Assembly (NCBI GenBank): GCA_902787555.1
Contig: CADAGO010000012.1
Coordinates: 1-64,000, forward strand
From: an uncultured Bacteroidales bacterium
GTDB lineage: Bacteria > Bacteroidota > Bacteroidia > Bacteroidales > Bacteroidaceae
Length of the DNA stretch: 64,000 nucleotides
Reading direction: 5' to 3'
Part shown: positions 1-64,000 of the stretch, piece after piece
How the letters are laid out: the number at the start of each line of letters is the position of its first letter
How positions within the stretch are numbered: the first letter of the stretch is position 1
Translations under genes and position numbers: made by a program
Notes under the pieces: generated by a model
What the model was told of the DNA's origin: nothing
The model's input: the letters and a program-made list of their open reading frames with translations, nothing else
Databases searched by the model: none

Positions 1-988
1 GAGCGGCAACACAGGTACTTCTAACGAGTATGCTCGCGGCAACTCTGAAATCTGGAACACCAACCCAATCGACATGTATCAGGTAATCAAGGGTCTGCCA
101 GCTGGTAAGTACGAAATCCGTGTTCGTGCCCTCTATCGTGATGCACGTAACGTACGTGACAACTCAAGCCAGAGCTGGACAAGCTATTGGACTGATGCTA
201 ACGGTGATGTAAACGCATGGGAGCGTCACTATGCAGAGCTCTATGCACGTACAGTCAACGGTAACGATACCATCGAATCTGCTGCATACGTGAAATCTAT
301 CTGCGACGGCAAGTTCACAAAACCTTCGTTCACCAAGTATTATCGCAATAACAGCAGCGACTTGGTTGAGGGCGACATGATTGTTGATGAAAACGGCAAC
401 GAAACTGGCGTATTTGCTACAGATACCATCTGGACTATTGCAGTTCCTGAGGATGACCTCTACGATGAAGAGACAGACGAACTTATCACCACATGGACAG
501 ACGAAGACGGTAAGGTTTATTCAGTAGTTGCCGACGGTCCAGACAACCGATACGCATTCAATGACGAGAACGGTGTTACTAAGTTTGCATGGCAGGTTGA
601 AAACACTTATCCATTCGATGAGCGTATCAAGACAAGCGAAGGCGTATTCTACTATCCTTCTTCAATGCTTGGTGCATACTACAGATTCGAACAGAGTCCT
701 GAGGCTTATTGCAACACCATCCAGATTGAAGTACCTGCAGGTTCAGACCTCCGTCTTGGCTTCCGCAAGAACACTTCAGTATCGGGTGACTGGGTAATCT
801 TCGACGACTTCCAGTTGTTCTACCTCGGTGGCGACCTTGACCAAAAGCCGGAAGTTCCAGAAAGCATCAACGAACTGGCTGCTAACAAGGCAAAAGCTCC
901 TGCTATCTACAACCTCGCTGGTCAGAGAATCAACGCTCTGCAGAAGGGTCTCAACATCGTAGGTGGAAAGAAGGTCTTGGTAAAATAA
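1..988 (+). CDS. C-terminal part of a secreted protein with type IX secretion tail (partial)
   Basis: The reading frame is open from base 2 to the stop at 986-988, so the true start lies before the window; the Met at 74 is internal. Function is unknown. The visible part is rich in Asp, Asn, Tyr and Thr, as in extracellular beta-rich proteins, and ends in the segment IYNLAGQRIN...GKKVLVK, which matches the C-terminal sorting signal of type IX secretion cargo common in Prevotella. The part just before it (YCNTIQIEVPAG...VIFDDFQLFYLG) resembles a carbohydrate-binding-like beta-sandwich, which is only an impression. Two other genes here (36941-38041, 38125-39009) end with nearly the same tail. 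Cell-surface or extracellular location is inferred from the tail. Confidence 0.8.
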   Translation, partial: SGNTGTSNEYARGNSEIWNTNPIDMYQVIKGLPAGKYEIRVRALYRDARNVRDNSSQSWTSYWTDANGDVNAWERHYAELYARTVNGNDTIESAAYVKSICDGKFTKPSFTKYYRNNSSDLVEGDMIVDENGNETGVFATDTIWTIAVPEDDLYDEETDELITTWTDEDGKVYSVVADGPDNRYAFNDENGVTKFAWQVENTYPFDERIKTSEGVFYYPSSMLGAYYRFEQSPEAYCNTIQIEVPAGSDLRLGFRKNTSVSGDWVIFDDFQLFYLGGDLDQKPEVPESINELAANKAKAPAIYNLAGQRINALQKGLNIVGGKKVLVK

Positions 989-1044
989 TATAGTCCTACA
1001 AGGCATATAGGTCGTATAAGACCTTTATGACCAATAGAAAGAAG

Positions 1045-1076
1045 GTGCCTGGAGCTTCAAGCTTCGGGCACTTTTT
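1045..1076 (+). terminator. Rho-independent terminator of the secreted-protein gene
   Basis: An 11-bp stem (1045-1055 with 1061-1071, two G-U wobbles) closes a TTCAA loop and is followed by TTTTT at 1072-1076. It lies between the upstream stop codon and xerD. An in-frame Met at 1027 would put this hairpin inside the xerD coding sequence, which argues for the later xerD start at 1090. Confidence 0.8.
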
Positions 1077-1089
1077 GAAAAAGCAGATA

Positions 1090-2007
1090 ATGACACAGAA
1101 AGATTTAGGAAAAATATTGAGAAGGTATTACCAGTACCTGAAATTAGAGAAGTCGTTTTCACAAAACACGATTGATGCCTACCAACGTGATCTGCTGAAA
1201 TTCTTCCGCTTCATCGAAGAAAAACAGAAGAATCCCTTAGAGGTTGAGTTGGAGGATTTCCACGAATTCTCGGCATTGTTGCACGATATAGGGATTCACC
1301 CCACATCACTCTATCGCATTTTAATGGGGGTTCGTAGTTTCTACAAATTCCTGGTGATGACCTGTGAATTGGACAATGACCCAACAGAATTGCTCGACTT
1401 GCCTCAAAAGCCGCAACACCTGCCCGATATCCTTTCTGTGGAAGAAATTGATACGATAGAGAATGCCATCGACCTATCGCAGTCGGAGGGGCAGCGCAAC
1501 AAAGCCATGATTGAGGTGATGTTCAGCTGTGGATTACGAGTCAGCGAACTCTGTAATTTGAAACTATCAGATTTATATCTCGATGAGGGATTTATTAAGG
1601 TAACGGGAAAAGGTTCAAAACAGCGCCTAGTACCTATTTCCTCGAAAGCTGTGAAAGAACTCAATCTGTATTTTGCTGACCGTTGCCATATCGCAGCAAA
1701 GGAAGGCTATGAGGACTATGTGTTCCTAAGCCAATTGCGCAAAAAGAATCTGTCGCGCATCATGGTGTTTCATGTAGTGAAGGAACTCGTAGAGAAGGCA
1801 GGCATCAAGAAGACAGTGAGTCCCCATACGTTCCGACATAGCTTTGCAACAAGCCTGTTAGAGGGAGGTGCCAACCTAAGAGCCATTCAGGCGATGCTGG
1901 GACATGAGTCGATTTCAACAACAGAAATCTATATGCATATCGATACCACCCATCTGCGTGAAGAGATACTTACCCATCACCCAAGATATCAAAAGAAAAA
2001 GGAATGA
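1090..2007 (+). CDS. xerD: Tyrosine recombinase XerD
   Basis: A 305-residue site-specific tyrosine recombinase, expected to act with XerC at dif to resolve chromosome dimers. The N-terminal SAM-like domain covers roughly residues 8-95 (YYQYLKLEKSFSQNTIDAYQRD). The catalytic domain shows the expected residues: Arg150 in GLRVSEL, His246 and Arg249 in HTFRHSFA, His272 in MLGHES and Tyr281 in TEIYMHI. Length is normal for XerC/D. The start at 1090 was preferred over a Met 21 codons earlier because that extension would translate the upstream terminator. Its stop overlaps the start of the DUF4250 gene by four bases (ATGA), so the two are probably translated together. A phage-type integrase is less likely: no att-like repeats or phage genes are nearby. 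Confidence 0.93.
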   Translation: MTQKDLGKILRRYYQYLKLEKSFSQNTIDAYQRDLLKFFRFIEEKQKNPLEVELEDFHEFSALLHDIGIHPTSLYRILMGVRSFYKFLVMTCELDNDPTELLDLPQKPQHLPDILSVEEIDTIENAIDLSQSEGQRNKAMIEVMFSCGLRVSELCNLKLSDLYLDEGFIKVTGKGSKQRLVPISSKAVKELNLYFADRCHIAAKEGYEDYVFLSQLRKKNLSRIMVFHVVKELVEKAGIKKTVSPHTFRHSFATSLLEGGANLRAIQAMLGHESISTTEIYMHIDTTHLREEILTHHPRYQKKKE

Positions 2008-2186
2008 CAACGCAACTACCCGAAGACCCCATAATGCTCATGAGTTTCGTGAATATGAAACTGCGTGATGACTATGATTCACTCCAAGCCCTATGCGATG
2101 ACTTGGATCTTGACGAGGCATGGCTAACTACCAAACTGGCCGATGCAGGTTTCGAATACAACCCGTCAGCCAATAAGTTCTGGTAA
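2004..2186 (+). CDS. DUF4250 domain small protein
   Basis: A 60-residue protein matching the DUF4250 family, recognisable from LPEDPIMLMSFVNMKLRD and the spacing to LDEAWLTTKLADAGFEYN. It has no signal peptide or membrane segment and is probably cytosolic. Function is unknown. It overlaps the xerD stop by four bases, which suggests translational coupling but not necessarily a shared function. The length equals that of the usual family member. Confidence 0.85.
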   Translation: MTTQLPEDPIMLMSFVNMKLRDDYDSLQALCDDLDLDEAWLTTKLADAGFEYNPSANKFW

Positions 2187-2200
2187 AGTTTTTGGGGAAG

Positions 2201-2274
2201 TGGAGCATGCGAGACTCGAACTCGCCACCTCTTGACTGCCAGTCAAACGCTCTAGCCGGATGAGCTAATGCCCC
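2201..2274 (-). tRNA. tRNA-Ala (GGC)
   Basis: A cloverleaf folds on the minus strand: acceptor stem GGGGCAT with ATGCTCC, anticodon stem TTTGA with TCAAG, loop CTGGCAG giving anticodon GGC, and T-arm GCGAG-TTCGAGT-CTCGC. The third acceptor pair is G-U, the hallmark identity element for alanyl-tRNA synthetase. CCA is not encoded. It lies downstream of rpsO on the same strand with no promoter of its own that I can see, so it may share the rpsO transcript. Confidence 0.95.
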
Positions 2275-2312
2275 GTTTGGTGTTTTGTTTAGAATTTAAG
2301 GTTTTTAGAGTT

Positions 2313-2349
2313 AATAAGAGGATTTCCCGCAATGGGCAACCCTCTTATT
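2313..2349 (-). terminator. Hairpin downstream of rpsO
   Basis: A 9-bp perfect inverted repeat, AATAAGAGG at 2313-2321 and CCTCTTATT at 2341-2349, with a loop that can form a small inner stem. It begins about 20 bases after the rpsO stop. The T-run lies on the plus-strand side (2351-2355), so termination of the minus-strand transcript is uncertain; it may stabilise a 3' end or let readthrough reach tRNA-Ala. Confidence 0.5.
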
Positions 2350-2368
2350 CTTTTTCAGCCTCAACGTA

Positions 2369-2638
2369 TTACTTACGGAGACCAAGAGCCTTAACAATGG
2401 CGCGGTAGCGCTCAATGTCCTTGTTCTTGAGATAGTTCAGCAAACTGCGACGCTGACCTACAAGCTTAACAAGCGCTCTGTTTGTGCTATAATCTTTGTG
2501 ATTGGCCTTGACATGCTCGGTCAAACGGTCGATACGGTATGAAAATAAAGCTATCTGGCTCTCGCATGAACCAGTATCAGTATTAGACTTTCCGTACTGA
2601 CTAAAGATTTCTTGCTTCTTAGCTGAATCTAAGTACAT
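2369..2638 (-). CDS. rpsO: 30S ribosomal protein S15
   Basis: An 89-residue protein with the full S15 signature: the helical N-terminus (MYLDSAKKQEIFSQYG), the conserved TDTGSCESQIALFSYRI region, HKDYSTNRALVKLVGQRRS and the basic end. It binds 16S rRNA in the central domain and helps assemble the small-subunit platform. Length is exactly that of bacterial S15. A TAACTTTG promoter box sits about 50 bases upstream (2688-2695). It is monocistronic or followed only by tRNA-Ala. Confidence 0.98.
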   Translation of the reverse strand: MYLDSAKKQEIFSQYGKSNTDTGSCESQIALFSYRIDRLTEHVKANHKDYSTNRALVKLVGQRRSLLNYLKNKDIERYRAIVKALGLRK

Positions 2639-2687
2639 AAATGATAAATTTGTTTGTTAATGAATGATTTTTCGCATAAAGCGGATG

Positions 2688-2695
2688 CAAAGTTA
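2688..2695 (-). promoter_or_regulatory. rpsO promoter, -7 box
   Basis: TAACTTTG on the minus strand matches the Bacteroidetes -7 consensus TAnnTTTG; transcription should start about 6-7 bases further on, leaving a leader of roughly 45 bases before rpsO. Confidence 0.75.
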
Positions 2696-2787
2696 CGAAA
2701 AAGTTTAGAGTTGAGTGTCCTGAGTTGAGTGTTTTTTGTCTTTTGAGCCATTTTTTTTGCTATTTTCACCCTGATTGCTCTCAGACT

Positions 2788-3741
2788 CTACGCCGAATAG
2801 ACCAAATATGCGTAGTATGCAATCATACAAATGGTCAGCACAGCACCTTGCCATCTGCCGATTCTATGACGTTTACCAATTACACAGAATGCTGTAAGCA
2901 GAAGGATGCTTAAAAGCAGAATCTTGAAGTCGATAATGCCTATGTTCTTTGCTTCAATCGGATGAATAACAGAAGCGACACCCAGGATGAACATAATGTT
3001 GAAGATATTGCTACCCACCACATTGCCCATCGCCATATCTGTGTCACCCTTTCTAGCAGCTACTACTGAGGTAGCCAATTCAGGGAACGAAGTGCCAGCC
3101 GAAACGATAGTAAGGGCGATAACTGATTCGCTCACACCCAGCTCTGCTGCAATTCCAGCTGCACCATCCACAAACCAGTCGCCACCAAATACGAGGGCTA
3201 CTAAGCCTAATACAATCCACAGGATGGCTTTCCACATCGGCTTTGGCGCTTCTACGGGAGTTTCCTCAATGCGTTTGGAAGATTTGAGTGATGTATAAAT
3301 GGTAAATCCCATGTAGATGGCAAAGATGATAAGTAATGTGATACCTTCCATACGGGTCAATGTACCAATACCGTAGCAATAGTAAACCATCACAAACAGC
3401 GTGCAAGTTACCAGCACATTCACTGGTATATCCCGTAGCAGCAAGTCTTTTTTACAGACAATCGGGCAGAAAAGGGCTGTCACGCCCACAATAGCCAATG
3501 TATTGAACAGATTGCTACCCACCACGTTTCCCAATGCCATGTCGCTGCTGCCTTTCATGGCCGACACCGAACTGACCACCAATTCAGGCAGTGAAGTACC
3601 GAACGACACAATCGTCAGACCAATCAGCAACGTAGACACCTTGAACTTGCGTGCAATCGAAGAGGCGCCATCGGTCAGGAAATCAGCCCCTTTGACCACC
3701 AAAAACAATCCTACGAGAAACTTAACAATGAATAGCCACAT
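2788..3741 (-). CDS. Calcium/sodium antiporter (CaCA family, YrbG type)
   Basis: A 317-residue inner-membrane exchanger with about ten hydrophobic segments, expected to export Ca2+ in exchange for Na+ (or H+). The two inverted alpha repeats of the cation/Ca2+ exchanger superfamily are clear: GLTIVSFGTSLPELVVSSVS with GNVVGSNLFN in the first half, and ALTIVSAGTSFPELATSVVA with GNVVGSNIFN in the second. The acidic residue in each PEL motif coordinates the cation. I chose ATG 3741; an in-frame TTG at 3780 would add 13 mostly polar residues and is less likely. The gene has its own promoter box (3801-3808) and appears monocistronic. Confidence 0.9.
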   Translation of the reverse strand: MWLFIVKFLVGLFLVVKGADFLTDGASSIARKFKVSTLLIGLTIVSFGTSLPELVVSSVSAMKGSSDMALGNVVGSNLFNTLAIVGVTALFCPIVCKKDLLLRDIPVNVLVTCTLFVMVYYCYGIGTLTRMEGITLLIIFAIYMGFTIYTSLKSSKRIEETPVEAPKPMWKAILWIVLGLVALVFGGDWFVDGAAGIAAELGVSESVIALTIVSAGTSFPELATSVVAARKGDTDMAMGNVVGSNIFNIMFILGVASVIHPIEAKNIGIIDFKILLLSILLLTAFCVIGKRHRIGRWQGAVLTICMIAYYAYLVYSA

Positions 3742-3800
3742 ATCTTTTCTTTTTAGCTGTTTAACGGTTTGAATGCTCAACCGACTGACTTAATCCGCTG

Positions 3801-3808
3801 CAAAGGTA
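3801..3808 (-). promoter_or_regulatory. Antiporter gene promoter, -7 box
   Basis: TACCTTTG on the minus strand fits TAnnTTTG and lies about 60 bases before the chosen ATG. Confidence 0.65.
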
Positions 3809-3957
3809 CGAATAATAATTGGTTAAGCCAAACTGTTTCGCTTTTTTCCTCCGTAGTTATGAAAAATTTTTTCTCTAACTACTCCGCAAATCGTTTTTCA
3901 TTTTGACCAAATGACCTTGACTACTTTGAGCACTTGAAATTATGTAAGAAAAGAAGC

Positions 3958-3984
3958 AGGTCGGGAATTATGACTTCCCGACCT
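3958..3984 (-). terminator. Terminator of the GH51 gene
   Basis: A perfect 10-bp stem (AGGTCGGGAA 3958-3967 with TTCCCGACCT 3975-3984, loop TTATGAC) starts about 20 bases after the arabinofuranosidase stop and is followed on the minus strand by a T-rich stretch (GCTTCTTTTCTT). Confidence 0.8.
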
Positions 3985-4006
3985 ACTCCGTCTTATGTTC
4001 ATCAAA

Positions 4007-5989
4007 TCAGAGTTTGATGGTGAGCATCGTAAATGAATAAGGTGGAAGGTCAAGATTCATCTTCTTGCTGACCTTCACTGTTTCCTTGACAGGGGCAATG
4101 GGCTGCTGGTCGAAGTTGTTCTCGTCGGTTGGCTGACCTGAAAGGGTCGTCTTAGTAGCCTCAGGCTTCAACGTCTTGAAACGTGAGAGGTTGAGGGTAG
4201 CAGTCTTCTTGTCGGCTGTGTCGTTACAGATCTTGACAAAGAGTTGGTGTGTTATCACGTTGAGCACAACTGACTGACCATTGAGTTTCTCATCAGCATC
4301 CTTAATCGTGACACAGTCGCCATAGTAATACTGACCTGCCGACTGTCCAAACATCTGCTGCACATAGTAGCTGCAGGTGAGGAACGGACGCTCGTTGTCG
4401 AAGTAGATGAGGTCTGGATTCCAGTTGGTTGCGTTCTTGCGGGCAAACAAAGGTGCATAGGATGTCATGCATACCACATCACCATTACGTTCTACGTGTA
4501 ACAGGTAGAGTGCTTCAGCCAATGCATCCTGCAACTTCTTGTCCTTTGCTGCGTATTCGCCCAAGTAGACCTTGGTCTTGCGGTCGCGTGGATAGTTGTC
4601 ATACTGGCGTGAGTTGATAAAGTACTCTTTCTGCTCGTAGTAGTGCTCGTCCATGATAGGCATACCTGTCTCTTCAGCCAGTTTCCAACCTGCCTCATAG
4701 TCGCCGTTTCCTGGGTGTGAACCCGGACCTGCAGTACCTACGATAATGATTTCCGGGTGTGCCTTTGTCACCTTATTATATATATACTTGAAACGTTCGA
4801 TGAATTCGGGAGAGATTTTCTCTTCGTTACCTAGTCCAAGATACTTAAGCATGAATGGCTTTGGATGACCTGCATCGGCACGGATCTTTCCCCACTTGGT
4901 ATTCACGTCGCCATTTGCCCACTCAATGAGGTCAAGTGCTTCGTCAACCCACTCATCCATCTCGCTCATAGGTACGACATCCTGAGCCTGACCACGCATA
5001 CTCCAACCACCGTTGGCTCCCTGACAGCTGACACCGCAAGGAAGGATTGGAAGTGGCTCCATACCTAAGTCTTCGCAGAACTGGAAGTACTCGAAGTAGC
5101 CTAATCCGACTGACTGATGATAGCCCCAAGTGTTCTTCTGCTGCTTACGTGTTTCCTTAGGACCTACTGTCGTCTTCCAACGATAGGTGTTCCAGAATCC
5201 GTCGCCGCCACCATGAACCACACATCCACCTGGGAAACGCATGAAGCTAGGATGCAGGTCGGCTAGAGCCTGCGCGAGATCCTTGCGAAGTCCGTGACCT
5301 TTGTAGGTGTCTTCTGGCATCAACGATACCATATCAATATCCATATCGCCGACCGTCAGGCAGAGAACCTGCAGGGATGCGTTGTTGTTGTCGTCAAGGG
5401 CTGTAATCTGTGCCTCGAACTTCTTCCAACCGGTATTGTCAACCGTGAATTCGACCTCACCCAGCGATTTCAGTTGGTTCCATCCAGCAGAAGCTGTGAG
5501 TGCTACGCGTATCTTCTTCGCATCTCCCTTCACGTTGCGCATAAAGGCAGAGAAGTTGTATTTCTCACCTTTCTTGATGAGGATGCCATCGAATCCTCGG
5601 TTGGAAATACCGAATCCTGTCCAACCGTTGTAATCGTAATACTGATTTGCACGTTCTGTGTGCAGACGCATGTAGTTTGGGTTGTTGGGATGAATCGGGT
5701 TTGCCTGCATGGGTTGCATATAACCTGTAGAGTGACCTGGACGTTCCATGCGCCAAGCAGTACCTGGTCCCCATCCGTCGCGTTCAACAGGACTGAACTC
5801 GAACGAACCGTTCTGAATTAACTCTGCATACAGACCTCCATCGGCTGAAGAGCTGATGTCCTCGAAGAAGATTCCAATCAGTTCGTCGCTGATAGCTTTT
5901 CCGCCAGCTGGAGCTGTCATCCATTTTTGAGCCGAGAGGCTCATGGTTGAGGCAAGAAGTATTGCCCCAAGTGAAAGAATTCTTTTCAT
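4007..5989 (-). CDS. Secreted alpha-L-arabinofuranosidase, GH51
   Basis: A 660-residue glycoside hydrolase that removes terminal alpha-L-arabinofuranosyl groups from arabinan or arabinoxylan fragments by a retaining mechanism. Residues 1-20 form a cleavable signal peptide ending LSAQ. Roughly residues 130-220 look like a CBM4/9-type beta-sandwich (FSAFMRNVKG...VEFTVDNTGWKKF), followed by the TIM barrel. The acid/base is Glu389 in LGLGNEE and the nucleophile is Glu478 in YLGEYAA. The end (LNVITHQLFVKICN...PPYSFTMLTIKL) is the C-terminal beta-domain of the family. The gene stands alone with its own promoter and terminator, without SusC/D partners in the window. Periplasmic or surface location is inferred from the signal peptide; no type IX tail is present. 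Confidence 0.93.
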   Translation of the reverse strand: MKRILSLGAILLASTMSLSAQKWMTAPAGGKAISDELIGIFFEDISSSADGGLYAELIQNGSFEFSPVERDGWGPGTAWRMERPGHSTGYMQPMQANPIHPNNPNYMRLHTERANQYYDYNGWTGFGISNRGFDGILIKKGEKYNFSAFMRNVKGDAKKIRVALTASAGWNQLKSLGEVEFTVDNTGWKKFEAQITALDDNNNASLQVLCLTVGDMDIDMVSLMPEDTYKGHGLRKDLAQALADLHPSFMRFPGGCVVHGGGDGFWNTYRWKTTVGPKETRKQQKNTWGYHQSVGLGYFEYFQFCEDLGMEPLPILPCGVSCQGANGGWSMRGQAQDVVPMSEMDEWVDEALDLIEWANGDVNTKWGKIRADAGHPKPFMLKYLGLGNEEKISPEFIERFKYIYNKVTKAHPEIIIVGTAGPGSHPGNGDYEAGWKLAEETGMPIMDEHYYEQKEYFINSRQYDNYPRDRKTKVYLGEYAAKDKKLQDALAEALYLLHVERNGDVVCMTSYAPLFARKNATNWNPDLIYFDNERPFLTCSYYVQQMFGQSAGQYYYGDCVTIKDADEKLNGQSVVLNVITHQLFVKICNDTADKKTATLNLSRFKTLKPEATKTTLSGQPTDENNFDQQPIAPVKETVKVSKKMNLDLPPYSFTMLTIKL

Positions 5990-6088
5990 GTTTCTAAATT
6001 TGGTATTATAAAATAATGTGTCATCTCTGAAATGTTTGGCATATAGGGAAGAGTGTTTGAACCACTATCCGCTATCTCATTTTCTTTG

Positions 6089-6096
6089 CAAAGATA
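6089..6096 (-). promoter_or_regulatory. GH51 gene promoter, -7 box
   Basis: TATCTTTG on the minus strand matches TAnnTTTG and predicts a leader of about 95 bases before the arabinofuranosidase start. Confidence 0.65.
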
Positions 6097-6267
6097 AGAA
6101 ATAATTACCATTTATCATTACCTTTTCTGTATTTTTATCGAAAACTGACGGCAAACACTGTTTTTCACGTCCATTTCCCACCTTTTTACAGCCGTTTTTA
6201 GCGAAATGTATAAAACGCCTATTTTGCATCATTTTTCGCTGTTTTTCGTGTGTGTTCGACTACAATA

Positions 6268-6283
6268 ATTGATTTAAATCAAT
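6268..6283. promoter_or_regulatory. FNR/CRP-type palindrome
   Basis: ATTGATTTAAATCAAT is a perfect 16-bp palindrome containing TTGAT-N4-ATCAA, the textbook FNR box. It lies about 80 bases before the predicted start of the plus-strand transcript at 6357 and about 170 bases upstream of the GH51 promoter. The site sequence is certain; the regulator is inferred, as no Crp/Fnr gene lies in the window. Confidence 0.5.
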
Positions 6284-6342
6284 AAAATGCGATTTTTTGA
6301 ATAAAATGCATATAAATATTTTCCCGGTCCGGAAAAAGTCCG

Positions 6343-6350
6343 TAACTTTG
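6343..6350 (+). promoter_or_regulatory. Promoter -7 box of the candidate small RNA
   Basis: TAACTTTG followed by CATC matches the strongest form of the Bacteroidetes -7 box. No coding region follows within 300 bases on this strand. Confidence 0.7.
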
Positions 6351-6356
6351 CATCGT

Positions 6357-6586
6357 CAAAAGGAAAACAGAGGTTTTTCAGACACCAAAAAGAACGACAT
6401 AGGTTTTAGTTAAAGTATAAAGGTTTATTGTTAATAAGGATATCAATAGGTATTAAGTAAGGTAATTTTTTAGTAAGTATTAGTTATTGGTAAAAGATTG
6501 TAAAAAGGATTTGATTAGGTATTAATTTTAAGGTTAGTAATGACGAAGAGGTGCTAGTGATAGTCCCTCTTTTGTGTTTTTTATCG
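6357..6586 (+). ncRNA. Candidate C-depleted small RNA or orphan leader
   Basis: A region of about 230 nt is bounded by a good promoter box (6343-6350) and a terminator-like hairpin (6546-6571 plus T-rich tail to 6582). It has no convincing open frame. From 6399 to 6543 there are about 30 G but only one C (6444), so the transcript would be almost unable to form G-C pairs in that span. It contains related short repeats such as TAGGTATTAA near 6448 and 6516, and a five-codon mini-frame starting at 6540. It does not match an RNA family that I recognise. It could be an independent small RNA or a leader whose gene has been lost. Confidence 0.5.
6546..6582 (+). terminator. Hairpin ending the candidate small RNA
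   Basis: AAGAGG (6546-6551) pairs with CCTCTT (6566-6571); the loop contains CTA-GTGA-TAG, a short stem capped by a GNRA-type tetraloop. A broken T-run follows (6572-6582). Confidence 0.6.
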
Positions 6587-6622
6587 GTCCATCCCCTACT
6601 GTACCACACGAAACAAAGAAAG

Positions 6623-6668
6623 ACAAAAAGAAACCTGCTCTGCAAAAGCCAGAACAGGTTCTTTTTTG
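6623..6668. terminator. Bidirectional terminator between small RNA and outer-membrane gene
   Basis: AACCTGCTCTG at 6632-6642 pairs with CAGAACAGGTT at 6650-6660, flanked by an A-rich run on the left and TTTTTT on the right, so it can stop transcripts from both sides. Confidence 0.85.
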
Positions 6669-6685
6669 TACATTAACGATAATGG

Positions 6686-7156
6686 TTAGAACTTATAAGA
6701 AGCGCCTACACCAATGAGAGAACGATCCCAGAACTCGTTGCTACCTGTCTTATAGGTGAATTCCAGATTCAACTTGATTTTCTCAGTGATAGAGTATTCA
6801 GCACCTGCACCTACATTTGCTCCGAACTTAGATTCGCTGTCTCCGTAATCGGGACTTGCGCTCTGGAGTGATACTCCTGCAAATGGGTAAACTCCGAACT
6901 CACCAAAAGTGAATACATACTGAACATTCAGGTTAATGTCAAACTCTGTAACATGATCTTTCTTCAGGAAGTAGTTGAAAGAAGCTTCACCACGGATTTG
7001 ATCTGTGAAACCATACTGACCCTTCAGACCAATACCTGTGCTCTTTGGGTCATCAAGACCAAACTTAAAATTCACGCCGAGGCTCTTTCCGCCCTGCTGA
7101 GCAAACATTGCAGCACTGAACAACATAGCGCATGCTACCATTAAAAATTTTTTCAT
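6686..7156 (-). CDS. Small outer-membrane beta-barrel protein
   Basis: A 156-residue protein with a signal peptide (MKKFLMVACAMLFSAAMFAQ) followed by alternating hydrophobic/polar strands typical of an eight-stranded OmpA/OmpW-like barrel: for example FNYFLKKDHVTEFDINLNVQYVF split by short turns, then KLNLEFTYKTG and the last strand LIGVGASYKF. The terminal Phe is the usual signal for the outer-membrane assembly machine. No periplasmic OmpA domain is present. Role is unknown; small porin or structural protein are the usual guesses for the family. It has its own promoter (7210-7217) and ends at the bidirectional terminator at 6623-6668. Confidence 0.8.
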   Translation of the reverse strand: MKKFLMVACAMLFSAAMFAQQGGKSLGVNFKFGLDDPKSTGIGLKGQYGFTDQIRGEASFNYFLKKDHVTEFDINLNVQYVFTFGEFGVYPFAGVSLQSASPDYGDSESKFGANVGAGAEYSITEKIKLNLEFTYKTGSNEFWDRSLIGVGASYKF

Positions 7157-7209
7157 ACGTTTTTTGTTTAAGTAGTTAATAATCTTTGATTATACCAATC
7201 AATCAGTTG

Positions 7210-7217
7210 CAAATGTA
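7210..7217 (-). promoter_or_regulatory. Outer-membrane protein promoter, -7 box
   Basis: TACATTTG on the minus strand fits TAnnTTTG and lies 54 bases before the start codon. Confidence 0.65.
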
Positions 7218-7560
7218 ATACTTTGTTTTTAAACAACAATGAAATTTTGTCAAGAATTTCGTTTTTTACCACATAATTCAAAGAAAATGGCCGACTTTGC
7301 ACACCTTCATAAACAAAATGCAATTCTAACTTGTTCAAATGGTTTAACAGAGCAGGCCCTTCTGTCCTCATTTCAGTCGGCGATGCCGCCATCGCTTCCT
7401 CCTTCAGGAGGAGTGGTGCAGCCAACCCAACTTTTCAGTTCCGCCTTGGTACTGGGCTACTATCTTATGGAAAAAGGCCGAATTCAGGTTAACAAATTGA
7501 CAAGTCCACATCTGTCGCAGTTAGAAGGTCGCGCGAGGGGGCGATTCGCTGTAAATCCTG

Positions 7561-7626
7561 CAAGTATTAGTGCCGGCCGTTGCAGCTATTAAGTCCTGCG
7601 ATTTCTACTATTAATGCTCGCAATTT
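7561..7626. repeat. 22-bp periodic array, degenerate (TATTA type)
   Basis: Three consecutive 22-bp units start at 7561, 7583 and 7605. Each has C at unit position 1 and TATTA at positions 5-9 (absolute 7565, 7587, 7609). Units two and three agree at about 15 of 22 positions and both end in ATTT preceded by a GC-rich step. A fourth, poorer unit may lie just upstream. The period equals that of the palindrome arrays at 24448, 36667 and 39521. Confidence 0.5.
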
Positions 7627-7647
7627 CATCTCTTCCCTTTGACACTG

Positions 7648-7655
7648 CAAAGTTA
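7648..7655 (-). promoter_or_regulatory. Orphan promoter -7 box
   Basis: TAACTTTG followed by CAGTG on the minus strand is an excellent -7 box, but the next minus-strand gene is 490 bases away and has its own promoter at 7210. It may drive a non-coding transcript through 7160-7640 or be a remnant. Confidence 0.45.
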
Positions 7656-7737
7656 CGAAAAATTTTTGAATTAACCAGTTGTTTTTGGCAACTTTTTCGT
7701 TAAAATGTGAAAGTAATTTAATAGCATGGATTCGGAA

Positions 7738-7914
7738 TTCAGGAATTCAGAATTCAGTTTTCTCATGAGTACATGCAAACAGCAGTCAAAAATTTTACTA
7801 TATATTATATATAATATATATTATATATAATATATAGTAAATTATTTCTTTAACATTTTCTAACGTTGTATGTTATCTGTTCCCAAATAAACTGAATTTC
7901 TGAATTCTGAAAAC
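7738..7914. repeat. Inverted repeat pair enclosing an AT palindrome
   Basis: The left arm (7738-7761) carries GAATTCAGAATTCAG and the right arm (7889-7914) carries its imperfect inverse CTGAATTTCTGAATTC. Between them lies a 48-bp perfect palindrome at 7794-7841 built only from A and T apart from one C and one G near the ends. The whole unit is about 177 bp and non-coding. Confidence 0.7.
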
Positions 7915-8099
7915 GAAAAGTGCGAAACCTTCTTCGTAGTGAAGAACGTAGCAAAGGCATCGGGTAAACGATTGCGGTTTTTGGGTAACTTTCGTTACAT
8001 TGCAATATCGTAATGTGGATTTATGTCTGCCGCCAATGGATTAATGGTTCAAACGCTTAATAGTTCAATGGTTTGGTGGCCTAATTCCATTTTTTTTTG

Positions 8100-8107
8100 T
8101 AACTTTG
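8100..8107 (+). promoter_or_regulatory. argS promoter, -7 box
   Basis: TAACTTTG preceded by a T-run and followed by CAGCG lies 36 bases before the argS start codon; it probably drives the long plus-strand gene series that follows. Confidence 0.75.
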
Positions 8108-8142
8108 CAGCGTGAATGAAGAAATAAAGAATTGAAGTAATT

Positions 8143-9948
8143 ATGATGTCAATTGAAAATAAAATAATCAAAGGTGTAAAGGACGGTATCCAATCGCTTT
8201 ACGGCGCAGATGTGGACGAGAAGCAAATACAGGTGCAGCAAACCAGAAGTGAGTTTGAAGGCCAGCTGACCGTGGTGGTGTTTCCTTTCCTTCGTGCATC
8301 GAAGAAAGGCCCCGAGCAGACCGGTCAGGAGCTGGGACAATATCTGAAGGAGAACCTGAGCGACGTTGTTGAGAACTTCAACGTGGTGAAAGGATTCCTA
8401 AACCTCGTCATTTCAAGCCAGAGCTGGCTGGAGTTGTTGCAAGCCATCAATGCAGATGAGCAGTTTGGTTTCGTAAGCGCAACAGAGGATAGTCCGCTGG
8501 TGATGATTGAATACAGCTCACCTAACACCAACAAACCTCTCCATCTTGGTCATGTTCGCAACAACCTGCTAGGTTCGTCTCTGGCACGTATTGTGGCAGC
8601 AAACGGCAATAAGGTTGTCAAGACCAATATCGTGAACGACCGCGGTATCCATATCTGCAAGTCGATGCTGGCTTGGCTGAAATACGGAAACGGGGAGACT
8701 CCAGAATCGTCGGGCAAGAAGGGCGACCATCTCATTGGTGACTACTATGTGGCATTCGACCAGCATTACCGCCAAGAAGTGAAGGAACTTGTGGCTCAAG
8801 GCATGGACGAAGAGAAGGCGAAGCAAGAGGCGCCACTCATCAAGGAAGCACACGAGATGCTGGTGAAGTGGGAGCAGAACGACCCAGAGGTGCGTGCCCT
8901 GTGGAAGAAGATGAACGAGTGGGTATATGCAGGCTTCGATGAGACCTACAAGATGATGGGCGTTTCGTTTGATAAGATATACTACGAATCGGACACCTAT
9001 CTGGAAGGTAAGGAAAAAGTGATGGAAGGACTGGAAAAGGGTATCTTCTATCGCAGAGAGGATGGTTCGGTATGGGCAGACCTTACGAAAGACGGATTGG
9101 ACGAGAAATTGCTGTTAAGAAGCGACGGAACCAGTGTGTATATGACCCAAGACATTGGAACGGCTAAGCTGCGATTCCAAGACTTCCCTATCGACAAGAT
9201 GATCTATGTTGTAGGTAACGAGCAGAACTATCACTTCCAAGTGCTTTCGATACTGCTCGACAAACTGGGCTTCAAGTGGGGTAAAGATCTGGTTCATTTC
9301 TCATACGGAATGGTGGAATTGCCAAGCGGCAAGATGAAAAGTCGTGAGGGAACAGTGGTGGATGCCGACGACCTGATTGCCAAGATGATTGAAGATGCCT
9401 ATCAAGTGTCGAAAGAAATGGGCAAAAATGAGGATATTCCAGAAGCAGAAGCAAGAGAGATTGCAAGGAAAGTGGGACTGGGTGCACTGAAGTACTTCAT
9501 CTTGAAAGTCGATGCCCGCAAGAATATGCTGTTCAACCCAGCCGAGAGTATTGACTTCAATGGTAACACCGGGCCGTTTATCCAATACACGTATGCCCGC
9601 ATTTCGTCGATTCTGCGCAAGGCAAAGGAAGCAGGAATGGATCTGAGTGCACTGACCACATTGAGCAATCAGATTACGCTGAGCGAAAAAGAAATCAGCC
9701 TCATACAGAAACTCAACAGTTTCGAAGCAGCTGTGCGACAAGCAGGTCAGGACTATAGTCCTTCCGGCATTGCCAACTACTGCTACGAACTGACCAAAGA
9801 ATATAATCAGTTCTATCACGACTTCAGCATCTTGAAAGAGGAAGACGACAATATAAAGCAGTTCCGACTGATGCTCTCGAAGTGCGTGGCAAAGGTACTG
9901 AACGAAGGTATGGGACTGTTGGGCATTGAGATGCCGGAAAGAATGTGA
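8143..9948 (+). CDS. argS: Arginyl-tRNA synthetase
   Basis: A 601-residue class I aminoacyl-tRNA synthetase that charges tRNA-Arg. The N-terminal ArgRS domain (residues about 1-90) precedes the catalytic core with the HIGH motif in the form HLGH (SPNTNKPLHLGHVRNN). The KMSKS equivalent is GKMKSREG. The C-terminal DALR anticodon-binding helices end in LLGIEMPERM. Two adjacent ATG codons (8143, 8146) could serve as start. Length is typical for the Bacteroidetes enzyme. First gene after the promoter at 8100 and followed at 27 bases by rnhA. Confidence 0.98.
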   Translation: MMSIENKIIKGVKDGIQSLYGADVDEKQIQVQQTRSEFEGQLTVVVFPFLRASKKGPEQTGQELGQYLKENLSDVVENFNVVKGFLNLVISSQSWLELLQAINADEQFGFVSATEDSPLVMIEYSSPNTNKPLHLGHVRNNLLGSSLARIVAANGNKVVKTNIVNDRGIHICKSMLAWLKYGNGETPESSGKKGDHLIGDYYVAFDQHYRQEVKELVAQGMDEEKAKQEAPLIKEAHEMLVKWEQNDPEVRALWKKMNEWVYAGFDETYKMMGVSFDKIYYESDTYLEGKEKVMEGLEKGIFYRREDGSVWADLTKDGLDEKLLLRSDGTSVYMTQDIGTAKLRFQDFPIDKMIYVVGNEQNYHFQVLSILLDKLGFKWGKDLVHFSYGMVELPSGKMKSREGTVVDADDLIAKMIEDAYQVSKEMGKNEDIPEAEAREIARKVGLGALKYFILKVDARKNMLFNPAESIDFNGNTGPFIQYTYARISSILRKAKEAGMDLSALTTLSNQITLSEKEISLIQKLNSFEAAVRQAGQDYSPSGIANYCYELTKEYNQFYHDFSILKEEDDNIKQFRLMLSKCVAKVLNEGMGLLGIEMPERM

Positions 9949-9975
9949 TGAATCGTTGATAGTTTCTGTAGCGGG

Positions 9976-10386
9976 GTGGAAAGGGTAAACGAAGCACTAT
10001 GTGTGGATGCTGCCTGCAGTGGCAATCCAGGAAAGATGGAATACCGGGGAGTACATATTCCTTCGGGCAAGGAAATTTTCCATTTCGGGCCTGTATATGG
10101 CACGAACAACATCGGGGAATTTCTGGCTATCGTCCATGCCCTGGCACTACTGAAAAAGAAAGGGTCGAACATGACCATCTATTCTGACAGCTACACAGCT
10201 CGCACTTGGGTACAGAAAAAGAAGTGCAAGACCAATTTGGAACGAAATGCAAAGACGGAGCAATTGTACCAAATAATCGCACGAGCAGAAAACTGGCTAC
10301 GTAACAACACCTATTCCAATGCCATTGAGACCTGGCAGACGGATGAATGGGGAGAGATACCAGCTGATTTCGGAAGAAAGAAATAA
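9976..10386 (+). CDS. Ribonuclease H family protein (RNase HI-like)
   Basis: A 136-residue RNase H fold protein that should cut the RNA strand of RNA-DNA hybrids. All four carboxylates can be placed: Asp11 in VDAACSGNPG, Glu48 in NNIGEFLA, Asp71 in YSDSYTA and Asp131 in PADFGRKK. The usual His loop between the last two is short. There is no ATG between the argS stop and the first conserved residues; GTG at 9976 is the only reasonable start. Viroplasmin-type N-terminal domain is absent. It probably shares a transcript with argS and the ABC exporter. Confidence 0.85.
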   Translation: MERVNEALCVDAACSGNPGKMEYRGVHIPSGKEIFHFGPVYGTNNIGEFLAIVHALALLKKKGSNMTIYSDSYTARTWVQKKKCKTNLERNAKTEQLYQIIARAENWLRNNTYSNAIETWQTDEWGEIPADFGRKK

Positions 10387-10419
10387 CGTTTAGAGTTGAT
10401 TGTTTAACGTGTAGAAAAA

Positions 10420-12273
10420 ATGAGAGAATTCTTCAAACTGATGGGACCGTATTTCCGTCCCTATAAAGGTTACATCATAGGTACGTTTAGCCTGAACATA
10501 CTGACTGCTATATTCAATGTGTTCTCGTTTGCCTTACTCGTGCCTATTCTGCATATCTTGTTTAAGATTGAAGACAAAATATACACCTATAAGCCTTTTG
10601 AAGTCGGAGACACTTTTGGACAAACGGTAGATAATCTCATTGAAACAGCAGAAAACAACGGATACTACTATTCACAACAACTGATTGAGACCTATGGACC
10701 AGCTTCCACGTTGCTGATTCTTGGTTTAATTCTGGGGTTACTCACCCTACTGAAGACAGGCTCGTATTTTGGAGGTTCGGCTTGCCTGATGCCTATTAAG
10801 ACGGGCATCGTACGCGATATACGTGCGAAAATCTACAAGAAGATTCTGCATCTGCCACTTGCATTCTTCTCTGACGAACGGAAGGGTGATATTCTGGCGC
10901 GTATCAGTACAGACGTGAACGAAGTCGATTCATCAATTGGCAGTTCACTCGACATGGTCATCAAGAACCCCATTTTCATTTTGATATACATCGGAACCCT
11001 ATTCGTTATGAGTTGGCAACTTACCATCTTTGTGCTAATAGTTGTTCCATTCATGGCGATAGGCATAGGACGCATTGGCAAGAAGCTCAAAAGCAGTTCC
11101 CTAAAAGCGCAAGCACGTTGGAGCGACGGACTGAGCATCATTGAAGAGACATTGGGAGGCCTGCGCATTATCAAGGCATTCATCGCAGAAAAGAAGATGG
11201 AGGACAAGTTTGTCGCAGTCAATGATGAATACCGCAAGATTTCGATGCGAGTAGCAATTCGCCAGTCATCCGCCCACCCCGTAAGCGAGTTTCTCGGTAC
11301 GCTGATGATTGTGATTGTGTTGTGGTTCGGAGGATATCTGATTTTCTCAGGTAATTCTCCAATTGATGCCAGTGCATTCATCTACTATCTGACCATCCTC
11401 TACACAATCCTCCAACCGGTGAAAGACCTCTCGAAAGCGGGCTACACCATCCAGAAGGGTATGGCATCGATGGAGCGAATCAACAAGATACTTGATGCTC
11501 AAAACAACATCAAGGAAATAGAGGGCGCCAAAGAGATAGATGGATTAAAGGAATCAATAAAGCTAAGTCATGTTTCCTTCTCATATAATGATAGTCGCGA
11601 GATTTTGACAGATATCAATCTCGATATTCCAAAAGGTCAGACAATCGCACTCGTAGGGCAATCAGGGTCTGGCAAATCGACATTAGTTGACCTAATACCT
11701 CGCTATCATGATATCCATACAGGCGAAATACTGATTGACGGAGTGAATATCAAGGAGATGAAGATACAATCGCTGCGAAGTATTATAGGCAACGTAAACC
11801 AAGAAGCCATTCTGTTCAATGACACCGTATTCAATAACATTGCGTTTGGTATGGAAAACGCGACAATGGAACAAGTGGAACAGGCAGCAAAAATTGCCAA
11901 TGCACATGATTTCATTATGGAGATGGAACATGGTTATCAAACAAACGTAGGTGATCGTGGCGGCAGGCTCTCAGGAGGGCAACGCCAACGTATCTCCATC
12001 GCACGTGCTATCCTGAAAAACCCTCCGATATTGATTCTCGACGAGGCAACATCAGCACTTGACACAGAATCAGAGAAACTGGTACAAGATGCGTTGGAAC
12101 ATCTTATGAAATCCAGAACTACGATTGCAATCGCCCATCGATTATCAACCATCAAGAATGCGCAATGTATCTATGTGTTGCATGAAGGGCGTATCGTAGA
12201 ACACGGCACACATGAAGAGCTGCTGGCCATTGATGGTTATTATAAGAGACTAAACGATATGCAGCAACTATAG
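10420..12273 (+). CDS. ABC exporter, MsbA-like half-transporter
   Basis: A 617-residue fused permease-ATPase. The first ~340 residues hold six membrane segments and a type IV exporter fold; the ATPase half has Walker A GQSGSGKST, Q-loop NVNQEAILF, signature LSGGQRQR, Walker B ILILDEATSALD and the switch histidine in AIAHRLST. Such proteins work as homodimers; in this clade the likely cargo is lipid A or another lipid, but a drug or peptide cannot be excluded. A long first extracytoplasmic loop (residues about 45-100, rich in Glu, Tyr and Asn) is a Bacteroidetes trait. It sits between rnhA and metK with short gaps. Confidence 0.9.
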   Translation: MREFFKLMGPYFRPYKGYIIGTFSLNILTAIFNVFSFALLVPILHILFKIEDKIYTYKPFEVGDTFGQTVDNLIETAENNGYYYSQQLIETYGPASTLLILGLILGLLTLLKTGSYFGGSACLMPIKTGIVRDIRAKIYKKILHLPLAFFSDERKGDILARISTDVNEVDSSIGSSLDMVIKNPIFILIYIGTLFVMSWQLTIFVLIVVPFMAIGIGRIGKKLKSSSLKAQARWSDGLSIIEETLGGLRIIKAFIAEKKMEDKFVAVNDEYRKISMRVAIRQSSAHPVSEFLGTLMIVIVLWFGGYLIFSGNSPIDASAFIYYLTILYTILQPVKDLSKAGYTIQKGMASMERINKILDAQNNIKEIEGAKEIDGLKESIKLSHVSFSYNDSREILTDINLDIPKGQTIALVGQSGSGKSTLVDLIPRYHDIHTGEILIDGVNIKEMKIQSLRSIIGNVNQEAILFNDTVFNNIAFGMENATMEQVEQAAKIANAHDFIMEMEHGYQTNVGDRGGRLSGGQRQRISIARAILKNPPILILDEATSALDTESEKLVQDALEHLMKSRTTIAIAHRLSTIKNAQCIYVLHEGRIVEHGTHEELLAIDGYYKRLNDMQQL

Positions 12274-12309
12274 TGAAATAAAGATTAGAGTATATAGTAG
12301 ACAGTAATA

Positions 12310-13575
12310 ATGGGATATTTATTTACATCAGAATCAGTTAGCGAAGGACATCCAGATAAGGTTGCAGATCAGATATCAGATGCCGTTCTTGATCATTTCC
12401 TTGCCTTCGACGAAGACTCCAAGGTGGCTTGCGAGACATTGGTTACAACAGGATTAGTTGTTGTAGCAGGCGAGGTGAACTCCAAAGCATACATTGACTT
12501 GCAAGAAGTCGCCCGCAAGGTCATCGGCAAGATTGGATATACAAAAGCAGAGTATAAGTTCGAAGCAGAAAGCTGCGGGCTTCTTTCTGCTATCCATGAG
12601 CAGAGTGCCGACATCAATCAAGGTGTGGTTCGCGAGAAACTTGAAGATCAAGGAGCAGGCGATCAGGGTATTATGTTTGGCTATGCAACCAATGAGACCG
12701 CCAATTACATGCCACTTGCACTTGACCTAAGCCACCATCTGCTGAAAACACTGGCAGCCATTCGTCACGAAGGCCATCAGATGACTTATCTACGTCCTGA
12801 CAGTAAAAGCCAGGTAACGATAGAATATGGTGACGACGGAAAACCCAAAAGAATCGATTCCATCGTAATATCCACCCAACATGACCCATTTCTGGATAAT
12901 GATTCCGAAATGCTGGAGCAAATCAAGAAGGATGTGAAGACCATCCTAATTCCACGCGTCATCAACGAAACCAAGGAAGAATATATCAAGGCACTGTTTA
13001 ATGATGATATCAAGTATTATGTGAACCCAACGGGCAAATTCGTCATCGGAGGTCCTCATGGAGATACAGGGTTGACAGGCCGCAAGATTATCGTTGACAC
13101 ATACGGAGGTAAAGGTGCTCATGGAGGTGGTGCATTCTCAGGTAAAGACCCAAGTAAAGTGGATCGCTCAGCTGCCTACGCTGCACGCCATATTGCCAAA
13201 AACATGGTTGCCGCAGGTGTGGCCGATGAGATGTTGGTACAACTCAGCTATGCCATTGGCGTTGCCGAACCTGTCAGCATCTATGTGAACACTTATGGGC
13301 ATTCCAACGTGGCAATGACAGATGGAGAGATCGCAAGAAAAATCAAAGAGATGTTTGACTTGCGCCCATACGCCATCGAGCGCGATCTCAAACTTCGTTG
13401 TCCCATTTATACAGAAACAGCTGCATATGGTCACATGGGTCGCGAACCACAGGTGGTTGAGAAGCATTTCTACAGTCCTTATCAGTCGGGAGGAAAGAAA
13501 GATATGACAGTCGAACTGTTCACATGGGAGAAGTTGGATGAGGTTGACCGCATAAAAAAAGAGTTCAGACTATAA
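12310..13575 (+). CDS. metK: S-adenosylmethionine synthase
   Basis: A 421-residue methionine adenosyltransferase making SAM from methionine and ATP. The ATP motif is [19 protein letters not shown] near the N-terminus; [14 protein letters not shown] and the P-loop-like [19 protein letters not shown] follow in the middle. It is longer than the ~385-residue E. coli enzyme, as usual in Bacteroidetes. The 36-base upstream gap is too short for a SAM riboswitch, so regulation at this position is not evident. SAM made here feeds QueA (16788-17870) and the radical-SAM enzyme MiaB. Confidence 0.98.
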
Positions 13576-13612
13576 ACTATCTGTTTAGTAAGTTTATTGA
13601 TTAGAGAAGGAG

Positions 13613-14287
13613 ATGGAAGAAGGGATTGTATCTGCCAGTCGTACATATCTAATGCGTAATGATGACGTGATGGCCATTGTAGCGATCTTGTCATTTATGC
13701 TGTTCACCTTTGTACTTTACCGTAGTCGTTTGGTATTTATGTACAAATTCACCACCTTCTTCTCATCACGCCAAATATACTCATCAAACGAAGTAAGTGT
13801 CAGCAATCGCGAAATAGTCGATATTTTATTACTGATTGTGCTGGGATGTCTTTCCATTGGTATTATTCTTTTTGCAGGTGCTAACAACCCATCTTCTTCG
13901 CGATACGGAGTCATTGCACTTCTCGCACTTGGGTGTGCTCTATTAATCATCTTTAAAGGGATATTATATTCTGTCGTTAATTGGACTTTTTTCAGCATCA
14001 GCAAAGGAAACGCATGGCTCTCCGCATTCCTTTTCTCTGTTGCAATTGTATCTGCACTTGCGTTCCCATTATCGCTACTATGTATCTTTTGTGTAGACTT
14101 GTTTGTTAACATAACTCATTGTCTAATCGGAATTATCATTTTGCAGAAAATAATATTGCTCTGTAAACTCTATGCTCACTTTCGGCCTAAAAAATATGGT
14201 GGATTGCTGTTTTTTTTGTACTTTTGCAGCGTCGAAATAATGCCTACACTGATTGCGTGGCAAATGATGATTAGAACAGCAGAGTAA
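13613..14287 (+). CDS. DUF4271 membrane protein
   Basis: A 224-residue integral membrane protein with six to seven predicted hydrophobic helices (for example MAIVAILSFMLFTFVLY, ILLLIVLGCLSIGIILF and FSVAIVSALAFPLSLLC). It matches DUF4271, a family almost confined to Bacteroidetes and regularly placed just before hemD. Function unknown. The short basic hydrophilic loop after the first helix (RSRLVFMYKF...SSRQIY) suggests a cytoplasmic face. It lies 24 bases before hemD, so co-transcription is likely. Confidence 0.85.
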   Translation: MEEGIVSASRTYLMRNDDVMAIVAILSFMLFTFVLYRSRLVFMYKFTTFFSSRQIYSSNEVSVSNREIVDILLLIVLGCLSIGIILFAGANNPSSSRYGVIALLALGCALLIIFKGILYSVVNWTFFSISKGNAWLSAFLFSVAIVSALAFPLSLLCIFCVDLFVNITHCLIGIIILQKIILLCKLYAHFRPKKYGGLLFFLYFCSVEIMPTLIAWQMMIRTAE

Positions 14288-14311
14288 CATTTTACATAAA
14301 ATAAAACGTTG

Positions 14312-15049
14312 ATGACAAAGAAAATTTTAGTTTCTCAACCAAAACCACAAACGGAGAAATCACCTTATTTTGATTTGGCAGCGAAATATGGAGTAGAAAT
14401 TGTGTTTAGGCCTTTCATACGTATTGACAATATGCCTGCACAGGATTTCAGACAGCAAAGGGTTTCGATACTCGACCACACTGCTGTTATTTTTTCCTCA
14501 CGCCACGGAATCGACCACTTCTTTTCGTTGTGTAAAGAGTTGAGAGTGTCTATTCCAGAAAGCATGAAGTATTTTTGCAAATCAGAAATCATTGCCCTCT
14601 ACCTGCAGAAATATATTCAGTATCGCAAACGTAAGGTATTTTTCCCTTTGAGCGGCAAAATGGATGATTTGATTCCAATCATGGTTAAGCATAAGACGGA
14701 GAAATATTTCGTGCCGCAGTCATCAGCGCATGACGATGAATTGAAGGAAAAACTGGATGCCGCCAATTTAGTCCATTCTGAAGCAGTAATGTACTATACC
14801 GTCCCCAATGATTTTGGTCCTGATGAAGCGTTCGATTATGACATGCTTGTATTCTTCAGTCCTGAAGGTATTCATTCACTGCTGAAAAACTTCCCAAATT
14901 TCAACCAAGGTGATATCGCTATTGCTTGTTTGGGAGCAAAAACTATTGAGGAGGCGGAAAAACAGCATCTTAGGGTCGATATGCAGCCAACAGCAGAATT
15001 GCGATCTGTTCCAGCAATGATTGAAGATTATATCAAAAAGCATAAGTAG
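14312..15049 (+). CDS. hemD: Uroporphyrinogen-III synthase
   Basis: A 245-residue HemD-fold protein; the enzyme closes hydroxymethylbilane with ring D inversion for tetrapyrrole synthesis. Two Rossmann-like halves can be traced: ILVSQPKPQ...AVIFSSRHGIDHFF and VMYYTVPND...MLVFFSPEGIHSLL, followed by the typical IACLGAKTIEEAEK. Sequence conservation in this family is low, so the call leans on these motifs and the DUF4271-hemD-rnpA-yidD neighbourhood. ATG 14312 was chosen over the TTG one codon earlier. Confidence 0.85.
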   Translation: MTKKILVSQPKPQTEKSPYFDLAAKYGVEIVFRPFIRIDNMPAQDFRQQRVSILDHTAVIFSSRHGIDHFFSLCKELRVSIPESMKYFCKSEIIALYLQKYIQYRKRKVFFPLSGKMDDLIPIMVKHKTEKYFVPQSSAHDDELKEKLDAANLVHSEAVMYYTVPNDFGPDEAFDYDMLVFFSPEGIHSLLKNFPNFNQGDIAIACLGAKTIEEAEKQHLRVDMQPTAELRSVPAMIEDYIKKHK

Positions 15050-15066
15050 GCAATAGTAAAACCATC

Positions 15067-15456
15067 TTGGAACCCAAAAGACTACAGACATTCAAAAAGG
15101 CAGAACGGATAACCAGCAAACTCCTCATTGACCGTTTATTCAATGGAGATGGGTCGTCTATGGTCGTTTTCCCCTTTCGTATTGTGTACATCAAGGTTCC
15201 AAAGGGTGATGTACCTGTCTCTATCTTGGTCAGTGTACCAAAAAAACGCTTTCGAAAAGCTGTAGACCGAAACCGAATGAAACGGCATATACGCGAAGCC
15301 TATAGACTTCAAAAGCAATTATTATGGAATGCTCTGGAGGGTTCGAACGAAAGTATCGCTATCGCGTTTATTTGCATTACATCAAATCTTTGTACGTATG
15401 CCAATGTATATAAAAGCATGAACAAGGTGTTAACTCGGATTGCAAGCTTGGTATGA
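15067..15456 (+). CDS. rnpA: Ribonuclease P protein component
   Basis: A 129-residue basic protein that binds RNase P RNA and helps mature tRNA 5' ends. The RNR signature is clear in [16 protein letters not shown], and the N-terminus [18 protein letters not shown] is typical. The only suitable start codon is TTG at 15067; no in-frame ATG occurs earlier. It overlaps yidD by four bases (ATGA), the arrangement often seen for this pair, although here it is not next to rpmH or the replication origin. Confidence 0.93.
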
Positions 15457-15695
15457 AAGATGTGTTTCAATATATCATCAAAGGATTAGGAATGATTTTA
15501 CTCGTTCCTATTTTCTTTTATCAACGTTGTATCTCACCCATGTTTCCTCCCACCTGTAGATTCACCCCCACCTGTTCCCAGTATGCTGTAGAAGCCATCA
15601 AGAAACATGGTCCGTTCTATGGCTTGTATTTGGCTGTTCGTCGCATCCTACGTTGCCATCCATGGGGTGGCTCAGGTTATGATCCTGTTCCATAA
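15453..15695 (+). CDS. yidD: Membrane protein insertion efficiency factor YidD
   Basis: An 80-residue protein with the diagnostic [19 protein letters not shown] and [18 protein letters not shown] motifs. A hydrophobic N-terminus ([17 protein letters not shown]) forms an amphipathic membrane-associated helix. It assists insertion of membrane proteins together with YidC. Start overlaps the rnpA stop; the stop is followed after four bases by the tatD-like gene. Confidence 0.95.
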
Positions 15696-15699
15696 ACTG

Positions 15700-16359
15700 A
15701 TGATTCCATTTATCGACATTCACACACACCACAATCAGTCACCAGCGAATGTAATTGCTGTTAAGAACCTTGATTTTGAAGCATCCCCTATAGGGCTGTC
15801 GTCATTTGGTGTACATCCTTGGCAATCTGTTATGATTAACCACGACTCCAACTTCATTGATAATTGTATGAAAGAAGTTGAAGCAAAGTGTATGATGCCA
15901 CAGGTGGTGATGATTGGAGAGACCGGATTGGATGCCTATAGAGGTGCAGATATTGACCTTCAGAAAACTTTGTTCTTAAGACATATCACCTTATCAGAGC
16001 AATTAGGGAAGCCACTGGTTATCCACTGTGTGAAAACAGCAGAAGAGGTGCTGACGATTCACAAGCAACAGCGCCCCACACAACTATGGATAATTCATGG
16101 TTATCGTAAGAATGCACAAATGGCCCGTCAGTTCTTACGACAAGGAATAGCTCTTTCTTTTGGTCTGCATTATAATGTAGAAGCAATGCAAATAGCCTAC
16201 AAAGAAAATGCTTTGTGGTTGGAAACAGATGATGAGGATGTGACGATAACTGATTTGTATCAAGAAGCAGCCAAGGTTCTCGCCGTTTCCGTAGAGGAAC
16301 TCCAACTCAACATATATCAGCGAGCAATTCAGCTATCGTCTTTGTTTCGTTTGGAATAA
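15700..16359 (+). CDS. TatD family metal-dependent hydrolase
   Basis: A 219-residue TIM-barrel amidohydrolase of the TatD family, some members of which are DNases. Metal ligands are visible: the HxH of FIDIHTHHN, Glu in GETGLD, His in VIHCVKTAEE and His in IIHGYRKN; the final Asp is in LETDDEDV. It is shorter than the ~260-residue E. coli enzyme. ATG 15700 directly after the yidD stop was preferred; an ATG at 15679 would overlap yidD. Its 3' end overlaps the convergent folK gene by 53 bases. Confidence 0.85.
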   Translation: MIPFIDIHTHHNQSPANVIAVKNLDFEASPIGLSSFGVHPWQSVMINHDSNFIDNCMKEVEAKCMMPQVVMIGETGLDAYRGADIDLQKTLFLRHITLSEQLGKPLVIHCVKTAEEVLTIHKQQRPTQLWIIHGYRKNAQMARQFLRQGIALSFGLHYNVEAMQIAYKENALWLETDDEDVTITDLYQEAAKVLAVSVEELQLNIYQRAIQLSSLFRLE

Positions 16360-16783
16360 TTAACTGTGGAGCAATCTGTGCCATTGGTTCCAACACGAAA
16401 CGTCGCTCCTTCATGTGTGGATGCGGAATAGTTAGTGACGAGGTGAGAATTATTTCTTCATCATATAAGAGAATATCGATATCAATCTGTCTGTCGTGAT
16501 AAATCCCATTTGCTGATTTCTTCTTCCTCCCCAATTCTTTTTCTATTTGTTGCGTTGTCTTTAACACCTGAATAGCAGTCAGAGCAGTTTCCAATCTTAC
16601 CACCATATTAATAAATAGGTGTGCACTTGTAAATCCTACTGGCTCTGTAACAAACAAATCGGATTGGTCCTTTATCAGACCAATTCGATTTGTTATCAAT
16701 GTGATGGCACGACTTAGGTTCTGCTGTCTGTTTCCCAGATTTGAGCCAAGAGATAAATACACTTGATGGACCTGCATCGTCAT
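16307..16783 (-). CDS. folK: 2-amino-4-hydroxy-6-hydroxymethyldihydropteridine pyrophosphokinase
   Basis: A 158-residue HPPK, which transfers pyrophosphate from ATP to the pterin in folate synthesis. Signature residues: YLSLGSNLGNR at the start, FVTEPVGF, then DRQIDIDILLYD with the magnesium-binding aspartates and LTIPHPHMKERRFVLEPM. Last gene of the uppP-truB-queA-folK series, four bases after queA. Its last 53 bases overlap the end of the opposite-strand tatD-like gene, so no separate terminator lies between them. Confidence 0.95.
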   Translation of the reverse strand: MTMQVHQVYLSLGSNLGNRQQNLSRAITLITNRIGLIKDQSDLFVTEPVGFTSAHLFINMVVRLETALTAIQVLKTTQQIEKELGRKKKSANGIYHDRQIDIDILLYDEEIILTSSLTIPHPHMKERRFVLEPMAQIAPQLIIPNETKTIAELLADIC

Positions 16784-16787
16784 TGTC

Positions 16788-17870
16788 TTAGTCTACGATT
16801 AACAAGGCATCACCAAAACTGCCAAACTTATAGCCGTCCTTGATGGCTGTTTCGTATGCCTTCATAACGTTTTCATATTCCCCGAAGGCGCATTGCATCA
16901 TAAGCATCAACGATAATGGGGCTTGGAAGTTCGAAACAAAAGCATTGGCAACGCCGAATTCATAGGGTGGGAAGATGAATTTGTTCGTCCATCCCGTAAA
17001 CTCTTTGAGGATACCTCCAGGACCTACAGCAGTCTCGATGGCACGCATAGTGGTTGTTCCCACTGCACAAACGGTATGTCCGCCTTCTCTTGCCTTGTTT
17101 ACGATGTCACAAGCTTCTTTTCCAATAATAATCTCCTCGCTATCAGTTTTATGCTTTGTGAGATCTTCCACATCAATGGTACGGAAATTACCCAATCCCA
17201 CATGTAAAGTGATGAATGCCTGCGTAATACCCTTGATTTCCATGCGTTTCATCAGTTCACGAGAGAAGTGCAGGCCAGTTGCTGGAGGTGTGACCGCCCC
17301 TTCGTGCTTAGCATAGATAGTCTGATAGTTTTCCATATCCTCTGGTACAGCCTGACGGAACCTTCTTACCTCGTCTGTCAGAGGTGCCTCTCCCAACGAA
17401 TAGAGCGACTGTTTGAACTCCTCACGCGATTCTCTGATGGTCTTGTCACGGTCTCCATCATATAGGAACCGAAGTGTGCGTCCCCTTGAGGTTGTATTAT
17501 CGATGACTTCGGCTACTAATGAGTTGTCCTCGCCAAAATAGAGTTTATTGCCGATTCGTATCTTGCGAGCAGGGTCCACCAACACATCCCACAGCCTCAT
17601 ATCAGCATTCAGTTCACGCAAAAGGAATACCTCAATCAACGCCCCGGTTTTTTCTTTGTTACCATATAGGCGAGCCGGAAATACCTGAGAATCATTAAAG
17701 ATGAATGCATCACCATCACCGAAATAGTCAATAATGTCTTTAAAAATACGGTGTTCAATTTCACCGGTCTTCTTGTGTAGTACCATCAAACGGGCCTCGT
17801 CTCTATGATAAGGCGGCTCCAAACCGATATTCTCATCGGGTAGTTTGAATTTAAACTGTGAAAGTTTCAT
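16788..17870 (-). CDS. queA: S-adenosylmethionine:tRNA ribosyltransferase-isomerase
   Basis: A 360-residue QueA, which adds the epoxycyclopentane group to preQ1 at the wobble base of tRNAs, using the ribosyl part of SAM. Family motifs: [56 protein letters not shown] and [11 protein letters not shown]. Normal length. It sits 20 bases after truB; both act on tRNA. Confidence 0.96.
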
Positions 17871-17890
17871 GTATGTTATGATTTGTTACG

Positions 17891-18604
17891 TTATGTTGTT
17901 TCGTCTTCTATCTCAATGTTCTGATTATTAAGCCAATCGTCAAACTTTGTGATATCCAAACAGTCGGACAATCGATAGCTGCCGACTCTCGTTCGACACA
18001 AATCGGTAAGATATGCGCCTGAATGCAGCGCATAGCCAATATCTCGCGCTAAAGCTCGGATGTACGTACCTTTACTGCAAACGACTCTAATCATAATCTC
18101 CGATGGCAGATTACACCTCATCAGCTCGATTTCGTCGATTATAAGTGTCTTCGGCTTCAGCTCCACTTGTTGCCCCCGCCTTGCCATTTGATAAGCACGC
18201 TTGCCATTTACCCGAACAGCAGAGAAAGAAGGTGGCACCTGTTCAATAGTCCCTACGAATTGCTGAAGCACCTCTTCCACCATTTCTTTAGTGATATGGT
18301 CCGTGGGGTAAGTTGCGTCCTCCTGAGATTCTTTATCGAACGAAGGAGTGGTTGCCCCCAATTTCAATGTTGCTACATACTCCTTTACTCCTGCCTGCAG
18401 TTCGTCAATTCGCTTTGTTGCTTTGCCGCTGCAGATGAGAAGCACCCCTGTTGCCAATGGGTCGAGTGTCCCTGCATGTCCTATTTTCAATTTCCTATTC
18501 CTCGTCCGATGTCTCAAAATGCCTCGCACCTTCGATACTAGATCAAACGAAGTCCATGTATAGGGTTTGTTGAAACAGAAAATTTCTCCTTTTTGTGGAT
18601 TCAT
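17891..18604 (-). CDS. truB: tRNA pseudouridine-55 synthase
   Basis: A 237-residue TruB, which makes pseudouridine 55 in the T-loop of tRNAs. The catalytic Asp is in GHAGTLDPLATGVLLI; the start MNPQKGEIFCFNKPYTWTS and the later QVPPSFSAVRVNGKRAY and KGTYIRALARDIG are standard. The C-terminal PUA extension is short, as in other Bacteroidetes. The start at 18604 removes a 26-residue upstream extension that has no resemblance to the family and would overlap uppP. Confidence 0.96.
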   Translation of the reverse strand: MNPQKGEIFCFNKPYTWTSFDLVSKVRGILRHRTRNRKLKIGHAGTLDPLATGVLLICSGKATKRIDELQAGVKEYVATLKLGATTPSFDKESQEDATYPTDHITKEMVEEVLQQFVGTIEQVPPSFSAVRVNGKRAYQMARRGQQVELKPKTLIIDEIELMRCNLPSEIMIRVVCSKGTYIRALARDIGYALHSGAYLTDLCRTRVGSYRLSDCLDITKFDDWLNNQNIEIEDETT

Positions 18605-18618
18605 CAGATTACGGATAG

Positions 18619-19461
18619 TTAAACACAAAGTTGCCAAATGATGGTAGCAGAACCAACGATGGCACAATAAATGGCGAACCAAATCATTTTGCCTCGTTTC
18701 ACCAGACTAATCATCCATTTACATGCTAGACATCCGGTGATGAAGGCAGCAAAAAATCCTACCACCAATGTCATTGGGGTGATACCAACCATCGCTTGCT
18801 CGAATCCTACTTCCAGCATCTCCTTCACATTCAGCAATGCCTCACCCAAAATGGGAGGAATGACCATAAGGAATGAGAACTGAGCCAGTTTTTCTTTCTT
18901 ATTGCCAAGAATCAGCCCTGTTCCAATGGTGCTACCCGAACGTGATAGTCCCGGCAAGACAGCAATAGCTTGTGCGATACCGATAATGAATGCATCCACC
19001 ATCGAGATATGCTCCTTCTCACGTGGCTTAGAGAAATAAGAAAATGCCAACAACGAAGCTGTCACAAGCAAACATATACCTACCACCATCAGGCTATGGA
19101 ACTGCTCCTCAACAAAATCCTTGAAAAAGAAACCTACAATGGCAATTGGTATCATAGAGATAATGATACAAAGCAAATAATTCTGCTCGTCATTCAGTCG
19201 AGTGATGCCATAACGGCTTGGAATAAAGTCTTTACCATGTTTGCAGGCACCAATAAACAACCACACAATCTCTTTCCACAAAATAACCAACGTACTCAAT
19301 ACTGTTGCCACATGTACCACTATAGTGAAAGGCATGATGGCATCAGGGTCTTCCACACCCAACAACTCACCCGCTAATGCTAAATGTCCACTACTACTCA
19401 CCGGCAAGTATTCGGTAAGTCCTTGGAATATGCCCATCAGAAGTGCTTGTAACCAATCCAT
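18619..19461 (-). CDS. uppP: Undecaprenyl-diphosphatase
   Basis: A 280-residue BacA-type membrane enzyme that recycles undecaprenyl pyrophosphate, the lipid carrier for cell-wall and O-antigen units. Both halves of the active site are visible: [16 protein letters not shown] with its conserved Glu and Ser, and [16 protein letters not shown] with the catalytic Arg/Ser. Eight or so membrane helices. Sits between DUF3098 and truB. Confidence 0.97.
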
Positions 19462-19477
19462 CTCCTTATTAACCTAT

Positions 19478-19711
19478 TTAACCGATTTCTTTCTTCTTTG
19501 GCTTCACCAGAATTGCTGCAATAATGACAATGAACCCCAATAGACAAGTCATGGGGGCCACCTTTATACGCATATCACTAAATATGTCTGCGTTGAACAT
19601 TTGTTCTGTTGTTCCATTACCCGACATCAGAACAAATCCGATGACAATGATAACAATACCTACTCCAAGAAGGATGTAATTGATGGTTCCAAATGCTAAA
19701 TTTTTATTCAT
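19478..19711 (-). CDS. DUF3098 membrane protein
   Basis: A 77-residue protein with two hydrophobic helices (ILLGVGIVIIVIGFVLMSG and TCLLGFIVIIAAILV) separated by a polar loop with FSDMRIKVAP. It fits DUF3098, a Bacteroidetes family found between ftsX and uppP. Function unknown; the position suggests a link with the divisome or envelope precursor recycling, which is only inference from context. Confidence 0.85.
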   Translation of the reverse strand: MNKNLAFGTINYILLGVGIVIIVIGFVLMSGNGTTEQMFNADIFSDMRIKVAPMTCLLGFIVIIAAILVKPKKKEIG

Positions 19712-19745
19712 GTCTATTTTTTTTTTCTAACTTCTCTGATTTCTA

Positions 19746-20618
19746 CTAAATATGATACAATTCATTACTACTCATTTTGAGGTATTTCGATAATGAGAAA
19801 TACGTGCAAAGGAATGTGATGAGCAAACCAAATACAAGAACTGATACTCCAACAATAACCATCACATGCATATCAATCACAGCGTTGATTTCTGCATCAA
19901 AATTCTTTGCCCAATACACAATACCAATAATAATAGCATCCGCTATAGTGGCTGAAAGCACACCCAATAGCAATCCTTGATTGAGAAACGGCCGACGAAT
20001 GAAGCCCCAGCTAGCACCTACCAATTTCATGGTGTTGATAATGAATCGCCGTGAAAATATAGTCAGTCGCACTGTGTTATTGATAAGAGCGAATGAGATA
20101 TAGGTAAACAGGGCTGCAATAATCAGCAGAATGATACTAAACTTACGAATGTTATGGTTCACAGAGTTCATCAGTTCCTTCTGATATATCACGTCCATCA
20201 CCTTCTCTGTTCCTTTCAGTTGTTTTGCTATCTTACTAAGGCTCTGGTTGTTGGCATATTCTGACTTCACCTTGATTTCAAACGATGCAGTAAAAGGATT
20301 GTAGCCTAAAAACTCCGAAGGGTCGGTACCCATGTCTATACACTGCTCATGTAGTGCTCGTTCTTTGGAGATGTACTTTAGCGACTTTACGTATGGTTGT
20401 TCTTCCAATGATTTCTGCAGCGATGCCACCTCACCCTGAGCAATGTCATCACTCAACAAAATCGTCACATTGAAGTTCTCCTTCACGTAGGTCGACAGAT
20501 TACGTGCCGTCAGCACAAACAACACAATCGTTCCCAGCAACACTAACACCAGCGATGTACTTATCAGCGCTGTCACAAACTGTGTACTCAATAAACCTGA
20601 AGCTCTATTCTTTGACAT
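19746..20618 (-). CDS. ftsX: Cell division protein FtsX
   Basis: A 290-residue permease-like subunit of the FtsEX complex, which couples division to peptidoglycan hydrolase activation. One N-terminal helix, a periplasmic domain (about residues 50-150) and three C-terminal helices are visible, with the conserved FIINTMKLVGASWGFIRRPF near helix 3. FtsE is not in the window. Start at 20618 (MSKNRASG) was preferred; an earlier ATG at 20675 overlaps miaB and would add 19 very basic residues. Confidence 0.88.
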   Translation of the reverse strand: MSKNRASGLLSTQFVTALISTSLVLVLLGTIVLFVLTARNLSTYVKENFNVTILLSDDIAQGEVASLQKSLEEQPYVKSLKYISKERALHEQCIDMGTDPSEFLGYNPFTASFEIKVKSEYANNQSLSKIAKQLKGTEKVMDVIYQKELMNSVNHNIRKFSIILLIIAALFTYISFALINNTVRLTIFSRRFIINTMKLVGASWGFIRRPFLNQGLLLGVLSATIADAIIIGIVYWAKNFDAEINAVIDMHVMVIVGVSVLVFGLLITFLCTYFSLSKYLKMSSNELYHI

Positions 20619-20661
20619 CTCTCTAAACTCTTTTCTCTTAAATCTTTTCTTTAACTCAAAC

Positions 20662-21999
20662 TTATTCGACCTCAACCCCTTTCAAGGTAGCAGAACTTGC
20701 TTCTGTAATCTTCACCCTCACAAAGTCACCCACATGATGACCATTGCGATCGAACACTACTACTTTATATTGCTGAGTGCGTCCGAACAGTTGGTCCTTC
20801 GACCTTTTGCTCACGCCCTCCACTAGCACTTCGAACGTCTTGCCGATATCACGCTGATAGCTTTCTGCAGACAATTGGTTCTGCAAAGCAATCAGTTCGT
20901 TCAGTCGCCTTATTTTTGTCTCTTCCGGCACATCGTCAGGCAAATGCTTTGATGCGTATGTGCCTGGACGCTCAGAATACTTGAACATGAACGCACTGTC
21001 GTATTGGCATTCACGCATCAGAGAAAGCGACAATTGATGATCTTCTTCTGTTTCAGAATGATATCCACAGAAGATATCAGTCGTTAATCCACAATCTGGA
21101 ATAATGCGACGTATAGCAGCCACTCGATCCAAGTACCACTCACGCGTATATTTCCTATTCATTAACTGCAAAATACGGTTACTTCCGCTTTGGACAGGTA
21201 GATGGATATGATTGCAGATATTCGGATAATCAGCTATCACCTGCAACGTCTCGTCGCTCATATCTTTCGGATGTGAAGTGGTGAACCTGATTCGCATATC
21301 AGGAACTGTCTCAGCTACTCTACGCAACAATTCGGGAAAGGTAATTCTATCTTGTGAATTATTGATTGAAAAAAGATATGAATTCACATTCTGTCCCAAT
21401 AGTGTCACTTCTTTGAAACCCTTCGTTTCCAAATCTTTTACTTCGTTCAAGATACTTGCTACGTCTCTGCTACGCTCACGACCTCGAGTATAGGGTACAA
21501 TGCAATAATGACAGAAGTTGTTACAGCCACGCATGATGCTCACAAAACCTGAAATTCGATTGCCGCAGATACGTGCAGGAATGATATCCCTATACGTTTC
21601 TGTCATCGACAACTCCACATTGATGGCTTTTTCGCCAGCTTCGACTGCAGCAAATAGTTCAGGTAATTGCAAATATGCATCTGGGCCTGCCACCAAGTCA
21701 ACATGATGATGCTTAATCAAGTCCTCCTTCACACGCTCAGCCATGCAGCCCACCACACCTATGATTTTGAGTTTTTGAACTTTTGAGTTTTTAAGTCTCA
21801 AATGATTCAACTCCTCAAGCCGATGGTATATTTTTTGCTCTGCATTATCACGAACAGAACATGTATTCAGTAACACGGCATCAGCACCCTCTATCGAATC
21901 CTGGCTTTCATAATCAGCCATCTTCATCACTGAGGCTATCACTTCACTATCTGCCACGTTCATTTGACAGCCGTAGGTTTCTATATAGAGTTTCTTCAT
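20662..21999 (-). CDS. miaB: tRNA-2-methylthio-N6-dimethylallyladenosine synthase
   Basis: A 445-residue radical-SAM methylthiotransferase adding the ms2 group to i6A37 of tRNAs. The N-terminal UPF0004 domain has YIETYGCQMN; the radical SAM cluster is CNNFCHYC; the C-terminal TRAM domain begins near GKTFEVLVEGVSKRSK. ATG 21999 matches the family start; a longer frame to 22053 would include the promoter box at 22029-22036. First gene of the minus-strand series that runs to folK. Confidence 0.96.
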   Translation of the reverse strand: MKKLYIETYGCQMNVADSEVIASVMKMADYESQDSIEGADAVLLNTCSVRDNAEQKIYHRLEELNHLRLKNSKVQKLKIIGVVGCMAERVKEDLIKHHHVDLVAGPDAYLQLPELFAAVEAGEKAINVELSMTETYRDIIPARICGNRISGFVSIMRGCNNFCHYCIVPYTRGRERSRDVASILNEVKDLETKGFKEVTLLGQNVNSYLFSINNSQDRITFPELLRRVAETVPDMRIRFTTSHPKDMSDETLQVIADYPNICNHIHLPVQSGSNRILQLMNRKYTREWYLDRVAAIRRIIPDCGLTTDIFCGYHSETEEDHQLSLSLMRECQYDSAFMFKYSERPGTYASKHLPDDVPEETKIRRLNELIALQNQLSAESYQRDIGKTFEVLVEGVSKRSKDQLFGRTQQYKVVVFDRNGHHVGDFVRVKITEASSATLKGVEVE

Positions 22000-22028
22000 C
22001 AAAAATGCATATTTACCCAAATTCGCTG

Positions 22029-22036
22029 CAAAAGTA
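22029..22036 (-). promoter_or_regulatory. miaB promoter, -7 box
   Basis: TACTTTTG followed by CAGC on the minus strand fits TAnnTTTG and lies about 30 bases before the miaB start; it likely drives the miaB-ftsX-DUF3098-uppP-truB-queA-folK series. Confidence 0.7.
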
Positions 22037-22215
22037 CAAAAAAAAAGTGACATTTCCGCAAACTTTGATACATTTTCATCTATTTAAGTCTCTTTTACTC
22101 AAAAAACATCCCCTTTCGCAATTCCGCAAAGACGATATTGGTTGACGAAGGAAGATTTTCACCGTTTGTGACAATATGGCATATCGACATGGATGGATTG
22201 ACACAATTGGCAGAT

Positions 22216-22231
22216 TGGCATGATGTTTGCA
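22216..22231 (+). promoter_or_regulatory. sigma54-type (-24/-12) promoter of groESL
   Basis: TGGCATGATGTTTGCA has the invariant GG and GC exactly ten bases apart and matches TGGCACG-N4-TTGC at all fixed positions but one (C to T). It would start transcription near 22242, about 63 bases before groES. No TAnnTTTG box is evident in the same stretch. RpoN control is inferred. Confidence 0.6.
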
Positions 22232-22304
22232 ATGAAGAAGCTTGTAGTTTCAAGACTCAACAAATCAAAACAAATATACAAACAATTCAAAAACTAATAA
22301 AAGT

Positions 22305-22577
22305 ATGAACATCAAACCATTGGCTGACAGGGTGGTAATTCTCCCTGCGCCAGCAGAAACAAAGACAGTTGGTGGTATCATCATTCCTGATACCGCAAAG
22401 GAGAAACCTTTACAGGGTGAAGTAGTAGCAGCCGGAAACGGTACGAAAGACGAGGAAATGGTGCTGAAAGTTGGTGACAAAGTACTCTATGGCAAGTATG
22501 CAGGCACTGAGTTGGAATACGAAGGTACGAAGTATCTGATTATGCGCCAGAGCGACGTACTAGCAATTTTGGCATAG
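22305..22577 (+). CDS. groS: Co-chaperonin GroES
   Basis: A 90-residue Hsp10 that forms the heptameric lid of GroEL. Family motifs: [19 protein letters not shown] at the start, [20 protein letters not shown] with the mobile loop, and [20 protein letters not shown]. Cytosolic. It precedes groL by 55 bases, the standard operon. Confidence 0.98.
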
Positions 22578-22617
22578 GCAGAATTGCAATGTAAAAATTA
22601 AGAAATGTAAGAATTAA

Positions 22618-24261
<1,644 letters not shown>

Positions 24262-24296
24262 AAGTCCCTCATATTAATCAAGAAGGATAAATCATT

Positions 24297-24337
24297 AAGG
24301 TGTATGGTCAAAAACCGTACACCTTTATTTTTTTTGC
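24297..24337 (+). terminator. groESL terminator
   Basis: AAGGTGTATGGT (24297-24308) pairs with ACCGTACACCTT (24314-24325) around a CAAAA loop, followed by TA and a run of T. Confidence 0.92.
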
Positions 24338-24772
24338 AATAATATAACAATTGGTACAAATGCCTATATCAGCCGATATAAAAATGAGCAACTCTGAGGT
24401 GCTGCAAAATAGAGGCTATCTCTTTTTTCAGTCACCTAATAGTATTTACCCTTAAAGGAAAAAATGTTACCCCTAAGGGAAAAAATTGTTACCCTTAAGG
24501 GTAGCAAAAAAAAGCATTAGGGGGAACAAAAAAATGAACCCTTTGAAGCCACCCGATATATTCGGTCCTTTCGGTAGGTTTAGAAGAGACAGCCTCAGGG
24601 GAGACAAACTCGTGGCAAGCCGCAAAATAGATGAAGATAATGCATTTGTGCCGACTTCTATATCGTTGCGTATTTGTATATCGCAAAGTCAAAATAGAAG
24701 AATTGATGAATGGAAAGATATAAAAAAGAAAGAAAATAGCCAATAGGAAATGGCTAAATGGTAAAATATTAC
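24338..24772. other. Gene-free interval with palindrome array
   Basis: About 435 bases between the groESL terminator and the CoA-transferase promoter. It contains the ACCCTTAAGGGT array (24448-24538). A plus-strand frame of 86 codons (24486-24746) begins inside the array, has no family resemblance and is not credible as a gene. Confidence 0.7.
24448..24538. repeat. Palindrome array, 21/22-bp period (ACCCTTAAGGGT type)
   Basis: Units begin at 24448 (ACCCTTAAAGG), 24469 (ACCCCTAAGGG) and 24491 (ACCCTTAAGGGT), 21 and 22 bases apart, separated by A-rich linkers. The third is a perfect 14-bp palindrome (TACCCTTAAGGGTA, 24490-24503). A degenerate fourth unit (TTAGGGGG at 24517) keeps the 22-bp phase; a possible fifth near 24538 is three bases out of phase. 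Confidence 0.75.
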
Positions 24773-24780
24773 TATCTTTG
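24773..24780 (+). promoter_or_regulatory. CoA-transferase promoter, -7 box
   Basis: TATCTTTG followed by CATATT lies 46 bases before the start codon at 24826. Confidence 0.75.
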
Positions 24781-24825
24781 CATATTAAATCATAAACTGT
24801 CAATCGTTAAATAGCAAATAATAAT

Positions 24826-26325
24826 ATGTCATTCACAAGAATTACCGCTGCTGAAGCAGCAACTCTCATCAAACATGGAGACAACATTGGTCTCAGTGGA
24901 TTTACACCAGCAGGTACAGCAAAGGCTGTTACTGCCGAATTGGCAAAGAAAGCTCATGCCGAGCATGAGGCAGGCAGAGAATTTCAGGTAGGAATCTTTA
25001 CGGGTGCCAGCACAGGTCAGTCATGCGACGGTGTGATGGCTAATGAACATGCGATTCGCTATCGTGCTCCGTACACTACTAATCCTGATTTTCGCAAGCA
25101 TGTAAATGCAGGTGAATTTGCCTACAATGATATACACTTAGGTATGATGGCACAGGATCTGCGTTATGGATTCTTGGGTGATGTTGACTGGGCAATCATC
25201 GAGGTATGTGCTATCGAGGACGACGGAAAGGTTTACCTTACTGCTGCAGGAGGTATTTCACCCACGATTGCACGTTTAGCAAAGAAAGGTATCATCCTTG
25301 AGCTAAATGCCTTCCACTCTCCAAAGTCAATTGGTATCCACGATGTGTATGAACCACTCGACCCTCCTTGCCGTAAACCAATTCCAATCGAAAAGGTTAC
25401 TGATCGCATTGGTACCCCATATCTGCAGATCGACCCTAAGAAAGTGGTAGGCGTCGTAGAGTGTAACCTTCCTGATGAGGCACGTAGCTTCAAAGGTGAA
25501 GATCCTGTGACAGACAAGATTGGTGAAAACGTAGCCCATTTCCTTATGGGTGAAGTTAAGCGTGGTATCATTCCACCAGAATTCTTGCCATTCCAGAGTG
25601 GTGTGGGCACAACAGCAAATGCAATTCTCTATGCGCTTGGAAGCAATCCTGAAGTGCCACAGATGCAAATCTACACTGAAGTTCTTCAGAATGCTGTGGT
25701 TGACCTGATGTTTGAGGAAAAGGTGAAGTGTGCATCAACCTGTTCGCTTACAGTCACCAATGACAAACTTCTCAGCATATACGACAATATTGACTTCTTT
25801 AAGGATAAGTTAGTACTTCGTCAGTCTGAAATCTCCAACAACGCAGAGGTAATTCGCCGTCTGGGACTGATTGCCATCAACACAGCAATCGAGGTTGACC
25901 TTTATGGACATGCTAACTCAACCCAGATCTGCGGTACGAAGATGATGAACGGTATTGGAGGTTCAGGTGACTTCGAGCGCAATGCTTTCCTCTCAATCTT
26001 CACTTGTCCTTCAGTAGCAAAGGGTGGTATGATTTCGTCTATTGTTCCATTCTGTAGCCATATTGACCACACAGAACACGATGTGAATGTCATCGTTACT
26101 GAACAGGGTGTTGCTGACCTTCGTGGCAAGTCACCTATCGAGCGCGCACATGCTATTATCGAAAACTGTGCTCATCCTGACTATAAGGAACTCTTGCGTG
26201 ATTACCTGAAGCTTGCTGACACTGGTCAGACTTGTCATAAACTGAGTGCTGCCTTTGCTATGCACGACACATTCCTGCGTGAGGGCGATATGCATCTTAC
26301 CAATTTAGCAGCATACGTGAAGTAA
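24826..26325 (+). CDS. Acetyl-CoA hydrolase/transferase family protein (succinate CoA-transferase type)
   Basis: A 499-residue class I CoA-transferase with two alpha/beta halves. It moves CoA between short acids such as succinate, acetate and propionate, fitting the succinate/propionate fermentation of this group. Visible motifs: GDNIGLSGFTPAGTAKAV at the N-terminus, the catalytic Glu285 in IYTEVLQ, the oxyanion-type GGSGDF and EQGVADLRG. The exact acyl partner cannot be read from sequence. It is followed after six bases by xth. Confidence 0.88.
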   Translation: MSFTRITAAEAATLIKHGDNIGLSGFTPAGTAKAVTAELAKKAHAEHEAGREFQVGIFTGASTGQSCDGVMANEHAIRYRAPYTTNPDFRKHVNAGEFAYNDIHLGMMAQDLRYGFLGDVDWAIIEVCAIEDDGKVYLTAAGGISPTIARLAKKGIILELNAFHSPKSIGIHDVYEPLDPPCRKPIPIEKVTDRIGTPYLQIDPKKVVGVVECNLPDEARSFKGEDPVTDKIGENVAHFLMGEVKRGIIPPEFLPFQSGVGTTANAILYALGSNPEVPQMQIYTEVLQNAVVDLMFEEKVKCASTCSLTVTNDKLLSIYDNIDFFKDKLVLRQSEISNNAEVIRRLGLIAINTAIEVDLYGHANSTQICGTKMMNGIGGSGDFERNAFLSIFTCPSVAKGGMISSIVPFCSHIDHTEHDVNVIVTEQGVADLRGKSPIERAHAIIENCAHPDYKELLRDYLKLADTGQTCHKLSAAFAMHDTFLREGDMHLTNLAAYVK

Positions 26326-26331
26326 ACCTAT

Positions 26332-27087
26332 ATGAAATTCATCTCTTGGAATGTAAACGGCATTAGAGCCTGTTGTCAGAAGGGGTTCTGCGACATATTT
26401 GAGCAACTCGATGCAGACTTCTTCTGTCTACAGGAGACGAAGATGCAGGAAGGGCAGCTTGACTTGTCGTTCATCGGCTACCAGTCGTATTGGAACTATG
26501 CAGAGAAGAAGGGCTACTCAGGTACGGCCATTTTCACCCGCCACACCCCGCTAAGCGTGGCGTACGGCATAGGGGTGGATGAACACGACCATGAAGGGCG
26601 AGTCATCACATTGGAGATGCCTGACTTCTACCTTGTGACGGTTTACACTCCTAATTCCCAAGACGGCCTAAAGCGATTAGACTATCGAATGACTTGGGAG
26701 CGCGATTTCCAAGACTATCTTCACAAACTTGATGCCATGAAACCTGTCATCGTATGTGGAGATATGAATGTAGCGCATAAGGAGATTGATATCAAGAACC
26801 CACAGGCTAATCGCCGTAATGCTGGTTTTACAGACGAAGAGCGTGAGCAGTTCACACGCCTATTGGATAGCGGATTCATCGACACCTTCCGCCATTTCTA
26901 TCCTGACCAGGCCAATATCTATTCATGGTGGTCATACAGGTTTAGGGCAAGAGAAAACAATGCAGGGTGGCGTATCGACTATTTCGTGTGCTCAGAGCGA
27001 CTGAAAGAACATCTCAAGGATGCTACTATACATACAGAGATAATGGGTTCTGATCATTGTCCTGTAGAATTGACAATTGACTTGTAA
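26332..27087 (+). CDS. xth: Exodeoxyribonuclease III
   Basis: A 251-residue Mg-dependent AP endonuclease/3'-5' exonuclease for base excision repair. Motifs: WNVNGIRACCQKG, CLQETKMQEGQ with the metal-binding Glu, GDMNVAHKEID with Asp and Asn, and the final GSDHCPVEL with the catalytic Asp-His. Typical length. Sits between the CoA-transferase and a LOG-family gene with very short gaps. Confidence 0.96.
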   Translation: MKFISWNVNGIRACCQKGFCDIFEQLDADFFCLQETKMQEGQLDLSFIGYQSYWNYAEKKGYSGTAIFTRHTPLSVAYGIGVDEHDHEGRVITLEMPDFYLVTVYTPNSQDGLKRLDYRMTWERDFQDYLHKLDAMKPVIVCGDMNVAHKEIDIKNPQANRRNAGFTDEEREQFTRLLDSGFIDTFRHFYPDQANIYSWWSYRFRARENNAGWRIDYFVCSERLKEHLKDATIHTEIMGSDHCPVELTIDL

Positions 27088-27091
27088 GGCT

Positions 27092-27637
27092 ATGGTGGAG
27101 AAAATAGGTGTATTCTGCTCATCGTCCAATCAGATGGCTCCCATTTATTATCAAGAGGCCGAACGATTAGGACATTGGATAGGAGAAACTGGCAAGACAC
27201 TAGTGTACGGAGGATGCAAGTGTGGTCTTATGGAGGCTGTAGCGCAAGGAGTAAGGAAAGCCGGCAATATCAATGTGATTGGTGTCGTACCAAAACTGCT
27301 CATCGAGAAAGAGATGGTGAGCGAATGTGTCGGCATTCGTATTCCGACAGAGGGATTACAAGACAGAAAGTCTTGGCTCACAAAGCTTAGTGACATCATG
27401 ATTGCTTTGCCAGGCAGCGTAGGCACACTTGATGAAGCCTTTTCAGTTATCGGGGAAACCTCAATAGGTCTCAGCACCAAGAAAGTCATTTTCTGGAACA
27501 TCAATGGTTTTTGGAACGGTCTTTTCAAGATGCTCGACGACATGAAGGCGGCTGGTGTGCAAAACAAGCCGATTGATGCCTATCTGCTCAAAGCAAATAG
27601 TCTGGACGAAGTAATAGAACAGATAAACAATCAATAA
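27092..27637 (+). CDS. LOG family protein (TIGR00730)
   Basis: A 181-residue Rossmann-like protein of the LOG family, members of which hydrolyse cytokinin riboside 5'-monophosphate or related nucleotides. Seen: the N-terminal IGVFCSSSN, YGGCKCGLMEAVAQG with the phosphate-binding loop, and the LOG active-site motif as LPGSVGTLDE (normally PGGxGTxxE). The Gly-Ser change at the second glycine position is a modest variation. ATG 27092 was chosen over an upstream TTG that would overlap xth. Confidence 0.88.
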   Translation: MVEKIGVFCSSSNQMAPIYYQEAERLGHWIGETGKTLVYGGCKCGLMEAVAQGVRKAGNINVIGVVPKLLIEKEMVSECVGIRIPTEGLQDRKSWLTKLSDIMIALPGSVGTLDEAFSVIGETSIGLSTKKVIFWNINGFWNGLFKMLDDMKAAGVQNKPIDAYLLKANSLDEVIEQINNQ

Positions 27638-27641
27638 ACAA

Positions 27642-28595
27642 ATGGATAGAAAGATTATTGGAATCGGAGAAACCATCATGGACATCATCTTCAAGAACGG
27701 TCAGCCTACCGCTGCTGTTCCTGGCGGATCAGTCTTTAATTCTGTCATCTCATTAGGACGATTGGGACAGACAGTGACCTTCATCAGTGAGACAGGAAAC
27801 GACCGTGTGGGTCGTATCATCTTGGACTTCCTGAAGGACAATGGTGTCAACAATGAAAACGTTTGCGTTTACTATGATGGACGTACTCCGATATCATTAG
27901 CGTGGCTCAACGAAAACAACGATGCCGAATATGAGTTCTACAAGAACTATCCCAAGGCCCGCTTGGATGTCATCTGGCCTCGAGTGGAGCGTAACGACAT
28001 CGTCATTATGGGATCATACTTCGTACTGAATCCCGTGTTGCGTAGTAAGGTGTTGGAGTTCTTGAGATATGCCAAGGAACGCGAAGCCATCATCTACTAC
28101 GACTTTAATTTCCGCGATAACCACAAAGGTGAAGCCATGAAACTCTATCCTGATATTCTTGAGAACTTAGAGTTCTCAGATATTGTTCGAGGTTCCACTG
28201 AGGATATCCTGAACATGTTTGGTGACGACAATCCAGACCGAATCTATGAGAAAGAGGTGGATTTCTATTGTAAGAATATGATTTGTACGGATGGAGGCAA
28301 GAATGTTCATCTCATCTCGCCTGTCGTTCATAAGGACTACCCGGTAAAAGATATAAAGACCGTTAGCACCATTGGAGCAGGAGACAACTTCAATGCTGGT
28401 ATTATCTTCGGATTAGTAAAGGAAAACATCACCAAGGACAACATCCAGCACATGACAGAGGAACAATGGGACCGTATCATTCGCTGCGCAATTGACTTTT
28501 CATCACATGTCTGCCAAAGTCTGCACAACTCCATCTCCAAGGAGTATGCACAGAACTACCTTGCCAAGCAACAGCAACCCACATTATTTGAATAA
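27642..28595 (+). CDS. PfkB-family carbohydrate kinase
   Basis: A 317-residue ribokinase-fold sugar or nucleoside kinase. Motifs: IGIGETIMDIIF and PGGSVFNSVISLGRLG near the start, and the ATP/catalytic TIGAGDNFNAGIIFG with the base Asp at the end. Substrate unknown; fructose is the commonest call for this subgroup. Four bases separate it from the LOG gene, so they are probably co-transcribed. Confidence 0.88.
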   Translation: MDRKIIGIGETIMDIIFKNGQPTAAVPGGSVFNSVISLGRLGQTVTFISETGNDRVGRIILDFLKDNGVNNENVCVYYDGRTPISLAWLNENNDAEYEFYKNYPKARLDVIWPRVERNDIVIMGSYFVLNPVLRSKVLEFLRYAKEREAIIYYDFNFRDNHKGEAMKLYPDILENLEFSDIVRGSTEDILNMFGDDNPDRIYEKEVDFYCKNMICTDGGKNVHLISPVVHKDYPVKDIKTVSTIGAGDNFNAGIIFGLVKENITKDNIQHMTEEQWDRIIRCAIDFSSHVCQSLHNSISKEYAQNYLAKQQQPTLFE

Positions 28596-28637
28596 GCCCT
28601 TAAAAAGAATTAATTCACTTAAATAATCACCATCACC

Positions 28638-29600
28638 ATGCGAGTATTTCAGAACGTATCAGATATAGGCAACCTCCAACAGGCATTGAAGGAGGCATTC
28701 GAGGTAAAAGAAGACCGCTATCGCTATTCCGATTTAGGTAAGGACAAAACTTGTCTGCTTATCTTCTTCAACAATAGTCTTCGCACGCGTCTTAGTACTC
28801 AAAAGGCAGCTATGAACCTGGGTATGCACGTCATCGTACTCGATGTGAACCAAGGAGCATGGAAGTTGGAAACAGAACGTGGGGTTGTGATGGATGGTGA
28901 TAAAAGCGAACATCTCCTGGAAGCCATCCCTGTGATGGGTTGCTATTGCGACATCATTGGTGTGCGCAGCTTTGCTACCTTCCAGAACCGTCAGGACGAC
29001 TATGAGGAAAAGATTCTCAACCAGTTTATCAAATATAGCGGTAAACCTGTATTCTTCATGGAGAGTGCTACGGTACATCCACTCCAAAGTTTTGCAGACC
29101 TTATCACCATTGAGGAATACAAACGTAGTGAACGTCCAAAAGTTGTTCTTTCATGGGCACCACATCCCAAAGCCCTTCCGCAAGCAGTTCCTAACTCTTT
29201 TGCTCAGTGGATGAATGCCGCAGATGTGGATTTCGTTATTACCCATCCAAAAGGCTACGAACTCGATCCGCAATTTGTAGGAGAAGCTCACGTGGAGTAT
29301 GACCAAATGAAGGCTTTTAAAGGTGCCGACTTCATTTATGCCAAGAATTGGAGCTGCCCAGGTGTTACTTGTCCTGCCGACTATGGTAAAGTCCTTTCGA
29401 TGGATATGTCATGGACTGTTGACGATCAACACATGGCAGTCACCAACGATGCCTTCTTCATGCATTGTCTGCCTGTACGTCGTAACATGATTGTGACCGA
29501 TTCTGTCATCGAATCACCCAACAGCCTTGTCATCCCAGAGGCTGCCAACCGCGAGATATCAGCACAGGTAGTGCTCAAGCGAATGCTCACAAATCTATAA
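28638..29600 (+). CDS. argF': N-acylornithine carbamoyltransferase (N-succinyl/N-acetylornithine type)
   Basis: A 320-residue transcarbamylase of the Bacteroides-type arginine pathway, where carbamoyl phosphate is joined to N-succinyl- or N-acetylornithine instead of ornithine. The carbamoyl-phosphate loop is FFNNSLRTRLST and the catalytic HCLP is in FMHCLPVRRNM. The segment VNQGAWKLETERGVVMDGDK is specific to this branch. Residue 90, reported as Pro in the B. fragilis N-succinylornithine enzyme and Glu in the acetylornithine enzyme, is Ser here. No other arg gene is in the window. Confidence 0.92.
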   Translation: MRVFQNVSDIGNLQQALKEAFEVKEDRYRYSDLGKDKTCLLIFFNNSLRTRLSTQKAAMNLGMHVIVLDVNQGAWKLETERGVVMDGDKSEHLLEAIPVMGCYCDIIGVRSFATFQNRQDDYEEKILNQFIKYSGKPVFFMESATVHPLQSFADLITIEEYKRSERPKVVLSWAPHPKALPQAVPNSFAQWMNAADVDFVITHPKGYELDPQFVGEAHVEYDQMKAFKGADFIYAKNWSCPGVTCPADYGKVLSMDMSWTVDDQHMAVTNDAFFMHCLPVRRNMIVTDSVIESPNSLVIPEAANREISAQVVLKRMLTNL

Positions 29601-29624
29601 ACTCTTCACGCTAAACGCTAAACT

Positions 29625-30179
29625 ATGTTGGGCTATCTGTCACCTATCAGCCATTGGCAACAATGGATAGCAGCGGGTATGCCCGCATTGGACGACTCGA
29701 TACCTTTCAACAAACATTCCGACTTGAATCGTTGTCGCATTGATTCGCCAAACGGGCCGCTCACCCTTACCATTCCAGTTCGGAAGTTCGAACGGAAAAG
29801 TTGTCCGCTCAGCGAAGTCTGCATCAGTGAACATGGTGATTGGCGTCACAAGCATTGGCATGCTTTAGCCTCAACCTATTTCAACAGTCCCTATTTCGAG
29901 TATTATCAGGACGACTTCCGCCCCATCTATTTCGGACAGCAAGAGCGACTTGTTGAATTCAATGCCCAACTCAATACCCTTGTAGCAGAGTTACTCAACT
30001 TAGAAGCCCTAAATCACTCAACTCTTCACTCTTCACGCTCCACTTCTCTCCCCTTTGAGGGGGAGTCGGAGGGGGCTTACTATCAGGTTTTCGCCCACAA
30101 ACACGGCTTCATAGCAGATCTTAGTATCATTGATCTGCTTTTCAATATGGGACCAGAATCCCTGTTGTTGTTAAAGTGA
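29625..30179 (+). CDS. WbqC family protein with repeat-derived insertion
   Basis: A 184-residue WbqC-like protein (YLSPISHWQQW at the N-terminus, LTIPVRKFERKSCPLSEVCI, and the C-terminal FIADLSIIDLLFNMGPES). The family is linked to glycan or natural-product synthesis, but biochemical function is poorly known. Residues about 128-150 (LNHSTLHSSRSTSLPFEGES) are encoded by a low-complexity TTCACGCTCC-type stretch and a G/C palindrome (30048-30065) that occurs elsewhere in this window, so this segment is probably an in-frame insertion. Close behind argF'. Confidence 0.8.
   Translation: MLGYLSPISHWQQWIAAGMPALDDSIPFNKHSDLNRCRIDSPNGPLTLTIPVRKFERKSCPLSEVCISEHGDWRHKHWHALASTYFNSPYFEYYQDDFRPIYFGQQERLVEFNAQLNTLVAELLNLEALNHSTLHSSRSTSLPFEGESEGAYYQVFAHKHGFIADLSIIDLLFNMGPESLLLLK
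30048..30065. repeat. G/C palindromic repeat inside the WbqC gene
   Basis: CTCCCC (30048-30053) and GGGGAG (30060-30065) form a stem; the downstream GTCGGAGGGGGC tail is part of the same dispersed family. It is translated in frame. Confidence 0.7.
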
Positions 30180-30185
30180 TTGGAA

Positions 30186-30608
30186 TTAGCGTTGACGGCG
30201 CTCACCAATAATCAAGAAAACTTCGTCTTTCAAGGCATTAGGTAGTTCCACAGCCCGTAGCTGCAGACTGCGAACCCATCCTGCCACCTCGTCCTCACGC
30301 ATCGTATAGAGTACCTCACGAAATTCATCGATGGCTTCATCGGGATATTCCTCCGCCGGGATGCCACGATAGCGGTCGAGTTCTTCATCGTTGTAGTATT
30401 CAATCTCCTTGCTCACCGCTGCAAGCAGACTGTCTCGCTCACACACCTCATGCTGCCCGCAACACTCCATATCCTCCACCTGCTTGATGGAAGGCAGCTC
30501 GGTAATCTCGCCTCGCTCCAGTTTCTTCTTGAGGGCGCGATTGCGTATATAGCCCAATACAAAGGCTACAGCACCGAGGACAAAGAGGCTGATAATCAGA
30601 TACGACAT
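30186..30608 (-). CDS. Conserved membrane-anchored protein of unknown function
   Basis: A 140-residue protein with one N-terminal helix (YLIISLFVLGAVAFVLGYI) followed by a basic stretch (RNRALKKKLERG), giving N-out/C-in topology, and a soluble acidic domain. CCGQHEVCERDSLLAA and EIEYYNDEELDRYRG look conserved and cysteine-rich. I recall similar Bacteroidales proteins but no reliable function. It overlaps the aroA stop by 13 bases, so it is the last gene of the purA-aroA series. Confidence 0.75.
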   Translation of the reverse strand: MSYLIISLFVLGAVAFVLGYIRNRALKKKLERGEITELPSIKQVEDMECCGQHEVCERDSLLAAVSKEIEYYNDEELDRYRGIPAEEYPDEAIDEFREVLYTMREDEVAGWVRSLQLRAVELPNALKDEVFLIIGERRQR

Positions 30609-31834
30609 AGTGTGAATCCTAATTTGCTGAGGTCATCCCAATAGGTTGGGTACGATTTCCTGACAACATCCGGGTCTTCGATGATGATTTCTCCCAATCG
30701 CAGGGCACAGGGGGCAAATGCCATCGCCATACGATGATCATGATAGGTGGCTATTGTGAATGAGGGCTGTGGAGCCGATTGCGTTCCATCCCACGTAATC
30801 ATATCATCTGATACCTTCAGGACAAACCCCATCTTTGCCAGTTCGGTCTGTAAAGCACTAATACGGTCAGTCTCTTTAATACGCAGGGTGCGAAGTCCAG
30901 TGAACCGAAAAGGAACAGCAATCATGCAACATGTAACCACAAGGGTTTGGGCAAGGTCTGGGCAATCTTCAAAATCATAGGCAAACAGCTCATGGGATGC
31001 TTGTCGCTCACTAAGCTGTTGAAAGATTGCGTGACACACCCTATCGCCTTGTAGCGAATCGGCACAAAGGGTGCGAACCTGACTGACTGACCACTCTCCT
31101 CCGGATATTGCAGCAATCTCATACCAATACGACGCTGATGTCCAGTCCGACTCAATGAGGGGAATATCTGTTATCAAGTGGTTGTAGCCGTGCTGGATGC
31201 AAATAGTCCGCTCGTCTGTCCACGCCACTTGCGCTCCAAATTGGCGCATAAGTTGCATCGTTATATATAAATAAGGTGTTGACACCAACTGACCTTGCAG
31301 ATGAAGGATGAGACCTTCTCGCATTTTAGGGGCAATCATCAGTAGGGCAGAGATAAACTGAGAACTGACACCTCCATCAAGAGTAACCACTCCCCCCTCC
31401 ATCTTTGAATTGCCAATGATGCGAAGCGGAGGATAGCCCTCCTTTCCCAGATAGTCGATATGTGCACCTAATTGGCGCAATGCATCAACAAGAATACCGA
31501 TAGGACGTTGCTGCAGTCGCTCCGTACCAGTAATGGTAAAGCACCCGTCTTGTGCCGCAAGGAAGGCCGTAGCAAAACGCATAGCTGTTCCTGCTGCACC
31601 CACATCTAATACTTCATCAGCCTTTGTATCTATACCTGAGAGTACAGACTGGAGCAATTGCACCATCACTCGAATGTCGTCGCACAAAGTGTTAACGGGT
31701 TGTCGTAATACTTGCTGTGGAGCAATTCCATTGAGTGCAGACAAAACAAGTACACGATTGGCTATGCTCTTTGAGGGAGGTAGTTCAATCGTACATGGGC
31801 ATAACGTACGTGGTGCTATGACGCGCTGTTTCAT
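30596..31834 (-). CDS. aroA: 3-phosphoshikimate 1-carboxyvinyltransferase
   Basis: A 412-residue EPSP synthase joining shikimate-3-phosphate and PEP in the aromatic amino-acid pathway. Visible: LPPSKSIANRVLVL, the S3P-binding SSQFISALLM and DWTSASYWYE, RIKETDRISAL and the PEP-binding DHRMAMAFAP. Slightly shorter than the ~430-residue norm. Its ATG shares one base with the purA stop (TGATG), indicating translational coupling. Confidence 0.94.
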   Translation of the reverse strand: MKQRVIAPRTLCPCTIELPPSKSIANRVLVLSALNGIAPQQVLRQPVNTLCDDIRVMVQLLQSVLSGIDTKADEVLDVGAAGTAMRFATAFLAAQDGCFTITGTERLQQRPIGILVDALRQLGAHIDYLGKEGYPPLRIIGNSKMEGGVVTLDGGVSSQFISALLMIAPKMREGLILHLQGQLVSTPYLYITMQLMRQFGAQVAWTDERTICIQHGYNHLITDIPLIESDWTSASYWYEIAAISGGEWSVSQVRTLCADSLQGDRVCHAIFQQLSERQASHELFAYDFEDCPDLAQTLVVTCCMIAVPFRFTGLRTLRIKETDRISALQTELAKMGFVLKVSDDMITWDGTQSAPQPSFTIATYHDHRMAMAFAPCALRLGEIIIEDPDVVRKSYPTYWDDLSKLGFTLCRI

Positions 31835-33099
31835 CAGCCTCTTTCTATGGTCTGTTCGCGGTCAGGACCTACTGAGATAATAGCAATCGGAGTTTCTAAT
31901 TGCTGCTCGAGGAACTCAATATAGTCCTTGAAGGCCTGTGGGAATTCGGCTTCTGTCGTACACTTACTCAGGTCTTGTTTCCATCCAGGCATCTCTACAT
32001 AAACAGGCTCTATGTCTTGGCTGATGTCGTATGGGAAGAAATCAATGATGTGTCCCCGCTGGTTATACGCCACACAAGCCTTGATAGTTTCGAAACCATC
32101 AAGTACATCGCTCTTCATCATGATGAGTTTGGTAACTCCATTCACCATGATAGCATACTTAAGTGCTACTAAATCAATCCAACCACAACGACGCTCACGA
32201 CCTGTCACTGCACCATATTCATGACCGATAGCACGAATCTGATTGCCCGTCTCATCGAAGAGTTCTGTAGGGAAAGGACCTGCTCCCACACGTGTACAAT
32301 AGGCCTTGATGATACCATACACTTCACCTATCTTGTTCGGGCCTAATCCTAATCCAGTGCAGGCTCCTGCGCAGATGGTGTTGCTAGAAGTGACAAACGG
32401 ATACGAGCCGAAGTCCACATCAAGCATCGTGCCTTGCGCCCCTTCACAAAGTATTGACTTACCTTCCTTCAGCAGACGATTCACTTCATGCTCGCTGTCC
32501 ACAAGTTCAAACTGACGCATATAGTCAATACCCTCCATCCAGTGCTTCTCGATGTCGGTAATATCGTAGTCAGTATAGTTAAGGGAGCGCAGCATCTCCT
32601 CGTGGCGAGCTTTATGTGCGGCATACTTCTCTTGGAAATTATCGAGGATATCACCCACACGCAGACCGTTGCGGCTGATTTTATCTGTATAAGTTGGGCC
32701 GATTCCCTTACCTGTTGTACCTACCTTGTTCTTACCTTTGGCTGCCTCATAAGCAGCATCGAGCAGACGATGAGTCGGCATGATGAGGTGTGCCTTCTTA
32801 GAAATGTGGAGGCGGCTGCGCAGTTCGTGTCCCGACTTCTCCAACTCTTTTGCCTCGTCCATAAAGAGGTCTGGAGCCAATACCACACCGTTACCAATGA
32901 TATTTACCTTGTCGCCTTGGAAAATACCAGACGGGATGGAGCGAAGCACATACTTCTGTCCCTCAAACTCAAGGGTATGTCCAGCATTCGGACCTCCCTG
33001 GAATCGAGCCACCACATCGTATTTAGGAGTTAATACATCTACTACTTTTCCTTTTCCTTCGTCTCCCCATTGGAGACCTAATAGAACATCTACTTTCAT
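31834..33099 (-). CDS. purA: Adenylosuccinate synthase
   Basis: A 421-residue GTP-dependent enzyme converting IMP and aspartate to adenylosuccinate on the way to AMP. Motifs: LGLQWGDEGKGKVVD with the catalytic Asp, GPNAGHTLEFEG with His, GTTGKGIGPTYTDKISRNG, EGAQGTMLDVDFGSYPFVT and the C-terminal TGRERRCGWIDL. It sits between the Fur-like regulator and aroA, 15 bases after the former. Confidence 0.97.
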   Translation of the reverse strand: MKVDVLLGLQWGDEGKGKVVDVLTPKYDVVARFQGGPNAGHTLEFEGQKYVLRSIPSGIFQGDKVNIIGNGVVLAPDLFMDEAKELEKSGHELRSRLHISKKAHLIMPTHRLLDAAYEAAKGKNKVGTTGKGIGPTYTDKISRNGLRVGDILDNFQEKYAAHKARHEEMLRSLNYTDYDITDIEKHWMEGIDYMRQFELVDSEHEVNRLLKEGKSILCEGAQGTMLDVDFGSYPFVTSSNTICAGACTGLGLGPNKIGEVYGIIKAYCTRVGAGPFPTELFDETGNQIRAIGHEYGAVTGRERRCGWIDLVALKYAIMVNGVTKLIMMKSDVLDGFETIKACVAYNQRGHIIDFFPYDISQDIEPVYVEMPGWKQDLSKCTTEAEFPQAFKDYIEFLEQQLETPIAIISVGPDREQTIERG

Positions 33100-33114
33100 T
33101 GTTTCTTATTTTTT

Positions 33115-33726
33115 TTATTCAGTTATCTTCTTGATTGACTTATCTTGCTGCTGCTTGGGGTCTGCAATCCTCTTCAGTTCTGCCTTTCTTTGTTCCGCTT
33201 TCCTCTTCTGCTCAGTTTCTTTCTTGTATGCGAGCAACAACTTCTTTTCTTCCAACTTAACCTGCTTACGTTTCTCACGGGCTATCCTCGCCTGACACTT
33301 TGAACAGATACCATAAATCATCACTGCGCAATTGGTCATCTTGAATTTTTTGTATTTCTTTTCCTCAAAGAATCGCATGATGCTTGCATCTTTGAACTCG
33401 AACATCTGCTGACAGTTCGTGCAGCATAAGTTGTGGTGCGTTAGCGTCATGACACAAACCTCAAATTCCTGTCCTTTCGAACCCATCGTACGTTTGACGA
33501 TGATGCCTGCTTGGAAAAACAGTTCCAAATTATTGTAGACTGTCGCCCGAGACACTGGATACACAGTATCGAGGTATTCCTTAATGATATCGACAGTGAA
33601 GGGTCCAGGCACAGCAAAAATTGCCTCCAACACAGCCTTACGCTCAGGTGTGTTTCGAAGACTTCTCAGTTTGATGTACTCTTGCAGTATCCGTCGTGCT
33701 TCATTCTGCTGTTTACTATCTGCCAT
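33115..33726 (-). CDS. Fur-family transcriptional regulator with charged C-terminal tail
   Basis: A 203-residue metal-responsive repressor. The winged helix covers about residues 1-95 (LRNTPERKAVLEAIFAVPG, VSRATVYNNLELFFQAG), and the dimerisation domain has a THHNLCC start plus two CxxC pairs (CTNC, CSKC) for structural zinc. Fur proteins are normally about 140-160 residues; here about 45 Lys/Glu/Gln-rich residues follow (KRKQVKLEEKKLLLAYKKE...), probably a helical tail. The metal is not predictable. It overlaps the upstream AlkD-like gene by 11 bases. Confidence 0.88.
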   Translation of the reverse strand: MADSKQQNEARRILQEYIKLRSLRNTPERKAVLEAIFAVPGPFTVDIIKEYLDTVYPVSRATVYNNLELFFQAGIIVKRTMGSKGQEFEVCVMTLTHHNLCCTNCQQMFEFKDASIMRFFEEKKYKKFKMTNCAVMIYGICSKCQARIAREKRKQVKLEEKKLLLAYKKETEQKRKAEQRKAELKRIADPKQQQDKSIKKITE

Positions 33727-34303
33727 ACTTCTCGTCCAACAATGCTACCAAATTGTTTGCCAATCGTCTGACCTGCATGTGCGGGCTGTCAGCTACTGAG
33801 AGTGCCTGATCGTACAACTCATCAATCGACCGTTCCTGCAACTCATGCCTGCGCACTATGTGATAAATGGTACAGAATCCACATACCTGTCTCATCTCGT
33901 CGTCTGATGCTATTTCGCGAAACGCCATCTCTGCGGCGTAAGGAAGATACTGGAAGAGATAGAGACTGGCTATCTGTGCCATCTCAGCTGTGTGGATGTT
34001 TTCTATCCATATTTCTGCCAACTCCTCGTCGAAAGTCTCTACCGGCTGAACCATTGCCGCCAATATCTTGCACTCTCTCACAGACTCTTTCCACAGTGCT
34101 TGTGCCAAATCATGGTTCTTTCCATACTCAGCTGCCAATGCTTGAAGTCTTGGCAACTCCACTCCCCAGTTCACGCGGTAGTCAGCTGTTTGTCGCATAG
34201 CAGCCGATGCTACCCCATTCATGTTGGCGTGCAGATCCTCCTTAATTGTTGACAAGAGGGAGTGTACGGTAGTCTTTGCTGTATCTGAGCATCTGGTGGG
34301 CAT
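33716..34303 (-). CDS. AlkD-like DNA alkylation repair protein (HEAT-repeat)
   Basis: A 195-residue all-helical protein resembling the AlkD/AlkC HEAT-repeat glycosylases, which remove alkylated bases: NMNGVASAAMRQTADYRVNWGVELPRLQALAAEY followed by LAQALWKESVRECKILAAMVQP. The short length and low similarity leave activity uncertain. The ATG at 34303 overlaps the end of the DPP III gene by 62 bases; a TTG nearer the DPP III stop is possible. It is translationally linked to the Fur-like gene. Confidence 0.65.
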   Translation of the reverse strand: MPTRCSDTAKTTVHSLLSTIKEDLHANMNGVASAAMRQTADYRVNWGVELPRLQALAAEYGKNHDLAQALWKESVRECKILAAMVQPVETFDEELAEIWIENIHTAEMAQIASLYLFQYLPYAAEMAFREIASDDEMRQVCGFCTIYHIVRRHELQERSIDELYDQALSVADSPHMQVRRLANNLVALLDEKYGR

Positions 34304-36275
34304 ACGTCTCTGTATAGTCTACTGTCACATCAATGATATTTCCATCTTTATCTTTCACTAACGTATACACAGGATTAATGAATCCTTTGTAGGGCGCCAA
34401 GTCGAGCTTGTTGTAACGGCTCAGCACTTCCTTGTGCAACGCAGGGTCTATCTTCACTCCATATTGCTCAACCAATGCTTTCGCTCCCTCATAGTCGCCT
34501 GTACTCTTAATGCGCTGTATCTCAGCCAGCAACTGCCCGAAGAGTGTGCGCAACTTCTCGTAGTCGTTTATCTTGACATACGTCTTGCCATCTTTCTTCA
34601 CCAACTCTACCACCTTATCAGCCTCACCCTTCTCTAAGCACCAATGAGCAATAAGCGAACGGTTGCGCATGTGGGCTTCTTCCACATCCTTGCCCAGCTG
34701 AATACGTACCAGCTGAGTCATCAATCCATTCATCATATAGGTGTAGTACTCCGACTTATATGCATCGAGATTGGGAGTCAGACCCAAGTCTACCAGTTTC
34801 TGGTCAGCCAAGTAATAAAGGGCAAAGAGGTCGGCACGTGCTTCCTCAATGGTTGAACCGTATGCCTTCAGGCTATCACCATCGACACCAGGAAGCAACT
34901 TACCCGAACCGTGTCCGAGACATTCGTGAAGGTCGGTATGCAGGTCATCAGTCACGTCACCATATTGACCAATCAAGTCAACTTCTTCTTGTGAATAGCA
35001 GAACTCCTGACGCAAACCGCTTCCTGCAGCCTTGTTGTAGGCATGCGTAAAGTTGCCAATCGTTACCGACTTACTTCCGTGCTCCTTACGCACCCAGTCA
35101 GAATTTGGCAAGTTGATGCCGATAGCAGTCGAAGGATAGAGGTCACCACCAATGATAGCAGCAGTAATGACCTTCGCAGAGATGCCTTTAACCTTTTCCT
35201 TCTTAAACTGGGCATCGACAGGAGAATGGTCTTCAAACCATTGTGCATTCTGGCTGAGGCACTCCGTACGCTTGGTCGCCTCCAAATCCTTGAAGTTGAC
35301 AATCGACTCCCACGAACATTTCAGTCCCAATGGGTCGCCATAGCACTCGATGAATCCATTCACAAAATCCACCAGCGGCTCTGTGTTTGTAAGCCACAAA
35401 ACGCTATAATCATCAAATGCCTTCAAATCGCCTGTATTGTAGTACTCAATCAGTTTGTCAATCGTTTGCTGCTGCTGCTCGTCCTCTGCATAGGGACGTG
35501 CCTGCTGCAGACATTCGACAATCTTGGTAATTGCCGCACCATAAAGCGAGTTGGTCGTCCAGCGTTTCTCCACAATCTTTCCATCAGCACCCTTCACCAG
35601 ACGGCTATTCATTCCGAACATCACAGGATGCTCGGGGTCGGGCCAGTTGGCTTTCATGTTCTCATAAAACTTCTCTGCTTCTTCCTGCGTCACACCCTCA
35701 TAGTAGTTGCTGGCAGATGTCTGGAGCAGATCCACACCTTGAGCCAGATTCACACGTTTGCGCATCACAGAGAAATCAAACATCACCTTGCATATTTCAT
35801 CCATATCGATGGCAGCAGCCAACTCCGGAGTAGCACATTTCTCCCATTGCTGGCGGAACCACTGCTCACCAAATCCTGGTTCAAACTTATCCGAGGCATA
35901 GTGATGATGAATACCGTTCGAGAACCACACACGTTTCAGATACACCTCCATTGCCTTGAAATCCTCGCTCTCACGATCCACATCTTCCGACTGATAGATC
36001 GTTTCAAGTATTTCACGGATACGCAGGTTATACTTGCCGTTCTGGTCGTACAAGATGTCGCGACCATACATCGCAGCCTCGCTCAAGTAATAAATGAGCA
36101 ACTTCTGGTTCAAACTCAGGTTCTCAAAACCCTCTACCTTGTAACGCAACATCTGCAAATCCGCAAAACGTTCGTTAGCATACTCGAAGTTATCTTCCAC
36201 AGCTTCGTTCTTAGGCGACGTACAAGCTGTAAGCATCAACGTTGAAATAGCCACAATTTTAGTAATTCCTTTCAT
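34242..36275 (-). CDS. Dipeptidyl peptidase III (M49), lipoprotein
   Basis: A 677-residue zinc peptidase removing dipeptides from the N-termini of peptides. The M49 zinc motif HECLGH is followed by the second ligand Glu in EEARADLFALYYLADQ. The N-terminus MKGITKIVAISTLMLTAC has a lipobox (LTAC), so it is a lipoprotein, probably periplasmic or at the outer membrane. ATG 36290 would add five residues and is an alternative. First gene of the series leading to AlkD-like, Fur-like, purA and aroA; promoter box at 36318-36325. Confidence 0.92.
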   Translation of the reverse strand: MKGITKIVAISTLMLTACTSPKNEAVEDNFEYANERFADLQMLRYKVEGFENLSLNQKLLIYYLSEAAMYGRDILYDQNGKYNLRIREILETIYQSEDVDRESEDFKAMEVYLKRVWFSNGIHHHYASDKFEPGFGEQWFRQQWEKCATPELAAAIDMDEICKVMFDFSVMRKRVNLAQGVDLLQTSASNYYEGVTQEEAEKFYENMKANWPDPEHPVMFGMNSRLVKGADGKIVEKRWTTNSLYGAAITKIVECLQQARPYAEDEQQQQTIDKLIEYYNTGDLKAFDDYSVLWLTNTEPLVDFVNGFIECYGDPLGLKCSWESIVNFKDLEATKRTECLSQNAQWFEDHSPVDAQFKKEKVKGISAKVITAAIIGGDLYPSTAIGINLPNSDWVRKEHGSKSVTIGNFTHAYNKAAGSGLRQEFCYSQEEVDLIGQYGDVTDDLHTDLHECLGHGSGKLLPGVDGDSLKAYGSTIEEARADLFALYYLADQKLVDLGLTPNLDAYKSEYYTYMMNGLMTQLVRIQLGKDVEEAHMRNRSLIAHWCLEKGEADKVVELVKKDGKTYVKINDYEKLRTLFGQLLAEIQRIKSTGDYEGAKALVEQYGVKIDPALHKEVLSRYNKLDLAPYKGFINPVYTLVKDKDGNIIDVTVDYTETYAHQMLRYSKDYRTLPLVNN

Positions 36276-36317
36276 ATAGTTAACCTTCATTTTATCCCTG
36301 TATTTCCTTTGCGTCTG

Positions 36318-36325
36318 CAAAAATA
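36318..36325 (-). promoter_or_regulatory. DPP III promoter, -7 box
   Basis: TATTTTTG followed by CAGA on the minus strand fits TAnnTTTG, about 30-45 bases before the start codon. Confidence 0.6.
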
Positions 36326-36493
36326 ACACAAATAAAGCGAAGCACCAAATTTATTAGGGAGAATCGAACACATCGCCCTGTACTTTCTCAAATCTTACGT
36401 ATCTTTGATACGTCAGCCTTGCAAAATAACGGAAGTCATAAGAGGTAAGAGAAGCCCGCTGCCCTACGGACATCTCCCCCTCTATGGGGAGAG

Positions 36494-36927
36494 GATAATG
36501 GTTATAGGTTATGGGTTAATGGTTATTGAGTTTTTAGCTTAATGGCTTAGTAATCTAAAGTCTAACAGCTAACGTCCATAAGCAAAGCTCGTTAACTTCA
36601 TGCGAAGCATATAACTACCGAGACTATATGCCGATAACTTCTTAAACAGGCAGTAGCAACCTTTTTATTCCCAGCGTGGGAACGCTTCATTCCCACCTTG
36701 GGAACATCTCATTCCCAGCGTGGGAACAAACTCTCATCTGCCTATCGTCTTTGCTACATTATTATAACCACAAGTGGTACCAACCTTTCAGCCAGCACCA
36801 CTTGCTTGTATATTGTTTTTATCCATAAGTCCTTCCAAGTTCCCTCCCTCGGGAGGGTTAGTGTGGGTGCTTTTATCCTTAACTATTAACCTCAATAACC
36901 AATAACCAATAACCGATAACCATTACC
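36494..36927. repeat. Inverted-repeat-bounded non-coding element (MITE-like candidate)
   Basis: The left 37 bases (36494-36530) match the reverse complement of the right 37 (36891-36927) at 33 positions; both are built of GGTTATT-like units. The 434-bp interior has no gene but contains the 22-bp palindrome array and an 8-bp hairpin. Each boundary has a G/C palindrome close by. No obvious target-site duplication was found by eye. Confidence 0.55.
36667..36727. repeat. Palindrome array, exact 22-bp period (TTCCCA-N3-TGGGAA type)
   Basis: Three units begin with ATTCCCA at 36667, 36689 and 36711, exactly 22 bases apart. Each has a 15-bp palindrome (arms TTCCCA and TGGGAA around GCG, CCT, GCG) and a non-conserved 7-base linker. 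Arms are identical in all three units while linkers differ. Confidence 0.9.
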
Positions 36928-36940
36928 CCCTACTAAGCCA

Positions 36941-38041
36941 TTATCTCACCATGATCTTCTTCCCATCCACGATATTCAATCCCTTCTGCAACCCATTGAT
37001 GCGCTGACCGTTTAGGTCATAAAGAGAATGTGGATATTTGGCGGTATCTTGCAGGGTGTTGATAGATGTAGCAACACAAACAACGGAGGCCAGTTTCTGT
37101 CCACCTGCCATGATGGTATATTCGCCTGGCAGGAACCCTGGAATCTTAATCTCATACTCCCAGAGGCCACGGTCAGGAATGACGTCATATCCATATAAGA
37201 GGAGTGGATAGGTAGAAAGTTCAACGATGTTGTCATGGATAAAACAAGATGTAATGAAACGATAGCCCCCCATTACTTCACAGCCACTGATAACCAAAGT
37301 ATCGCCAGAGAATGAATAGTTGCGATATTTAGGTTGTTCAGGGTCTAATCCACCAAACGGAACTGATTGTGTGGATTTGTAGTGTGGCGTGTTTTGAGCG
37401 AAGAATGCTGCCCAACAATTACCCATATCGCAAAAATCCAAAGAGCAGTCTTCTGCATTCGAAATGAATTCTGGCGGTAGAATGCCAGTGTGTAACGACC
37501 CCACTCCCTCTATCCATACGTCTTCAATAGCGGCATTGTCGCAATCTCTTAGAAGCAGCTTCTTTTCTGGATAGTCATTCCAATTAAACATTACGTCCTC
37601 ATTTTCCTGATAGTCCCACAAAAGCCAATCATACATATATTCCTTGCAGTCGCTTACGCCTACTACTTCCATCTGTTTCCCTTGAGATGTAGTGAAGACA
37701 TCGCCTGTTTCGAGCGAAAAGTCGAACATCAGCACATCTGTCTGTCGGGTCTCGTCATAGCGGTAAATCCTTTTGCCGTCCTGACGATAGAGCAAGGTCC
37801 GTGGCATTTCAGTGCAGTAGGAAGGAACGGCGGACAGCTCATAAACACAATAATTCTTGCCGTCCTTCTCTATCGTATTTCTTGTTGAATATGCCATGAA
37901 GAATGCATCCGATTGTGTTGCCGCCCCTGTATAGATGTGATAAACCCGATAGACAGTTACGTCTAATACATCCACTGCCTGCACGTTCATTGTCATGAAC
38001 ATCAGCAAGCACGAAATGATAATAATACTTTTCTTTCCCAT
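36941..38041 (-). CDS. Secreted protein with type IX tail, unknown function (paralogue 1)
   Basis: A 366-residue protein with a signal peptide (IIIISCLLMFMTMNVQA) and the C-terminal sorting segment LYDLNGQRINGLQKGLNIV ending in KKIMVR. The middle resembles the neighbouring product (38125-39009): both have a sentence-like core of YDFSLETGD/YDFNMEVGD, a Gly-rich IEGVGSLHTG/IEGIGCINSPG turn and aromatic strands, so the two are paralogues. No enzyme motif is recognised. Expected to be exported and surface-attached or released. Confidence 0.8.
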   Translation of the reverse strand: MGKKSIIIISCLLMFMTMNVQAVDVLDVTVYRVYHIYTGAATQSDAFFMAYSTRNTIEKDGKNYCVYELSAVPSYCTEMPRTLLYRQDGKRIYRYDETRQTDVLMFDFSLETGDVFTTSQGKQMEVVGVSDCKEYMYDWLLWDYQENEDVMFNWNDYPEKKLLLRDCDNAAIEDVWIEGVGSLHTGILPPEFISNAEDCSLDFCDMGNCWAAFFAQNTPHYKSTQSVPFGGLDPEQPKYRNYSFSGDTLVISGCEVMGGYRFITSCFIHDNIVELSTYPLLLYGYDVIPDRGLWEYEIKIPGFLPGEYTIMAGGQKLASVVCVATSINTLQDTAKYPHSLYDLNGQRINGLQKGLNIVDGKKIMVR

Positions 38042-38124
38042 TTCTTTAAATATTGTTTGTTTCTACTTTTATGTCTTGCCTATTGTCCTGTATTGATTCC
38101 CTTAACATCTCATTTCTGTCTCTA

Positions 38125-39009
38125 TCACTTGACCATGATTTTCTTTCCATCCACGATATTCAGTCCTTTCTGCAACCTATTGATGCGCTGACCTTGCAGG
38201 TTGAATATTGCTCTTTCTTTTTTTAATTTTTCAATTTTTACATTTTCCTCAATTCCCACAGTTCTATCTGCTATCAGTGGATTAGTGTATTCGTATATGG
38301 GAGATGCTGACCACCAATCACCATACTCATTCACATTATCAACATATAATGCTAAATCGCAAATCCAATGCTTGACATTCGGTGATGGATTAAGATAGTC
38401 GAAAAGCATGCCCGGTGAGTTGATGCAGCCGATACCTTCAATCAGCACCAGCCCATTATTGAGTATAAGCCTTTTATGCTTTCCGTCAGTCAGACTAATA
38501 CTGTCTGTTGCTGTTACATAAACATCATCATACCCATCAACATGTCGATACCTGTCACCAACTTCCATATTGAAATCATAGAGGATAATCTCGCTGTCAT
38601 CTGTTTGATGGTATGGAATGTACGAAGGGTCACCAAAACATAACCCACCTGAAAGATAATTCATGTAATCCTGATAGTTTGCAAGGATTCTGCCATTATC
38701 ATAGCGGATAGCCAAATGATAGTAAATGGTATTCTTCCTGGCACTTCTCCTTGATTTGGTTGTTGGTATAGCTTCTCGTTCTATTTCAATTGCAGTATAT
38801 TCCTTTCTTTCGATTTCTATTGTACCTTTGCTTTGATATATAAAGTAAGAACCACGACCATAAATCGAATCTCCCTTGATGGTCCATCGGTCTAAAAAAT
38901 CATATTTCCATACAGGTCTTTTCTGCTGGGCAGAGTTGCTAATGGGAAGAAAGACAAATACTAAGCTAAGGAATGCCTTACAAATGAGTTTAAAATGTTT
39001 CGCTTTCAT
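38125..39009 (-). CDS. Secreted protein with type IX tail, unknown function (paralogue 2)
   Basis: A 294-residue protein; start MKAKHFKLICKAFLSLVFV gives a good signal peptide, and a longer frame to 39111 would translate the promoter at 39046. The middle shows the YDFNMEVGDRY and LIEGIGCINSPG elements shared with the downstream gene. The C-terminus IFNLQGQRINRLQKGLNIV...KKIMVK is a type IX sorting tail. The two tails are also very similar at the DNA level (about 85 percent by eye). Function unknown. Confidence 0.8.
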   Translation of the reverse strand: MKAKHFKLICKAFLSLVFVFLPISNSAQQKRPVWKYDFLDRWTIKGDSIYGRGSYFIYQSKGTIEIERKEYTAIEIEREAIPTTKSRRSARKNTIYYHLAIRYDNGRILANYQDYMNYLSGGLCFGDPSYIPYHQTDDSEIILYDFNMEVGDRYRHVDGYDDVYVTATDSISLTDGKHKRLILNNGLVLIEGIGCINSPGMLFDYLNPSPNVKHWICDLALYVDNVNEYGDWWSASPIYEYTNPLIADRTVGIEENVKIEKLKKERAIFNLQGQRINRLQKGLNIVDGKKIMVK

Positions 39010-39045
39010 AATTATTTGATTATGTAATTTTTTTCTTCTCGGCTG

Positions 39046-39053
39046 CAAATATA
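39046..39053 (-). promoter_or_regulatory. Promoter -7 box of secreted-protein gene
   Basis: TATATTTG followed by CAGC on the minus strand fits TAnnTTTG and lies 37 bases before the start at 39009. Confidence 0.65.
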
Positions 39054-39146
39054 ATATAAAACAATGAAACGACAATGGATAAATTGAGAAAAAATGAAAA
39101 AGTGAGTTCACCAGTAGTTCACCGAAAATTCAAGAAAAATGAAAAA

Positions 39147-39185
39147 AAATCATGCTTGTAAAGTGCTACAGGCATGATTTTTGTA
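39147..39185. terminator. Bidirectional terminator
   Basis: A 14-bp stem (39147-39160 with 39167-39180, one wobble) closes an AAGTGC loop, with A-rich sequence on the left and TTTTT on the right. It separates the DUF5107 gene side from the secreted-protein promoter. Confidence 0.85.
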
Positions 39186-39666
39186 CGTAAAAAAATTGAA
39201 TATTTTTTTTGACGTAATCATATAGTATTTGGCGTAAATGAATCATCTATCTTGCAGCACTCCTGACTTGAACGCTAAGACCTTCTGAATGACCACAGCC
39301 CTGATAGGGGCGAATTATTGTTATATTATTCCGCCCCGTCAAGACTAGAATATAATCTGTGCACAACAAACGGGGGCTTATACCCCGGCTAAATCCGGAT
39401 CACTAGTTGAAACCTGTGTCTTTGGTAATAAAAAACCAACTTTCGCTGGAGTTGAGAAAAGAAGTAAAAATGGAAGTAGAATAGGGAGTAAAGTCATGCA
39501 ATTGATACTGTCAGAAATATGAATCGATTCAATTGATGAGTTGAATCGATTCGATCGAACGAACGAATCGATTCAAATTTTGAACACCTATATCTAAAAG
39601 TTTAGAGTTGGGTGTGTAGAGTGTAGAGAAATACAAGATGTATTTGTTATAATGACCGAATTGGGA
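39186..39666. other. Gene-free interval with hairpins and palindrome array
   Basis: About 480 bases with no gene. Contents: GGGGCG/CGCCCC hairpin (39307-39337), CGGGG/CCCCG hairpin (39371-39387), the GAATCGATTC array (39521-39574) and a TTTAGAGTTGGGTG-type low-complexity stretch (39599-39628) that recurs between other genes. Confidence 0.7.
39521..39574. repeat. Palindrome array, exact 22-bp period (GAATCGATTC type)
   Basis: The perfect 10-bp palindrome GAATCGATTC occurs at 39521, 39543 and 39565, exactly 22 bases apart, with unrelated 12-base linkers. It lies about 90 bases downstream of the DUF5107 stop. Confidence 0.9.
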
Positions 39667-42600
39667 TTATATTTTTGTAGAAACCAAAGAAAGTGTGCGT
39701 AACTGCTGGATGCCTTGATGATTATTGTCCAGTGCTTCCACATCAGCAAGATATCTCATGGCTTTCTCCCTGTCGCCCATACCATAGTAGCCAAGAGCGA
39801 GCATATACTTGCAGTGTATGAGGTTTTTCGTGTCGAGCGAATCCTCCCAGATAAGCAGATCGGGTAGCGATACAGCGAAATAATCCATCACTTGTTTCTC
39901 GAAGATGTGCTGCTTGCCATAATTGATGAGCTTATAGAATCGTCCGTGAGCCTCATCCTCTCTACCTAATTTGTGGAGAGCCATACCTTGATAGAAAATC
40001 TTGTCGGGTTTGGCATCATTGTAGTATATAGCGGCAGCAGGTTCTTGCGGACCTTTCGTTGCCTCTTCCCAACAATTATGGGCCTTCTCTTTTTGACCCG
40101 AAGCATCGTATGCAATCCCCAGCAGGTAATAGAAGTCGTTTTCCTGAGCGCCATAGAGCTTACCTTCACCAAGGTGGTGCGGATATACCAGGCATTCGTT
40201 TAAGAGCTGGATAGCATGGTCGTAATCCTTACTGGCAATTGCCTTCTTGGCCAGTTCAACACGACAAATCTGATACTGCGCCGGCACTTTACCTTCACCA
40301 CCTTCCCATGGATGGAAGATGTGGGAATCGAGTTTCTTCATTGCCTCTTCGTATCTACCCAACTGATTCAGAAGAGTGATTTCTTCGAGCACAAGGTCGT
40401 CGCGCCGTGCTATCAGTTGCGGATATTGCTGCAGGAATGCCAGCCGTTCGGCATGTGGGCGATGCATACGCTTATAGAGCTGGTCTAACTCCATGAGGAT
40501 TCGGCTGTCGGTCTGATCCAAATGGAAGGCTTTCTCCATATATTCGAGTGCCTCTTCTTGACGGTTCTGCTTGTTAAAGCGCGCCAGAGCCAGATTGCGC
40601 CATACGGTAGGAAACTTTGGGTCGAGCTTAGCCGACAGCTCCCAATTATTAATAGCAAGGTCGTACTGACGCTTGTCGTAGTAGAGACAGCCGAGATAAT
40701 AAGGAGCACGGGCATCATCGTCGAACGGTAACAACATGAGGTTCTGCAGGATATATGCATCTTCCAAGCGATTGGGGAAGCAATAGTCGGGACTAACCTG
40801 TACTGCCTTCTGCCTATACTCCATAGACTGCGGTGTGTTGCTGAGGAAAGCCATATAATAATAGGTAAGCGGAGACTCTTCCACATGATGCCCGATGGCT
40901 ATCTGTAATACCAATTTTGCTTCATCTTGAAGGTCAGCATGCATATAGTCGAGGGCTATCTCGTGATAGTTATAGATATTGCCATGCATCAGTTTCACCA
41001 TACGCTCCAAAGGCTCATCGCTGTCGGTCAGCAGATGTTCCTCAACCATACACAGGTAGTTAAAGTGGTCGATGGTGTACGACTGCTGTATCCAGTCCAG
41101 GGCCTCGTCGTTCCGCTGCAGTTTGCGCAGTGCGACTGCTTTCAAGGCACAAGCCTGATGGTTGTGGCTGTTGCTTATCAGCGCACGTTCCAACTCGGAA
41201 AGCGCATCCTCCCAGCGTTCGTCTGCCATACTGATACAGGCTGCCTCATAGAAGCCAGCATCTGCCCATGCCTTGTTCCACGTAGACTTCCAAAAACAGT
41301 CATACGCAGACTGGGGCTTTCCTAGGTATTTATTCACGACCCCCAGATAGAACAGCGGCTCACCGTCGTAAGGATTGGGATTACGTTTCTTCTGTACCTT
41401 GACAGCGGTCTGTAAGTAGGCTTTTGCTTTTTCGAAACGGGCTCGGCGCAGATACCAGAGACCCATCTGCATGTTACAGCGATAATCTAATGGATCGCGG
41501 CGCAAGGCTTCCTCATAGTAGTCGAGTGCCGACCACGTAGCATGGCGGTACTGTTCAAGATGGAGACCTGTCAGGTAGAGTTGATCGACGGTCTTCGTAT
41601 CTTGAGGCGAGAGAGCTGCCTCAGCAGCATCGGGTATCGGACGGATTTCATCGGGTTCGGCACACCAGCAAAGCAATGGGCTGATTCTCTTATTCTCTAC
41701 CCTTTCAATGGTCAATCGAAGGCCGTCAAGGTGCTCCTTACCCGTCTCTACCGTCTCAACCAGCACCTCTTCAGGACTCAGTGTGACTACCTTATTATAA
41801 TACGCTATTCCGTCTTCTCCGTCGAGTACAACTCTCACTGTCTTCCTGCTGGTAGCCAGAATCTTGAACTGTATCTCGCTGTCTGCTATTTCCTCGATAT
41901 TCATCACGAAATCCTTCGAGGCTTGCTTAACAATACCCAGTTCACGATAAGGCATGAAGTACTGCACAAACTGTTTCTCCTCGTATGGCATCAGCCACGT
42001 GAAATCGGGCTGATTCTCAGTATAGACTCCAGCCATCAGTTCGATATAGGGGCGAAAACGAGACCCATCCCCTCCCTGTAATGGAGGGGCGTAACTACCT
42101 TGTATATTCGTTTCTCCAACTTCCGAAGTATCTACTCCCTGCCCTTTAGGGAGGGGCAAGGGGGAGGATCCCTTATCCGTCAGATTGCGGTCCCAAGCAC
42201 GTCCGAAGTCACCATTACCCCAGGTCCACTGCTTCTTACCTGGAGAGAAGTGGTGTGAGGCCACATGTAGCATACCCCCTTTGGTATCGTTTTCATAACC
42301 ACCTTCAAAGTCATACTTCGAATTGACGGCCATATAACTCGTAGGCACGTAGATATTCTTGTAGTTCGAGATATCCACACCTGCCGAGTAGTCCATTTTA
42401 TAATAGGTGCCCGTAGCAATGGGGAATGATGAGACAGCACGCTTGCCGTGATCAAAGACTGCATTCACATCGGGCGGGAAAACACTCTGATAGGCATCAT
42501 TTACCTCAACAGCGGGGTTGGCCCACCAAAGAAAAGTCTGCGGCAACGGAGTGCGGTTCGACACGCGGCCCTGTATTTCCAGATAGGCACAACCTGGACG

Positions 42601-43086
42601 CAGCGTGAAGCCAGCCATACCCTTTTGGTGGAACATACGCTCCATCTCGTTCACCCATACTGTCACCGAGCCGTCCTCATTCTCCACGATGTCACAATCA
42701 ATGGGCAAATAAGTGGAGGGACGATGGTGCTGGGGCCAGTTGAACTCGATACCGCCCGAAATCCAGGGACCTGTCAGTCCTACAAGCGCTGGTTTGATGA
42801 CGTGGTTATAATACACGAAGTGGCGCTGCTTAATCTTGTCGTACGCCATCTGCACACGTCCGCCCAACTCTGGCAGTATCATCACCTTGATGTACTCGTT
42901 CTCCAGCCAGACGGCAAGCCATTGCTTATCAACTTTCTCGTCCGAAATCGATTCGACGACTGGATAGGGATAGACCACGCCGCTCGAACCCTGATAGACG
43001 CGTTTCTCCAGAAATATCGGATTCTTCTCGGGCTTTCCGATTTCGTATGTCGGTATCGTCACCAACTCTCTCCATGCTTTTACCAT
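39667..43086 (-). CDS. DUF5107 domain protein with TPR repeats
   Basis: A 1139-residue cytosolic-looking protein. The first ~500 residues match DUF5107, which has a galactose-mutarotase-like fold (VMILPELGGRVQMAYDK, SGGIEFNWPQHHRPSTY, LPQTFLWWANPAVEV). From about 510 to 1130 there are many tetratricopeptide units (YYEEALRRDPLDYRCNMQMG, EALEYMEKAFHLDQ). Residues about 303-340 (PLPLPKGQGVDTSEVGE...) come from two G/C palindromes and interrupt the conserved RNLTD...RPYIELMAGVYT core, probably an in-frame insertion. The sugar porter upstream suggests a carbohydrate role; no catalytic residue was identified. Confidence 0.85.
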   Translation of the reverse strand: MVKAWRELVTIPTYEIGKPEKNPIFLEKRVYQGSSGVVYPYPVVESISDEKVDKQWLAVWLENEYIKVMILPELGGRVQMAYDKIKQRHFVYYNHVIKPALVGLTGPWISGGIEFNWPQHHRPSTYLPIDCDIVENEDGSVTVWVNEMERMFHQKGMAGFTLRPGCAYLEIQGRVSNRTPLPQTFLWWANPAVEVNDAYQSVFPPDVNAVFDHGKRAVSSFPIATGTYYKMDYSAGVDISNYKNIYVPTSYMAVNSKYDFEGGYENDTKGGMLHVASHHFSPGKKQWTWGNGDFGRAWDRNLTDKGSSPLPLPKGQGVDTSEVGETNIQGSYAPPLQGGDGSRFRPYIELMAGVYTENQPDFTWLMPYEEKQFVQYFMPYRELGIVKQASKDFVMNIEEIADSEIQFKILATSRKTVRVVLDGEDGIAYYNKVVTLSPEEVLVETVETGKEHLDGLRLTIERVENKRISPLLCWCAEPDEIRPIPDAAEAALSPQDTKTVDQLYLTGLHLEQYRHATWSALDYYEEALRRDPLDYRCNMQMGLWYLRRARFEKAKAYLQTAVKVQKKRNPNPYDGEPLFYLGVVNKYLGKPQSAYDCFWKSTWNKAWADAGFYEAACISMADERWEDALSELERALISNSHNHQACALKAVALRKLQRNDEALDWIQQSYTIDHFNYLCMVEEHLLTDSDEPLERMVKLMHGNIYNYHEIALDYMHADLQDEAKLVLQIAIGHHVEESPLTYYYMAFLSNTPQSMEYRQKAVQVSPDYCFPNRLEDAYILQNLMLLPFDDDARAPYYLGCLYYDKRQYDLAINNWELSAKLDPKFPTVWRNLALARFNKQNRQEEALEYMEKAFHLDQTDSRILMELDQLYKRMHRPHAERLAFLQQYPQLIARRDDLVLEEITLLNQLGRYEEAMKKLDSHIFHPWEGGEGKVPAQYQICRVELAKKAIASKDYDHAIQLLNECLVYPHHLGEGKLYGAQENDFYYLLGIAYDASGQKEKAHNCWEEATKGPQEPAAAIYYNDAKPDKIFYQGMALHKLGREDEAHGRFYKLINYGKQHIFEKQVMDYFAVSLPDLLIWEDSLDTKNLIHCKYMLALGYYGMGDREKAMRYLADVEALDNNHQGIQQLRTLSLVSTKI
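42069..42153. repeat. Two G/C palindromes inside the DUF5107 gene
   Basis: CCCCTCC/GGAGGGG (42069-42075 with 42083-42089) and CTCCCT/AGGGAG (42135-42140 with 42148-42153) lie within codons for a Pro/Gly-rich linker. The same kind of palindrome recurs in the M56 and WbqC genes and between genes. Confidence 0.75.
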
Positions 43087-43218
43087 AGATTTTTAGTATA
43101 TTTTTATTGCGCGTTAATATTGTCGGTTTGGGGGGCTAAAAATACCACTTTTGAGTTAGTTACTAACTCTGCGGAGTTTCAGTACTTACTCGAAACTGGC
43201 GTAGTAGCAACAATTATC

Positions 43219-44505
43219 TCATCCTACTAACTCGTCTTCAAGTTGTTCCAATGATTTTCCCTTTGTCTCTGGACAACGCTTCCATAAGAAGATGAATGCG
43301 CAGCAGCAGATGGCACTGTAAATCCAGAACGAACCGCTGCTACCTAATGCGGCATTCATCGGAGGGAAAGAGAAGGTCAGCGTACAGCAACCCACCCAGA
43401 GGGCAAAGGTACACGTAGCCATAGCCACACCACGGATGCGGTGTGGGAATATCTCTGCAAGGAGCGTCCAAGTGACAGGACCTAAAGTCATCGCATACAC
43501 AGAGATTGCCGACACTACTAATGCAACCATCAAGAAGCCCGTCATGCCTATAAAGTAACATGTGCCTAAAGTGAGGTAGATGATTCCCAATCCACCTGCT
43601 CCTATCAGCATCAGCGTCCTGCGGCCCCATTTCTCAATCGTATAAAGTGCAACAAAGGTGAATACCACATTGGCTATTCCTGTAATGACAATATTGATAA
43701 ACATTCCGTCGACATCGAAGCCTGCGCCTACGAAAACCTCCTGCGCATAATTGAAAATCACGTTTGTTCCACACCACTGCTGGAACACGGCAATCACCAA
43801 ACCTAACAGCAACACTTTTCCGTATTTATTTTGGAAGAGTTCCTTAAGCCCTGCCTCTTGCTTTGTACGCTGCGACTCTGTGGCGGCTTTCATTTTTAAA
43901 TAGACAGGCGATTCTGGAATAAAGAAACTCATCAACAAAAACAGCGCAGCAGGCAGTGTTTCTGCCCAAAACATCCATCTCCAACCCCAATCCACATTCC
44001 AGACTTGATTTTCAACAACATTCGTATCTCGGGCCAGTAACAGATTCACGACCTGCGCTGCCAGAATACCCAGGACAATGGTCATCTGGTTCAGGCTTAC
44101 CATCCGTCCGCGAATCTCTGCAGGACTTACCTCTGCAATATACATGGGCGAAAGGGCTGAAGCCACTCCGATGCCTACACCGCCAACGAAACGCGCAATG
44201 TTGAACATTGTGAAGTCGTTGAACAGTCCTGTGGCTATCGCAGAAACCGTGAAGAGTACCGCAGCCAGCATCAGCAGCGGTTTGCGGCCATACCTATCAG
44301 CAGCTGAACCTGCGACCATTGCTCCAACCAGACAGCCTATCAAAGCTGTCGTCATAGCTACACCTTGCATCAGAGGCGACTCGCTGATGCCGAAATAGAG
44401 TTCATAGAACGGCTTTGCACCACCAATCACTACCCAGTCGTAGCCAAAGAGGAGGCCACCCATAGCCGAAACCATACAAATGAAATATAGGAATCCTTTC
44501 TTCAT
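43219..44505 (-). CDS. Sugar porter family MFS transporter
   Basis: A 428-residue twelve-helix transporter of the sugar porter family (XylE/GLUT-like), probably a proton-coupled symporter. Signatures: GYDWVVIGGAKPFYE in helix 1, the RYGRKPLLM loop, RFVGGVGIGVASALSPMYIAEVSP, PESPVYL after helix 6, and the QQWCGTNVIFNYA sugar-binding stretch in helix 7. Substrate not determined. Promoter at 44538-44545; the DUF5107 gene follows 132 bases downstream on the same strand. Confidence 0.92.
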   Translation of the reverse strand: MKKGFLYFICMVSAMGGLLFGYDWVVIGGAKPFYELYFGISESPLMQGVAMTTALIGCLVGAMVAGSAADRYGRKPLLMLAAVLFTVSAIATGLFNDFTMFNIARFVGGVGIGVASALSPMYIAEVSPAEIRGRMVSLNQMTIVLGILAAQVVNLLLARDTNVVENQVWNVDWGWRWMFWAETLPAALFLLMSFFIPESPVYLKMKAATESQRTKQEAGLKELFQNKYGKVLLLGLVIAVFQQWCGTNVIFNYAQEVFVGAGFDVDGMFINIVITGIANVVFTFVALYTIEKWGRRTLMLIGAGGLGIIYLTLGTCYFIGMTGFLMVALVVSAISVYAMTLGPVTWTLLAEIFPHRIRGVAMATCTFALWVGCCTLTFSFPPMNAALGSSGSFWIYSAICCCAFIFLWKRCPETKGKSLEQLEDELVG

Positions 44506-44537
44506 CTTTCGTTTATATTATTTAGGTTTAGTTTGTG

Positions 44538-44545
44538 CAAAGATA
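44538..44545 (-). promoter_or_regulatory. Sugar porter promoter, -7 box
   Basis: TATCTTTG followed by CACA on the minus strand, about 33 bases before the start codon. Confidence 0.7.
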
Positions 44546-44668
44546 GGGAAATAATTTGATACTACCAAAGAAAACACCACTTTTATCATCATTCGGGAAA
44601 AAGCAGGCAAAACACCTGCATTTCTAGTATAATTTGATGTTTTTAATTCTTAATTAAAATTTTTTTTG

Positions 44669-44676
44669 TAACTTTG
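44669..44676 (+). promoter_or_regulatory. purL promoter, -7 box
   Basis: TAACTTTG preceded by a T-run. A GCGGCG-TGAA-CGCCGC palindrome (44676-44691) spans the expected start site; a leader of about 100 bases precedes purL. The palindrome could be an operator, but no known purine-repressor site is recognised. Confidence 0.7.
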
Positions 44677-44785
44677 CGGCGTGAACGCCGCGAGACTGCT
44701 TGCACTTTACATTTTAAACAAGCTTAATTGCTCTCGCTTAGCCGCAGTATTGTCAACTAAATATAGAACTTATCAATAAGAAACA

Positions 44786-47700
44786 ATGATTTACTTTTTC
44801 ATTACGCCGCAGAACAGCATCATCGCCGTCAGCATGAACCATGAAATCAGCTCAAAGGAGACAGATGCCCTTCAGTGGCTTTTCAGTGGCGCAAAGAAGC
44901 GCGACGAGCAGACGATTGGCGGACTGTTTGCAGGTCCCCGGCGTGAGATGATTACCCCTTGGAGTACCAATGCTGTGGAGATTACCCAGAACATGGGTAT
45001 GACAGGTATTGAGCGTATTGAGGAGTTCTTCCCCATTGACAAGGACGCTGACATCGATCCAATGTTGCAACGCAGGTATGAGGAACTGAACCAGCAGATT
45101 TTTACAGTCAACATCGAACCTGCCGCCATCCAGCACATTGACAACCTGGAGGAATACAATGAGCAAGAGGGCTTGGCACTGAGTCCTGAGGAAATCGACT
45201 ACCTGCACAAGGTAGAAGGTCAGTTGGGACGTAAGCTTACCGACTCCGAGGTATTCGGTTTTGCGCAGATCAATTCGGAACACTGTCGCCACAAGATTTT
45301 CGGAGGTACTTTCATCATTGACGGAAAGGAGAAGGAGAGCAGCCTGTTCCAAATGATTAAGAAAACAACGCAGGAGAATCCCAACAAGATAATCTCTGCC
45401 TACAAAGATAATGTCGCATTTGCGCAAGGCCCTATTGTAGAGCAATTTGCACCTAAGGACCACAGCACCAGCGACTATTTCCAAACGAAGGACATCGAGT
45501 CAGTCATATCACTGAAGGCTGAGACCCACAACTTCCCAACCACAGTGGAACCATTCAATGGTGCAGCCACAGGTACTGGTGGCGAAATCCGTGACCGTAT
45601 GGGTGGCGGAACAGGTTCGTGGCCAATCGCAGGAACTGCTGTCTATATGACCAGCTATCGACATGGAGAGCATCCGCGTCATTGGCTCTATCAGACACCT
45701 GAGCAGATACTGATAAAGGCATCGAACGGCGCAAGCGATTTTGGAAATAAGTTTGGCCAACCGCTCATCTGCGGTTCTGTGCTGACATTTGAGCATCAGG
45801 AAAAGCAAAAAGGCGAACCACAATATGGCTACGACAAGGTCATCATGCTGGCAGGCGGTGTGGGCTACGGAACCAAGCGCGACTGTCTAAAGGGCGAACC
45901 ACAGAAAGGCAACAAGATAGTAGTGGTAGGTGGCGACAACTATCGCATCGGATTGGGTGGAGGAAGCGTCAGTTCAGTTGATACAGGTCGTTACTCGAGC
46001 GGTATCGAACTGAATGCTGTTCAGCGTGCCAATCCTGAGATGCAGAAGCGTGCCAACAACCTCGTCAGAGCATTGTGTGAGGAGGATGTGAATCCTATTG
46101 TCTCCATCCACGATCATGGTAGCGCAGGACATGTGAACTGTCTCAGCGAATTGGTAGAGGAGTGTGGAGGTAAGATTGACATGACGAAATTGCCGATTGG
46201 TGACCAAACGCTGAGTTCGAAGGAAATCATTGCCAATGAGTCGCAGGAACGTATGGGTCTGCTTATCGACGAAAAGCATATCGACCATGTGAGGAAAATA
46301 GCTGAGCGTGAGCGTGCCCCACTCTATGTTGTGGGAGAGACAACTGGCGATGCTCACTTCTCGTTCGAACAAGGTGATGGCATCCGACCATTCGACCTTG
46401 AAGTGGCTCAAATGTTTGGCCATTCGCCAAAGACCTATATGCACGATGAGACCGTTGAGCATCACTATGCTGATGTTGAGTATAAAGATCCTAACGACCT
46501 CAATGTCCTTAACGATTATCTGAAGCAAGTACTCCGTCTTGAGGCTGTTGCCTGCAAGGATTGGCTGACAAACAAGGTGGACCGCTCTGTGACGGGTAAG
46601 ATAGCCCGCCAACAGTGTCAAGGTGAACTACAGTTACCATTGAGTGACTGTGGTGTTGTTGCACTCGACTATCGTGGAAAGGCAGGTATCGCAACAGCTA
46701 TCGGACACGCCCCACAGGCAGGCCTCGCTGATCCTGCAGCAGGTAGTGTACTCTCTGTTGCAGAGTCACTTACCAATATCGTTTGGGCACCATTGGCAGA
46801 AGGACTTGATAGCGTAAGCCTCTCTGCCAATTGGATGTGGCCGTGTCGTAGTCAGAAAGGCGAAGATGCCCGTCTCTACGAGGGTGTGAAGGCATTGAGC
46901 GATTTCTGCTGTGCACTGCAAGTGAATGTCCCTACAGGTAAGGATTCACTCTCTATGACTCAGAAATATCCTGACGGAACCAAGGTCATCAGTCCTGGAA
47001 CAGTAATTGTGAGCAGTGGTGGCGAGGTAAGCGATATCCGTAAGGTGGTGTCTCCAGTCGTACAAAATGTTGATTCTGTACTCTATCATATCGACTTCTC
47101 GTTCGATGAACTGAAGTTAGGCGGAAGCGCGTTTGCGCAGACACAAGGAAAAATTGGCAGCGAAGTGCCAACTGTTCAAAATCCTGAGTATTTCCGTGAT
47201 GCCTTCATGGCTGTACAACAACTGGTGAACGAAGAACTGTTGCTGGCAGGACATGATATCAGCGCTGGCGGATTGGTAACTTGTCTACTCGAGATGTGTT
47301 TTGCCAACACAAAAGGTGGATTGCAAGTTAATCTCGATGAATTGGGCGAAAAAGACCTCATCAAACTCTTGTTTGCAGAGAACCCAGGTGTTGTGATTCA
47401 GGTCGCAACTAATAATATTAATAAGGTGGAAAGTATCCTTGCCGATGCTGGAGTTGGTTTTGCTAAGATAGCAGCACCTATTGCAGAGCGCAAACTGGTG
47501 CTGAATGCAAAAGCCTCAACATCATACGAACTGGATATTGATGCACTACGTGATGAGTGGTACTCTACTTCACACGAATTGGATTGCCTCCAGAGCATGA
47601 ACGGAATGGCAGACGAGCGCTTCGCTAACTACAAGAAACAGCCTATCCAGCATAAGTTCAATGCCGATTTCACAGGTACATTTGCACAGTATGGCATCAG

Positions 47701-48475
47701 TCCTGATCGTGATTCAGCACCTTCTGCCACACGTCCAAAAGCTGCCATCATTCGTGAGAAAGGTACGAATGGAGAGCGTGAAATGGCATATTGCCTCTAC
47801 TTGGCAGGTTTCGATGTGAAGGACGTGATGATGACAGACTTGGTTAGTGGACGTGAAACATTGGATGAAATACAGATGATTGTGTTCTGTGGCGGATTCT
47901 CCAACTCGGACGTACTTGGAAGCGCGAAAGGTTGGGCAGGTGCATTCCTCTACAATCCTAAGGCAAAAGCAGCACTCGATAAGTTCTATGCGCGCAAAGA
48001 CACCCTCTCACTGGGTATCTGTAACGGATGTCAGTTGATGATGGAATTGGGTCTGCTGGGTGCAAAGGGCAGTATGCGACACAATATAAGCCATAAGTTT
48101 GAAAGTGGATTCCTCACGCTCGACATTCCACAAAACGAGTCTGTTCTATTTGGTTCATTAAGTGGAAACAAATTGGGTCTTTGGGTAGCTCATGGAGAAG
48201 GACGATTTGAACTGACAGAGCCAGAGAGCGCATACAACGTGGTTGCTAAGTACAACTATCATGGCTATCCAGCCAATCCGAATGGGAGCGACTACGATGT
48301 TGCAGGTATCTGCACCGCAGACGGCCGCCATCTTGCAATGATGCCTCACTTGGAACGTGCCATCTTCCCTTGGCAGATGGGACACTATCTAGAAGAGCGC
48401 AAGCACGATGAAGTAACACCGTGGATTGAAGCCTTTGTAAACGGACGTAAGTGGTGTGAACAACACAAAGGCTAA
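44786..48475 (+). CDS. purL: Phosphoribosylformylglycinamidine synthase (large, fused form)
   Basis: A 1229-residue FGAM synthase combining the synthetase and glutaminase in one chain, the fourth step of purine synthesis. The synthetase half contains AQINSEHCRHKIFGG, KAETHNFPTTVEPFNGAATGTGG and DHGSAGHVNCLSELVEE; the C-terminal glutaminase has the nucleophile in GICNGCQLMMELGLLG and the GEGRFEL region near the end. The N-terminus MIYFFITPQNSIIAV fits the PurS-like domain. Alone in its transcript, ending at the terminator shared with lepB. Confidence 0.97.
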   Translation: MIYFFITPQNSIIAVSMNHEISSKETDALQWLFSGAKKRDEQTIGGLFAGPRREMITPWSTNAVEITQNMGMTGIERIEEFFPIDKDADIDPMLQRRYEELNQQIFTVNIEPAAIQHIDNLEEYNEQEGLALSPEEIDYLHKVEGQLGRKLTDSEVFGFAQINSEHCRHKIFGGTFIIDGKEKESSLFQMIKKTTQENPNKIISAYKDNVAFAQGPIVEQFAPKDHSTSDYFQTKDIESVISLKAETHNFPTTVEPFNGAATGTGGEIRDRMGGGTGSWPIAGTAVYMTSYRHGEHPRHWLYQTPEQILIKASNGASDFGNKFGQPLICGSVLTFEHQEKQKGEPQYGYDKVIMLAGGVGYGTKRDCLKGEPQKGNKIVVVGGDNYRIGLGGGSVSSVDTGRYSSGIELNAVQRANPEMQKRANNLVRALCEEDVNPIVSIHDHGSAGHVNCLSELVEECGGKIDMTKLPIGDQTLSSKEIIANESQERMGLLIDEKHIDHVRKIAERERAPLYVVGETTGDAHFSFEQGDGIRPFDLEVAQMFGHSPKTYMHDETVEHHYADVEYKDPNDLNVLNDYLKQVLRLEAVACKDWLTNKVDRSVTGKIARQQCQGELQLPLSDCGVVALDYRGKAGIATAIGHAPQAGLADPAAGSVLSVAESLTNIVWAPLAEGLDSVSLSANWMWPCRSQKGEDARLYEGVKALSDFCCALQVNVPTGKDSLSMTQKYPDGTKVISPGTVIVSSGGEVSDIRKVVSPVVQNVDSVLYHIDFSFDELKLGGSAFAQTQGKIGSEVPTVQNPEYFRDAFMAVQQLVNEELLLAGHDISAGGLVTCLLEMCFANTKGGLQVNLDELGEKDLIKLLFAENPGVVIQVATNNINKVESILADAGVGFAKIAAPIAERKLVLNAKASTSYELDIDALRDEWYSTSHELDCLQSMNGMADERFANYKKQPIQHKFNADFTGTFAQYGISPDRDSAPSATRPKAAIIREKGTNGEREMAYCLYLAGFDVKDVMMTDLVSGRETLDEIQMIVFCGGFSNSDVLGSAKGWAGAFLYNPKAKAALDKFYARKDTLSLGICNGCQLMMELGLLGAKGSMRHNISHKFESGFLTLDIPQNESVLFGSLSGNKLGLWVAHGEGRFELTEPESAYNVVAKYNYHGYPANPNGSDYDVAGICTADGRHLAMMPHLERAIFPWQMGHYLEERKHDEVTPWIEAFVNGRKWCEQHKG

Positions 48476-48490
48476 ATGAATAATAAACTG

Positions 48491-48532
48491 AAAAAAAGCG
48501 GAGTCAGTCATCAGATTGGCTCCGCTTTTTCT
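48491..48532. terminator. Bidirectional terminator between purL and lepB
   Basis: GCGGAG (48498-48503) pairs with CTCCGC (48520-48525), extended by three weaker pairs, flanked by AAAAAAA and TTTTT. A further 14-bp palindrome AAGGTGTACACCTT (48535-48548) touches the lepB stop. Confidence 0.88.
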
Positions 48533-48546
48533 AAAAGGTGTACACC

Positions 48547-50061
48547 TTATTTAATATTATCTACCCACTTGAACAATCTGTTCCAACGAATCTTCGATGA
48601 TGCCGGATTGCTGTCAGGACAGATAGACAGCCAAATAAAGAGTGGCTTGCCCACTACGTGGTCCTCTGGAACAAAACCCCAATAGCGGCTGTCGGCAGAG
48701 TTATGACGGTTGTCACCCATCATCCAGTAATAGTCCATTTTGAAGGTATATTCTTTGGTCTCTTTCCCATTGATAAAGATTTTACCATTCTCTACTTTCA
48801 GGTCATTACCTTCATACACACGGATAGGGCGGTCGTAAACAGCAATGTTGTCCATTGTGAGTGTAAGTTTCTTCCCTTTGGCAGGAATCCAAATAGGTCC
48901 GTAGTTATCGCGTGTCCACCCATAGTCGTGATTGAGAGGATATACATGTCCGGAATTAGTATCCATAATCTCAACAATGCTATCAATGAGTTCTGTGTGG
49001 CTTAGCAAAGCAGCCTTAGATGATTCCGTGAGTGGCACACCCATACGATGCTCCTCAAATGGATGGTCAGGACGGTCATTCCAGCGTGCATAAGCCTCAT
49101 CGCTGATTTGCAGTTCATCACGCAGTTCATCGTTCAGCTCTCCTTTCGCATAGATATAATAATTAAACTGAGCTTCTGTAGGAGTCTTCTGCGCCTTGCC
49201 ATCGATGTAGATAATCTTATCCTTGATTTCCAATTTCTGATTTGGCAAACCCACACAGCGTTTTACATAGTTTTCACGACGATCTACTGGACGACTGGTG
49301 ATTTCGCCAAAACGGAACTTGTCCTGTGCTACGATTCTCTTGCCCACTTGGTATAATTCGTCAAACATTCTCATCTGCTGCTCAGTATTCAGCGAACTCA
49401 TCGCTGGCAACTCGAACCCCTGATTACGATAAGCCTCGACTCCATACATGTAGCATAGTTCGTAGAAATCGTTTGGATAATTTACCGCTACAGTATCGCC
49501 GGCAGGATAGTTGAATACCACAATATCACCATATTCCACCTTTCCAAGACCTTTCACACGCCGGTACTCCCAATGAGGCCATTCAATATATGACTTGGCA
49601 TTAATGACCGGAAGGGTATGCTGAGTAAGTGGCATCGTAAGAGGTGTCTGAGGAATGCGAGGGCCGTAGCTTAACTTGCTGACCAACAGATAATCGCCTG
49701 TCAGGAGTGATTTCTCCAAAGAGCTACTTGGAATCTGGTAATTCTGGAAGAAGAACTGATTGACAAAATAGACAGCAACTAGCGCAAACACCAAAGCATC
49801 GACCCAGCTCATCAGGGTACGACCTACTGGGCTTTCCAGATTTTTCCACCAAGTCCATTTGATTTTCTTAGAAATATAGACATCATAAATGAATGGAACC
49901 ACAATTAGTCCCCACCAACTGCCTACCCAATAGAGGAAAGCAAGGTAGAGAACAAGGACGATGATAAACAACACCCAATTCTTCTTTTTCTCTGCCTTCT
50001 CATTTTTCTCAGCGTTAGCTCTTTCTGCCCTTATTTGTTTTGTTCCCTTGTATTTTACCAT
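48547..50061 (-). CDS. lepB: Signal peptidase I
   Basis: A 504-residue membrane serine protease that cleaves signal peptides. Two N-terminal helices (about 33-75), a third (VDALVFALVAVYFVNQFFF), then the catalytic Ser in QIPSSSLEKSLLTGDYLLV and the Lys in RRENYVKRCVGLP; the closing motif is MMGDNRHNSADSRYWGFVP. Longer than the E. coli enzyme, with a large periplasmic insert as usual in Bacteroidetes. ATG 50061 (MVKYKG) is preferred; a frame to 50094 has a non-ATG start. Downstream of dapB on the same strand. Confidence 0.93.
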   Translation of the reverse strand: MVKYKGTKQIRAERANAEKNEKAEKKKNWVLFIIVLVLYLAFLYWVGSWWGLIVVPFIYDVYISKKIKWTWWKNLESPVGRTLMSWVDALVFALVAVYFVNQFFFQNYQIPSSSLEKSLLTGDYLLVSKLSYGPRIPQTPLTMPLTQHTLPVINAKSYIEWPHWEYRRVKGLGKVEYGDIVVFNYPAGDTVAVNYPNDFYELCYMYGVEAYRNQGFELPAMSSLNTEQQMRMFDELYQVGKRIVAQDKFRFGEITSRPVDRRENYVKRCVGLPNQKLEIKDKIIYIDGKAQKTPTEAQFNYYIYAKGELNDELRDELQISDEAYARWNDRPDHPFEEHRMGVPLTESSKAALLSHTELIDSIVEIMDTNSGHVYPLNHDYGWTRDNYGPIWIPAKGKKLTLTMDNIAVYDRPIRVYEGNDLKVENGKIFINGKETKEYTFKMDYYWMMGDNRHNSADSRYWGFVPEDHVVGKPLFIWLSICPDSNPASSKIRWNRLFKWVDNIK

Positions 50062-50133
50062 AACTGTTGATTCTTTTTGTATGTTTGACGTCAATCCATC
50101 GATAAAGACTACATGACATGCGGTTAATAATCC

Positions 50134-50820
50134 TTAAAACTGAAAAAGATCACTTGTGGTCAACAGGCCTTGATGCTTTGCCGTGTATTCAGCAGCAAGT
50201 ACAGCACCCAGTGCAAAGCCTTTACGATTATGTGCATCGTGAGTGATCGTAATCTGATCTGCTTCACTGTTGTAAGTGATGCTATGAATACCCGGCACCT
50301 CACCTTCTCGTACAGATTCAATCTTTACATCGTCGATACGAGGCATATTCTCTTTTATTTGTTCTGCCAAAGTGATAGCGGTTCCACTTGGTGCATCGAG
50401 TTTATGAATATGGTGAACTTCTCGCATGCTTACTTCGTAATCAGGGAATTCGTTCATGATATGAGCCAAATACTTGTTGACAGCAGAGAAAATAGCCACA
50501 CCAAGACTGAAGTTTGATGCCCAAAACAGGGTCTTTCCGCCTTCTGTGCAAGCCTTACGAACTTCGTCGCCATGTTCTTTCAACCATCCAGTACTACCAG
50601 AAACCACCTTCACGTTCTGCTCCCATGCTTTCAAATAGTTGTTGTAAGCTACTTGTGGAGCCGTAAACTCAATCGCCACATCAGCAGAGCGAAATGCTGG
50701 AGAATTAAAGTCGTCTTGATTATCAATGTCGATGATGCTTACAATTTCATGCCCACGACCGAGGGCAATCTGCTCAATCATTTTGCCCATCTTGCCATAT
50801 CCAATTAATGCAATCTTCAT
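50134..50820 (-). CDS. dapB: 4-hydroxy-tetrahydrodipicolinate reductase
   Basis: A 228-residue NAD(P)H-dependent reductase of the lysine and diaminopimelate pathway. N-terminal Rossmann loop IGYGKMGKMIE, mid-section VSGSTGWLKE, and the catalytic HHIHKLDAPSGTA with its His and Lys. It is the short form found in Bacteroidetes (about 40 residues shorter than E. coli). Its product feeds peptidoglycan synthesis; it lies 70 bases before lepB, and both may share a transcript. Confidence 0.95.
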   Translation of the reverse strand: MKIALIGYGKMGKMIEQIALGRGHEIVSIIDIDNQDDFNSPAFRSADVAIEFTAPQVAYNNYLKAWEQNVKVVSGSTGWLKEHGDEVRKACTEGGKTLFWASNFSLGVAIFSAVNKYLAHIMNEFPDYEVSMREVHHIHKLDAPSGTAITLAEQIKENMPRIDDVKIESVREGEVPGIHSITYNSEADQITITHDAHNRKGFALGAVLAAEYTAKHQGLLTTSDLFQF

Positions 50821-50840
50821 ATATATCAGAAAATTTTCTG

Positions 50841-50848
50841 CAAAGATA
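50841..50848 (-). promoter_or_regulatory. dapB promoter, -7 box
   Basis: TATCTTTG followed by CAG on the minus strand, about 21 bases before the start codon. Confidence 0.65.
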
Positions 50849-50892
50849 GTAAAAGTTTGTAGTTTATAGATGATAGTTTAAAGATTTTTAAG

Positions 50893-50900
50893 TAACTTTG
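50893..50900 (+). promoter_or_regulatory. DUF2851 gene promoter, -7 box
   Basis: TAACTTTG followed by CAAC, only 18 bases before the ATG at 50919. It excludes the upstream in-frame TTG at 50898 as start and predicts a very short leader of about ten bases. Confidence 0.65.
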
Positions 50901-50918
50901 CAACAAACTGCAGCATTT

Positions 50919-52250
50919 ATGGAATATATGCTTCACTATGCATGGCAACATCGCATATTCCCACTCGGACAACTACATACAGCAGACGGGAAACATATAG
51001 ATATTATCAGTGTGGGACGGCACAACTCGGATGCTGGTCCTGATTTCATTGGCGCCCAGCTGAAAATAGATGGAATGTTATGGGTCGGAAATGTAGAAAT
51101 ACATCTCAAATCGAGCGATTGGTACCATCATCATCATGATACTGATTTGGCATACGACAATGTAATACTTCATGTGGTTTCTGCCATAGATTGCGAAGTG
51201 AAAACCTCGCAGGGGCATGTTATTCCACAAATGCAATTGGAAATTCCTGATTACGTAACTAATAACTACGAAGAACTCCTTTCGTCCGACCGCCACCCTC
51301 GCTGTCGTAACTACTTGAACTTGATGCCTCATCTCACCATCACAGCATGGCTATCAGCTTTGTATGTAGAGCGGTTGGAGCACCGCACAGAACTATTGAC
51401 GGAGCGGCGTAAGCAATGCAATTTGGATTGGGAGCACACGGCTTTTGTGACCATTGCACGCAATTTTGGTTTTGGAAAGAATGGTGATGCCTTTGAGCAA
51501 TGGGCAAAGACCATTTCAATGAGCGCCATCAATAAGCATCGTGATGATTTGTTCCAAATTGAAGCTATTTTCTTTGGTCAGGCAGGCTTCTTGGATGATG
51601 AGTTTCAAAAGAAACGGACACCACTTTCCAATTACTATGACAAATTAAAAGCAGAATATACATATCTCAGCAAGAAATTCTGCTTGCAAAGTATCAATCC
51701 GTCTCTGTGGAAATTCGCTCGGATGCGTCCGCAAGGCTTTCCATATATGCGAATTGCTCAACTTGCCATGCTGTACCATACTGGTCAGTTAAACTTTTCG
51801 CGTATGGTGAATGCACCAACGGTAGATGCCATCAGGGAGTTATTAGATGTTCAAGTCAGTGATTATTGGCAACGTCATTATTCTTTTGCCGACATAGAGG
51901 TTCCGCAAGGCCACCGAACTCTTTCGAATGCGACAAAAGACTTGGTTATCATCAACAGTGTTGTTCCACTGGTTTTTGCATTTGGCCGCTACAAGGCTGA
52001 CGATAGAATGTGTCAAAAAGCAATAGAATTGCTTGAGCAGCTGAAACCAGAAAGCAATAGTATCATAGAAACCTGGCGTGAAGCAGGTGTAGATTGTCGT
52101 TCTGCTGCTGAATCCCAGGCATTATTGCAACTCACCACTCGATACTGCGATGCGAAGGACTGTCTTCACTGCCGCTTGGGATTTGAATATATACGGCATA
52201 CACCTTCCTACCTAAAGGAAAAAGCATCCCAGAAAAACACGGATGCTTGA
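50919..52250 (+). CDS. DUF2851 family protein
   Basis: A 443-residue soluble protein of the Bacteroidetes-enriched DUF2851 family. N-terminus MEYMLHYAWQHRIFP, then GRHNSDAGPDFIGAQLKIDG and VGNVEIHLKSSDWYHHHHD, a nuclease-like arrangement (Asp...Glu-x-His) that suggests but does not prove a PD-(D/E)xK-type fold. The C-terminus carries CDAKDCLHCRLGFEYI with possible metal-binding cysteines. Function unknown. A hairpin AAGCATCC/GGATGCTT (52222-52248) overlaps its last codons. Confidence 0.85.
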   Translation: MEYMLHYAWQHRIFPLGQLHTADGKHIDIISVGRHNSDAGPDFIGAQLKIDGMLWVGNVEIHLKSSDWYHHHHDTDLAYDNVILHVVSAIDCEVKTSQGHVIPQMQLEIPDYVTNNYEELLSSDRHPRCRNYLNLMPHLTITAWLSALYVERLEHRTELLTERRKQCNLDWEHTAFVTIARNFGFGKNGDAFEQWAKTISMSAINKHRDDLFQIEAIFFGQAGFLDDEFQKKRTPLSNYYDKLKAEYTYLSKKFCLQSINPSLWKFARMRPQGFPYMRIAQLAMLYHTGQLNFSRMVNAPTVDAIRELLDVQVSDYWQRHYSFADIEVPQGHRTLSNATKDLVIINSVVPLVFAFGRYKADDRMCQKAIELLEQLKPESNSIIETWREAGVDCRSAAESQALLQLTTRYCDAKDCLHCRLGFEYIRHTPSYLKEKASQKNTDA

Positions 52251-52270
52251 TACTATAACTTTCAAATATG

Positions 52271-52302
52271 CAAAAAAGGCCAATCTCACGACTGACCTTT
52301 TT
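52271..52302 (+). terminator. Imperfect terminator downstream of DUF2851
   Basis: GGCCA and TGACC arms with two mismatches around TCAC, flanked by AAAAAA and TTTTT. A separate 8-bp hairpin GTGCCGAC/GTCGGCAC (52319-52357) and a GTCAGG/CCTGAC hairpin (about 52403-52418) follow before the gyrB stop. Confidence 0.6.
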
Positions 52303-52429
52303 CTTTTACTTGAAAGATGTGCCGACGCGGTTAGAATCCCTTCTTTTTGGTCGGCACGAGAATATATGTAAGAATTGAATGAAATGTTTCTATTCTTAAT
52401 TGTCAGGTATCCCTGACGCTGTGCCACGT

Positions 52430-54409
52430 TTACGCGTCTATATTTGCATATGTCGCGTTACGTTCTATGAACTCACGACGTGGTGGAACATCGTCACCCA
52501 TCAACATTGAGAAGATATAATCTGCTTCTGCTGCATCGTCAATCGTTACTTGCTTCAGCAAACGTGTTTCTGGGTTCATGGTTGTTTCCCACAATTGCTC
52601 TGGGTTCATTTCACCAAGACCTTTGTATCGTTGGGTCTTAATGCTATCCTGATTTCCATCACCATACTGATCCACAAAGCGGAGTCGTGCCTGCTCGTCA
52701 TAGCAGTACTCACTAATCTTACCCTTCGTACACTTATAGAGTGGTGGGGTGGCAATGAAGAGCCGCCCGTCCTTAATCAGTTGGGGCATATAACGGAAGA
52801 AGAGTGTGAGCAACAGGGTGTCGATATGTGAACCATCGACATCGGCATCAGTCATGATGATAGTCTTGTAGTAGCGCAATTTATCGTAATTGGCTTCTTT
52901 GCTATCATTTTCGTCAATTCCAAACCGCACACCTAAAGCATTGATGATATTATTCACCTCTTCATGATCGAATGCCTGATGCCACTTCACACGTTCCACA
53001 TTGAATATCTTACCACGGATAGGCAGGATGGCTTGGAAATGACGGTCACGCCCTTGCTTGGCAGAACCACCTGCAGAATCTCCCTCAACAATAAACATCT
53101 CGCAGTTTGCAGGATCTTTGTCTGAGCAATCGGCAAGCTTGCCTGGAAGTCCTCCTCCCGACATTGGGTTCTTGCGCTGCACTTTCTCACGTGCCGTACG
53201 AGCAGCAATACGGGCTTCGGCTGCAAGCACTACTTTGTCGATAATGAGTTTTGCCTCCTTTGGATGTTCTTCAAGATAGTTGCTCAGAGCTTCACCTACA
53301 GCTGAATTGACAGCTCCCATCACTTCGTTGTTGCCAAGCTTTGTTTTGGTCTGTCCTTCGAACTGCGGTTCGGCTACTTTTACAGAAATGACAGCTGTCA
53401 GTCCTTCGCGGAAGTCTTCTGGACTGATTTCTATCTTCTGTTTGTTCAGGCGATCCATCAGTTTCTGGTCGTCTGATGTATATTTCTTCAATACTCGAGT
53501 GAGGGCGGTACGAAATCCTTGAAGATGAGTACCTCCTTCTATAGTATTGATGTTGTTGACGTATGAATGAATATTCTCAGAGTATGAGGTGTTGTACATG
53601 ATTGCTGCCTCAATCGGAGTATCACCCTTCTCTGTGTTGAGATAGATGATATCGTCAAAGAGGTGTGTACGTGTAGAGTCGATGTATCTTACGAAATCAC
53701 GCAGTCCTCCTTCTGAATAGAATACATCTTTACGGATGCCTTCATAGCCTGCCTGTGCGTTCATTTCGAGACGCATATCCTGCAGGGTAATGGTGATACC
53801 TGCATTCAAATATGCAAGCTCACGCATACGGTTGGCCAATATCTCATATCGATAGGTACGTGTGATGAAAATGCTGCCGTCAGGCCAGAATTGCTGACGC
53901 GTGCCTCGCAAATCAGTCGTACCTACTTGCTTTACGTCATATAATGGCTTTCCACATGAGTATTCCTGTTGGTAGATCTTGCCATCACGGAATACTTGCG
54001 AAATCATCTTGGTCGAGAGGGCATTCACACAACTGACACCTACACCATGGAGACCTCCTGATACTTTGTAAGAGCCTTTGTCGAACTTTCCTCCTGCATG
54101 AAGCACAGTCATTACGACTTCAAGGGCAGAACGATGCTCTTTTTCATGCAAATCAACAGGAATACCACGTCCATTGTCCTGGACAGTGATAGAATTATCT
54201 TCGTTGATAGTAACTTCAATGTGAGTACAAAAACCTGCCAGTGCTTCATCAATAGAGTTATCAACGACTTCATACACCAAGTGATGAAGTCCTTTCTCGC
54301 TAATATCGCCAATATACATTGCAGGACGTTTACGTACTGCTTCCAAGCCTTCCAAGACCTGGATATTACTAGCAGAATAGTCTGTTCCTGCCTGAATCAA
54401 TTCATCCAT
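52430..54409 (-). CDS. gyrB: DNA gyrase subunit B
   Basis: A 659-residue ATPase/TOPRIM subunit of gyrase, which introduces negative supercoils. GHKL ATPase motifs: YEVVDNSIDEALAG, DNGRGIPVD and GGLHGVGVSCVNALS; TOPRIM EGDSAGGSAKQGRD and IMTDADVDGSHI; C-terminus RYKGLGEMNPEQLWETTMNP. Length fits GyrB of this group without the E. coli insertion. gyrA is not in the window. Promoter box TAAATTTG at 54435-54442. Confidence 0.97.
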   Translation of the reverse strand: MDELIQAGTDYSASNIQVLEGLEAVRKRPAMYIGDISEKGLHHLVYEVVDNSIDEALAGFCTHIEVTINEDNSITVQDNGRGIPVDLHEKEHRSALEVVMTVLHAGGKFDKGSYKVSGGLHGVGVSCVNALSTKMISQVFRDGKIYQQEYSCGKPLYDVKQVGTTDLRGTRQQFWPDGSIFITRTYRYEILANRMRELAYLNAGITITLQDMRLEMNAQAGYEGIRKDVFYSEGGLRDFVRYIDSTRTHLFDDIIYLNTEKGDTPIEAAIMYNTSYSENIHSYVNNINTIEGGTHLQGFRTALTRVLKKYTSDDQKLMDRLNKQKIEISPEDFREGLTAVISVKVAEPQFEGQTKTKLGNNEVMGAVNSAVGEALSNYLEEHPKEAKLIIDKVVLAAEARIAARTAREKVQRKNPMSGGGLPGKLADCSDKDPANCEMFIVEGDSAGGSAKQGRDRHFQAILPIRGKIFNVERVKWHQAFDHEEVNNIINALGVRFGIDENDSKEANYDKLRYYKTIIMTDADVDGSHIDTLLLTLFFRYMPQLIKDGRLFIATPPLYKCTKGKISEYCYDEQARLRFVDQYGDGNQDSIKTQRYKGLGEMNPEQLWETTMNPETRLLKQVTIDDAAEADYIFSMLMGDDVPPRREFIERNATYANIDA

Positions 54410-54434
54410 TTCGTTTAAATCACATTTTACGGTA

Positions 54435-54442
54435 CAAATTTA
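54435..54442 (-). promoter_or_regulatory. gyrB promoter, -7 box
   Basis: TAAATTTG on the minus strand matches TAnnTTTG, 26 bases before the start codon. Confidence 0.6.
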
Positions 54443-54559
54443 CGAAAAAGAATTGAATTGGGCAAACATTCTGCCTAAAAAGTTAAAAAGAAATACACCT
54501 TTGGTGTATTAAAAGCGAAATTAGCTTCGAAAGAGTAAAAATACAATTGATAATAATAA

Positions 54560-54587
54560 AATAAGGTGTCAAGACAGACACCTTATT
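54560..54587 (-). terminator. rpsT terminator
   Basis: AATAAGGTGTC (54560-54570) and GACACCTTATT (54577-54587) form a perfect 11-bp stem, followed on the minus strand by a T-rich tail. A second short hairpin AATACACC/GGTGTATT (54492-54510) lies further on, before the gyrB promoter. Confidence 0.85.
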
Positions 54588-54623
54588 AATATTCTAATGG
54601 CATTTAAACCAAGAGTTTCTAAC

Positions 54624-54875
54624 TTAGAGTTTAGAGATGTAGAGCATTGCACCCGACTTGAGGTTTGCAGCCTTCTTCCAATGAATAATATTCTTCTTTG
54701 CAAGTTTGTCTAACATCTTTTGTACTTGTGGATAAAGTTCCAAAGCAGCCTCTTTCTCCTTTGTAGCGCGAAGTTTGCGGAGAGCATTACGCATAGTCTT
54801 TGCGTAATAGCGGTTGTGCAGTCTGCGAGTTTCAGACTGGCGTATGCGCTTGATTGTTGATTTGTGATTTGCCAT
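54624..54875 (-). CDS. rpsT: 30S ribosomal protein S20
   Basis: An 83-residue basic three-helix protein: [21 protein letters not shown] at the N-terminus and [18 protein letters not shown] near the end. It binds 16S rRNA helices at the bottom of the small subunit. Normal length. It lies just after tRNA-Glu on the same strand and probably shares its promoter at 55068. Confidence 0.97.
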
Positions 54876-54946
54876 TATTTATGTTTCTTTTTGTACTGTT
54901 TTGTGAGCTTATTAATAGCTCTTCTTTCAATTCTTAATACTTGAAG

Positions 54947-55018
54947 TAGTCCCTAGCAGAATCGAACTGCTCTTTAGAGAATGAAAATCTCTCGTCCTAA
55001 CCGATAGACGAAGGGACC
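54947..55018 (-). tRNA. tRNA-Glu (UUC)
   Basis: Minus-strand cloverleaf: acceptor GGTCCCT with AGGGACT, anticodon stem AGAGA/TCTCT with loop TTTTCAT giving anticodon TTC, and T-arm AGCAG-TTCGATT-CTGCT. Discriminator A; CCA not encoded. A promoter box lies 50 bases upstream, and rpsT follows 71 bases downstream. Confidence 0.96.
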
Positions 55019-55067
55019 AGCCTCTGACATTACGTCTAAGCAGAATCACTTTCGCGATTTGCGGATG

Positions 55068-55075
55068 CAAAGGTA
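55068..55075 (-). promoter_or_regulatory. tRNA-Glu/rpsT promoter, -7 box
   Basis: TACCTTTG followed by CATCC on the minus strand, a good TAnnTTTG match. Confidence 0.7.
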
Positions 55076-55149
55076 CGCACATTATTTTGACTGACAAAAT
55101 TTTTTTGCATTTTTTTTTCATATTCTGCGTTTTTTCCATATTTTTTTTC

Positions 55150-55157
55150 TACATTTG
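55150..55157 (+). promoter_or_regulatory. recO promoter, -7 box
   Basis: TACATTTG followed by CATC, 35 bases before the recO ATG at 55192; it makes the longer frame from 55087 implausible. Confidence 0.65.
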
Positions 55158-55191
55158 CATCTGCGAAAGAAGGCTGAGTAAGAAAAATTGC

Positions 55192-55980
55192 ATGGAAAAG
55201 CTAAAAGGGATTGTCCTTAGAACGGTAAAATATGGAGAAAACGGCTACATTGTAGATATGTTTACGAATAGCCGCGGACGAATGTCGTTTGATGTGAAAC
55301 GTAGTGGTTCAAGTCAGCTGGTTTCCAAAACATCTGCTGCTCATTCCATGTCCAAGTCAACCAGAGTCACTCCGTCTGTCATTTTGCCGCTCAGCTTGAT
55401 TGAGTTTGAGAGCAGCATTCATGGACAGAATCGCATAACTTCTGCAAGGGGGATCCAGCCCTATCACACTTTCACCTCCCTACACTTCAATCCTGTGAAA
55501 GCATCAATTGTCATGTTTTTATCAGAGTGTTTGAGCAACTTATTAAAAGAAGAGGCTGCCAACCCTTTGCTCTATCAGTATATTGAAGATTCTTTGAAAT
55601 GGTTTGATTACGCTGAAACTGGCTACGCAAACTTTCATCTCGTCTTTCTGATGAGACTTACCCGCTTTGTCGGTGTGTTCCCGAATATCGACAAACACAG
55701 TTTGCCAAATTCCCTGCAACCCCACGCCGTTCTTTACTACGACTTGATGAACAGTGAATATCTGGAAAGTCAGCCCCAGCATCAGCACTACCTCAAACCC
55801 GATGAAGCTCAGACTATACCTTATTTATTATATATGGACTACGAAAACATGCATCTTTACCGTATGAATCGCCATCAGCGCCATCGATGCCTCGAGGTGA
55901 TCATCGAATACTATATGCTTCATCTTTCCGGATTTAGGGAGCCTAAGTCGCTTGAAGTCTTGCAAGATGTCTTTGGATGA
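55192..55980 (+). CDS. recO: DNA repair protein RecO
   Basis: A 262-residue recombination mediator that helps RecR load RecA on gapped DNA. The N-terminal OB fold starts KLKGIVLRTVKYGENGYIVDMFT; the helical C-terminal domain includes LLYQYIEDSLKWFD and NFHLVFLMRLTRFVGVFPNI. The zinc motif found in some RecO proteins is absent. ATG 55192 fits both the family and the promoter. Monocistronic. Confidence 0.9.
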   Translation: MEKLKGIVLRTVKYGENGYIVDMFTNSRGRMSFDVKRSGSSQLVSKTSAAHSMSKSTRVTPSVILPLSLIEFESSIHGQNRITSARGIQPYHTFTSLHFNPVKASIVMFLSECLSNLLKEEAANPLLYQYIEDSLKWFDYAETGYANFHLVFLMRLTRFVGVFPNIDKHSLPNSLQPHAVLYYDLMNSEYLESQPQHQHYLKPDEAQTIPYLLYMDYENMHLYRMNRHQRHRCLEVIIEYYMLHLSGFREPKSLEVLQDVFG

Positions 55981-56067
55981 GCGGTCTTGACCTTGATTTT
56001 GGGAAACAAAAACATCACAAAATCGAAATTAATGGCACAAAAACTTGGTCATTCAAAATAAATGTCG

Positions 56068-56075
56068 TAACTTTG
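56068..56075 (+). promoter_or_regulatory. greA promoter, -7 box
   Basis: TAACTTTG followed by CAGCG; leader of about 105 bases to the greA ATG. Confidence 0.7.
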
Positions 56076-56185
56076 CAGCGCAAAAAGAAAATGAGAGGGT
56101 TCCGATACTTCAGTGTTGGAATTCTTATTATTTTTCTGCGCAAACAATAACTAAGACTAAAAAACGATTTAAACAATTAAGGAAT

Positions 56186-56650
56186 ATGGCTTATATGTCA
56201 CAAGAAGGCTATGATAAAATCAGAGCCGAAATCAAACATTTAGAAGAGGTGGAGCGTCCCGAAGTGATTCGTCAGATTCAGGAAGCGCGCGAAAAAGGTG
56301 ACCTCTCTGAGAACGCAGAATACGATGCAGCCAAAGAAGCCCAAGGCAAACTGGAAACAAAGATTGCAGAATTGAAAGCGCTGCTGGCTGATGCAAAAAT
56401 TATTGATACATCGAAGGTACAGACCGACGTGGTTCAGATTCTCTCGAAAGTGGAAATGAAAAACGTGAGAACCGGTATGGTAATGACTTATACGCTAGTC
56501 AGCGAAAGTGAAGCCAACCTCAGCGAAGGAAAGATTTCCGTTGCCACTCCTATTGCGCAAGGTCTGCTCGGCAAAAAAGTGGGTGATGTGGCAACAATCA
56601 CCATTCCTCAGGGCGTGATTGAATTGGAGATTCTCAACATTTCTGTCTAA
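56186..56650 (+). CDS. greA: Transcription elongation factor GreA
   Basis: A 154-residue factor that rescues backtracked RNA polymerase by stimulating transcript cleavage. The coiled coil includes REKGDLSENAEYDAAKEAQG with the acidic tip residues, and the C-terminal FKBP-like domain ends AQGLLGKKVGDVATITIPQG. The start MAYMSQEGYDK is the family start; a longer frame from 56045 would overlap the promoter. Followed by a HIT gene. Confidence 0.97.
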   Translation: MAYMSQEGYDKIRAEIKHLEEVERPEVIRQIQEAREKGDLSENAEYDAAKEAQGKLETKIAELKALLADAKIIDTSKVQTDVVQILSKVEMKNVRTGMVMTYTLVSESEANLSEGKISVATPIAQGLLGKKVGDVATITIPQGVIELEILNISV

Positions 56651-56708
56651 CCCATTCTAGAATTGAAATAGTAAATGATAAATAGTTAAATGGTAAATGA
56701 TTATCACT

Positions 56709-57110
56709 ATGGCTACAATTTTCACTAAGATAGCAAATGGCGAGATACCCAGCTACAAATGTGCCGAGAATGATGAATTCTATGCATTCCTCGATATTAA
56801 TCCGCTGGTAAAGGGACACACCCTATGCATTCCTCGCCGCGAGGTAGACTATATCTTCGATATGGAAGACGATGAGATTGCCCGTTTCCAAGTATTTGCC
56901 AAGAAGGTAGCGCAAGCTATCAAGACGGCCTTCCCTTGTGTGAAGGTAGGCGAAGCCGTTCTCGGCCTTGAGGTACCTCATGCTCATATCCACCTCATTC
57001 CTATGCAGTCGGAGAAGGATATGCTGTTCAGCAATCCAAAGAAGAGTTTCCCTGCAGAAGAGATGCAGGCAGCGGCCGATGCCATCTATGCAGAGTTTAA
57101 GAAACTGTAA
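56709..57110 (+). CDS. Histidine triad (HIT) family protein
   Basis: A 133-residue nucleotide hydrolase or transferase of the HIT superfamily (Hint-like). The triad is HAHIHLIP at residues 91-98, with the N-terminal FTKIANGEIPSYKCAEND and FLDINPLVKGHTLCIP typical. Physiological substrate unknown; AMP-amidates are usual. ATG 56709 was chosen over 56697. It ends before the terminator at 57131. Confidence 0.93.
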   Translation: MATIFTKIANGEIPSYKCAENDEFYAFLDINPLVKGHTLCIPRREVDYIFDMEDDEIARFQVFAKKVAQAIKTAFPCVKVGEAVLGLEVPHAHIHLIPMQSEKDMLFSNPKKSFPAEEMQAAADAIYAEFKKL

Positions 57111-57130
57111 TTCTGCATTCAGTTATTCAT

Positions 57131-57170
57131 AAAGAGGGTATGCCAATGATACTGACATACTCTCTTTTTT
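57131..57170 (+). terminator. Terminator after the HIT gene
   Basis: AAAGAGGGTATG (57131-57142) pairs with CATACTCTCTTT (57156-57167), one wobble, and a T-run follows. Confidence 0.88.
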
Positions 57171-57203
57171 CTTGAACACGAATTGTATGAATATTATTGT
57201 TTA

Positions 57204-57494
57204 TTATGCACAAGCAGGTTCTAGTTCGTATTCTGCCACTTTAACTACATCAGCATTTAATGCTGCTGAGATTTTGCATATTGTGGCCATCGTCAGATTA
57301 TGTGTACCCGATAACCAACGGCTCACCTCTGTCTCTGTCTTACCCATCAGTCGAGCGAAATCCTTTTGTGACATTCCTTTCGCTTCGAGGATTTCGTAAA
57401 TTCTGTTAGCAATCGCCACAGACAACTCCATCTGCATTTTCATTTCAGGCGAGATTGTACTACGAATCTCATCCATAATTTTGTTTGTCTTCAT
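57204..57494 (-). CDS. XRE-family HTH regulator (HigA-like antitoxin type)
   Basis: A 96-residue DNA-binding protein with a Cro/CI helix-turn-helix at about residues 38-75 (MSQKDFARLMGKTETEVSRWLSG...LTMATICKISAALN). Proteins of this form are often antitoxins of type II modules, with a toxin gene just upstream, but no toxin-sized frame exists upstream (57495-57944). Autoregulation is strongly suggested by a perfect inverted repeat around its promoter. Runs convergent with the HIT gene; their 3' ends are separated by a terminator. Confidence 0.85.
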   Translation of the reverse strand: MKTNKIMDEIRSTISPEMKMQMELSVAIANRIYEILEAKGMSQKDFARLMGKTETEVSRWLSGTHNLTMATICKISAALNADVVKVAEYELEPACA

Positions 57495-57535
57495 ATCTAT
57501 ACCTCCTTTTCTGTTATTCGTCTAATAATATGTTG

Positions 57536-57594
57536 CAAAAGTAAACATAAAAGTTGATTCTGTCAATTTTTTAGCAAGAAAATCAACTTTTATG
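57536..57594 (-). promoter_or_regulatory. XRE promoter with 14-bp inverted-repeat operator
   Basis: The minus strand has TTGACA (57561-57566), a 17-base spacer and TACTTTTG (57536-57543). CATAAAAGTTGATT at 57546-57559 lies within the spacer and its exact inverse AATCAACTTTTATG at 57581-57594 lies just upstream; centres are 35 bases apart. Binding there would block RNA polymerase. Confidence 0.8.
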
Positions 57595-57944
57595 CTTATT
57601 TTCGGCATTTATCTTGTATTTTGCAATCATACGAATAGCAAAAAAGCAGAATTCATCTTTCCTATAATGGTAACTTTTAATGAAACGAACAAACAATTAT
57701 CTAAAAAAGATTATCCTTTTTGGATAATTTGTGCAACCTGACTTTTTGTGTCTGGACTCAAGCAATCCAAGGTTTGTAACCAAGAAGTACAGCCGTTGTA
57801 CTCCTTGAATACAACGGCTGAACATACCAAGCGCAGAAATTGTAATCAGTAATTTCAACTTATGCAATCATACGGCATTGCTATCGCATTATTCACTTCG
57901 TGCAGAATGCTATCGCTCTGGCATTTTACTCAAAATCTATCTTT
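57595..57944. other. Gene-free interval upstream of the XRE gene
   Basis: About 350 bases with no coding region. Two hairpins stand out: ATTATCC-TTTTT-GGATAAT (about 57709-57727) and a perfect 11-bp stem CAGCCGTTGTA/TACAACGGCTG (57790-57800 with 57810-57820), both downstream of the M56 stop on the minus strand and possible transcript-end structures. Confidence 0.65.
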
Positions 57945-59915
57945 CTATTCACTTGTCTCTGGCACAGAATAACCCTCTTCACTGGCATCTTTGATGAACT
58001 TAAATAATTCCTCATCTATGTTTATGTCACTGGCTTTTGCATTCTTATCAATGACCATCTTACCGTCTACTGTTTTCGATATTTTACTTGATGCCATTCG
58101 AGTGAGAGCTCTTTGTATAATACATTGATCATCGTATGTCATTTTAGTAAAATCGTATGAAGATAGCTTAAGAAATTCTGACATATCCTTTTCTACAGCA
58201 CGAGGGTCCAGTTTTGGTGTGGAGTTTGTATCATTATTCTTGAGTTGTTCTTCATATGCCGGATCTTTCTTCAAGACAATCTTCATCGGCTCATTCATTG
58301 GCTCATTAGTCCAATTGATTGTCTGTGTAATATGATTGACACAATTAACTATCATGGTGTGTACAGGGGCAGGGTTTATTGCCCTAAGAGAGAAATGGCC
58401 ATTTTTATCAGGCTGTACTAATCCTACGAGTCCATCGTTTTCATCGCGTGCAATGATGGTTGCAAATATCAATGGTTTCCCTTCTTCATCCGTCACCACA
58501 CCCGTTGCAATGACTGGAGGTGTGGTTCGACCTGGTTCCGGCTTCAGGACAACGTTCAAAGTCGGACATGTTGCTTTGAGTTTCAGTGATTCGAACCTTG
58601 AAGTAGTAATCCGCAGGAAATGAGCAAGGTCACGAATCTTGTAGGAGAAACGACCATTGATATCAGTTACGGTAGCGCCAAAATGCTTCCAGTTTTCATC
58701 AAATTCTTCAATACTTACCATCTGTATTGGCACTCCGTTCTCATCAACCACAGTACCAGTGATGGTGTCGCCTGGCTTGATATCAGGAATTTCTTCTATT
58801 TCCGGTGCAACATTAACAGGCGCTTCAATAGGTTGTTCCTCTATAGAAGAAGGTTCCTCTGCTCCCTCTCCATTAAAGGGCGAGAGCTGAACGTCCTCCT
58901 TTAGGGAGGATATAGAAGGTCCACTTTCGCTGACAGCATTTGCTTTTTCCGTGAATTCAGGCGTGGCGAATGCCGCAAGGGCTATTGCAGCCACAGGGAG
59001 CAGATACAAAGCTTTTGTACTGCTCCATCGATTTGATTTCTTTTTCATCATCATTTTGATTCTTTTTTTAAGTAAACTATGATTGAAACCATTGGCAAAA
59101 CGAATTAATAAGCTCTGATAGTTCTGAAGGGTGACTCCGTGACTCAACACACTGGCATCTGCCTCATACTCGTGGACTTCACGCAGGGAATAGTCGAGCA
59201 TCCAGATGCAGGGATTGAACCACTGCAACACCTCGACAAAGGACACGAAGAGGTTGTCCCATGAGTGGTGCAGGCGGATGTGTGCACGCTCGTGCTGCAT
59301 CACTGAGGGGTTATTCTTGAAGTCTTCGTCTGCAATCACAACCGTATTCATCCAACTGAATGGGCATACGTCGTCGAAGTGGGCATACACCTGAATGCCG
59401 TCAATCGTATCTTTCCATAGGCAATTGGAGGGAATGTAGCGATACAAACGAACGAGTTGGAAGGCCTTCCAGGCAATGCATACCACCACACCTATTATAT
59501 ATATTAGGACAAGGATGGAGGGCCAAATAGGCTCACCAGCCCCTCTCTCAACCTCCCCCGAGGGGGAGGTGACTATGGTCGTTTCCATCCGAATGGTCTC
59601 TCCCCCTTGGGTGAGGTTGGGGGAGGGAGTGTTATTAGTGAGGGTCAGCTCTTCCTCACTCTCCACTCTATAAGTGAGAGAGTGTTGTAAATTTTTTTCG
59701 AGACTCTCGATAGGATTTGGAATCATCTCCCCTTGGGGGAGAAATGAGAGGGGCTTGAATAGCGGCAGCACCAGCGAAAGGACTACAATGCTGAGCAGCA
59801 AGACGCGATTGAACGCATGAAAGGTGTCTCGCCGCATCAGCAATGTGTAGGGCAAGTACAGCAGCGCCAGACAGATGGCGGACTTGATGGCATATATGGT
59901 GATGGTTCCAAACAT
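57945..59915 (-). CDS. BlaR1-like M56 family metallopeptidase with carboxypeptidase-regulatory-like domains
   Basis: A 656-residue membrane protein. N-terminal helices (YAIKSAICLALLYLPYTLL, LLLSIVVLSLVLPLF), a linker (about 62-130), a third helix (ILVLIYIIGVVVCIAWKAF), then the zinc site HERAH (His208, Glu209, His212) with ADASVL as likely third-ligand region, and a fourth helix (LYLLPVAAIALAAFA). After that come two beta-rich modules, ITGTVVDENGVPIQMV and ATGVVTDEEGKPLIF, of the carboxypeptidase-regulatory type. The linker is built from several G/C palindromic repeats. No BlaI/MecI repressor is adjacent in the window, so a signalling role is inferred only from the family. Confidence 0.88.
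   Translation of the reverse strand: MFGTITIYAIKSAICLALLYLPYTLLMRRDTFHAFNRVLLLSIVVLSLVLPLFKPLSFLPQGEMIPNPIESLEKNLQHSLTYRVESEEELTLTNNTPSPNLTQGGETIRMETTIVTSPSGEVERGAGEPIWPSILVLIYIIGVVVCIAWKAFQLVRLYRYIPSNCLWKDTIDGIQVYAHFDDVCPFSWMNTVVIADEDFKNNPSVMQHERAHIRLHHSWDNLFVSFVEVLQWFNPCIWMLDYSLREVHEYEADASVLSHGVTLQNYQSLLIRFANGFNHSLLKKRIKMMMKKKSNRWSSTKALYLLPVAAIALAAFATPEFTEKANAVSESGPSISSLKEDVQLSPFNGEGAEEPSSIEEQPIEAPVNVAPEIEEIPDIKPGDTITGTVVDENGVPIQMVSIEEFDENWKHFGATVTDINGRFSYKIRDLAHFLRITTSRFESLKLKATCPTLNVVLKPEPGRTTPPVIATGVVTDEEGKPLIFATIIARDENDGLVGLVQPDKNGHFSLRAINPAPVHTMIVNCVNHITQTINWTNEPMNEPMKIVLKKDPAYEEQLKNNDTNSTPKLDPRAVEKDMSEFLKLSSYDFTKMTYDDQCIIQRALTRMASSKISKTVDGKMVIDKNAKASDINIDEELFKFIKDASEEGYSVPETSE
59552..59742. 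repeat. Three G/C palindromes within the M56 linker region
   Basis: Stems at CCTCCCCC/GGGGGAGG (59552-59569), CTCCCCC/GGGGGAG (59600-59625) and TCTCCCC/GGGGAGA (59726-59742) fall inside codons of the linker between helices two and three. Related, weaker palindromes occur at about 58867-58915 after the fourth helix. Confidence 0.8.
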
Positions 59916-59945
59916 AATGGTTCAGGATTAAGGGCTATAGTGTAT

Positions 59946-60413
59946 TCAATTCTCTTTTCGAATGAAGACATTAATCAATGATTCGCCTCCGACTTTTCTT
60001 TTCAGCACAAGACATTCTGGAGCGAAGAGTCGTAACTCTTGATGGTCGCGGCATATCAGAAGGGTGTTTGTATCTATCCAGTGTAGAGTCCAGTTGAGAT
60101 ATACAATCGTAGTTCCTTTCCCTTGTTCAAAATATTGTTCCCATGTGACAAGCTTGGTTTTGCAGTCGGAATCCAACTTGTCCATAAATACCATCGAATC
60201 TTCTGACTTCATTGTGTACATATGTTGCGGAGTGAATGCATAAAAGACTCGCCGATTTCTAATGTAGGGGAAAATGTAATCGGTGCATAGTCCTTTCATG
60301 ATAGAGTCTATTTTAGCTTCCGAAGGATTTAGCACACGCCCTTCTACTTCCCACGTTCCATAAAGTGGATGGTCGGCATCGTATGGAATCTTACCGTCAC
60401 ACACATCACACAC
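59946..60413 (-). CDS. Hypothetical lipocalin-like protein, possibly the detached end of the upstream gene
   Basis: A 155-residue reading frame from a GTG start, without signal peptide. The core YGTWEVEGRVLNPSEAKI...YIRNRRVFYAFTPQHMYTM parallels GRWKVIGAIKMSGSKI...WDKYAIIDDQYLFTAYTDAM of the upstream 409-residue product, so it contains a second copy of the same lipocalin-like module. The upstream gene ends 8 bases inside this frame, and its last module is cut short. Either it is translated by coupling at the overlap or the two were one gene split by a frameshift. Confidence 0.65.
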   Translation of the reverse strand: MCDVCDGKIPYDADHPLYGTWEVEGRVLNPSEAKIDSIMKGLCTDYIFPYIRNRRVFYAFTPQHMYTMKSEDSMVFMDKLDSDCKTKLVTWEQYFEQGKGTTIVYLNWTLHWIDTNTLLICRDHQELRLFAPECLVLKRKVGGESLINVFIRKEN

Positions 60414-61635
60414 CTCCTTCGCCAGTGGGGTTACGCCGCGTTTGATTTATTCTTATCTGTTTGCGTTGGATGTCCTCTAACTTCTGGCCATTAATAGTGA
60501 GATTAAAGTCGCTGATATCAACATTCCAGTTGATTGTGTCAGTACATAGTCTGTACCGTTCTATATAACTTTTCCACTGTCTGGTTTTCTCATCAAAGAT
60601 GGTTGAGTCTCTCGTTTCCCTGATGCGGCAAAGCTCGCCACCTGCCACATATCTGTACAGACCCCTAGGTTCTATCTTCGGTTTGTCCTTGTAGGTCGAT
60701 GTGGAAGTAAGCAGTTTGATGAGAGGTGTGTTACTTGCTGTCTTTTCCCAGATTTCATATCCATCGTATAAACAATCACTTCTGTCGTCTATAATGAGTA
60801 TATGTTTAACTTTGACAATCATTCTGTCATCACTAATTCTATAGAACACGTATTTCACAGGTTGTGTATTATCGTTCGTCAGCAACTGTACAGTAACCGT
60901 CTGCCTGTTCTCATCGCTGACTTTATACTCTTGTAGATACCCATAGCTGCCGGGATGTTCCTGTTTTAGCATAGCATCGGTATATGCTGTGAAGAGATAC
61001 TGATCATCAATGATGGCATATTTGTCCCAGTAATGCACATAATCGTTATCTTTCAAATCCAATTTGCCGCTCTTCAGCCACTCATCTACAATCTTACTGC
61101 CTGACATCTTGATGGCACCAATGACTTTCCATCTGCCTTGCAGTCCGTCCTTCTTACCTTTGGTTTTAGTGCTATACAGCATATCGAAAATCTTTTTTCC
61201 TGAGGAGGAAAAGCTGTTTGACTTGTACTCCTCTGTGCACCATCCATTTTCAGGAAAGACACGATGGCCTCGCGATGTGCTCCACCATTTCAGGGAAAAT
61301 CCTTTCTTATCCGAGTTGAAAATGCGGGTCATTGTAGGAGTGGTTACATCAGGCTCCTCGCCTGTATAGTTGAACACCATGTGGTCGTTGTCACCTAACT
61401 CAAAGTATGGGCGATTTGTCCTTTCGCCATGTATATTGATTGAATTATCTTCTATAACGCTCAGCATCCATGTCATGGTGTCTGTACAAATCTTGTATTG
61501 GTCGAGCATAGCAGCTTCAGTACCGTACTTTCCTGTGATACTTACCATGTGGTATATACCCCTTGGATTCTGTTTCTGGGCATATAATCCTACTGCATTC
61601 AGTAAGATTGCGAGGGTGATAATTGTTCTTAACAT
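60406..61635 (-). CDS. Hypothetical exported protein with repeated lipocalin-like modules
   Basis: A 409-residue protein with a signal peptide (IITLAILLNAVGLYAQ). A module starting PRGIYHMVSITGKYG with YKICTDTMTW is followed by a lipocalin-like part (LQGRWKVIGAIKM), then a second PRGLYRYVAGGELCR with YRLCTDTINW. The second copy stops after RRNPTGEGGV, and its missing lipocalin part lies in the next frame (59946-60413). Function unknown. Located between two M56 peptidases, so it may be their partner or ligand-binding accessory; that is inference from position. Confidence 0.7.
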   Translation of the reverse strand: MLRTIITLAILLNAVGLYAQKQNPRGIYHMVSITGKYGTEAAMLDQYKICTDTMTWMLSVIEDNSINIHGERTNRPYFELGDNDHMVFNYTGEEPDVTTPTMTRIFNSDKKGFSLKWWSTSRGHRVFPENGWCTEEYKSNSFSSSGKKIFDMLYSTKTKGKKDGLQGRWKVIGAIKMSGSKIVDEWLKSGKLDLKDNDYVHYWDKYAIIDDQYLFTAYTDAMLKQEHPGSYGYLQEYKVSDENRQTVTVQLLTNDNTQPVKYVFYRISDDRMIVKVKHILIIDDRSDCLYDGYEIWEKTASNTPLIKLLTSTSTYKDKPKIEPRGLYRYVAGGELCRIRETRDSTIFDEKTRQWKSYIERYRLCTDTINWNVDISDFNLTINGQKLEDIQRKQIRINQTRRNPTGEGGV

Positions 61636-61673
61636 AATCTTTTATTTCATTTTTTACTAATTATTACATTTTC

Positions 61674-64000
61674 CTAAAGTGCAAGACGGAAGCCAGTGAG
61701 TTCGGATGTGGACGTGGGTTTTCTTCCGATGCGGTGTTCTACACGGCAGTCCATTTGTTGGTCATTCCAAGCACCTCCACGTACGATGTGAGTAGTGCCT
61801 GAAGACGGACCCGTTGGGTTGTTGATTGGTGAGGAAGCATAATAGCTACCATCACCCCAGTCCTGACACCACTCCCACACATTTCCACTCATATCATACA
61901 AGCCCAACTCATTCGGAGCCTTCGTAGCAACCACATGGGTCCTGCCGCGACTATTGTCACGGCACCAACCTACCTCCCTAAAGCTATTACTGCCACTATA
62001 GGCATAACCATTACTCTGGTTACCACCACGAGCCGCATACTCCCACTCAGCCTCGGTAGGAAGACGGAAGTGCTGACCTGTCAGCTGATTCAACTTCGTA
62101 ATGAAAGTCTGGCAATCGTCCCAACTCACATTTTCTACAGGGAACTTCAAGCCCTTATAATTGCTTGGATTGCTACCCATCACGGCTTCCCAAAGCTCCT
62201 GAGTCACCTCGGTCTGACAAATGGAGAAGCTTGTCAGTTTAACTTCATGAACAGGCTTCTCAAAATCATACCTGCCTCCTCCCATCTTGAAAGTGCCTCC
62301 CTCAACTGACACCATCGAGAATTCCACACCATTCACATGATAGGCCTTCCCTTTTATAACGATAGCTGGCTGACGGTTTATATCTGCTTCTTCCAAGGTT
62401 TCCATCACAATCTTCATTGGCTCGTTGGTCAGCTGCAATACCTGGGCATTATATCTTTCACAGACAATCTGCATGGAGCGTACAGGAATTGAGTGTGGTG
62501 CTCTTAGCGCAAAATGACCGTTGTTATCAGGATGCGTTATTCCTATGATTCCATCGTTTTCGTCACGTGCATAGATCCGTGCATCTATCAACGGTTTCCC
62601 TTTTGTATCTGTCACTGTACCAGTTGCAACAACTGGAGGAGCGGTTCGTCCGGCTTCTGGCCTCAGGACAATCTTTGGCATTGGATTTGTTGCCTTGATT
62701 TCATAAGGTTCGAAATTAGTTGCACGAAATCCTTGGCTTACCAAACCAATCCTCAGAATATGAGCAGGGTCATGAATCCTGTAGGAGAAATGACCATTGA
62801 TATCAGCTTCAGTAACAGGTTCACCATACACCCATATAACTCTCCCGTCATCACCAAGTTCCACGATATATGCCCCCTGTATAGGCACATCATTCTCGTC
62901 AACCACAATGCCGATTATCATATCTCCAGGTTTGATGCTTGTAGTATTTTCTACTTCTTGCATAACATCTGCAGGATCTTCAATTGGTTGATCCTCAATA
63001 GAGGAAGGTGTCTCTGTCCCCTCTCCATTAAAGGGTGAAAGCTGAATGTCCTCGCTTAACGAGGAAATAGAAGGTACACTTTCGCTGACTGCATTTGCTT
63101 TTTCCGTGAATTCAGGCGTGGCGAATGCCGCAAGGGCTATTGAAGCCACAGGGAGCAGGTACACGGCTTTTGTACAGCTCCAACGATTTGATTTCTTTTT
63201 CATCATCATCCTGATTCTTTTTGTCAGCAAACTATGGTTGAAACCATTGGCAAAAGCGTAGGAACTGGTACCAATGGCTTTTCGTATAAGCAGACTTTGA
63301 TAGTTCTGAAGAGTGACACCTTGGGTCAACACCTCGGCATCTGCCTCGTATTCATGGACTTCGCGCAGGGAGTAGTCGAGCATCCAGATACAGGGATTGA
63401 ACCACTGCAGCACCTCGACAAAGGACACAAAGAGGTTATCCCATGAATGGTGCAGGCGGATGTGTGCCCGCTCGTGCTGCATCACTGAGGGATTCGACCT
63501 GAAGTCTTCGTCTGTAATCACAACCGTATTCATCCAACTGAATGGGCATACGTCGTCGAAGTGGGCATACACCTGTATGCCGTCAATCGTATCTTTCCAT
63601 AGGCAATTGGAGGGAATGTAGCGATACAACCGGACAAGCTGGAAGGCCTTCCAGGCAATGCATACCACCACACCTATTATATATATAAGGACAAGGATGG
63701 TGGGCCAAGGAATCTGACCAGAGTCCTCTTCAATACTCTCCTGAAGATTTCCTCCCTGATTTCCCTTTACGGGGAGTGACTCTAAAGAGGAAAAGACCTC
63801 TTCCGTTTCCACCTCTATAGAAGAAAAGCCCCCATCCGTCTCCTCCTCTATGGAGAGAGGGTTGATTGCCTCCTCAAGACTCTTGATGGGCTGGGAAATC
63901 ATCTCCCCATGTGGGAGAAATGAGAGAGGCTTGAATAGCGGCATCACCAACGAAAGGACTACAATGCTGAGCAGCAAGACGCGATTGAACGCATGAAAGG
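61674..64000 (-). CDS. M56 metallopeptidase fused to a SUMF1 (formylglycine-enzyme-like) domain, partial at 5' end
   Basis: The frame runs off the window at 64000; 775 codons are visible. The peptidase part is almost the same as that of the gene at 57945 (helices, QHERAHIRLHHSWDNLFVSF, ALAAFATPEFTEKANAVS), followed by two regulatory-like beta modules (GIVVDENDVPIQGAYI, ATGTVTDTKGKPLI). The last ~210 residues form a SUMF1/FGE-type domain: MVSVEGGTFKMGGG, TEVTQELWEAVMGSNPSNYKG, RLPTEAEWEYAARGG, YDMSGNVWEWCQDWGDG, HIVRGGAWNDQQMDCRVEHR. Aligned by eye to catalytic FGEs, only one of the two active-site cysteines is kept, so a structural role is likely. The linker (63730-63920) is rich in G/C palindromes. 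Confidence 0.88.
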   Translation of the reverse strand, partial: FHAFNRVLLLSIVVLSLVMPLFKPLSFLPHGEMISQPIKSLEEAINPLSIEEETDGGFSSIEVETEEVFSSLESLPVKGNQGGNLQESIEEDSGQIPWPTILVLIYIIGVVVCIAWKAFQLVRLYRYIPSNCLWKDTIDGIQVYAHFDDVCPFSWMNTVVITDEDFRSNPSVMQHERAHIRLHHSWDNLFVSFVEVLQWFNPCIWMLDYSLREVHEYEADAEVLTQGVTLQNYQSLLIRKAIGTSSYAFANGFNHSLLTKRIRMMMKKKSNRWSCTKAVYLLPVASIALAAFATPEFTEKANAVSESVPSISSLSEDIQLSPFNGEGTETPSSIEDQPIEDPADVMQEVENTTSIKPGDMIIGIVVDENDVPIQGAYIVELGDDGRVIWVYGEPVTEADINGHFSYRIHDPAHILRIGLVSQGFRATNFEPYEIKATNPMPKIVLRPEAGRTAPPVVATGTVTDTKGKPLIDARIYARDENDGIIGITHPDNNGHFALRAPHSIPVRSMQIVCERYNAQVLQLTNEPMKIVMETLEEADINRQPAIVIKGKAYHVNGVEFSMVSVEGGTFKMGGGRYDFEKPVHEVKLTSFSICQTEVTQELWEAVMGSNPSNYKGLKFPVENVSWDDCQTFITKLNQLTGQHFRLPTEAEWEYAARGGNQSNGYAYSGSNSFREVGWCRDNSRGRTHVVATKAPNELGLYDMSGNVWEWCQDWGDGSYYASSPINNPTGPSSGTTHIVRGGAWNDQQMDCRVEHRIGRKPTSTSELTGFRLAL
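63730..63920. repeat. G/C palindromic repeats within the second M56 linker region
   Basis: Several CTCC/GGAG-type elements, including TCTCCC/GGGAGA at 63902-63917, encode a Glu/Ser-rich linker of quite different sequence from the paralogue, although the DNA on both sides is nearly identical in the two genes. Confidence 0.7.

Follow-up and report, generated by a model that had tools for sequence, protein, structure and literature searches.

Arrays of short palindromes with a 22-bp step in Prevotella and close relatives, possible sites of small mobile cassettes

Closest described systems

Iteron-type origins of plasmids and phage satellites are built of tandem repeats of about two helical turns beside a replication-type gene, and usually there is one set of them per replicon. 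The arrays of short palindromes that we describe here share with them the two-turn tandem repeats, which in 12 of 119 loci lie near a gene of replication type, and some of their loci carry extra repeats of 11-12 bp. They differ from iterons in that dozens of solo copies can be present in one genome and in that each unit is a palindrome, and no independent replicon was seen.

BrickBuilt of Porphyromonas gingivalis is a MITE with an internal 23-nt minisatellite and has 19 copies in strain ATCC 33277 (PMC4596501). Like our arrays it belongs to the Bacteroidales, is dispersed and has short tandem repeats with a period near 22; its conserved 'leader' and 'tail' flanks resemble those of the GAATCGATTC family described below, and neither has an internal transposase (PMC4596501). 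BrickBuilt has 1 to 22.8 direct 23-nt repeats and terminal inverted repeats like those of the IS5 family, is always intergenic and forms a single sequence family (PMC4596501), whereas the arrays here mostly have three palindromic units at 22 bp, come with many cores, also lie in genes and show no terminal repeats that we recognised. The Rickettsia palindromic elements (RPE) sit in frame in unrelated protein genes, as do some of our arrays, but by published description they measure about 150 bp against about 60 bp for an array, and our arrays are built of spaced units and lie mainly between genes (PMC10969869, PMC3733652). REP sequences and BIMEs have regularly spaced palindromic units that are mostly extragenic and in which compensatory changes keep the palindrome, all of which applies to our arrays too; the orientation of REPs in BIMEs however alternates, and they are linked to a Y1 transposase (PMC2817692, PMC3733652), while the arrays have one polarity and a 22-bp step, and Y1_Tnp is missing from several array-rich draft genomes. 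CRISPR direct repeats are 24-48 bp long with unique spacers of regular size (PMC3733652), a feature that is absent from arrays with 15-bp units and 7-bp A/T-rich linkers.

In the literature that our search covered, most subscription journals and preprints lying outside it, we found no description of three-unit palindromic arrays at 22 bp in Prevotella. Some of the tested features of RPE and of the REP/BIME-RAYT system are lacking in the arrays, which are best called a new variant among the small dispersed palindromic repeats.

The arrays of the window and their families

By the window we mean the whole stretch of 64,000 nucleotides that was analysed. It lies on contig C12 of a 2.69 Mb draft genome that is 82% complete (G000). 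The features needed here are the following (no strand is assigned to the palindromic arrays themselves).

34242-36329, minus strand: 695-aa ORF next to the main array at lower coordinates, start toward the array
36668-36726, no strand: main array of three TTCCCA-N3-TGGGAA units (36668-36682, 36690-36704 and 36712-36726; steps 22 and 22)
36683-36711, no strand: middle unit with both 7-bp linkers around it (CGCTTCA 36683-36689; CATCTCA 36705-36711)
36941-38041, minus strand: 366-aa ORF next to the main array at higher coordinates, stop toward the array
39497-39609, plus strand: approximate extent of the dispersed element around the second array, the part common to most unlinked copies
39521-39574, no strand: second-family array of three GAATCGATTC units (39521-39530, 39543-39552 and 39565-39574; steps 22 and 22)
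24446-24501, no strand: degenerate array of TTACCCTTAAGG-like units (approximate centres 24453.5, 24475 and 24496.5)

The main array is placed between two tandem genes (34242-36329 and 36941-38041, both minus) and its units read, in order, TTCCCAGCGTGGGAA, TTCCCACCTTGGGAA and TTCCCAGCGTGGGAA, with the loops GCG, CCT and GCG. The first-pass annotation had claimed three TTCCCA-N3-TGGGAA palindromes at exactly 22 bp, which the coordinates bear out, and shuffled sequence gave no match: the two-unit TTCCCA pattern with up to two mismatches had an expectation of 0.00 in 100 shuffles of the window. It had also called the linkers unrelated, and this we had to revise, as the linkers of the main array fit the family linker Y-R-W-W-W-Y-R and the linkers of one array resemble each other beyond expectation. 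When we searched blind for sets of three equal-arm palindromes with a step of 19-25 bp, the window returned only those at 36668 and 39520, and 30 shuffles returned nothing; with unequal arms permitted there was one extra, chance-like set in the window and a total of four in 20 shuffles. Arms of 4 bp without mismatch still gave only the main array and 39520-39574, and with one mismatch low-complexity or weak sets at 7815 and 57753 were added (none in 20 shuffles). At the main array Rfam had no match at gathering score, and positions 36600-36790 had none among plasmids and E. coli genomes. A local amplification unique to 36667 was considered and rejected, since the same core recurs in its own genome and across the genome collection. 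Further dispersed sequences with many matches across the genus lie at 36446-36493 and at about 38118-38257.

Three companion loci had been proposed as well. The one at 39521 was confirmed as three GAATCGATTC units with steps of 22 and 22. At 24448 the layout stood in degenerate form, as a period-21 tandem repeat with approximate palindromes at 24446-24501, and was not picked up by strict array detectors. The one at 7561 dissolved into a 1.9-copy 22-bp repeat at 7586-7627 with weak symmetry (at most 6 of 9 pairs); in the gap near it, at 7799-7836, is a TATATATTA-like tandem repeat with a 16-bp period.

The genome of the window holds 11 forward-strand TTCCCA-N3-TGGGAA cores against one for the reversed control pattern. 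Arrays of three units are found on C12 and C19 and a pair of units on C18; C2, C7 and C38 have lone perfect units with imperfect neighbours. A relaxed detector run over 400 kb of this genome found 11 arrays with about five cores, and none in three shuffles. A scan of genome_contigs for three TTCCCA units returned at least 119 stretches, and among the 80 matches listed the titles name Prevotella, Xylanibacter, Prevotellaceae or Bacteroidaceae, many of them from rumen. The two-unit TTCCCA pattern is rare at family level (5 of 301 sampled genomes) and occurs in 3 of 17 genomes of the window's own genus; over 25 genomes, picked mostly for arrays or related matches, the count ranges from 0 to 83, with 23 matching and the richest at 83, 77, 59 and 54. 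Nothing of the kind was found in 50 kb of E. coli. TTCCCA arrays are also present in five stretches of viral_contigs. The related phage contigs L368, L369, L371 and L372 have one conserved three-unit TTCCCA array in common; in L369 (5514-5765, minus strand) the array is an in-frame part of a small ORF whose C-terminus is hydrophobic, and L370 has an array immediately before a small ORF akin to it.

The GAATCGATTC family is represented in G000 by 32 two-unit matches, equal to 16 three-unit arrays, and in G004 by 14, equal to 7 arrays; the other 15 of 17 congeners searched, many of them incomplete drafts, had none, and neither had viral_contigs. Nineteen oriented copies have related framing sequence, commonly TTATACTGTCAGAAATTT before and AAGTTTTGAACACCTATATTTAAAAGTTTAGAG after, and some copies in G004 have a second flank type. 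The likeness mostly reaches from about 24 nt ahead of the array to about 40 nt beyond it, with longer common flanks in some pairs, so the family shares with MITEs that it is a small, dispersed, non-autonomous repeat with unlike flanks; neither terminal inverted repeats nor a target-site duplication were recognised by eye in the 19 aligned copies. Of 23 copies, 10 are tandem, 7 convergent, 1 divergent and 5 at edges, and tblastn found no VapE-like gene (see below) beside them or in the window.

Several sequence families have the same layout, and their copies are dispersed with unlike flanks. The earlier claim of different core sequences in one 22-bp layout is borne out by this, but its wording as a general rule, that the core is kept within an array and not between arrays, is not, as each of the two good arrays in the window belongs to a genome-wide family that has a single core. 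As part of the best explanation taken as a whole, which we advance tentatively, the array of the window may be a single copy of a small element that is dispersed in Prevotella and its close relatives.

Spacing, growth and placement

The 119 TTCCCA loci were picked by perfect arms and 22-bp steps and are uninformative on the constraint of either. They do describe the rest of the unit: the consensus is YR-TTCCCA-NSN-TGGGAA-YR followed by three A/T bases, the linker of the family being 7 bp long, A/T-rich and of the form Y-R-W-W-W-Y-R, and there are three units in 98 arrays, four in 16, five in 5 and six in 1. The spacing itself was followed with a scan over periods 14-40 for at least three units with identical perfect 5-bp arms, low-complexity rows being filtered out. 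At a period of 22 it found seven arrays in G000 (464 kb with the window), one each in G413 and G314, three in G347, G363 and G377 taken together and six in G322; at 21 there was one, in G322, and at every other period none. In 194 kb of two genomes from other genera the scan found no arrays. These counts are to be read with the choice of stretches in mind: those of G000 and G322 were partly chosen on contigs with array matches, L196, L203 and L210 were chosen for cobB matches and L209 for a match to the array peptide, and those of G413 and G314 were distributed over the length of the chromosome, except that one stretch of G413 was set on cobB. The one-contig complete genome G413, sampled over 400 kb with one arm mismatch, gave four arrays with four cores and lengths that fit 22-bp steps. 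TTCCCA cores no more than 100 bp apart, in stretches selected independently of spacing, were 22 bp apart in 7 of 7 cases, and of the 29 spacings in longer arrays that were left free by the search pattern, 27 were 22 and two were 21. The first-pass annotation had asked for a comparison with shuffled sequence, and shuffled controls of the sampled stretches do not refute it: equal-arm arrays were absent from four shuffle sets, and one was found in two shuffles of 928 kb. Exactly 22 bp beyond the arrays there is a weak symmetric signal (mean 3.34 of 10 pairs against about 2.5), and at 44 bp there is none. A family with another step, AATAAG-N7-CTTATT with period 21, adjoins TTCCCA arrays within about 100 bp in four loci:

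L039, 530-587: AATAAG-N7-CTTATT array, 21-bp step
L083, 604-662: AATAAG-N7-CTTATT array, 21-bp step
L103, 2114-2170: AATAAG-N7-CTTATT array, 21-bp step
L266, 9127-9185: AATAAG-N7-CTTATT array, 21-bp step

Within TTCCCA arrays the loops of 448 unit pairs were identical in 115 and reverse-complementary in 36, and linkers 1 and 2 agreed at 4.47 of 7 positions, where shuffled partners gave 3.25. Because loops are often identical and linkers directly alike, the arrays look like head-to-tail duplications of one unit, and the suggested local amplification, taken as a tandem process, fits this polarity. The same likeness of loops in polarity, and of linkers, within an array would follow if the arrays were neutral, functionless repeats kept alike by slippage and hairpin-templated repair. 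Such homogenisation should however level loops and linkers as well, and in cobB only the arms are identical between species; it also gives no reason for a single 22-bp ruler over unrelated cores, and we regard it as highly improbable.

Placement was judged on ORF predictions made in this analysis. At 43 collapsed intergenic sites, 35% were convergent, 51% tandem and 14% divergent, compared with 14.6%, 60.8% and 24.6% of the intergenic bases of the same loci. The tandem sites were closer to the upstream stop in 17 of 22 cases. A stop codon was no more than 40 nt away at 19 of the 43 sites, and a start at 3 of them. Clustering behind genes and at convergent ends, together with the A/T-rich linkers, is what one would expect of RNA elements, in which the units as hairpins, or the array as one long mRNA hairpin, act as a bidirectional terminator or stabiliser of the 3' end. 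All eight array strands that we folded beat their shuffles (z -2.45 to -7.43), but these scores do not discriminate because any palindromic array folds well. The linkers are complementary at 2.41 of 7 positions where 3.16 are expected, and with complementarity below expectation the one long hairpin, which requires it of linkers and loops, is rejected. Several families (GAATCGATTC, GCCTATAGGC and ATACGTAT) are even, loopless palindromes and would make poor single hairpins, and arrays also lie inside genes and 5' of VapE-like genes, so that a role in RNA seems quite unlikely to us.

Arrays inside genes and a candidate partner gene

Inside predicted ORFs we found 22 of 120 arrays, or 7 of 60 once similar sites were collapsed, with 21 of the 120, at locus edges, left unclassed. 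Arrays of this kind are not confined to intergenic DNA. In two cases (L043 and L126) the array comes ahead of a signal-peptide-like stretch, and it may there belong to upstream DNA that the ORF prediction took in. Pfam names 7 of 8 array-bearing proteins, namely an acyltransferase, GH92, CobB, GH106, a THUMP-like protein, an ABC transporter, which we take to be ABC-F-like, and OEP; the array-bearing phage ORF had no Pfam match.

In CobB the array encodes a peptide at about residues 218-238, between the CbiA match (6-182) and the GATase_3 match (263-416), and in the protein model the pLDDT is below 50 at 223-233. The orthologues were gathered by protein search and not by way of the array. Between the query (L081) and three orthologues with TTCCCA arrays, the arms differ at 0 of 36 positions in all six pairs, while differences are found at 1-9 of 9 loop positions and at 4-12 of 14 linker positions, and in the coding flanks they number 2-21 over 48 nt and 12-21 over 60 nt; a further TTCCCA-type orthologue with degenerate arms (L144) was excluded from the arm comparison. 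Arms and spacing are fixed between the compared species, and loops, linkers and flanks drift, even inside a gene. Since the 22-bp units run through all three reading frames, the constraint on the arms acts on the DNA rather than on the protein. The unchanged arms are consistent with the earlier reading of the units as binding sites; the co-evolution that had been added to it was not significant when sought as a genome-specific likeness of loops (0.228 against 0.178, with 64 of 1000 label shuffles as high).

By inspection, 34 loci with both parts of cobB include seven with TTCCCA arrays, four of these from the pattern scan, one with a degenerate array (L144), five with clear 22-bp arrays of other cores, five with looser ones and 16 without any array. 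The arrays with other cores are:

L147: GTTTC-7-GAAAC, 22-bp step
L152: AGTCCG-7-CGGACT, 22-bp step
L165: GTCCG-7-CGGAC, 22-bp step
L146: GTTTA-7-TAAAC, 22-bp step
L170: ACGAG-7-CTCGT, 22-bp step
L145, L150, L154, L155 and L160: looser 22-bp arrays

In L319 to L324 there is no array, and because a stop sits in the junction (gap 14 or 17 nt) cobB is split into two frames. L115, with an array, and L319, without, are sisters in the cobB tree (support 99/95, the bootstrap being unsettled and much of the tree unresolved), and their junctions differ by 73 nt. The cobB junction is a case of gene fission/fusion at one site. The gene is in two frames in several species of the Prevotella group (L319-L325, L331) and in one frame by way of a linker, often with an array, in others; the CobB linker also hosts unrelated repeats, GGGCGGGTC...GCCCGCCC, GGACGCGATACATCGC and a CTTCACT microsatellite (L326, L329 and L335). 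The acyltransferase loop was inspected in 14 pieces gathered by protein search: L355 carries a TTCCCA array, L354 an array whose arms are a mixture of TTCCCA and GTCCCA, L356 and L359 have 22-bp arrays of other kinds, and ten pieces have none. Array-free relatives are not clean empty sites, the tolC loop being about 4 aa and the acyltransferase loops 0-33 nt shorter, and arrays in genes may therefore have replaced older linkers.

When 698 ORFs from the 119 loci were clustered, the largest group was a gene found in 11 loci with unlike surroundings. All five of its members that were scanned have the Pfam domain VapE-like_dom (PF05272), and the long form has BT4734-like_N as well; the VirE domain PF05272 has been described as a predicted helicase found in mobile elements, and BT4734-like as one of their primase families (PMC5862659). 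With two queries, VapE-like matches were found in 12 of the 119 loci, with the array 5' of the gene in 12 of 12, 189-524 nt away, and no such gene was found near the array in the other 107 or in the window; the loci were selected by the array, so these counts describe arrays and not VapE-like genes at large. A chance product of 3.6e-10 for 11 loci within 524 nt assumes independence, which these loci, with four gene-side groups, do not have: the DNA of 13 gene-linked arrays falls into four groups on the gene side and ten on the far side. G322 has three VapE-like matches, two in this same layout (L267 and L268), the third (L273, 31% identity) being without any array. L217 of G000 (26% identity) is also without one. 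L198 of G363 lacks a TTCCCA array and shows, by eye, an upstream 22-bp repeat with GTTTG/TAAAC arms, akin to the cobB core of that genome and repeating at 22 in 32 of 44 positions. The stretches of G413 and G314 had no VapE-like match, viral_contigs held no relatives, and those on plasmids (94 records) were below 60% identity. In L033, L034, L059, L065, L070 and also L040 the VapE-like gene is joined by a DUF6078 gene (Pfam match on L033), which may stand on one side of the array or the other.

L059 and L065 have in common a stretch of 2314 nt with 94.8% identity that begins within the array, takes in VapE and DUF6078 and ends shortly after a terminator-like hairpin; beyond both ends their DNA is unlike. 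In the pair L065 and L074 the flanks match to either side of the array. The array is the breakpoint in L059/L065, where a 2.3-kb stretch of array and genes sits in unrelated surroundings; movement of a cassette may have made it, and recombination between arrays could also yield such a breakpoint. The VapE-like gene is the best candidate so far for a partner of the arrays.

Between array and VapE-like gene there is a promoter-like TAnnTTTG in 11 of 13 cases, and some of the intervals have ACCTAAC or TAGTAGA repeats with steps of 11-12 or 22 nt. This position 189-524 nt 5' of the gene, the unchanged arms and spacing, and the degenerate R/Y positions with a C/G centre, as in binding sites, could all be explained if the arrays were operators of a regulator or of a nucleoid protein, kept by point selection and not by mobility, those before VapE-like genes controlling that gene. 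Elsewhere the sites avoid gene starts, with the 3 of 43 given above, and the conserved flanks of the GAATCGATTC copies indicate copying and not convergence; we find operators unlikely.

Mobilisation as REP/BIME elements by a REP-associated tyrosine transposase (RAYT, Y1_Tnp) would account for palindromic units in regular, mostly intergenic arrays, and in two sets of array-bearing genomes Y1_Tnp was present in 12 of 15 and in 10 of 16 (G377 and G429 look like one genome that enters both sets). It was however not found in the window's genome nor in G416, G418, G420, G421, G425, G427, G012 and G318, all drafts in which an absence is not absolute, and G416, G418 and G420 are three of the four richest among the 25 genomes (54, 83 and 77 matches). 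With units that are of one polarity in the TTCCCA family and do not alternate, we hold this to be improbable.

A proposed mechanism and what it would mean

The explanation that we prefer, tentatively and with our belief in it falling a little short of our doubt, is that the arrays act in cis, in the manner of iterons, as sites where small mobile cassettes are bound by dimers, and that solo copies are non-autonomous. Unchanged arms, drifting loops and linkers, even palindromes without a loop and one two-turn ruler for unrelated cores point, as far as sequences can tell, to protein dimers on one face of the DNA, and unlike flanks, uneven copy number, presence and absence, and the L059/L065 breakpoint likewise point to an element that would be mobile or recently so. 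Each unit would bind a protein dimer; as 22 bp is about two helical turns, three dimers would align on one face and bind cooperatively, and in our proposal it is because of this that the spacing is fixed. The arrays would be the cis-acting sites of small cassettes with the VapE-like gene or another machine, and they would grow by tandem duplication of one unit. Because most arrays have no VapE-like gene nearby, the solo arrays must be non-autonomous, remnants or otherwise employed; those like the array of the window may be non-autonomous copies or remnants. Copies would persist for the most part downstream of genes, and in protein linkers that tolerate them as long as the reading frame remains open. 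In the material examined we found no target-site duplication, clean empty site, transposase or binder.

A wider hypothesis, which we consider somewhat unlikely as it stands, is that Prevotella has a class of mobile systems with a fixed geometry, three palindromic dimer sites two turns apart, and a sequence specificity that has diversified into many families. The array would be both the iteron-like cis site and the edge of VapE-type primase-helicase cassettes, solo arrays would have spread from it, and successive families would have colonised permissive sites, including the CobB linker, where they would have joined the frames that are separate in sister species.

If this is right, a common genus of gut and rumen carries a class of tiny elements that is defined by geometry and not by sequence, and that repeat annotation misses because every family has another sequence. 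It would be a natural experiment on how a DNA-binding protein and its dozens of sites change specificity, and offer others on how a 22-bp ruler is enforced and on how selfish DNA is turned into a protein linker or a fuser of frames. A gene type of the VapE/BT4734 kind, poor in known function but widespread, would at the same time be linked to a defined and testable DNA site.
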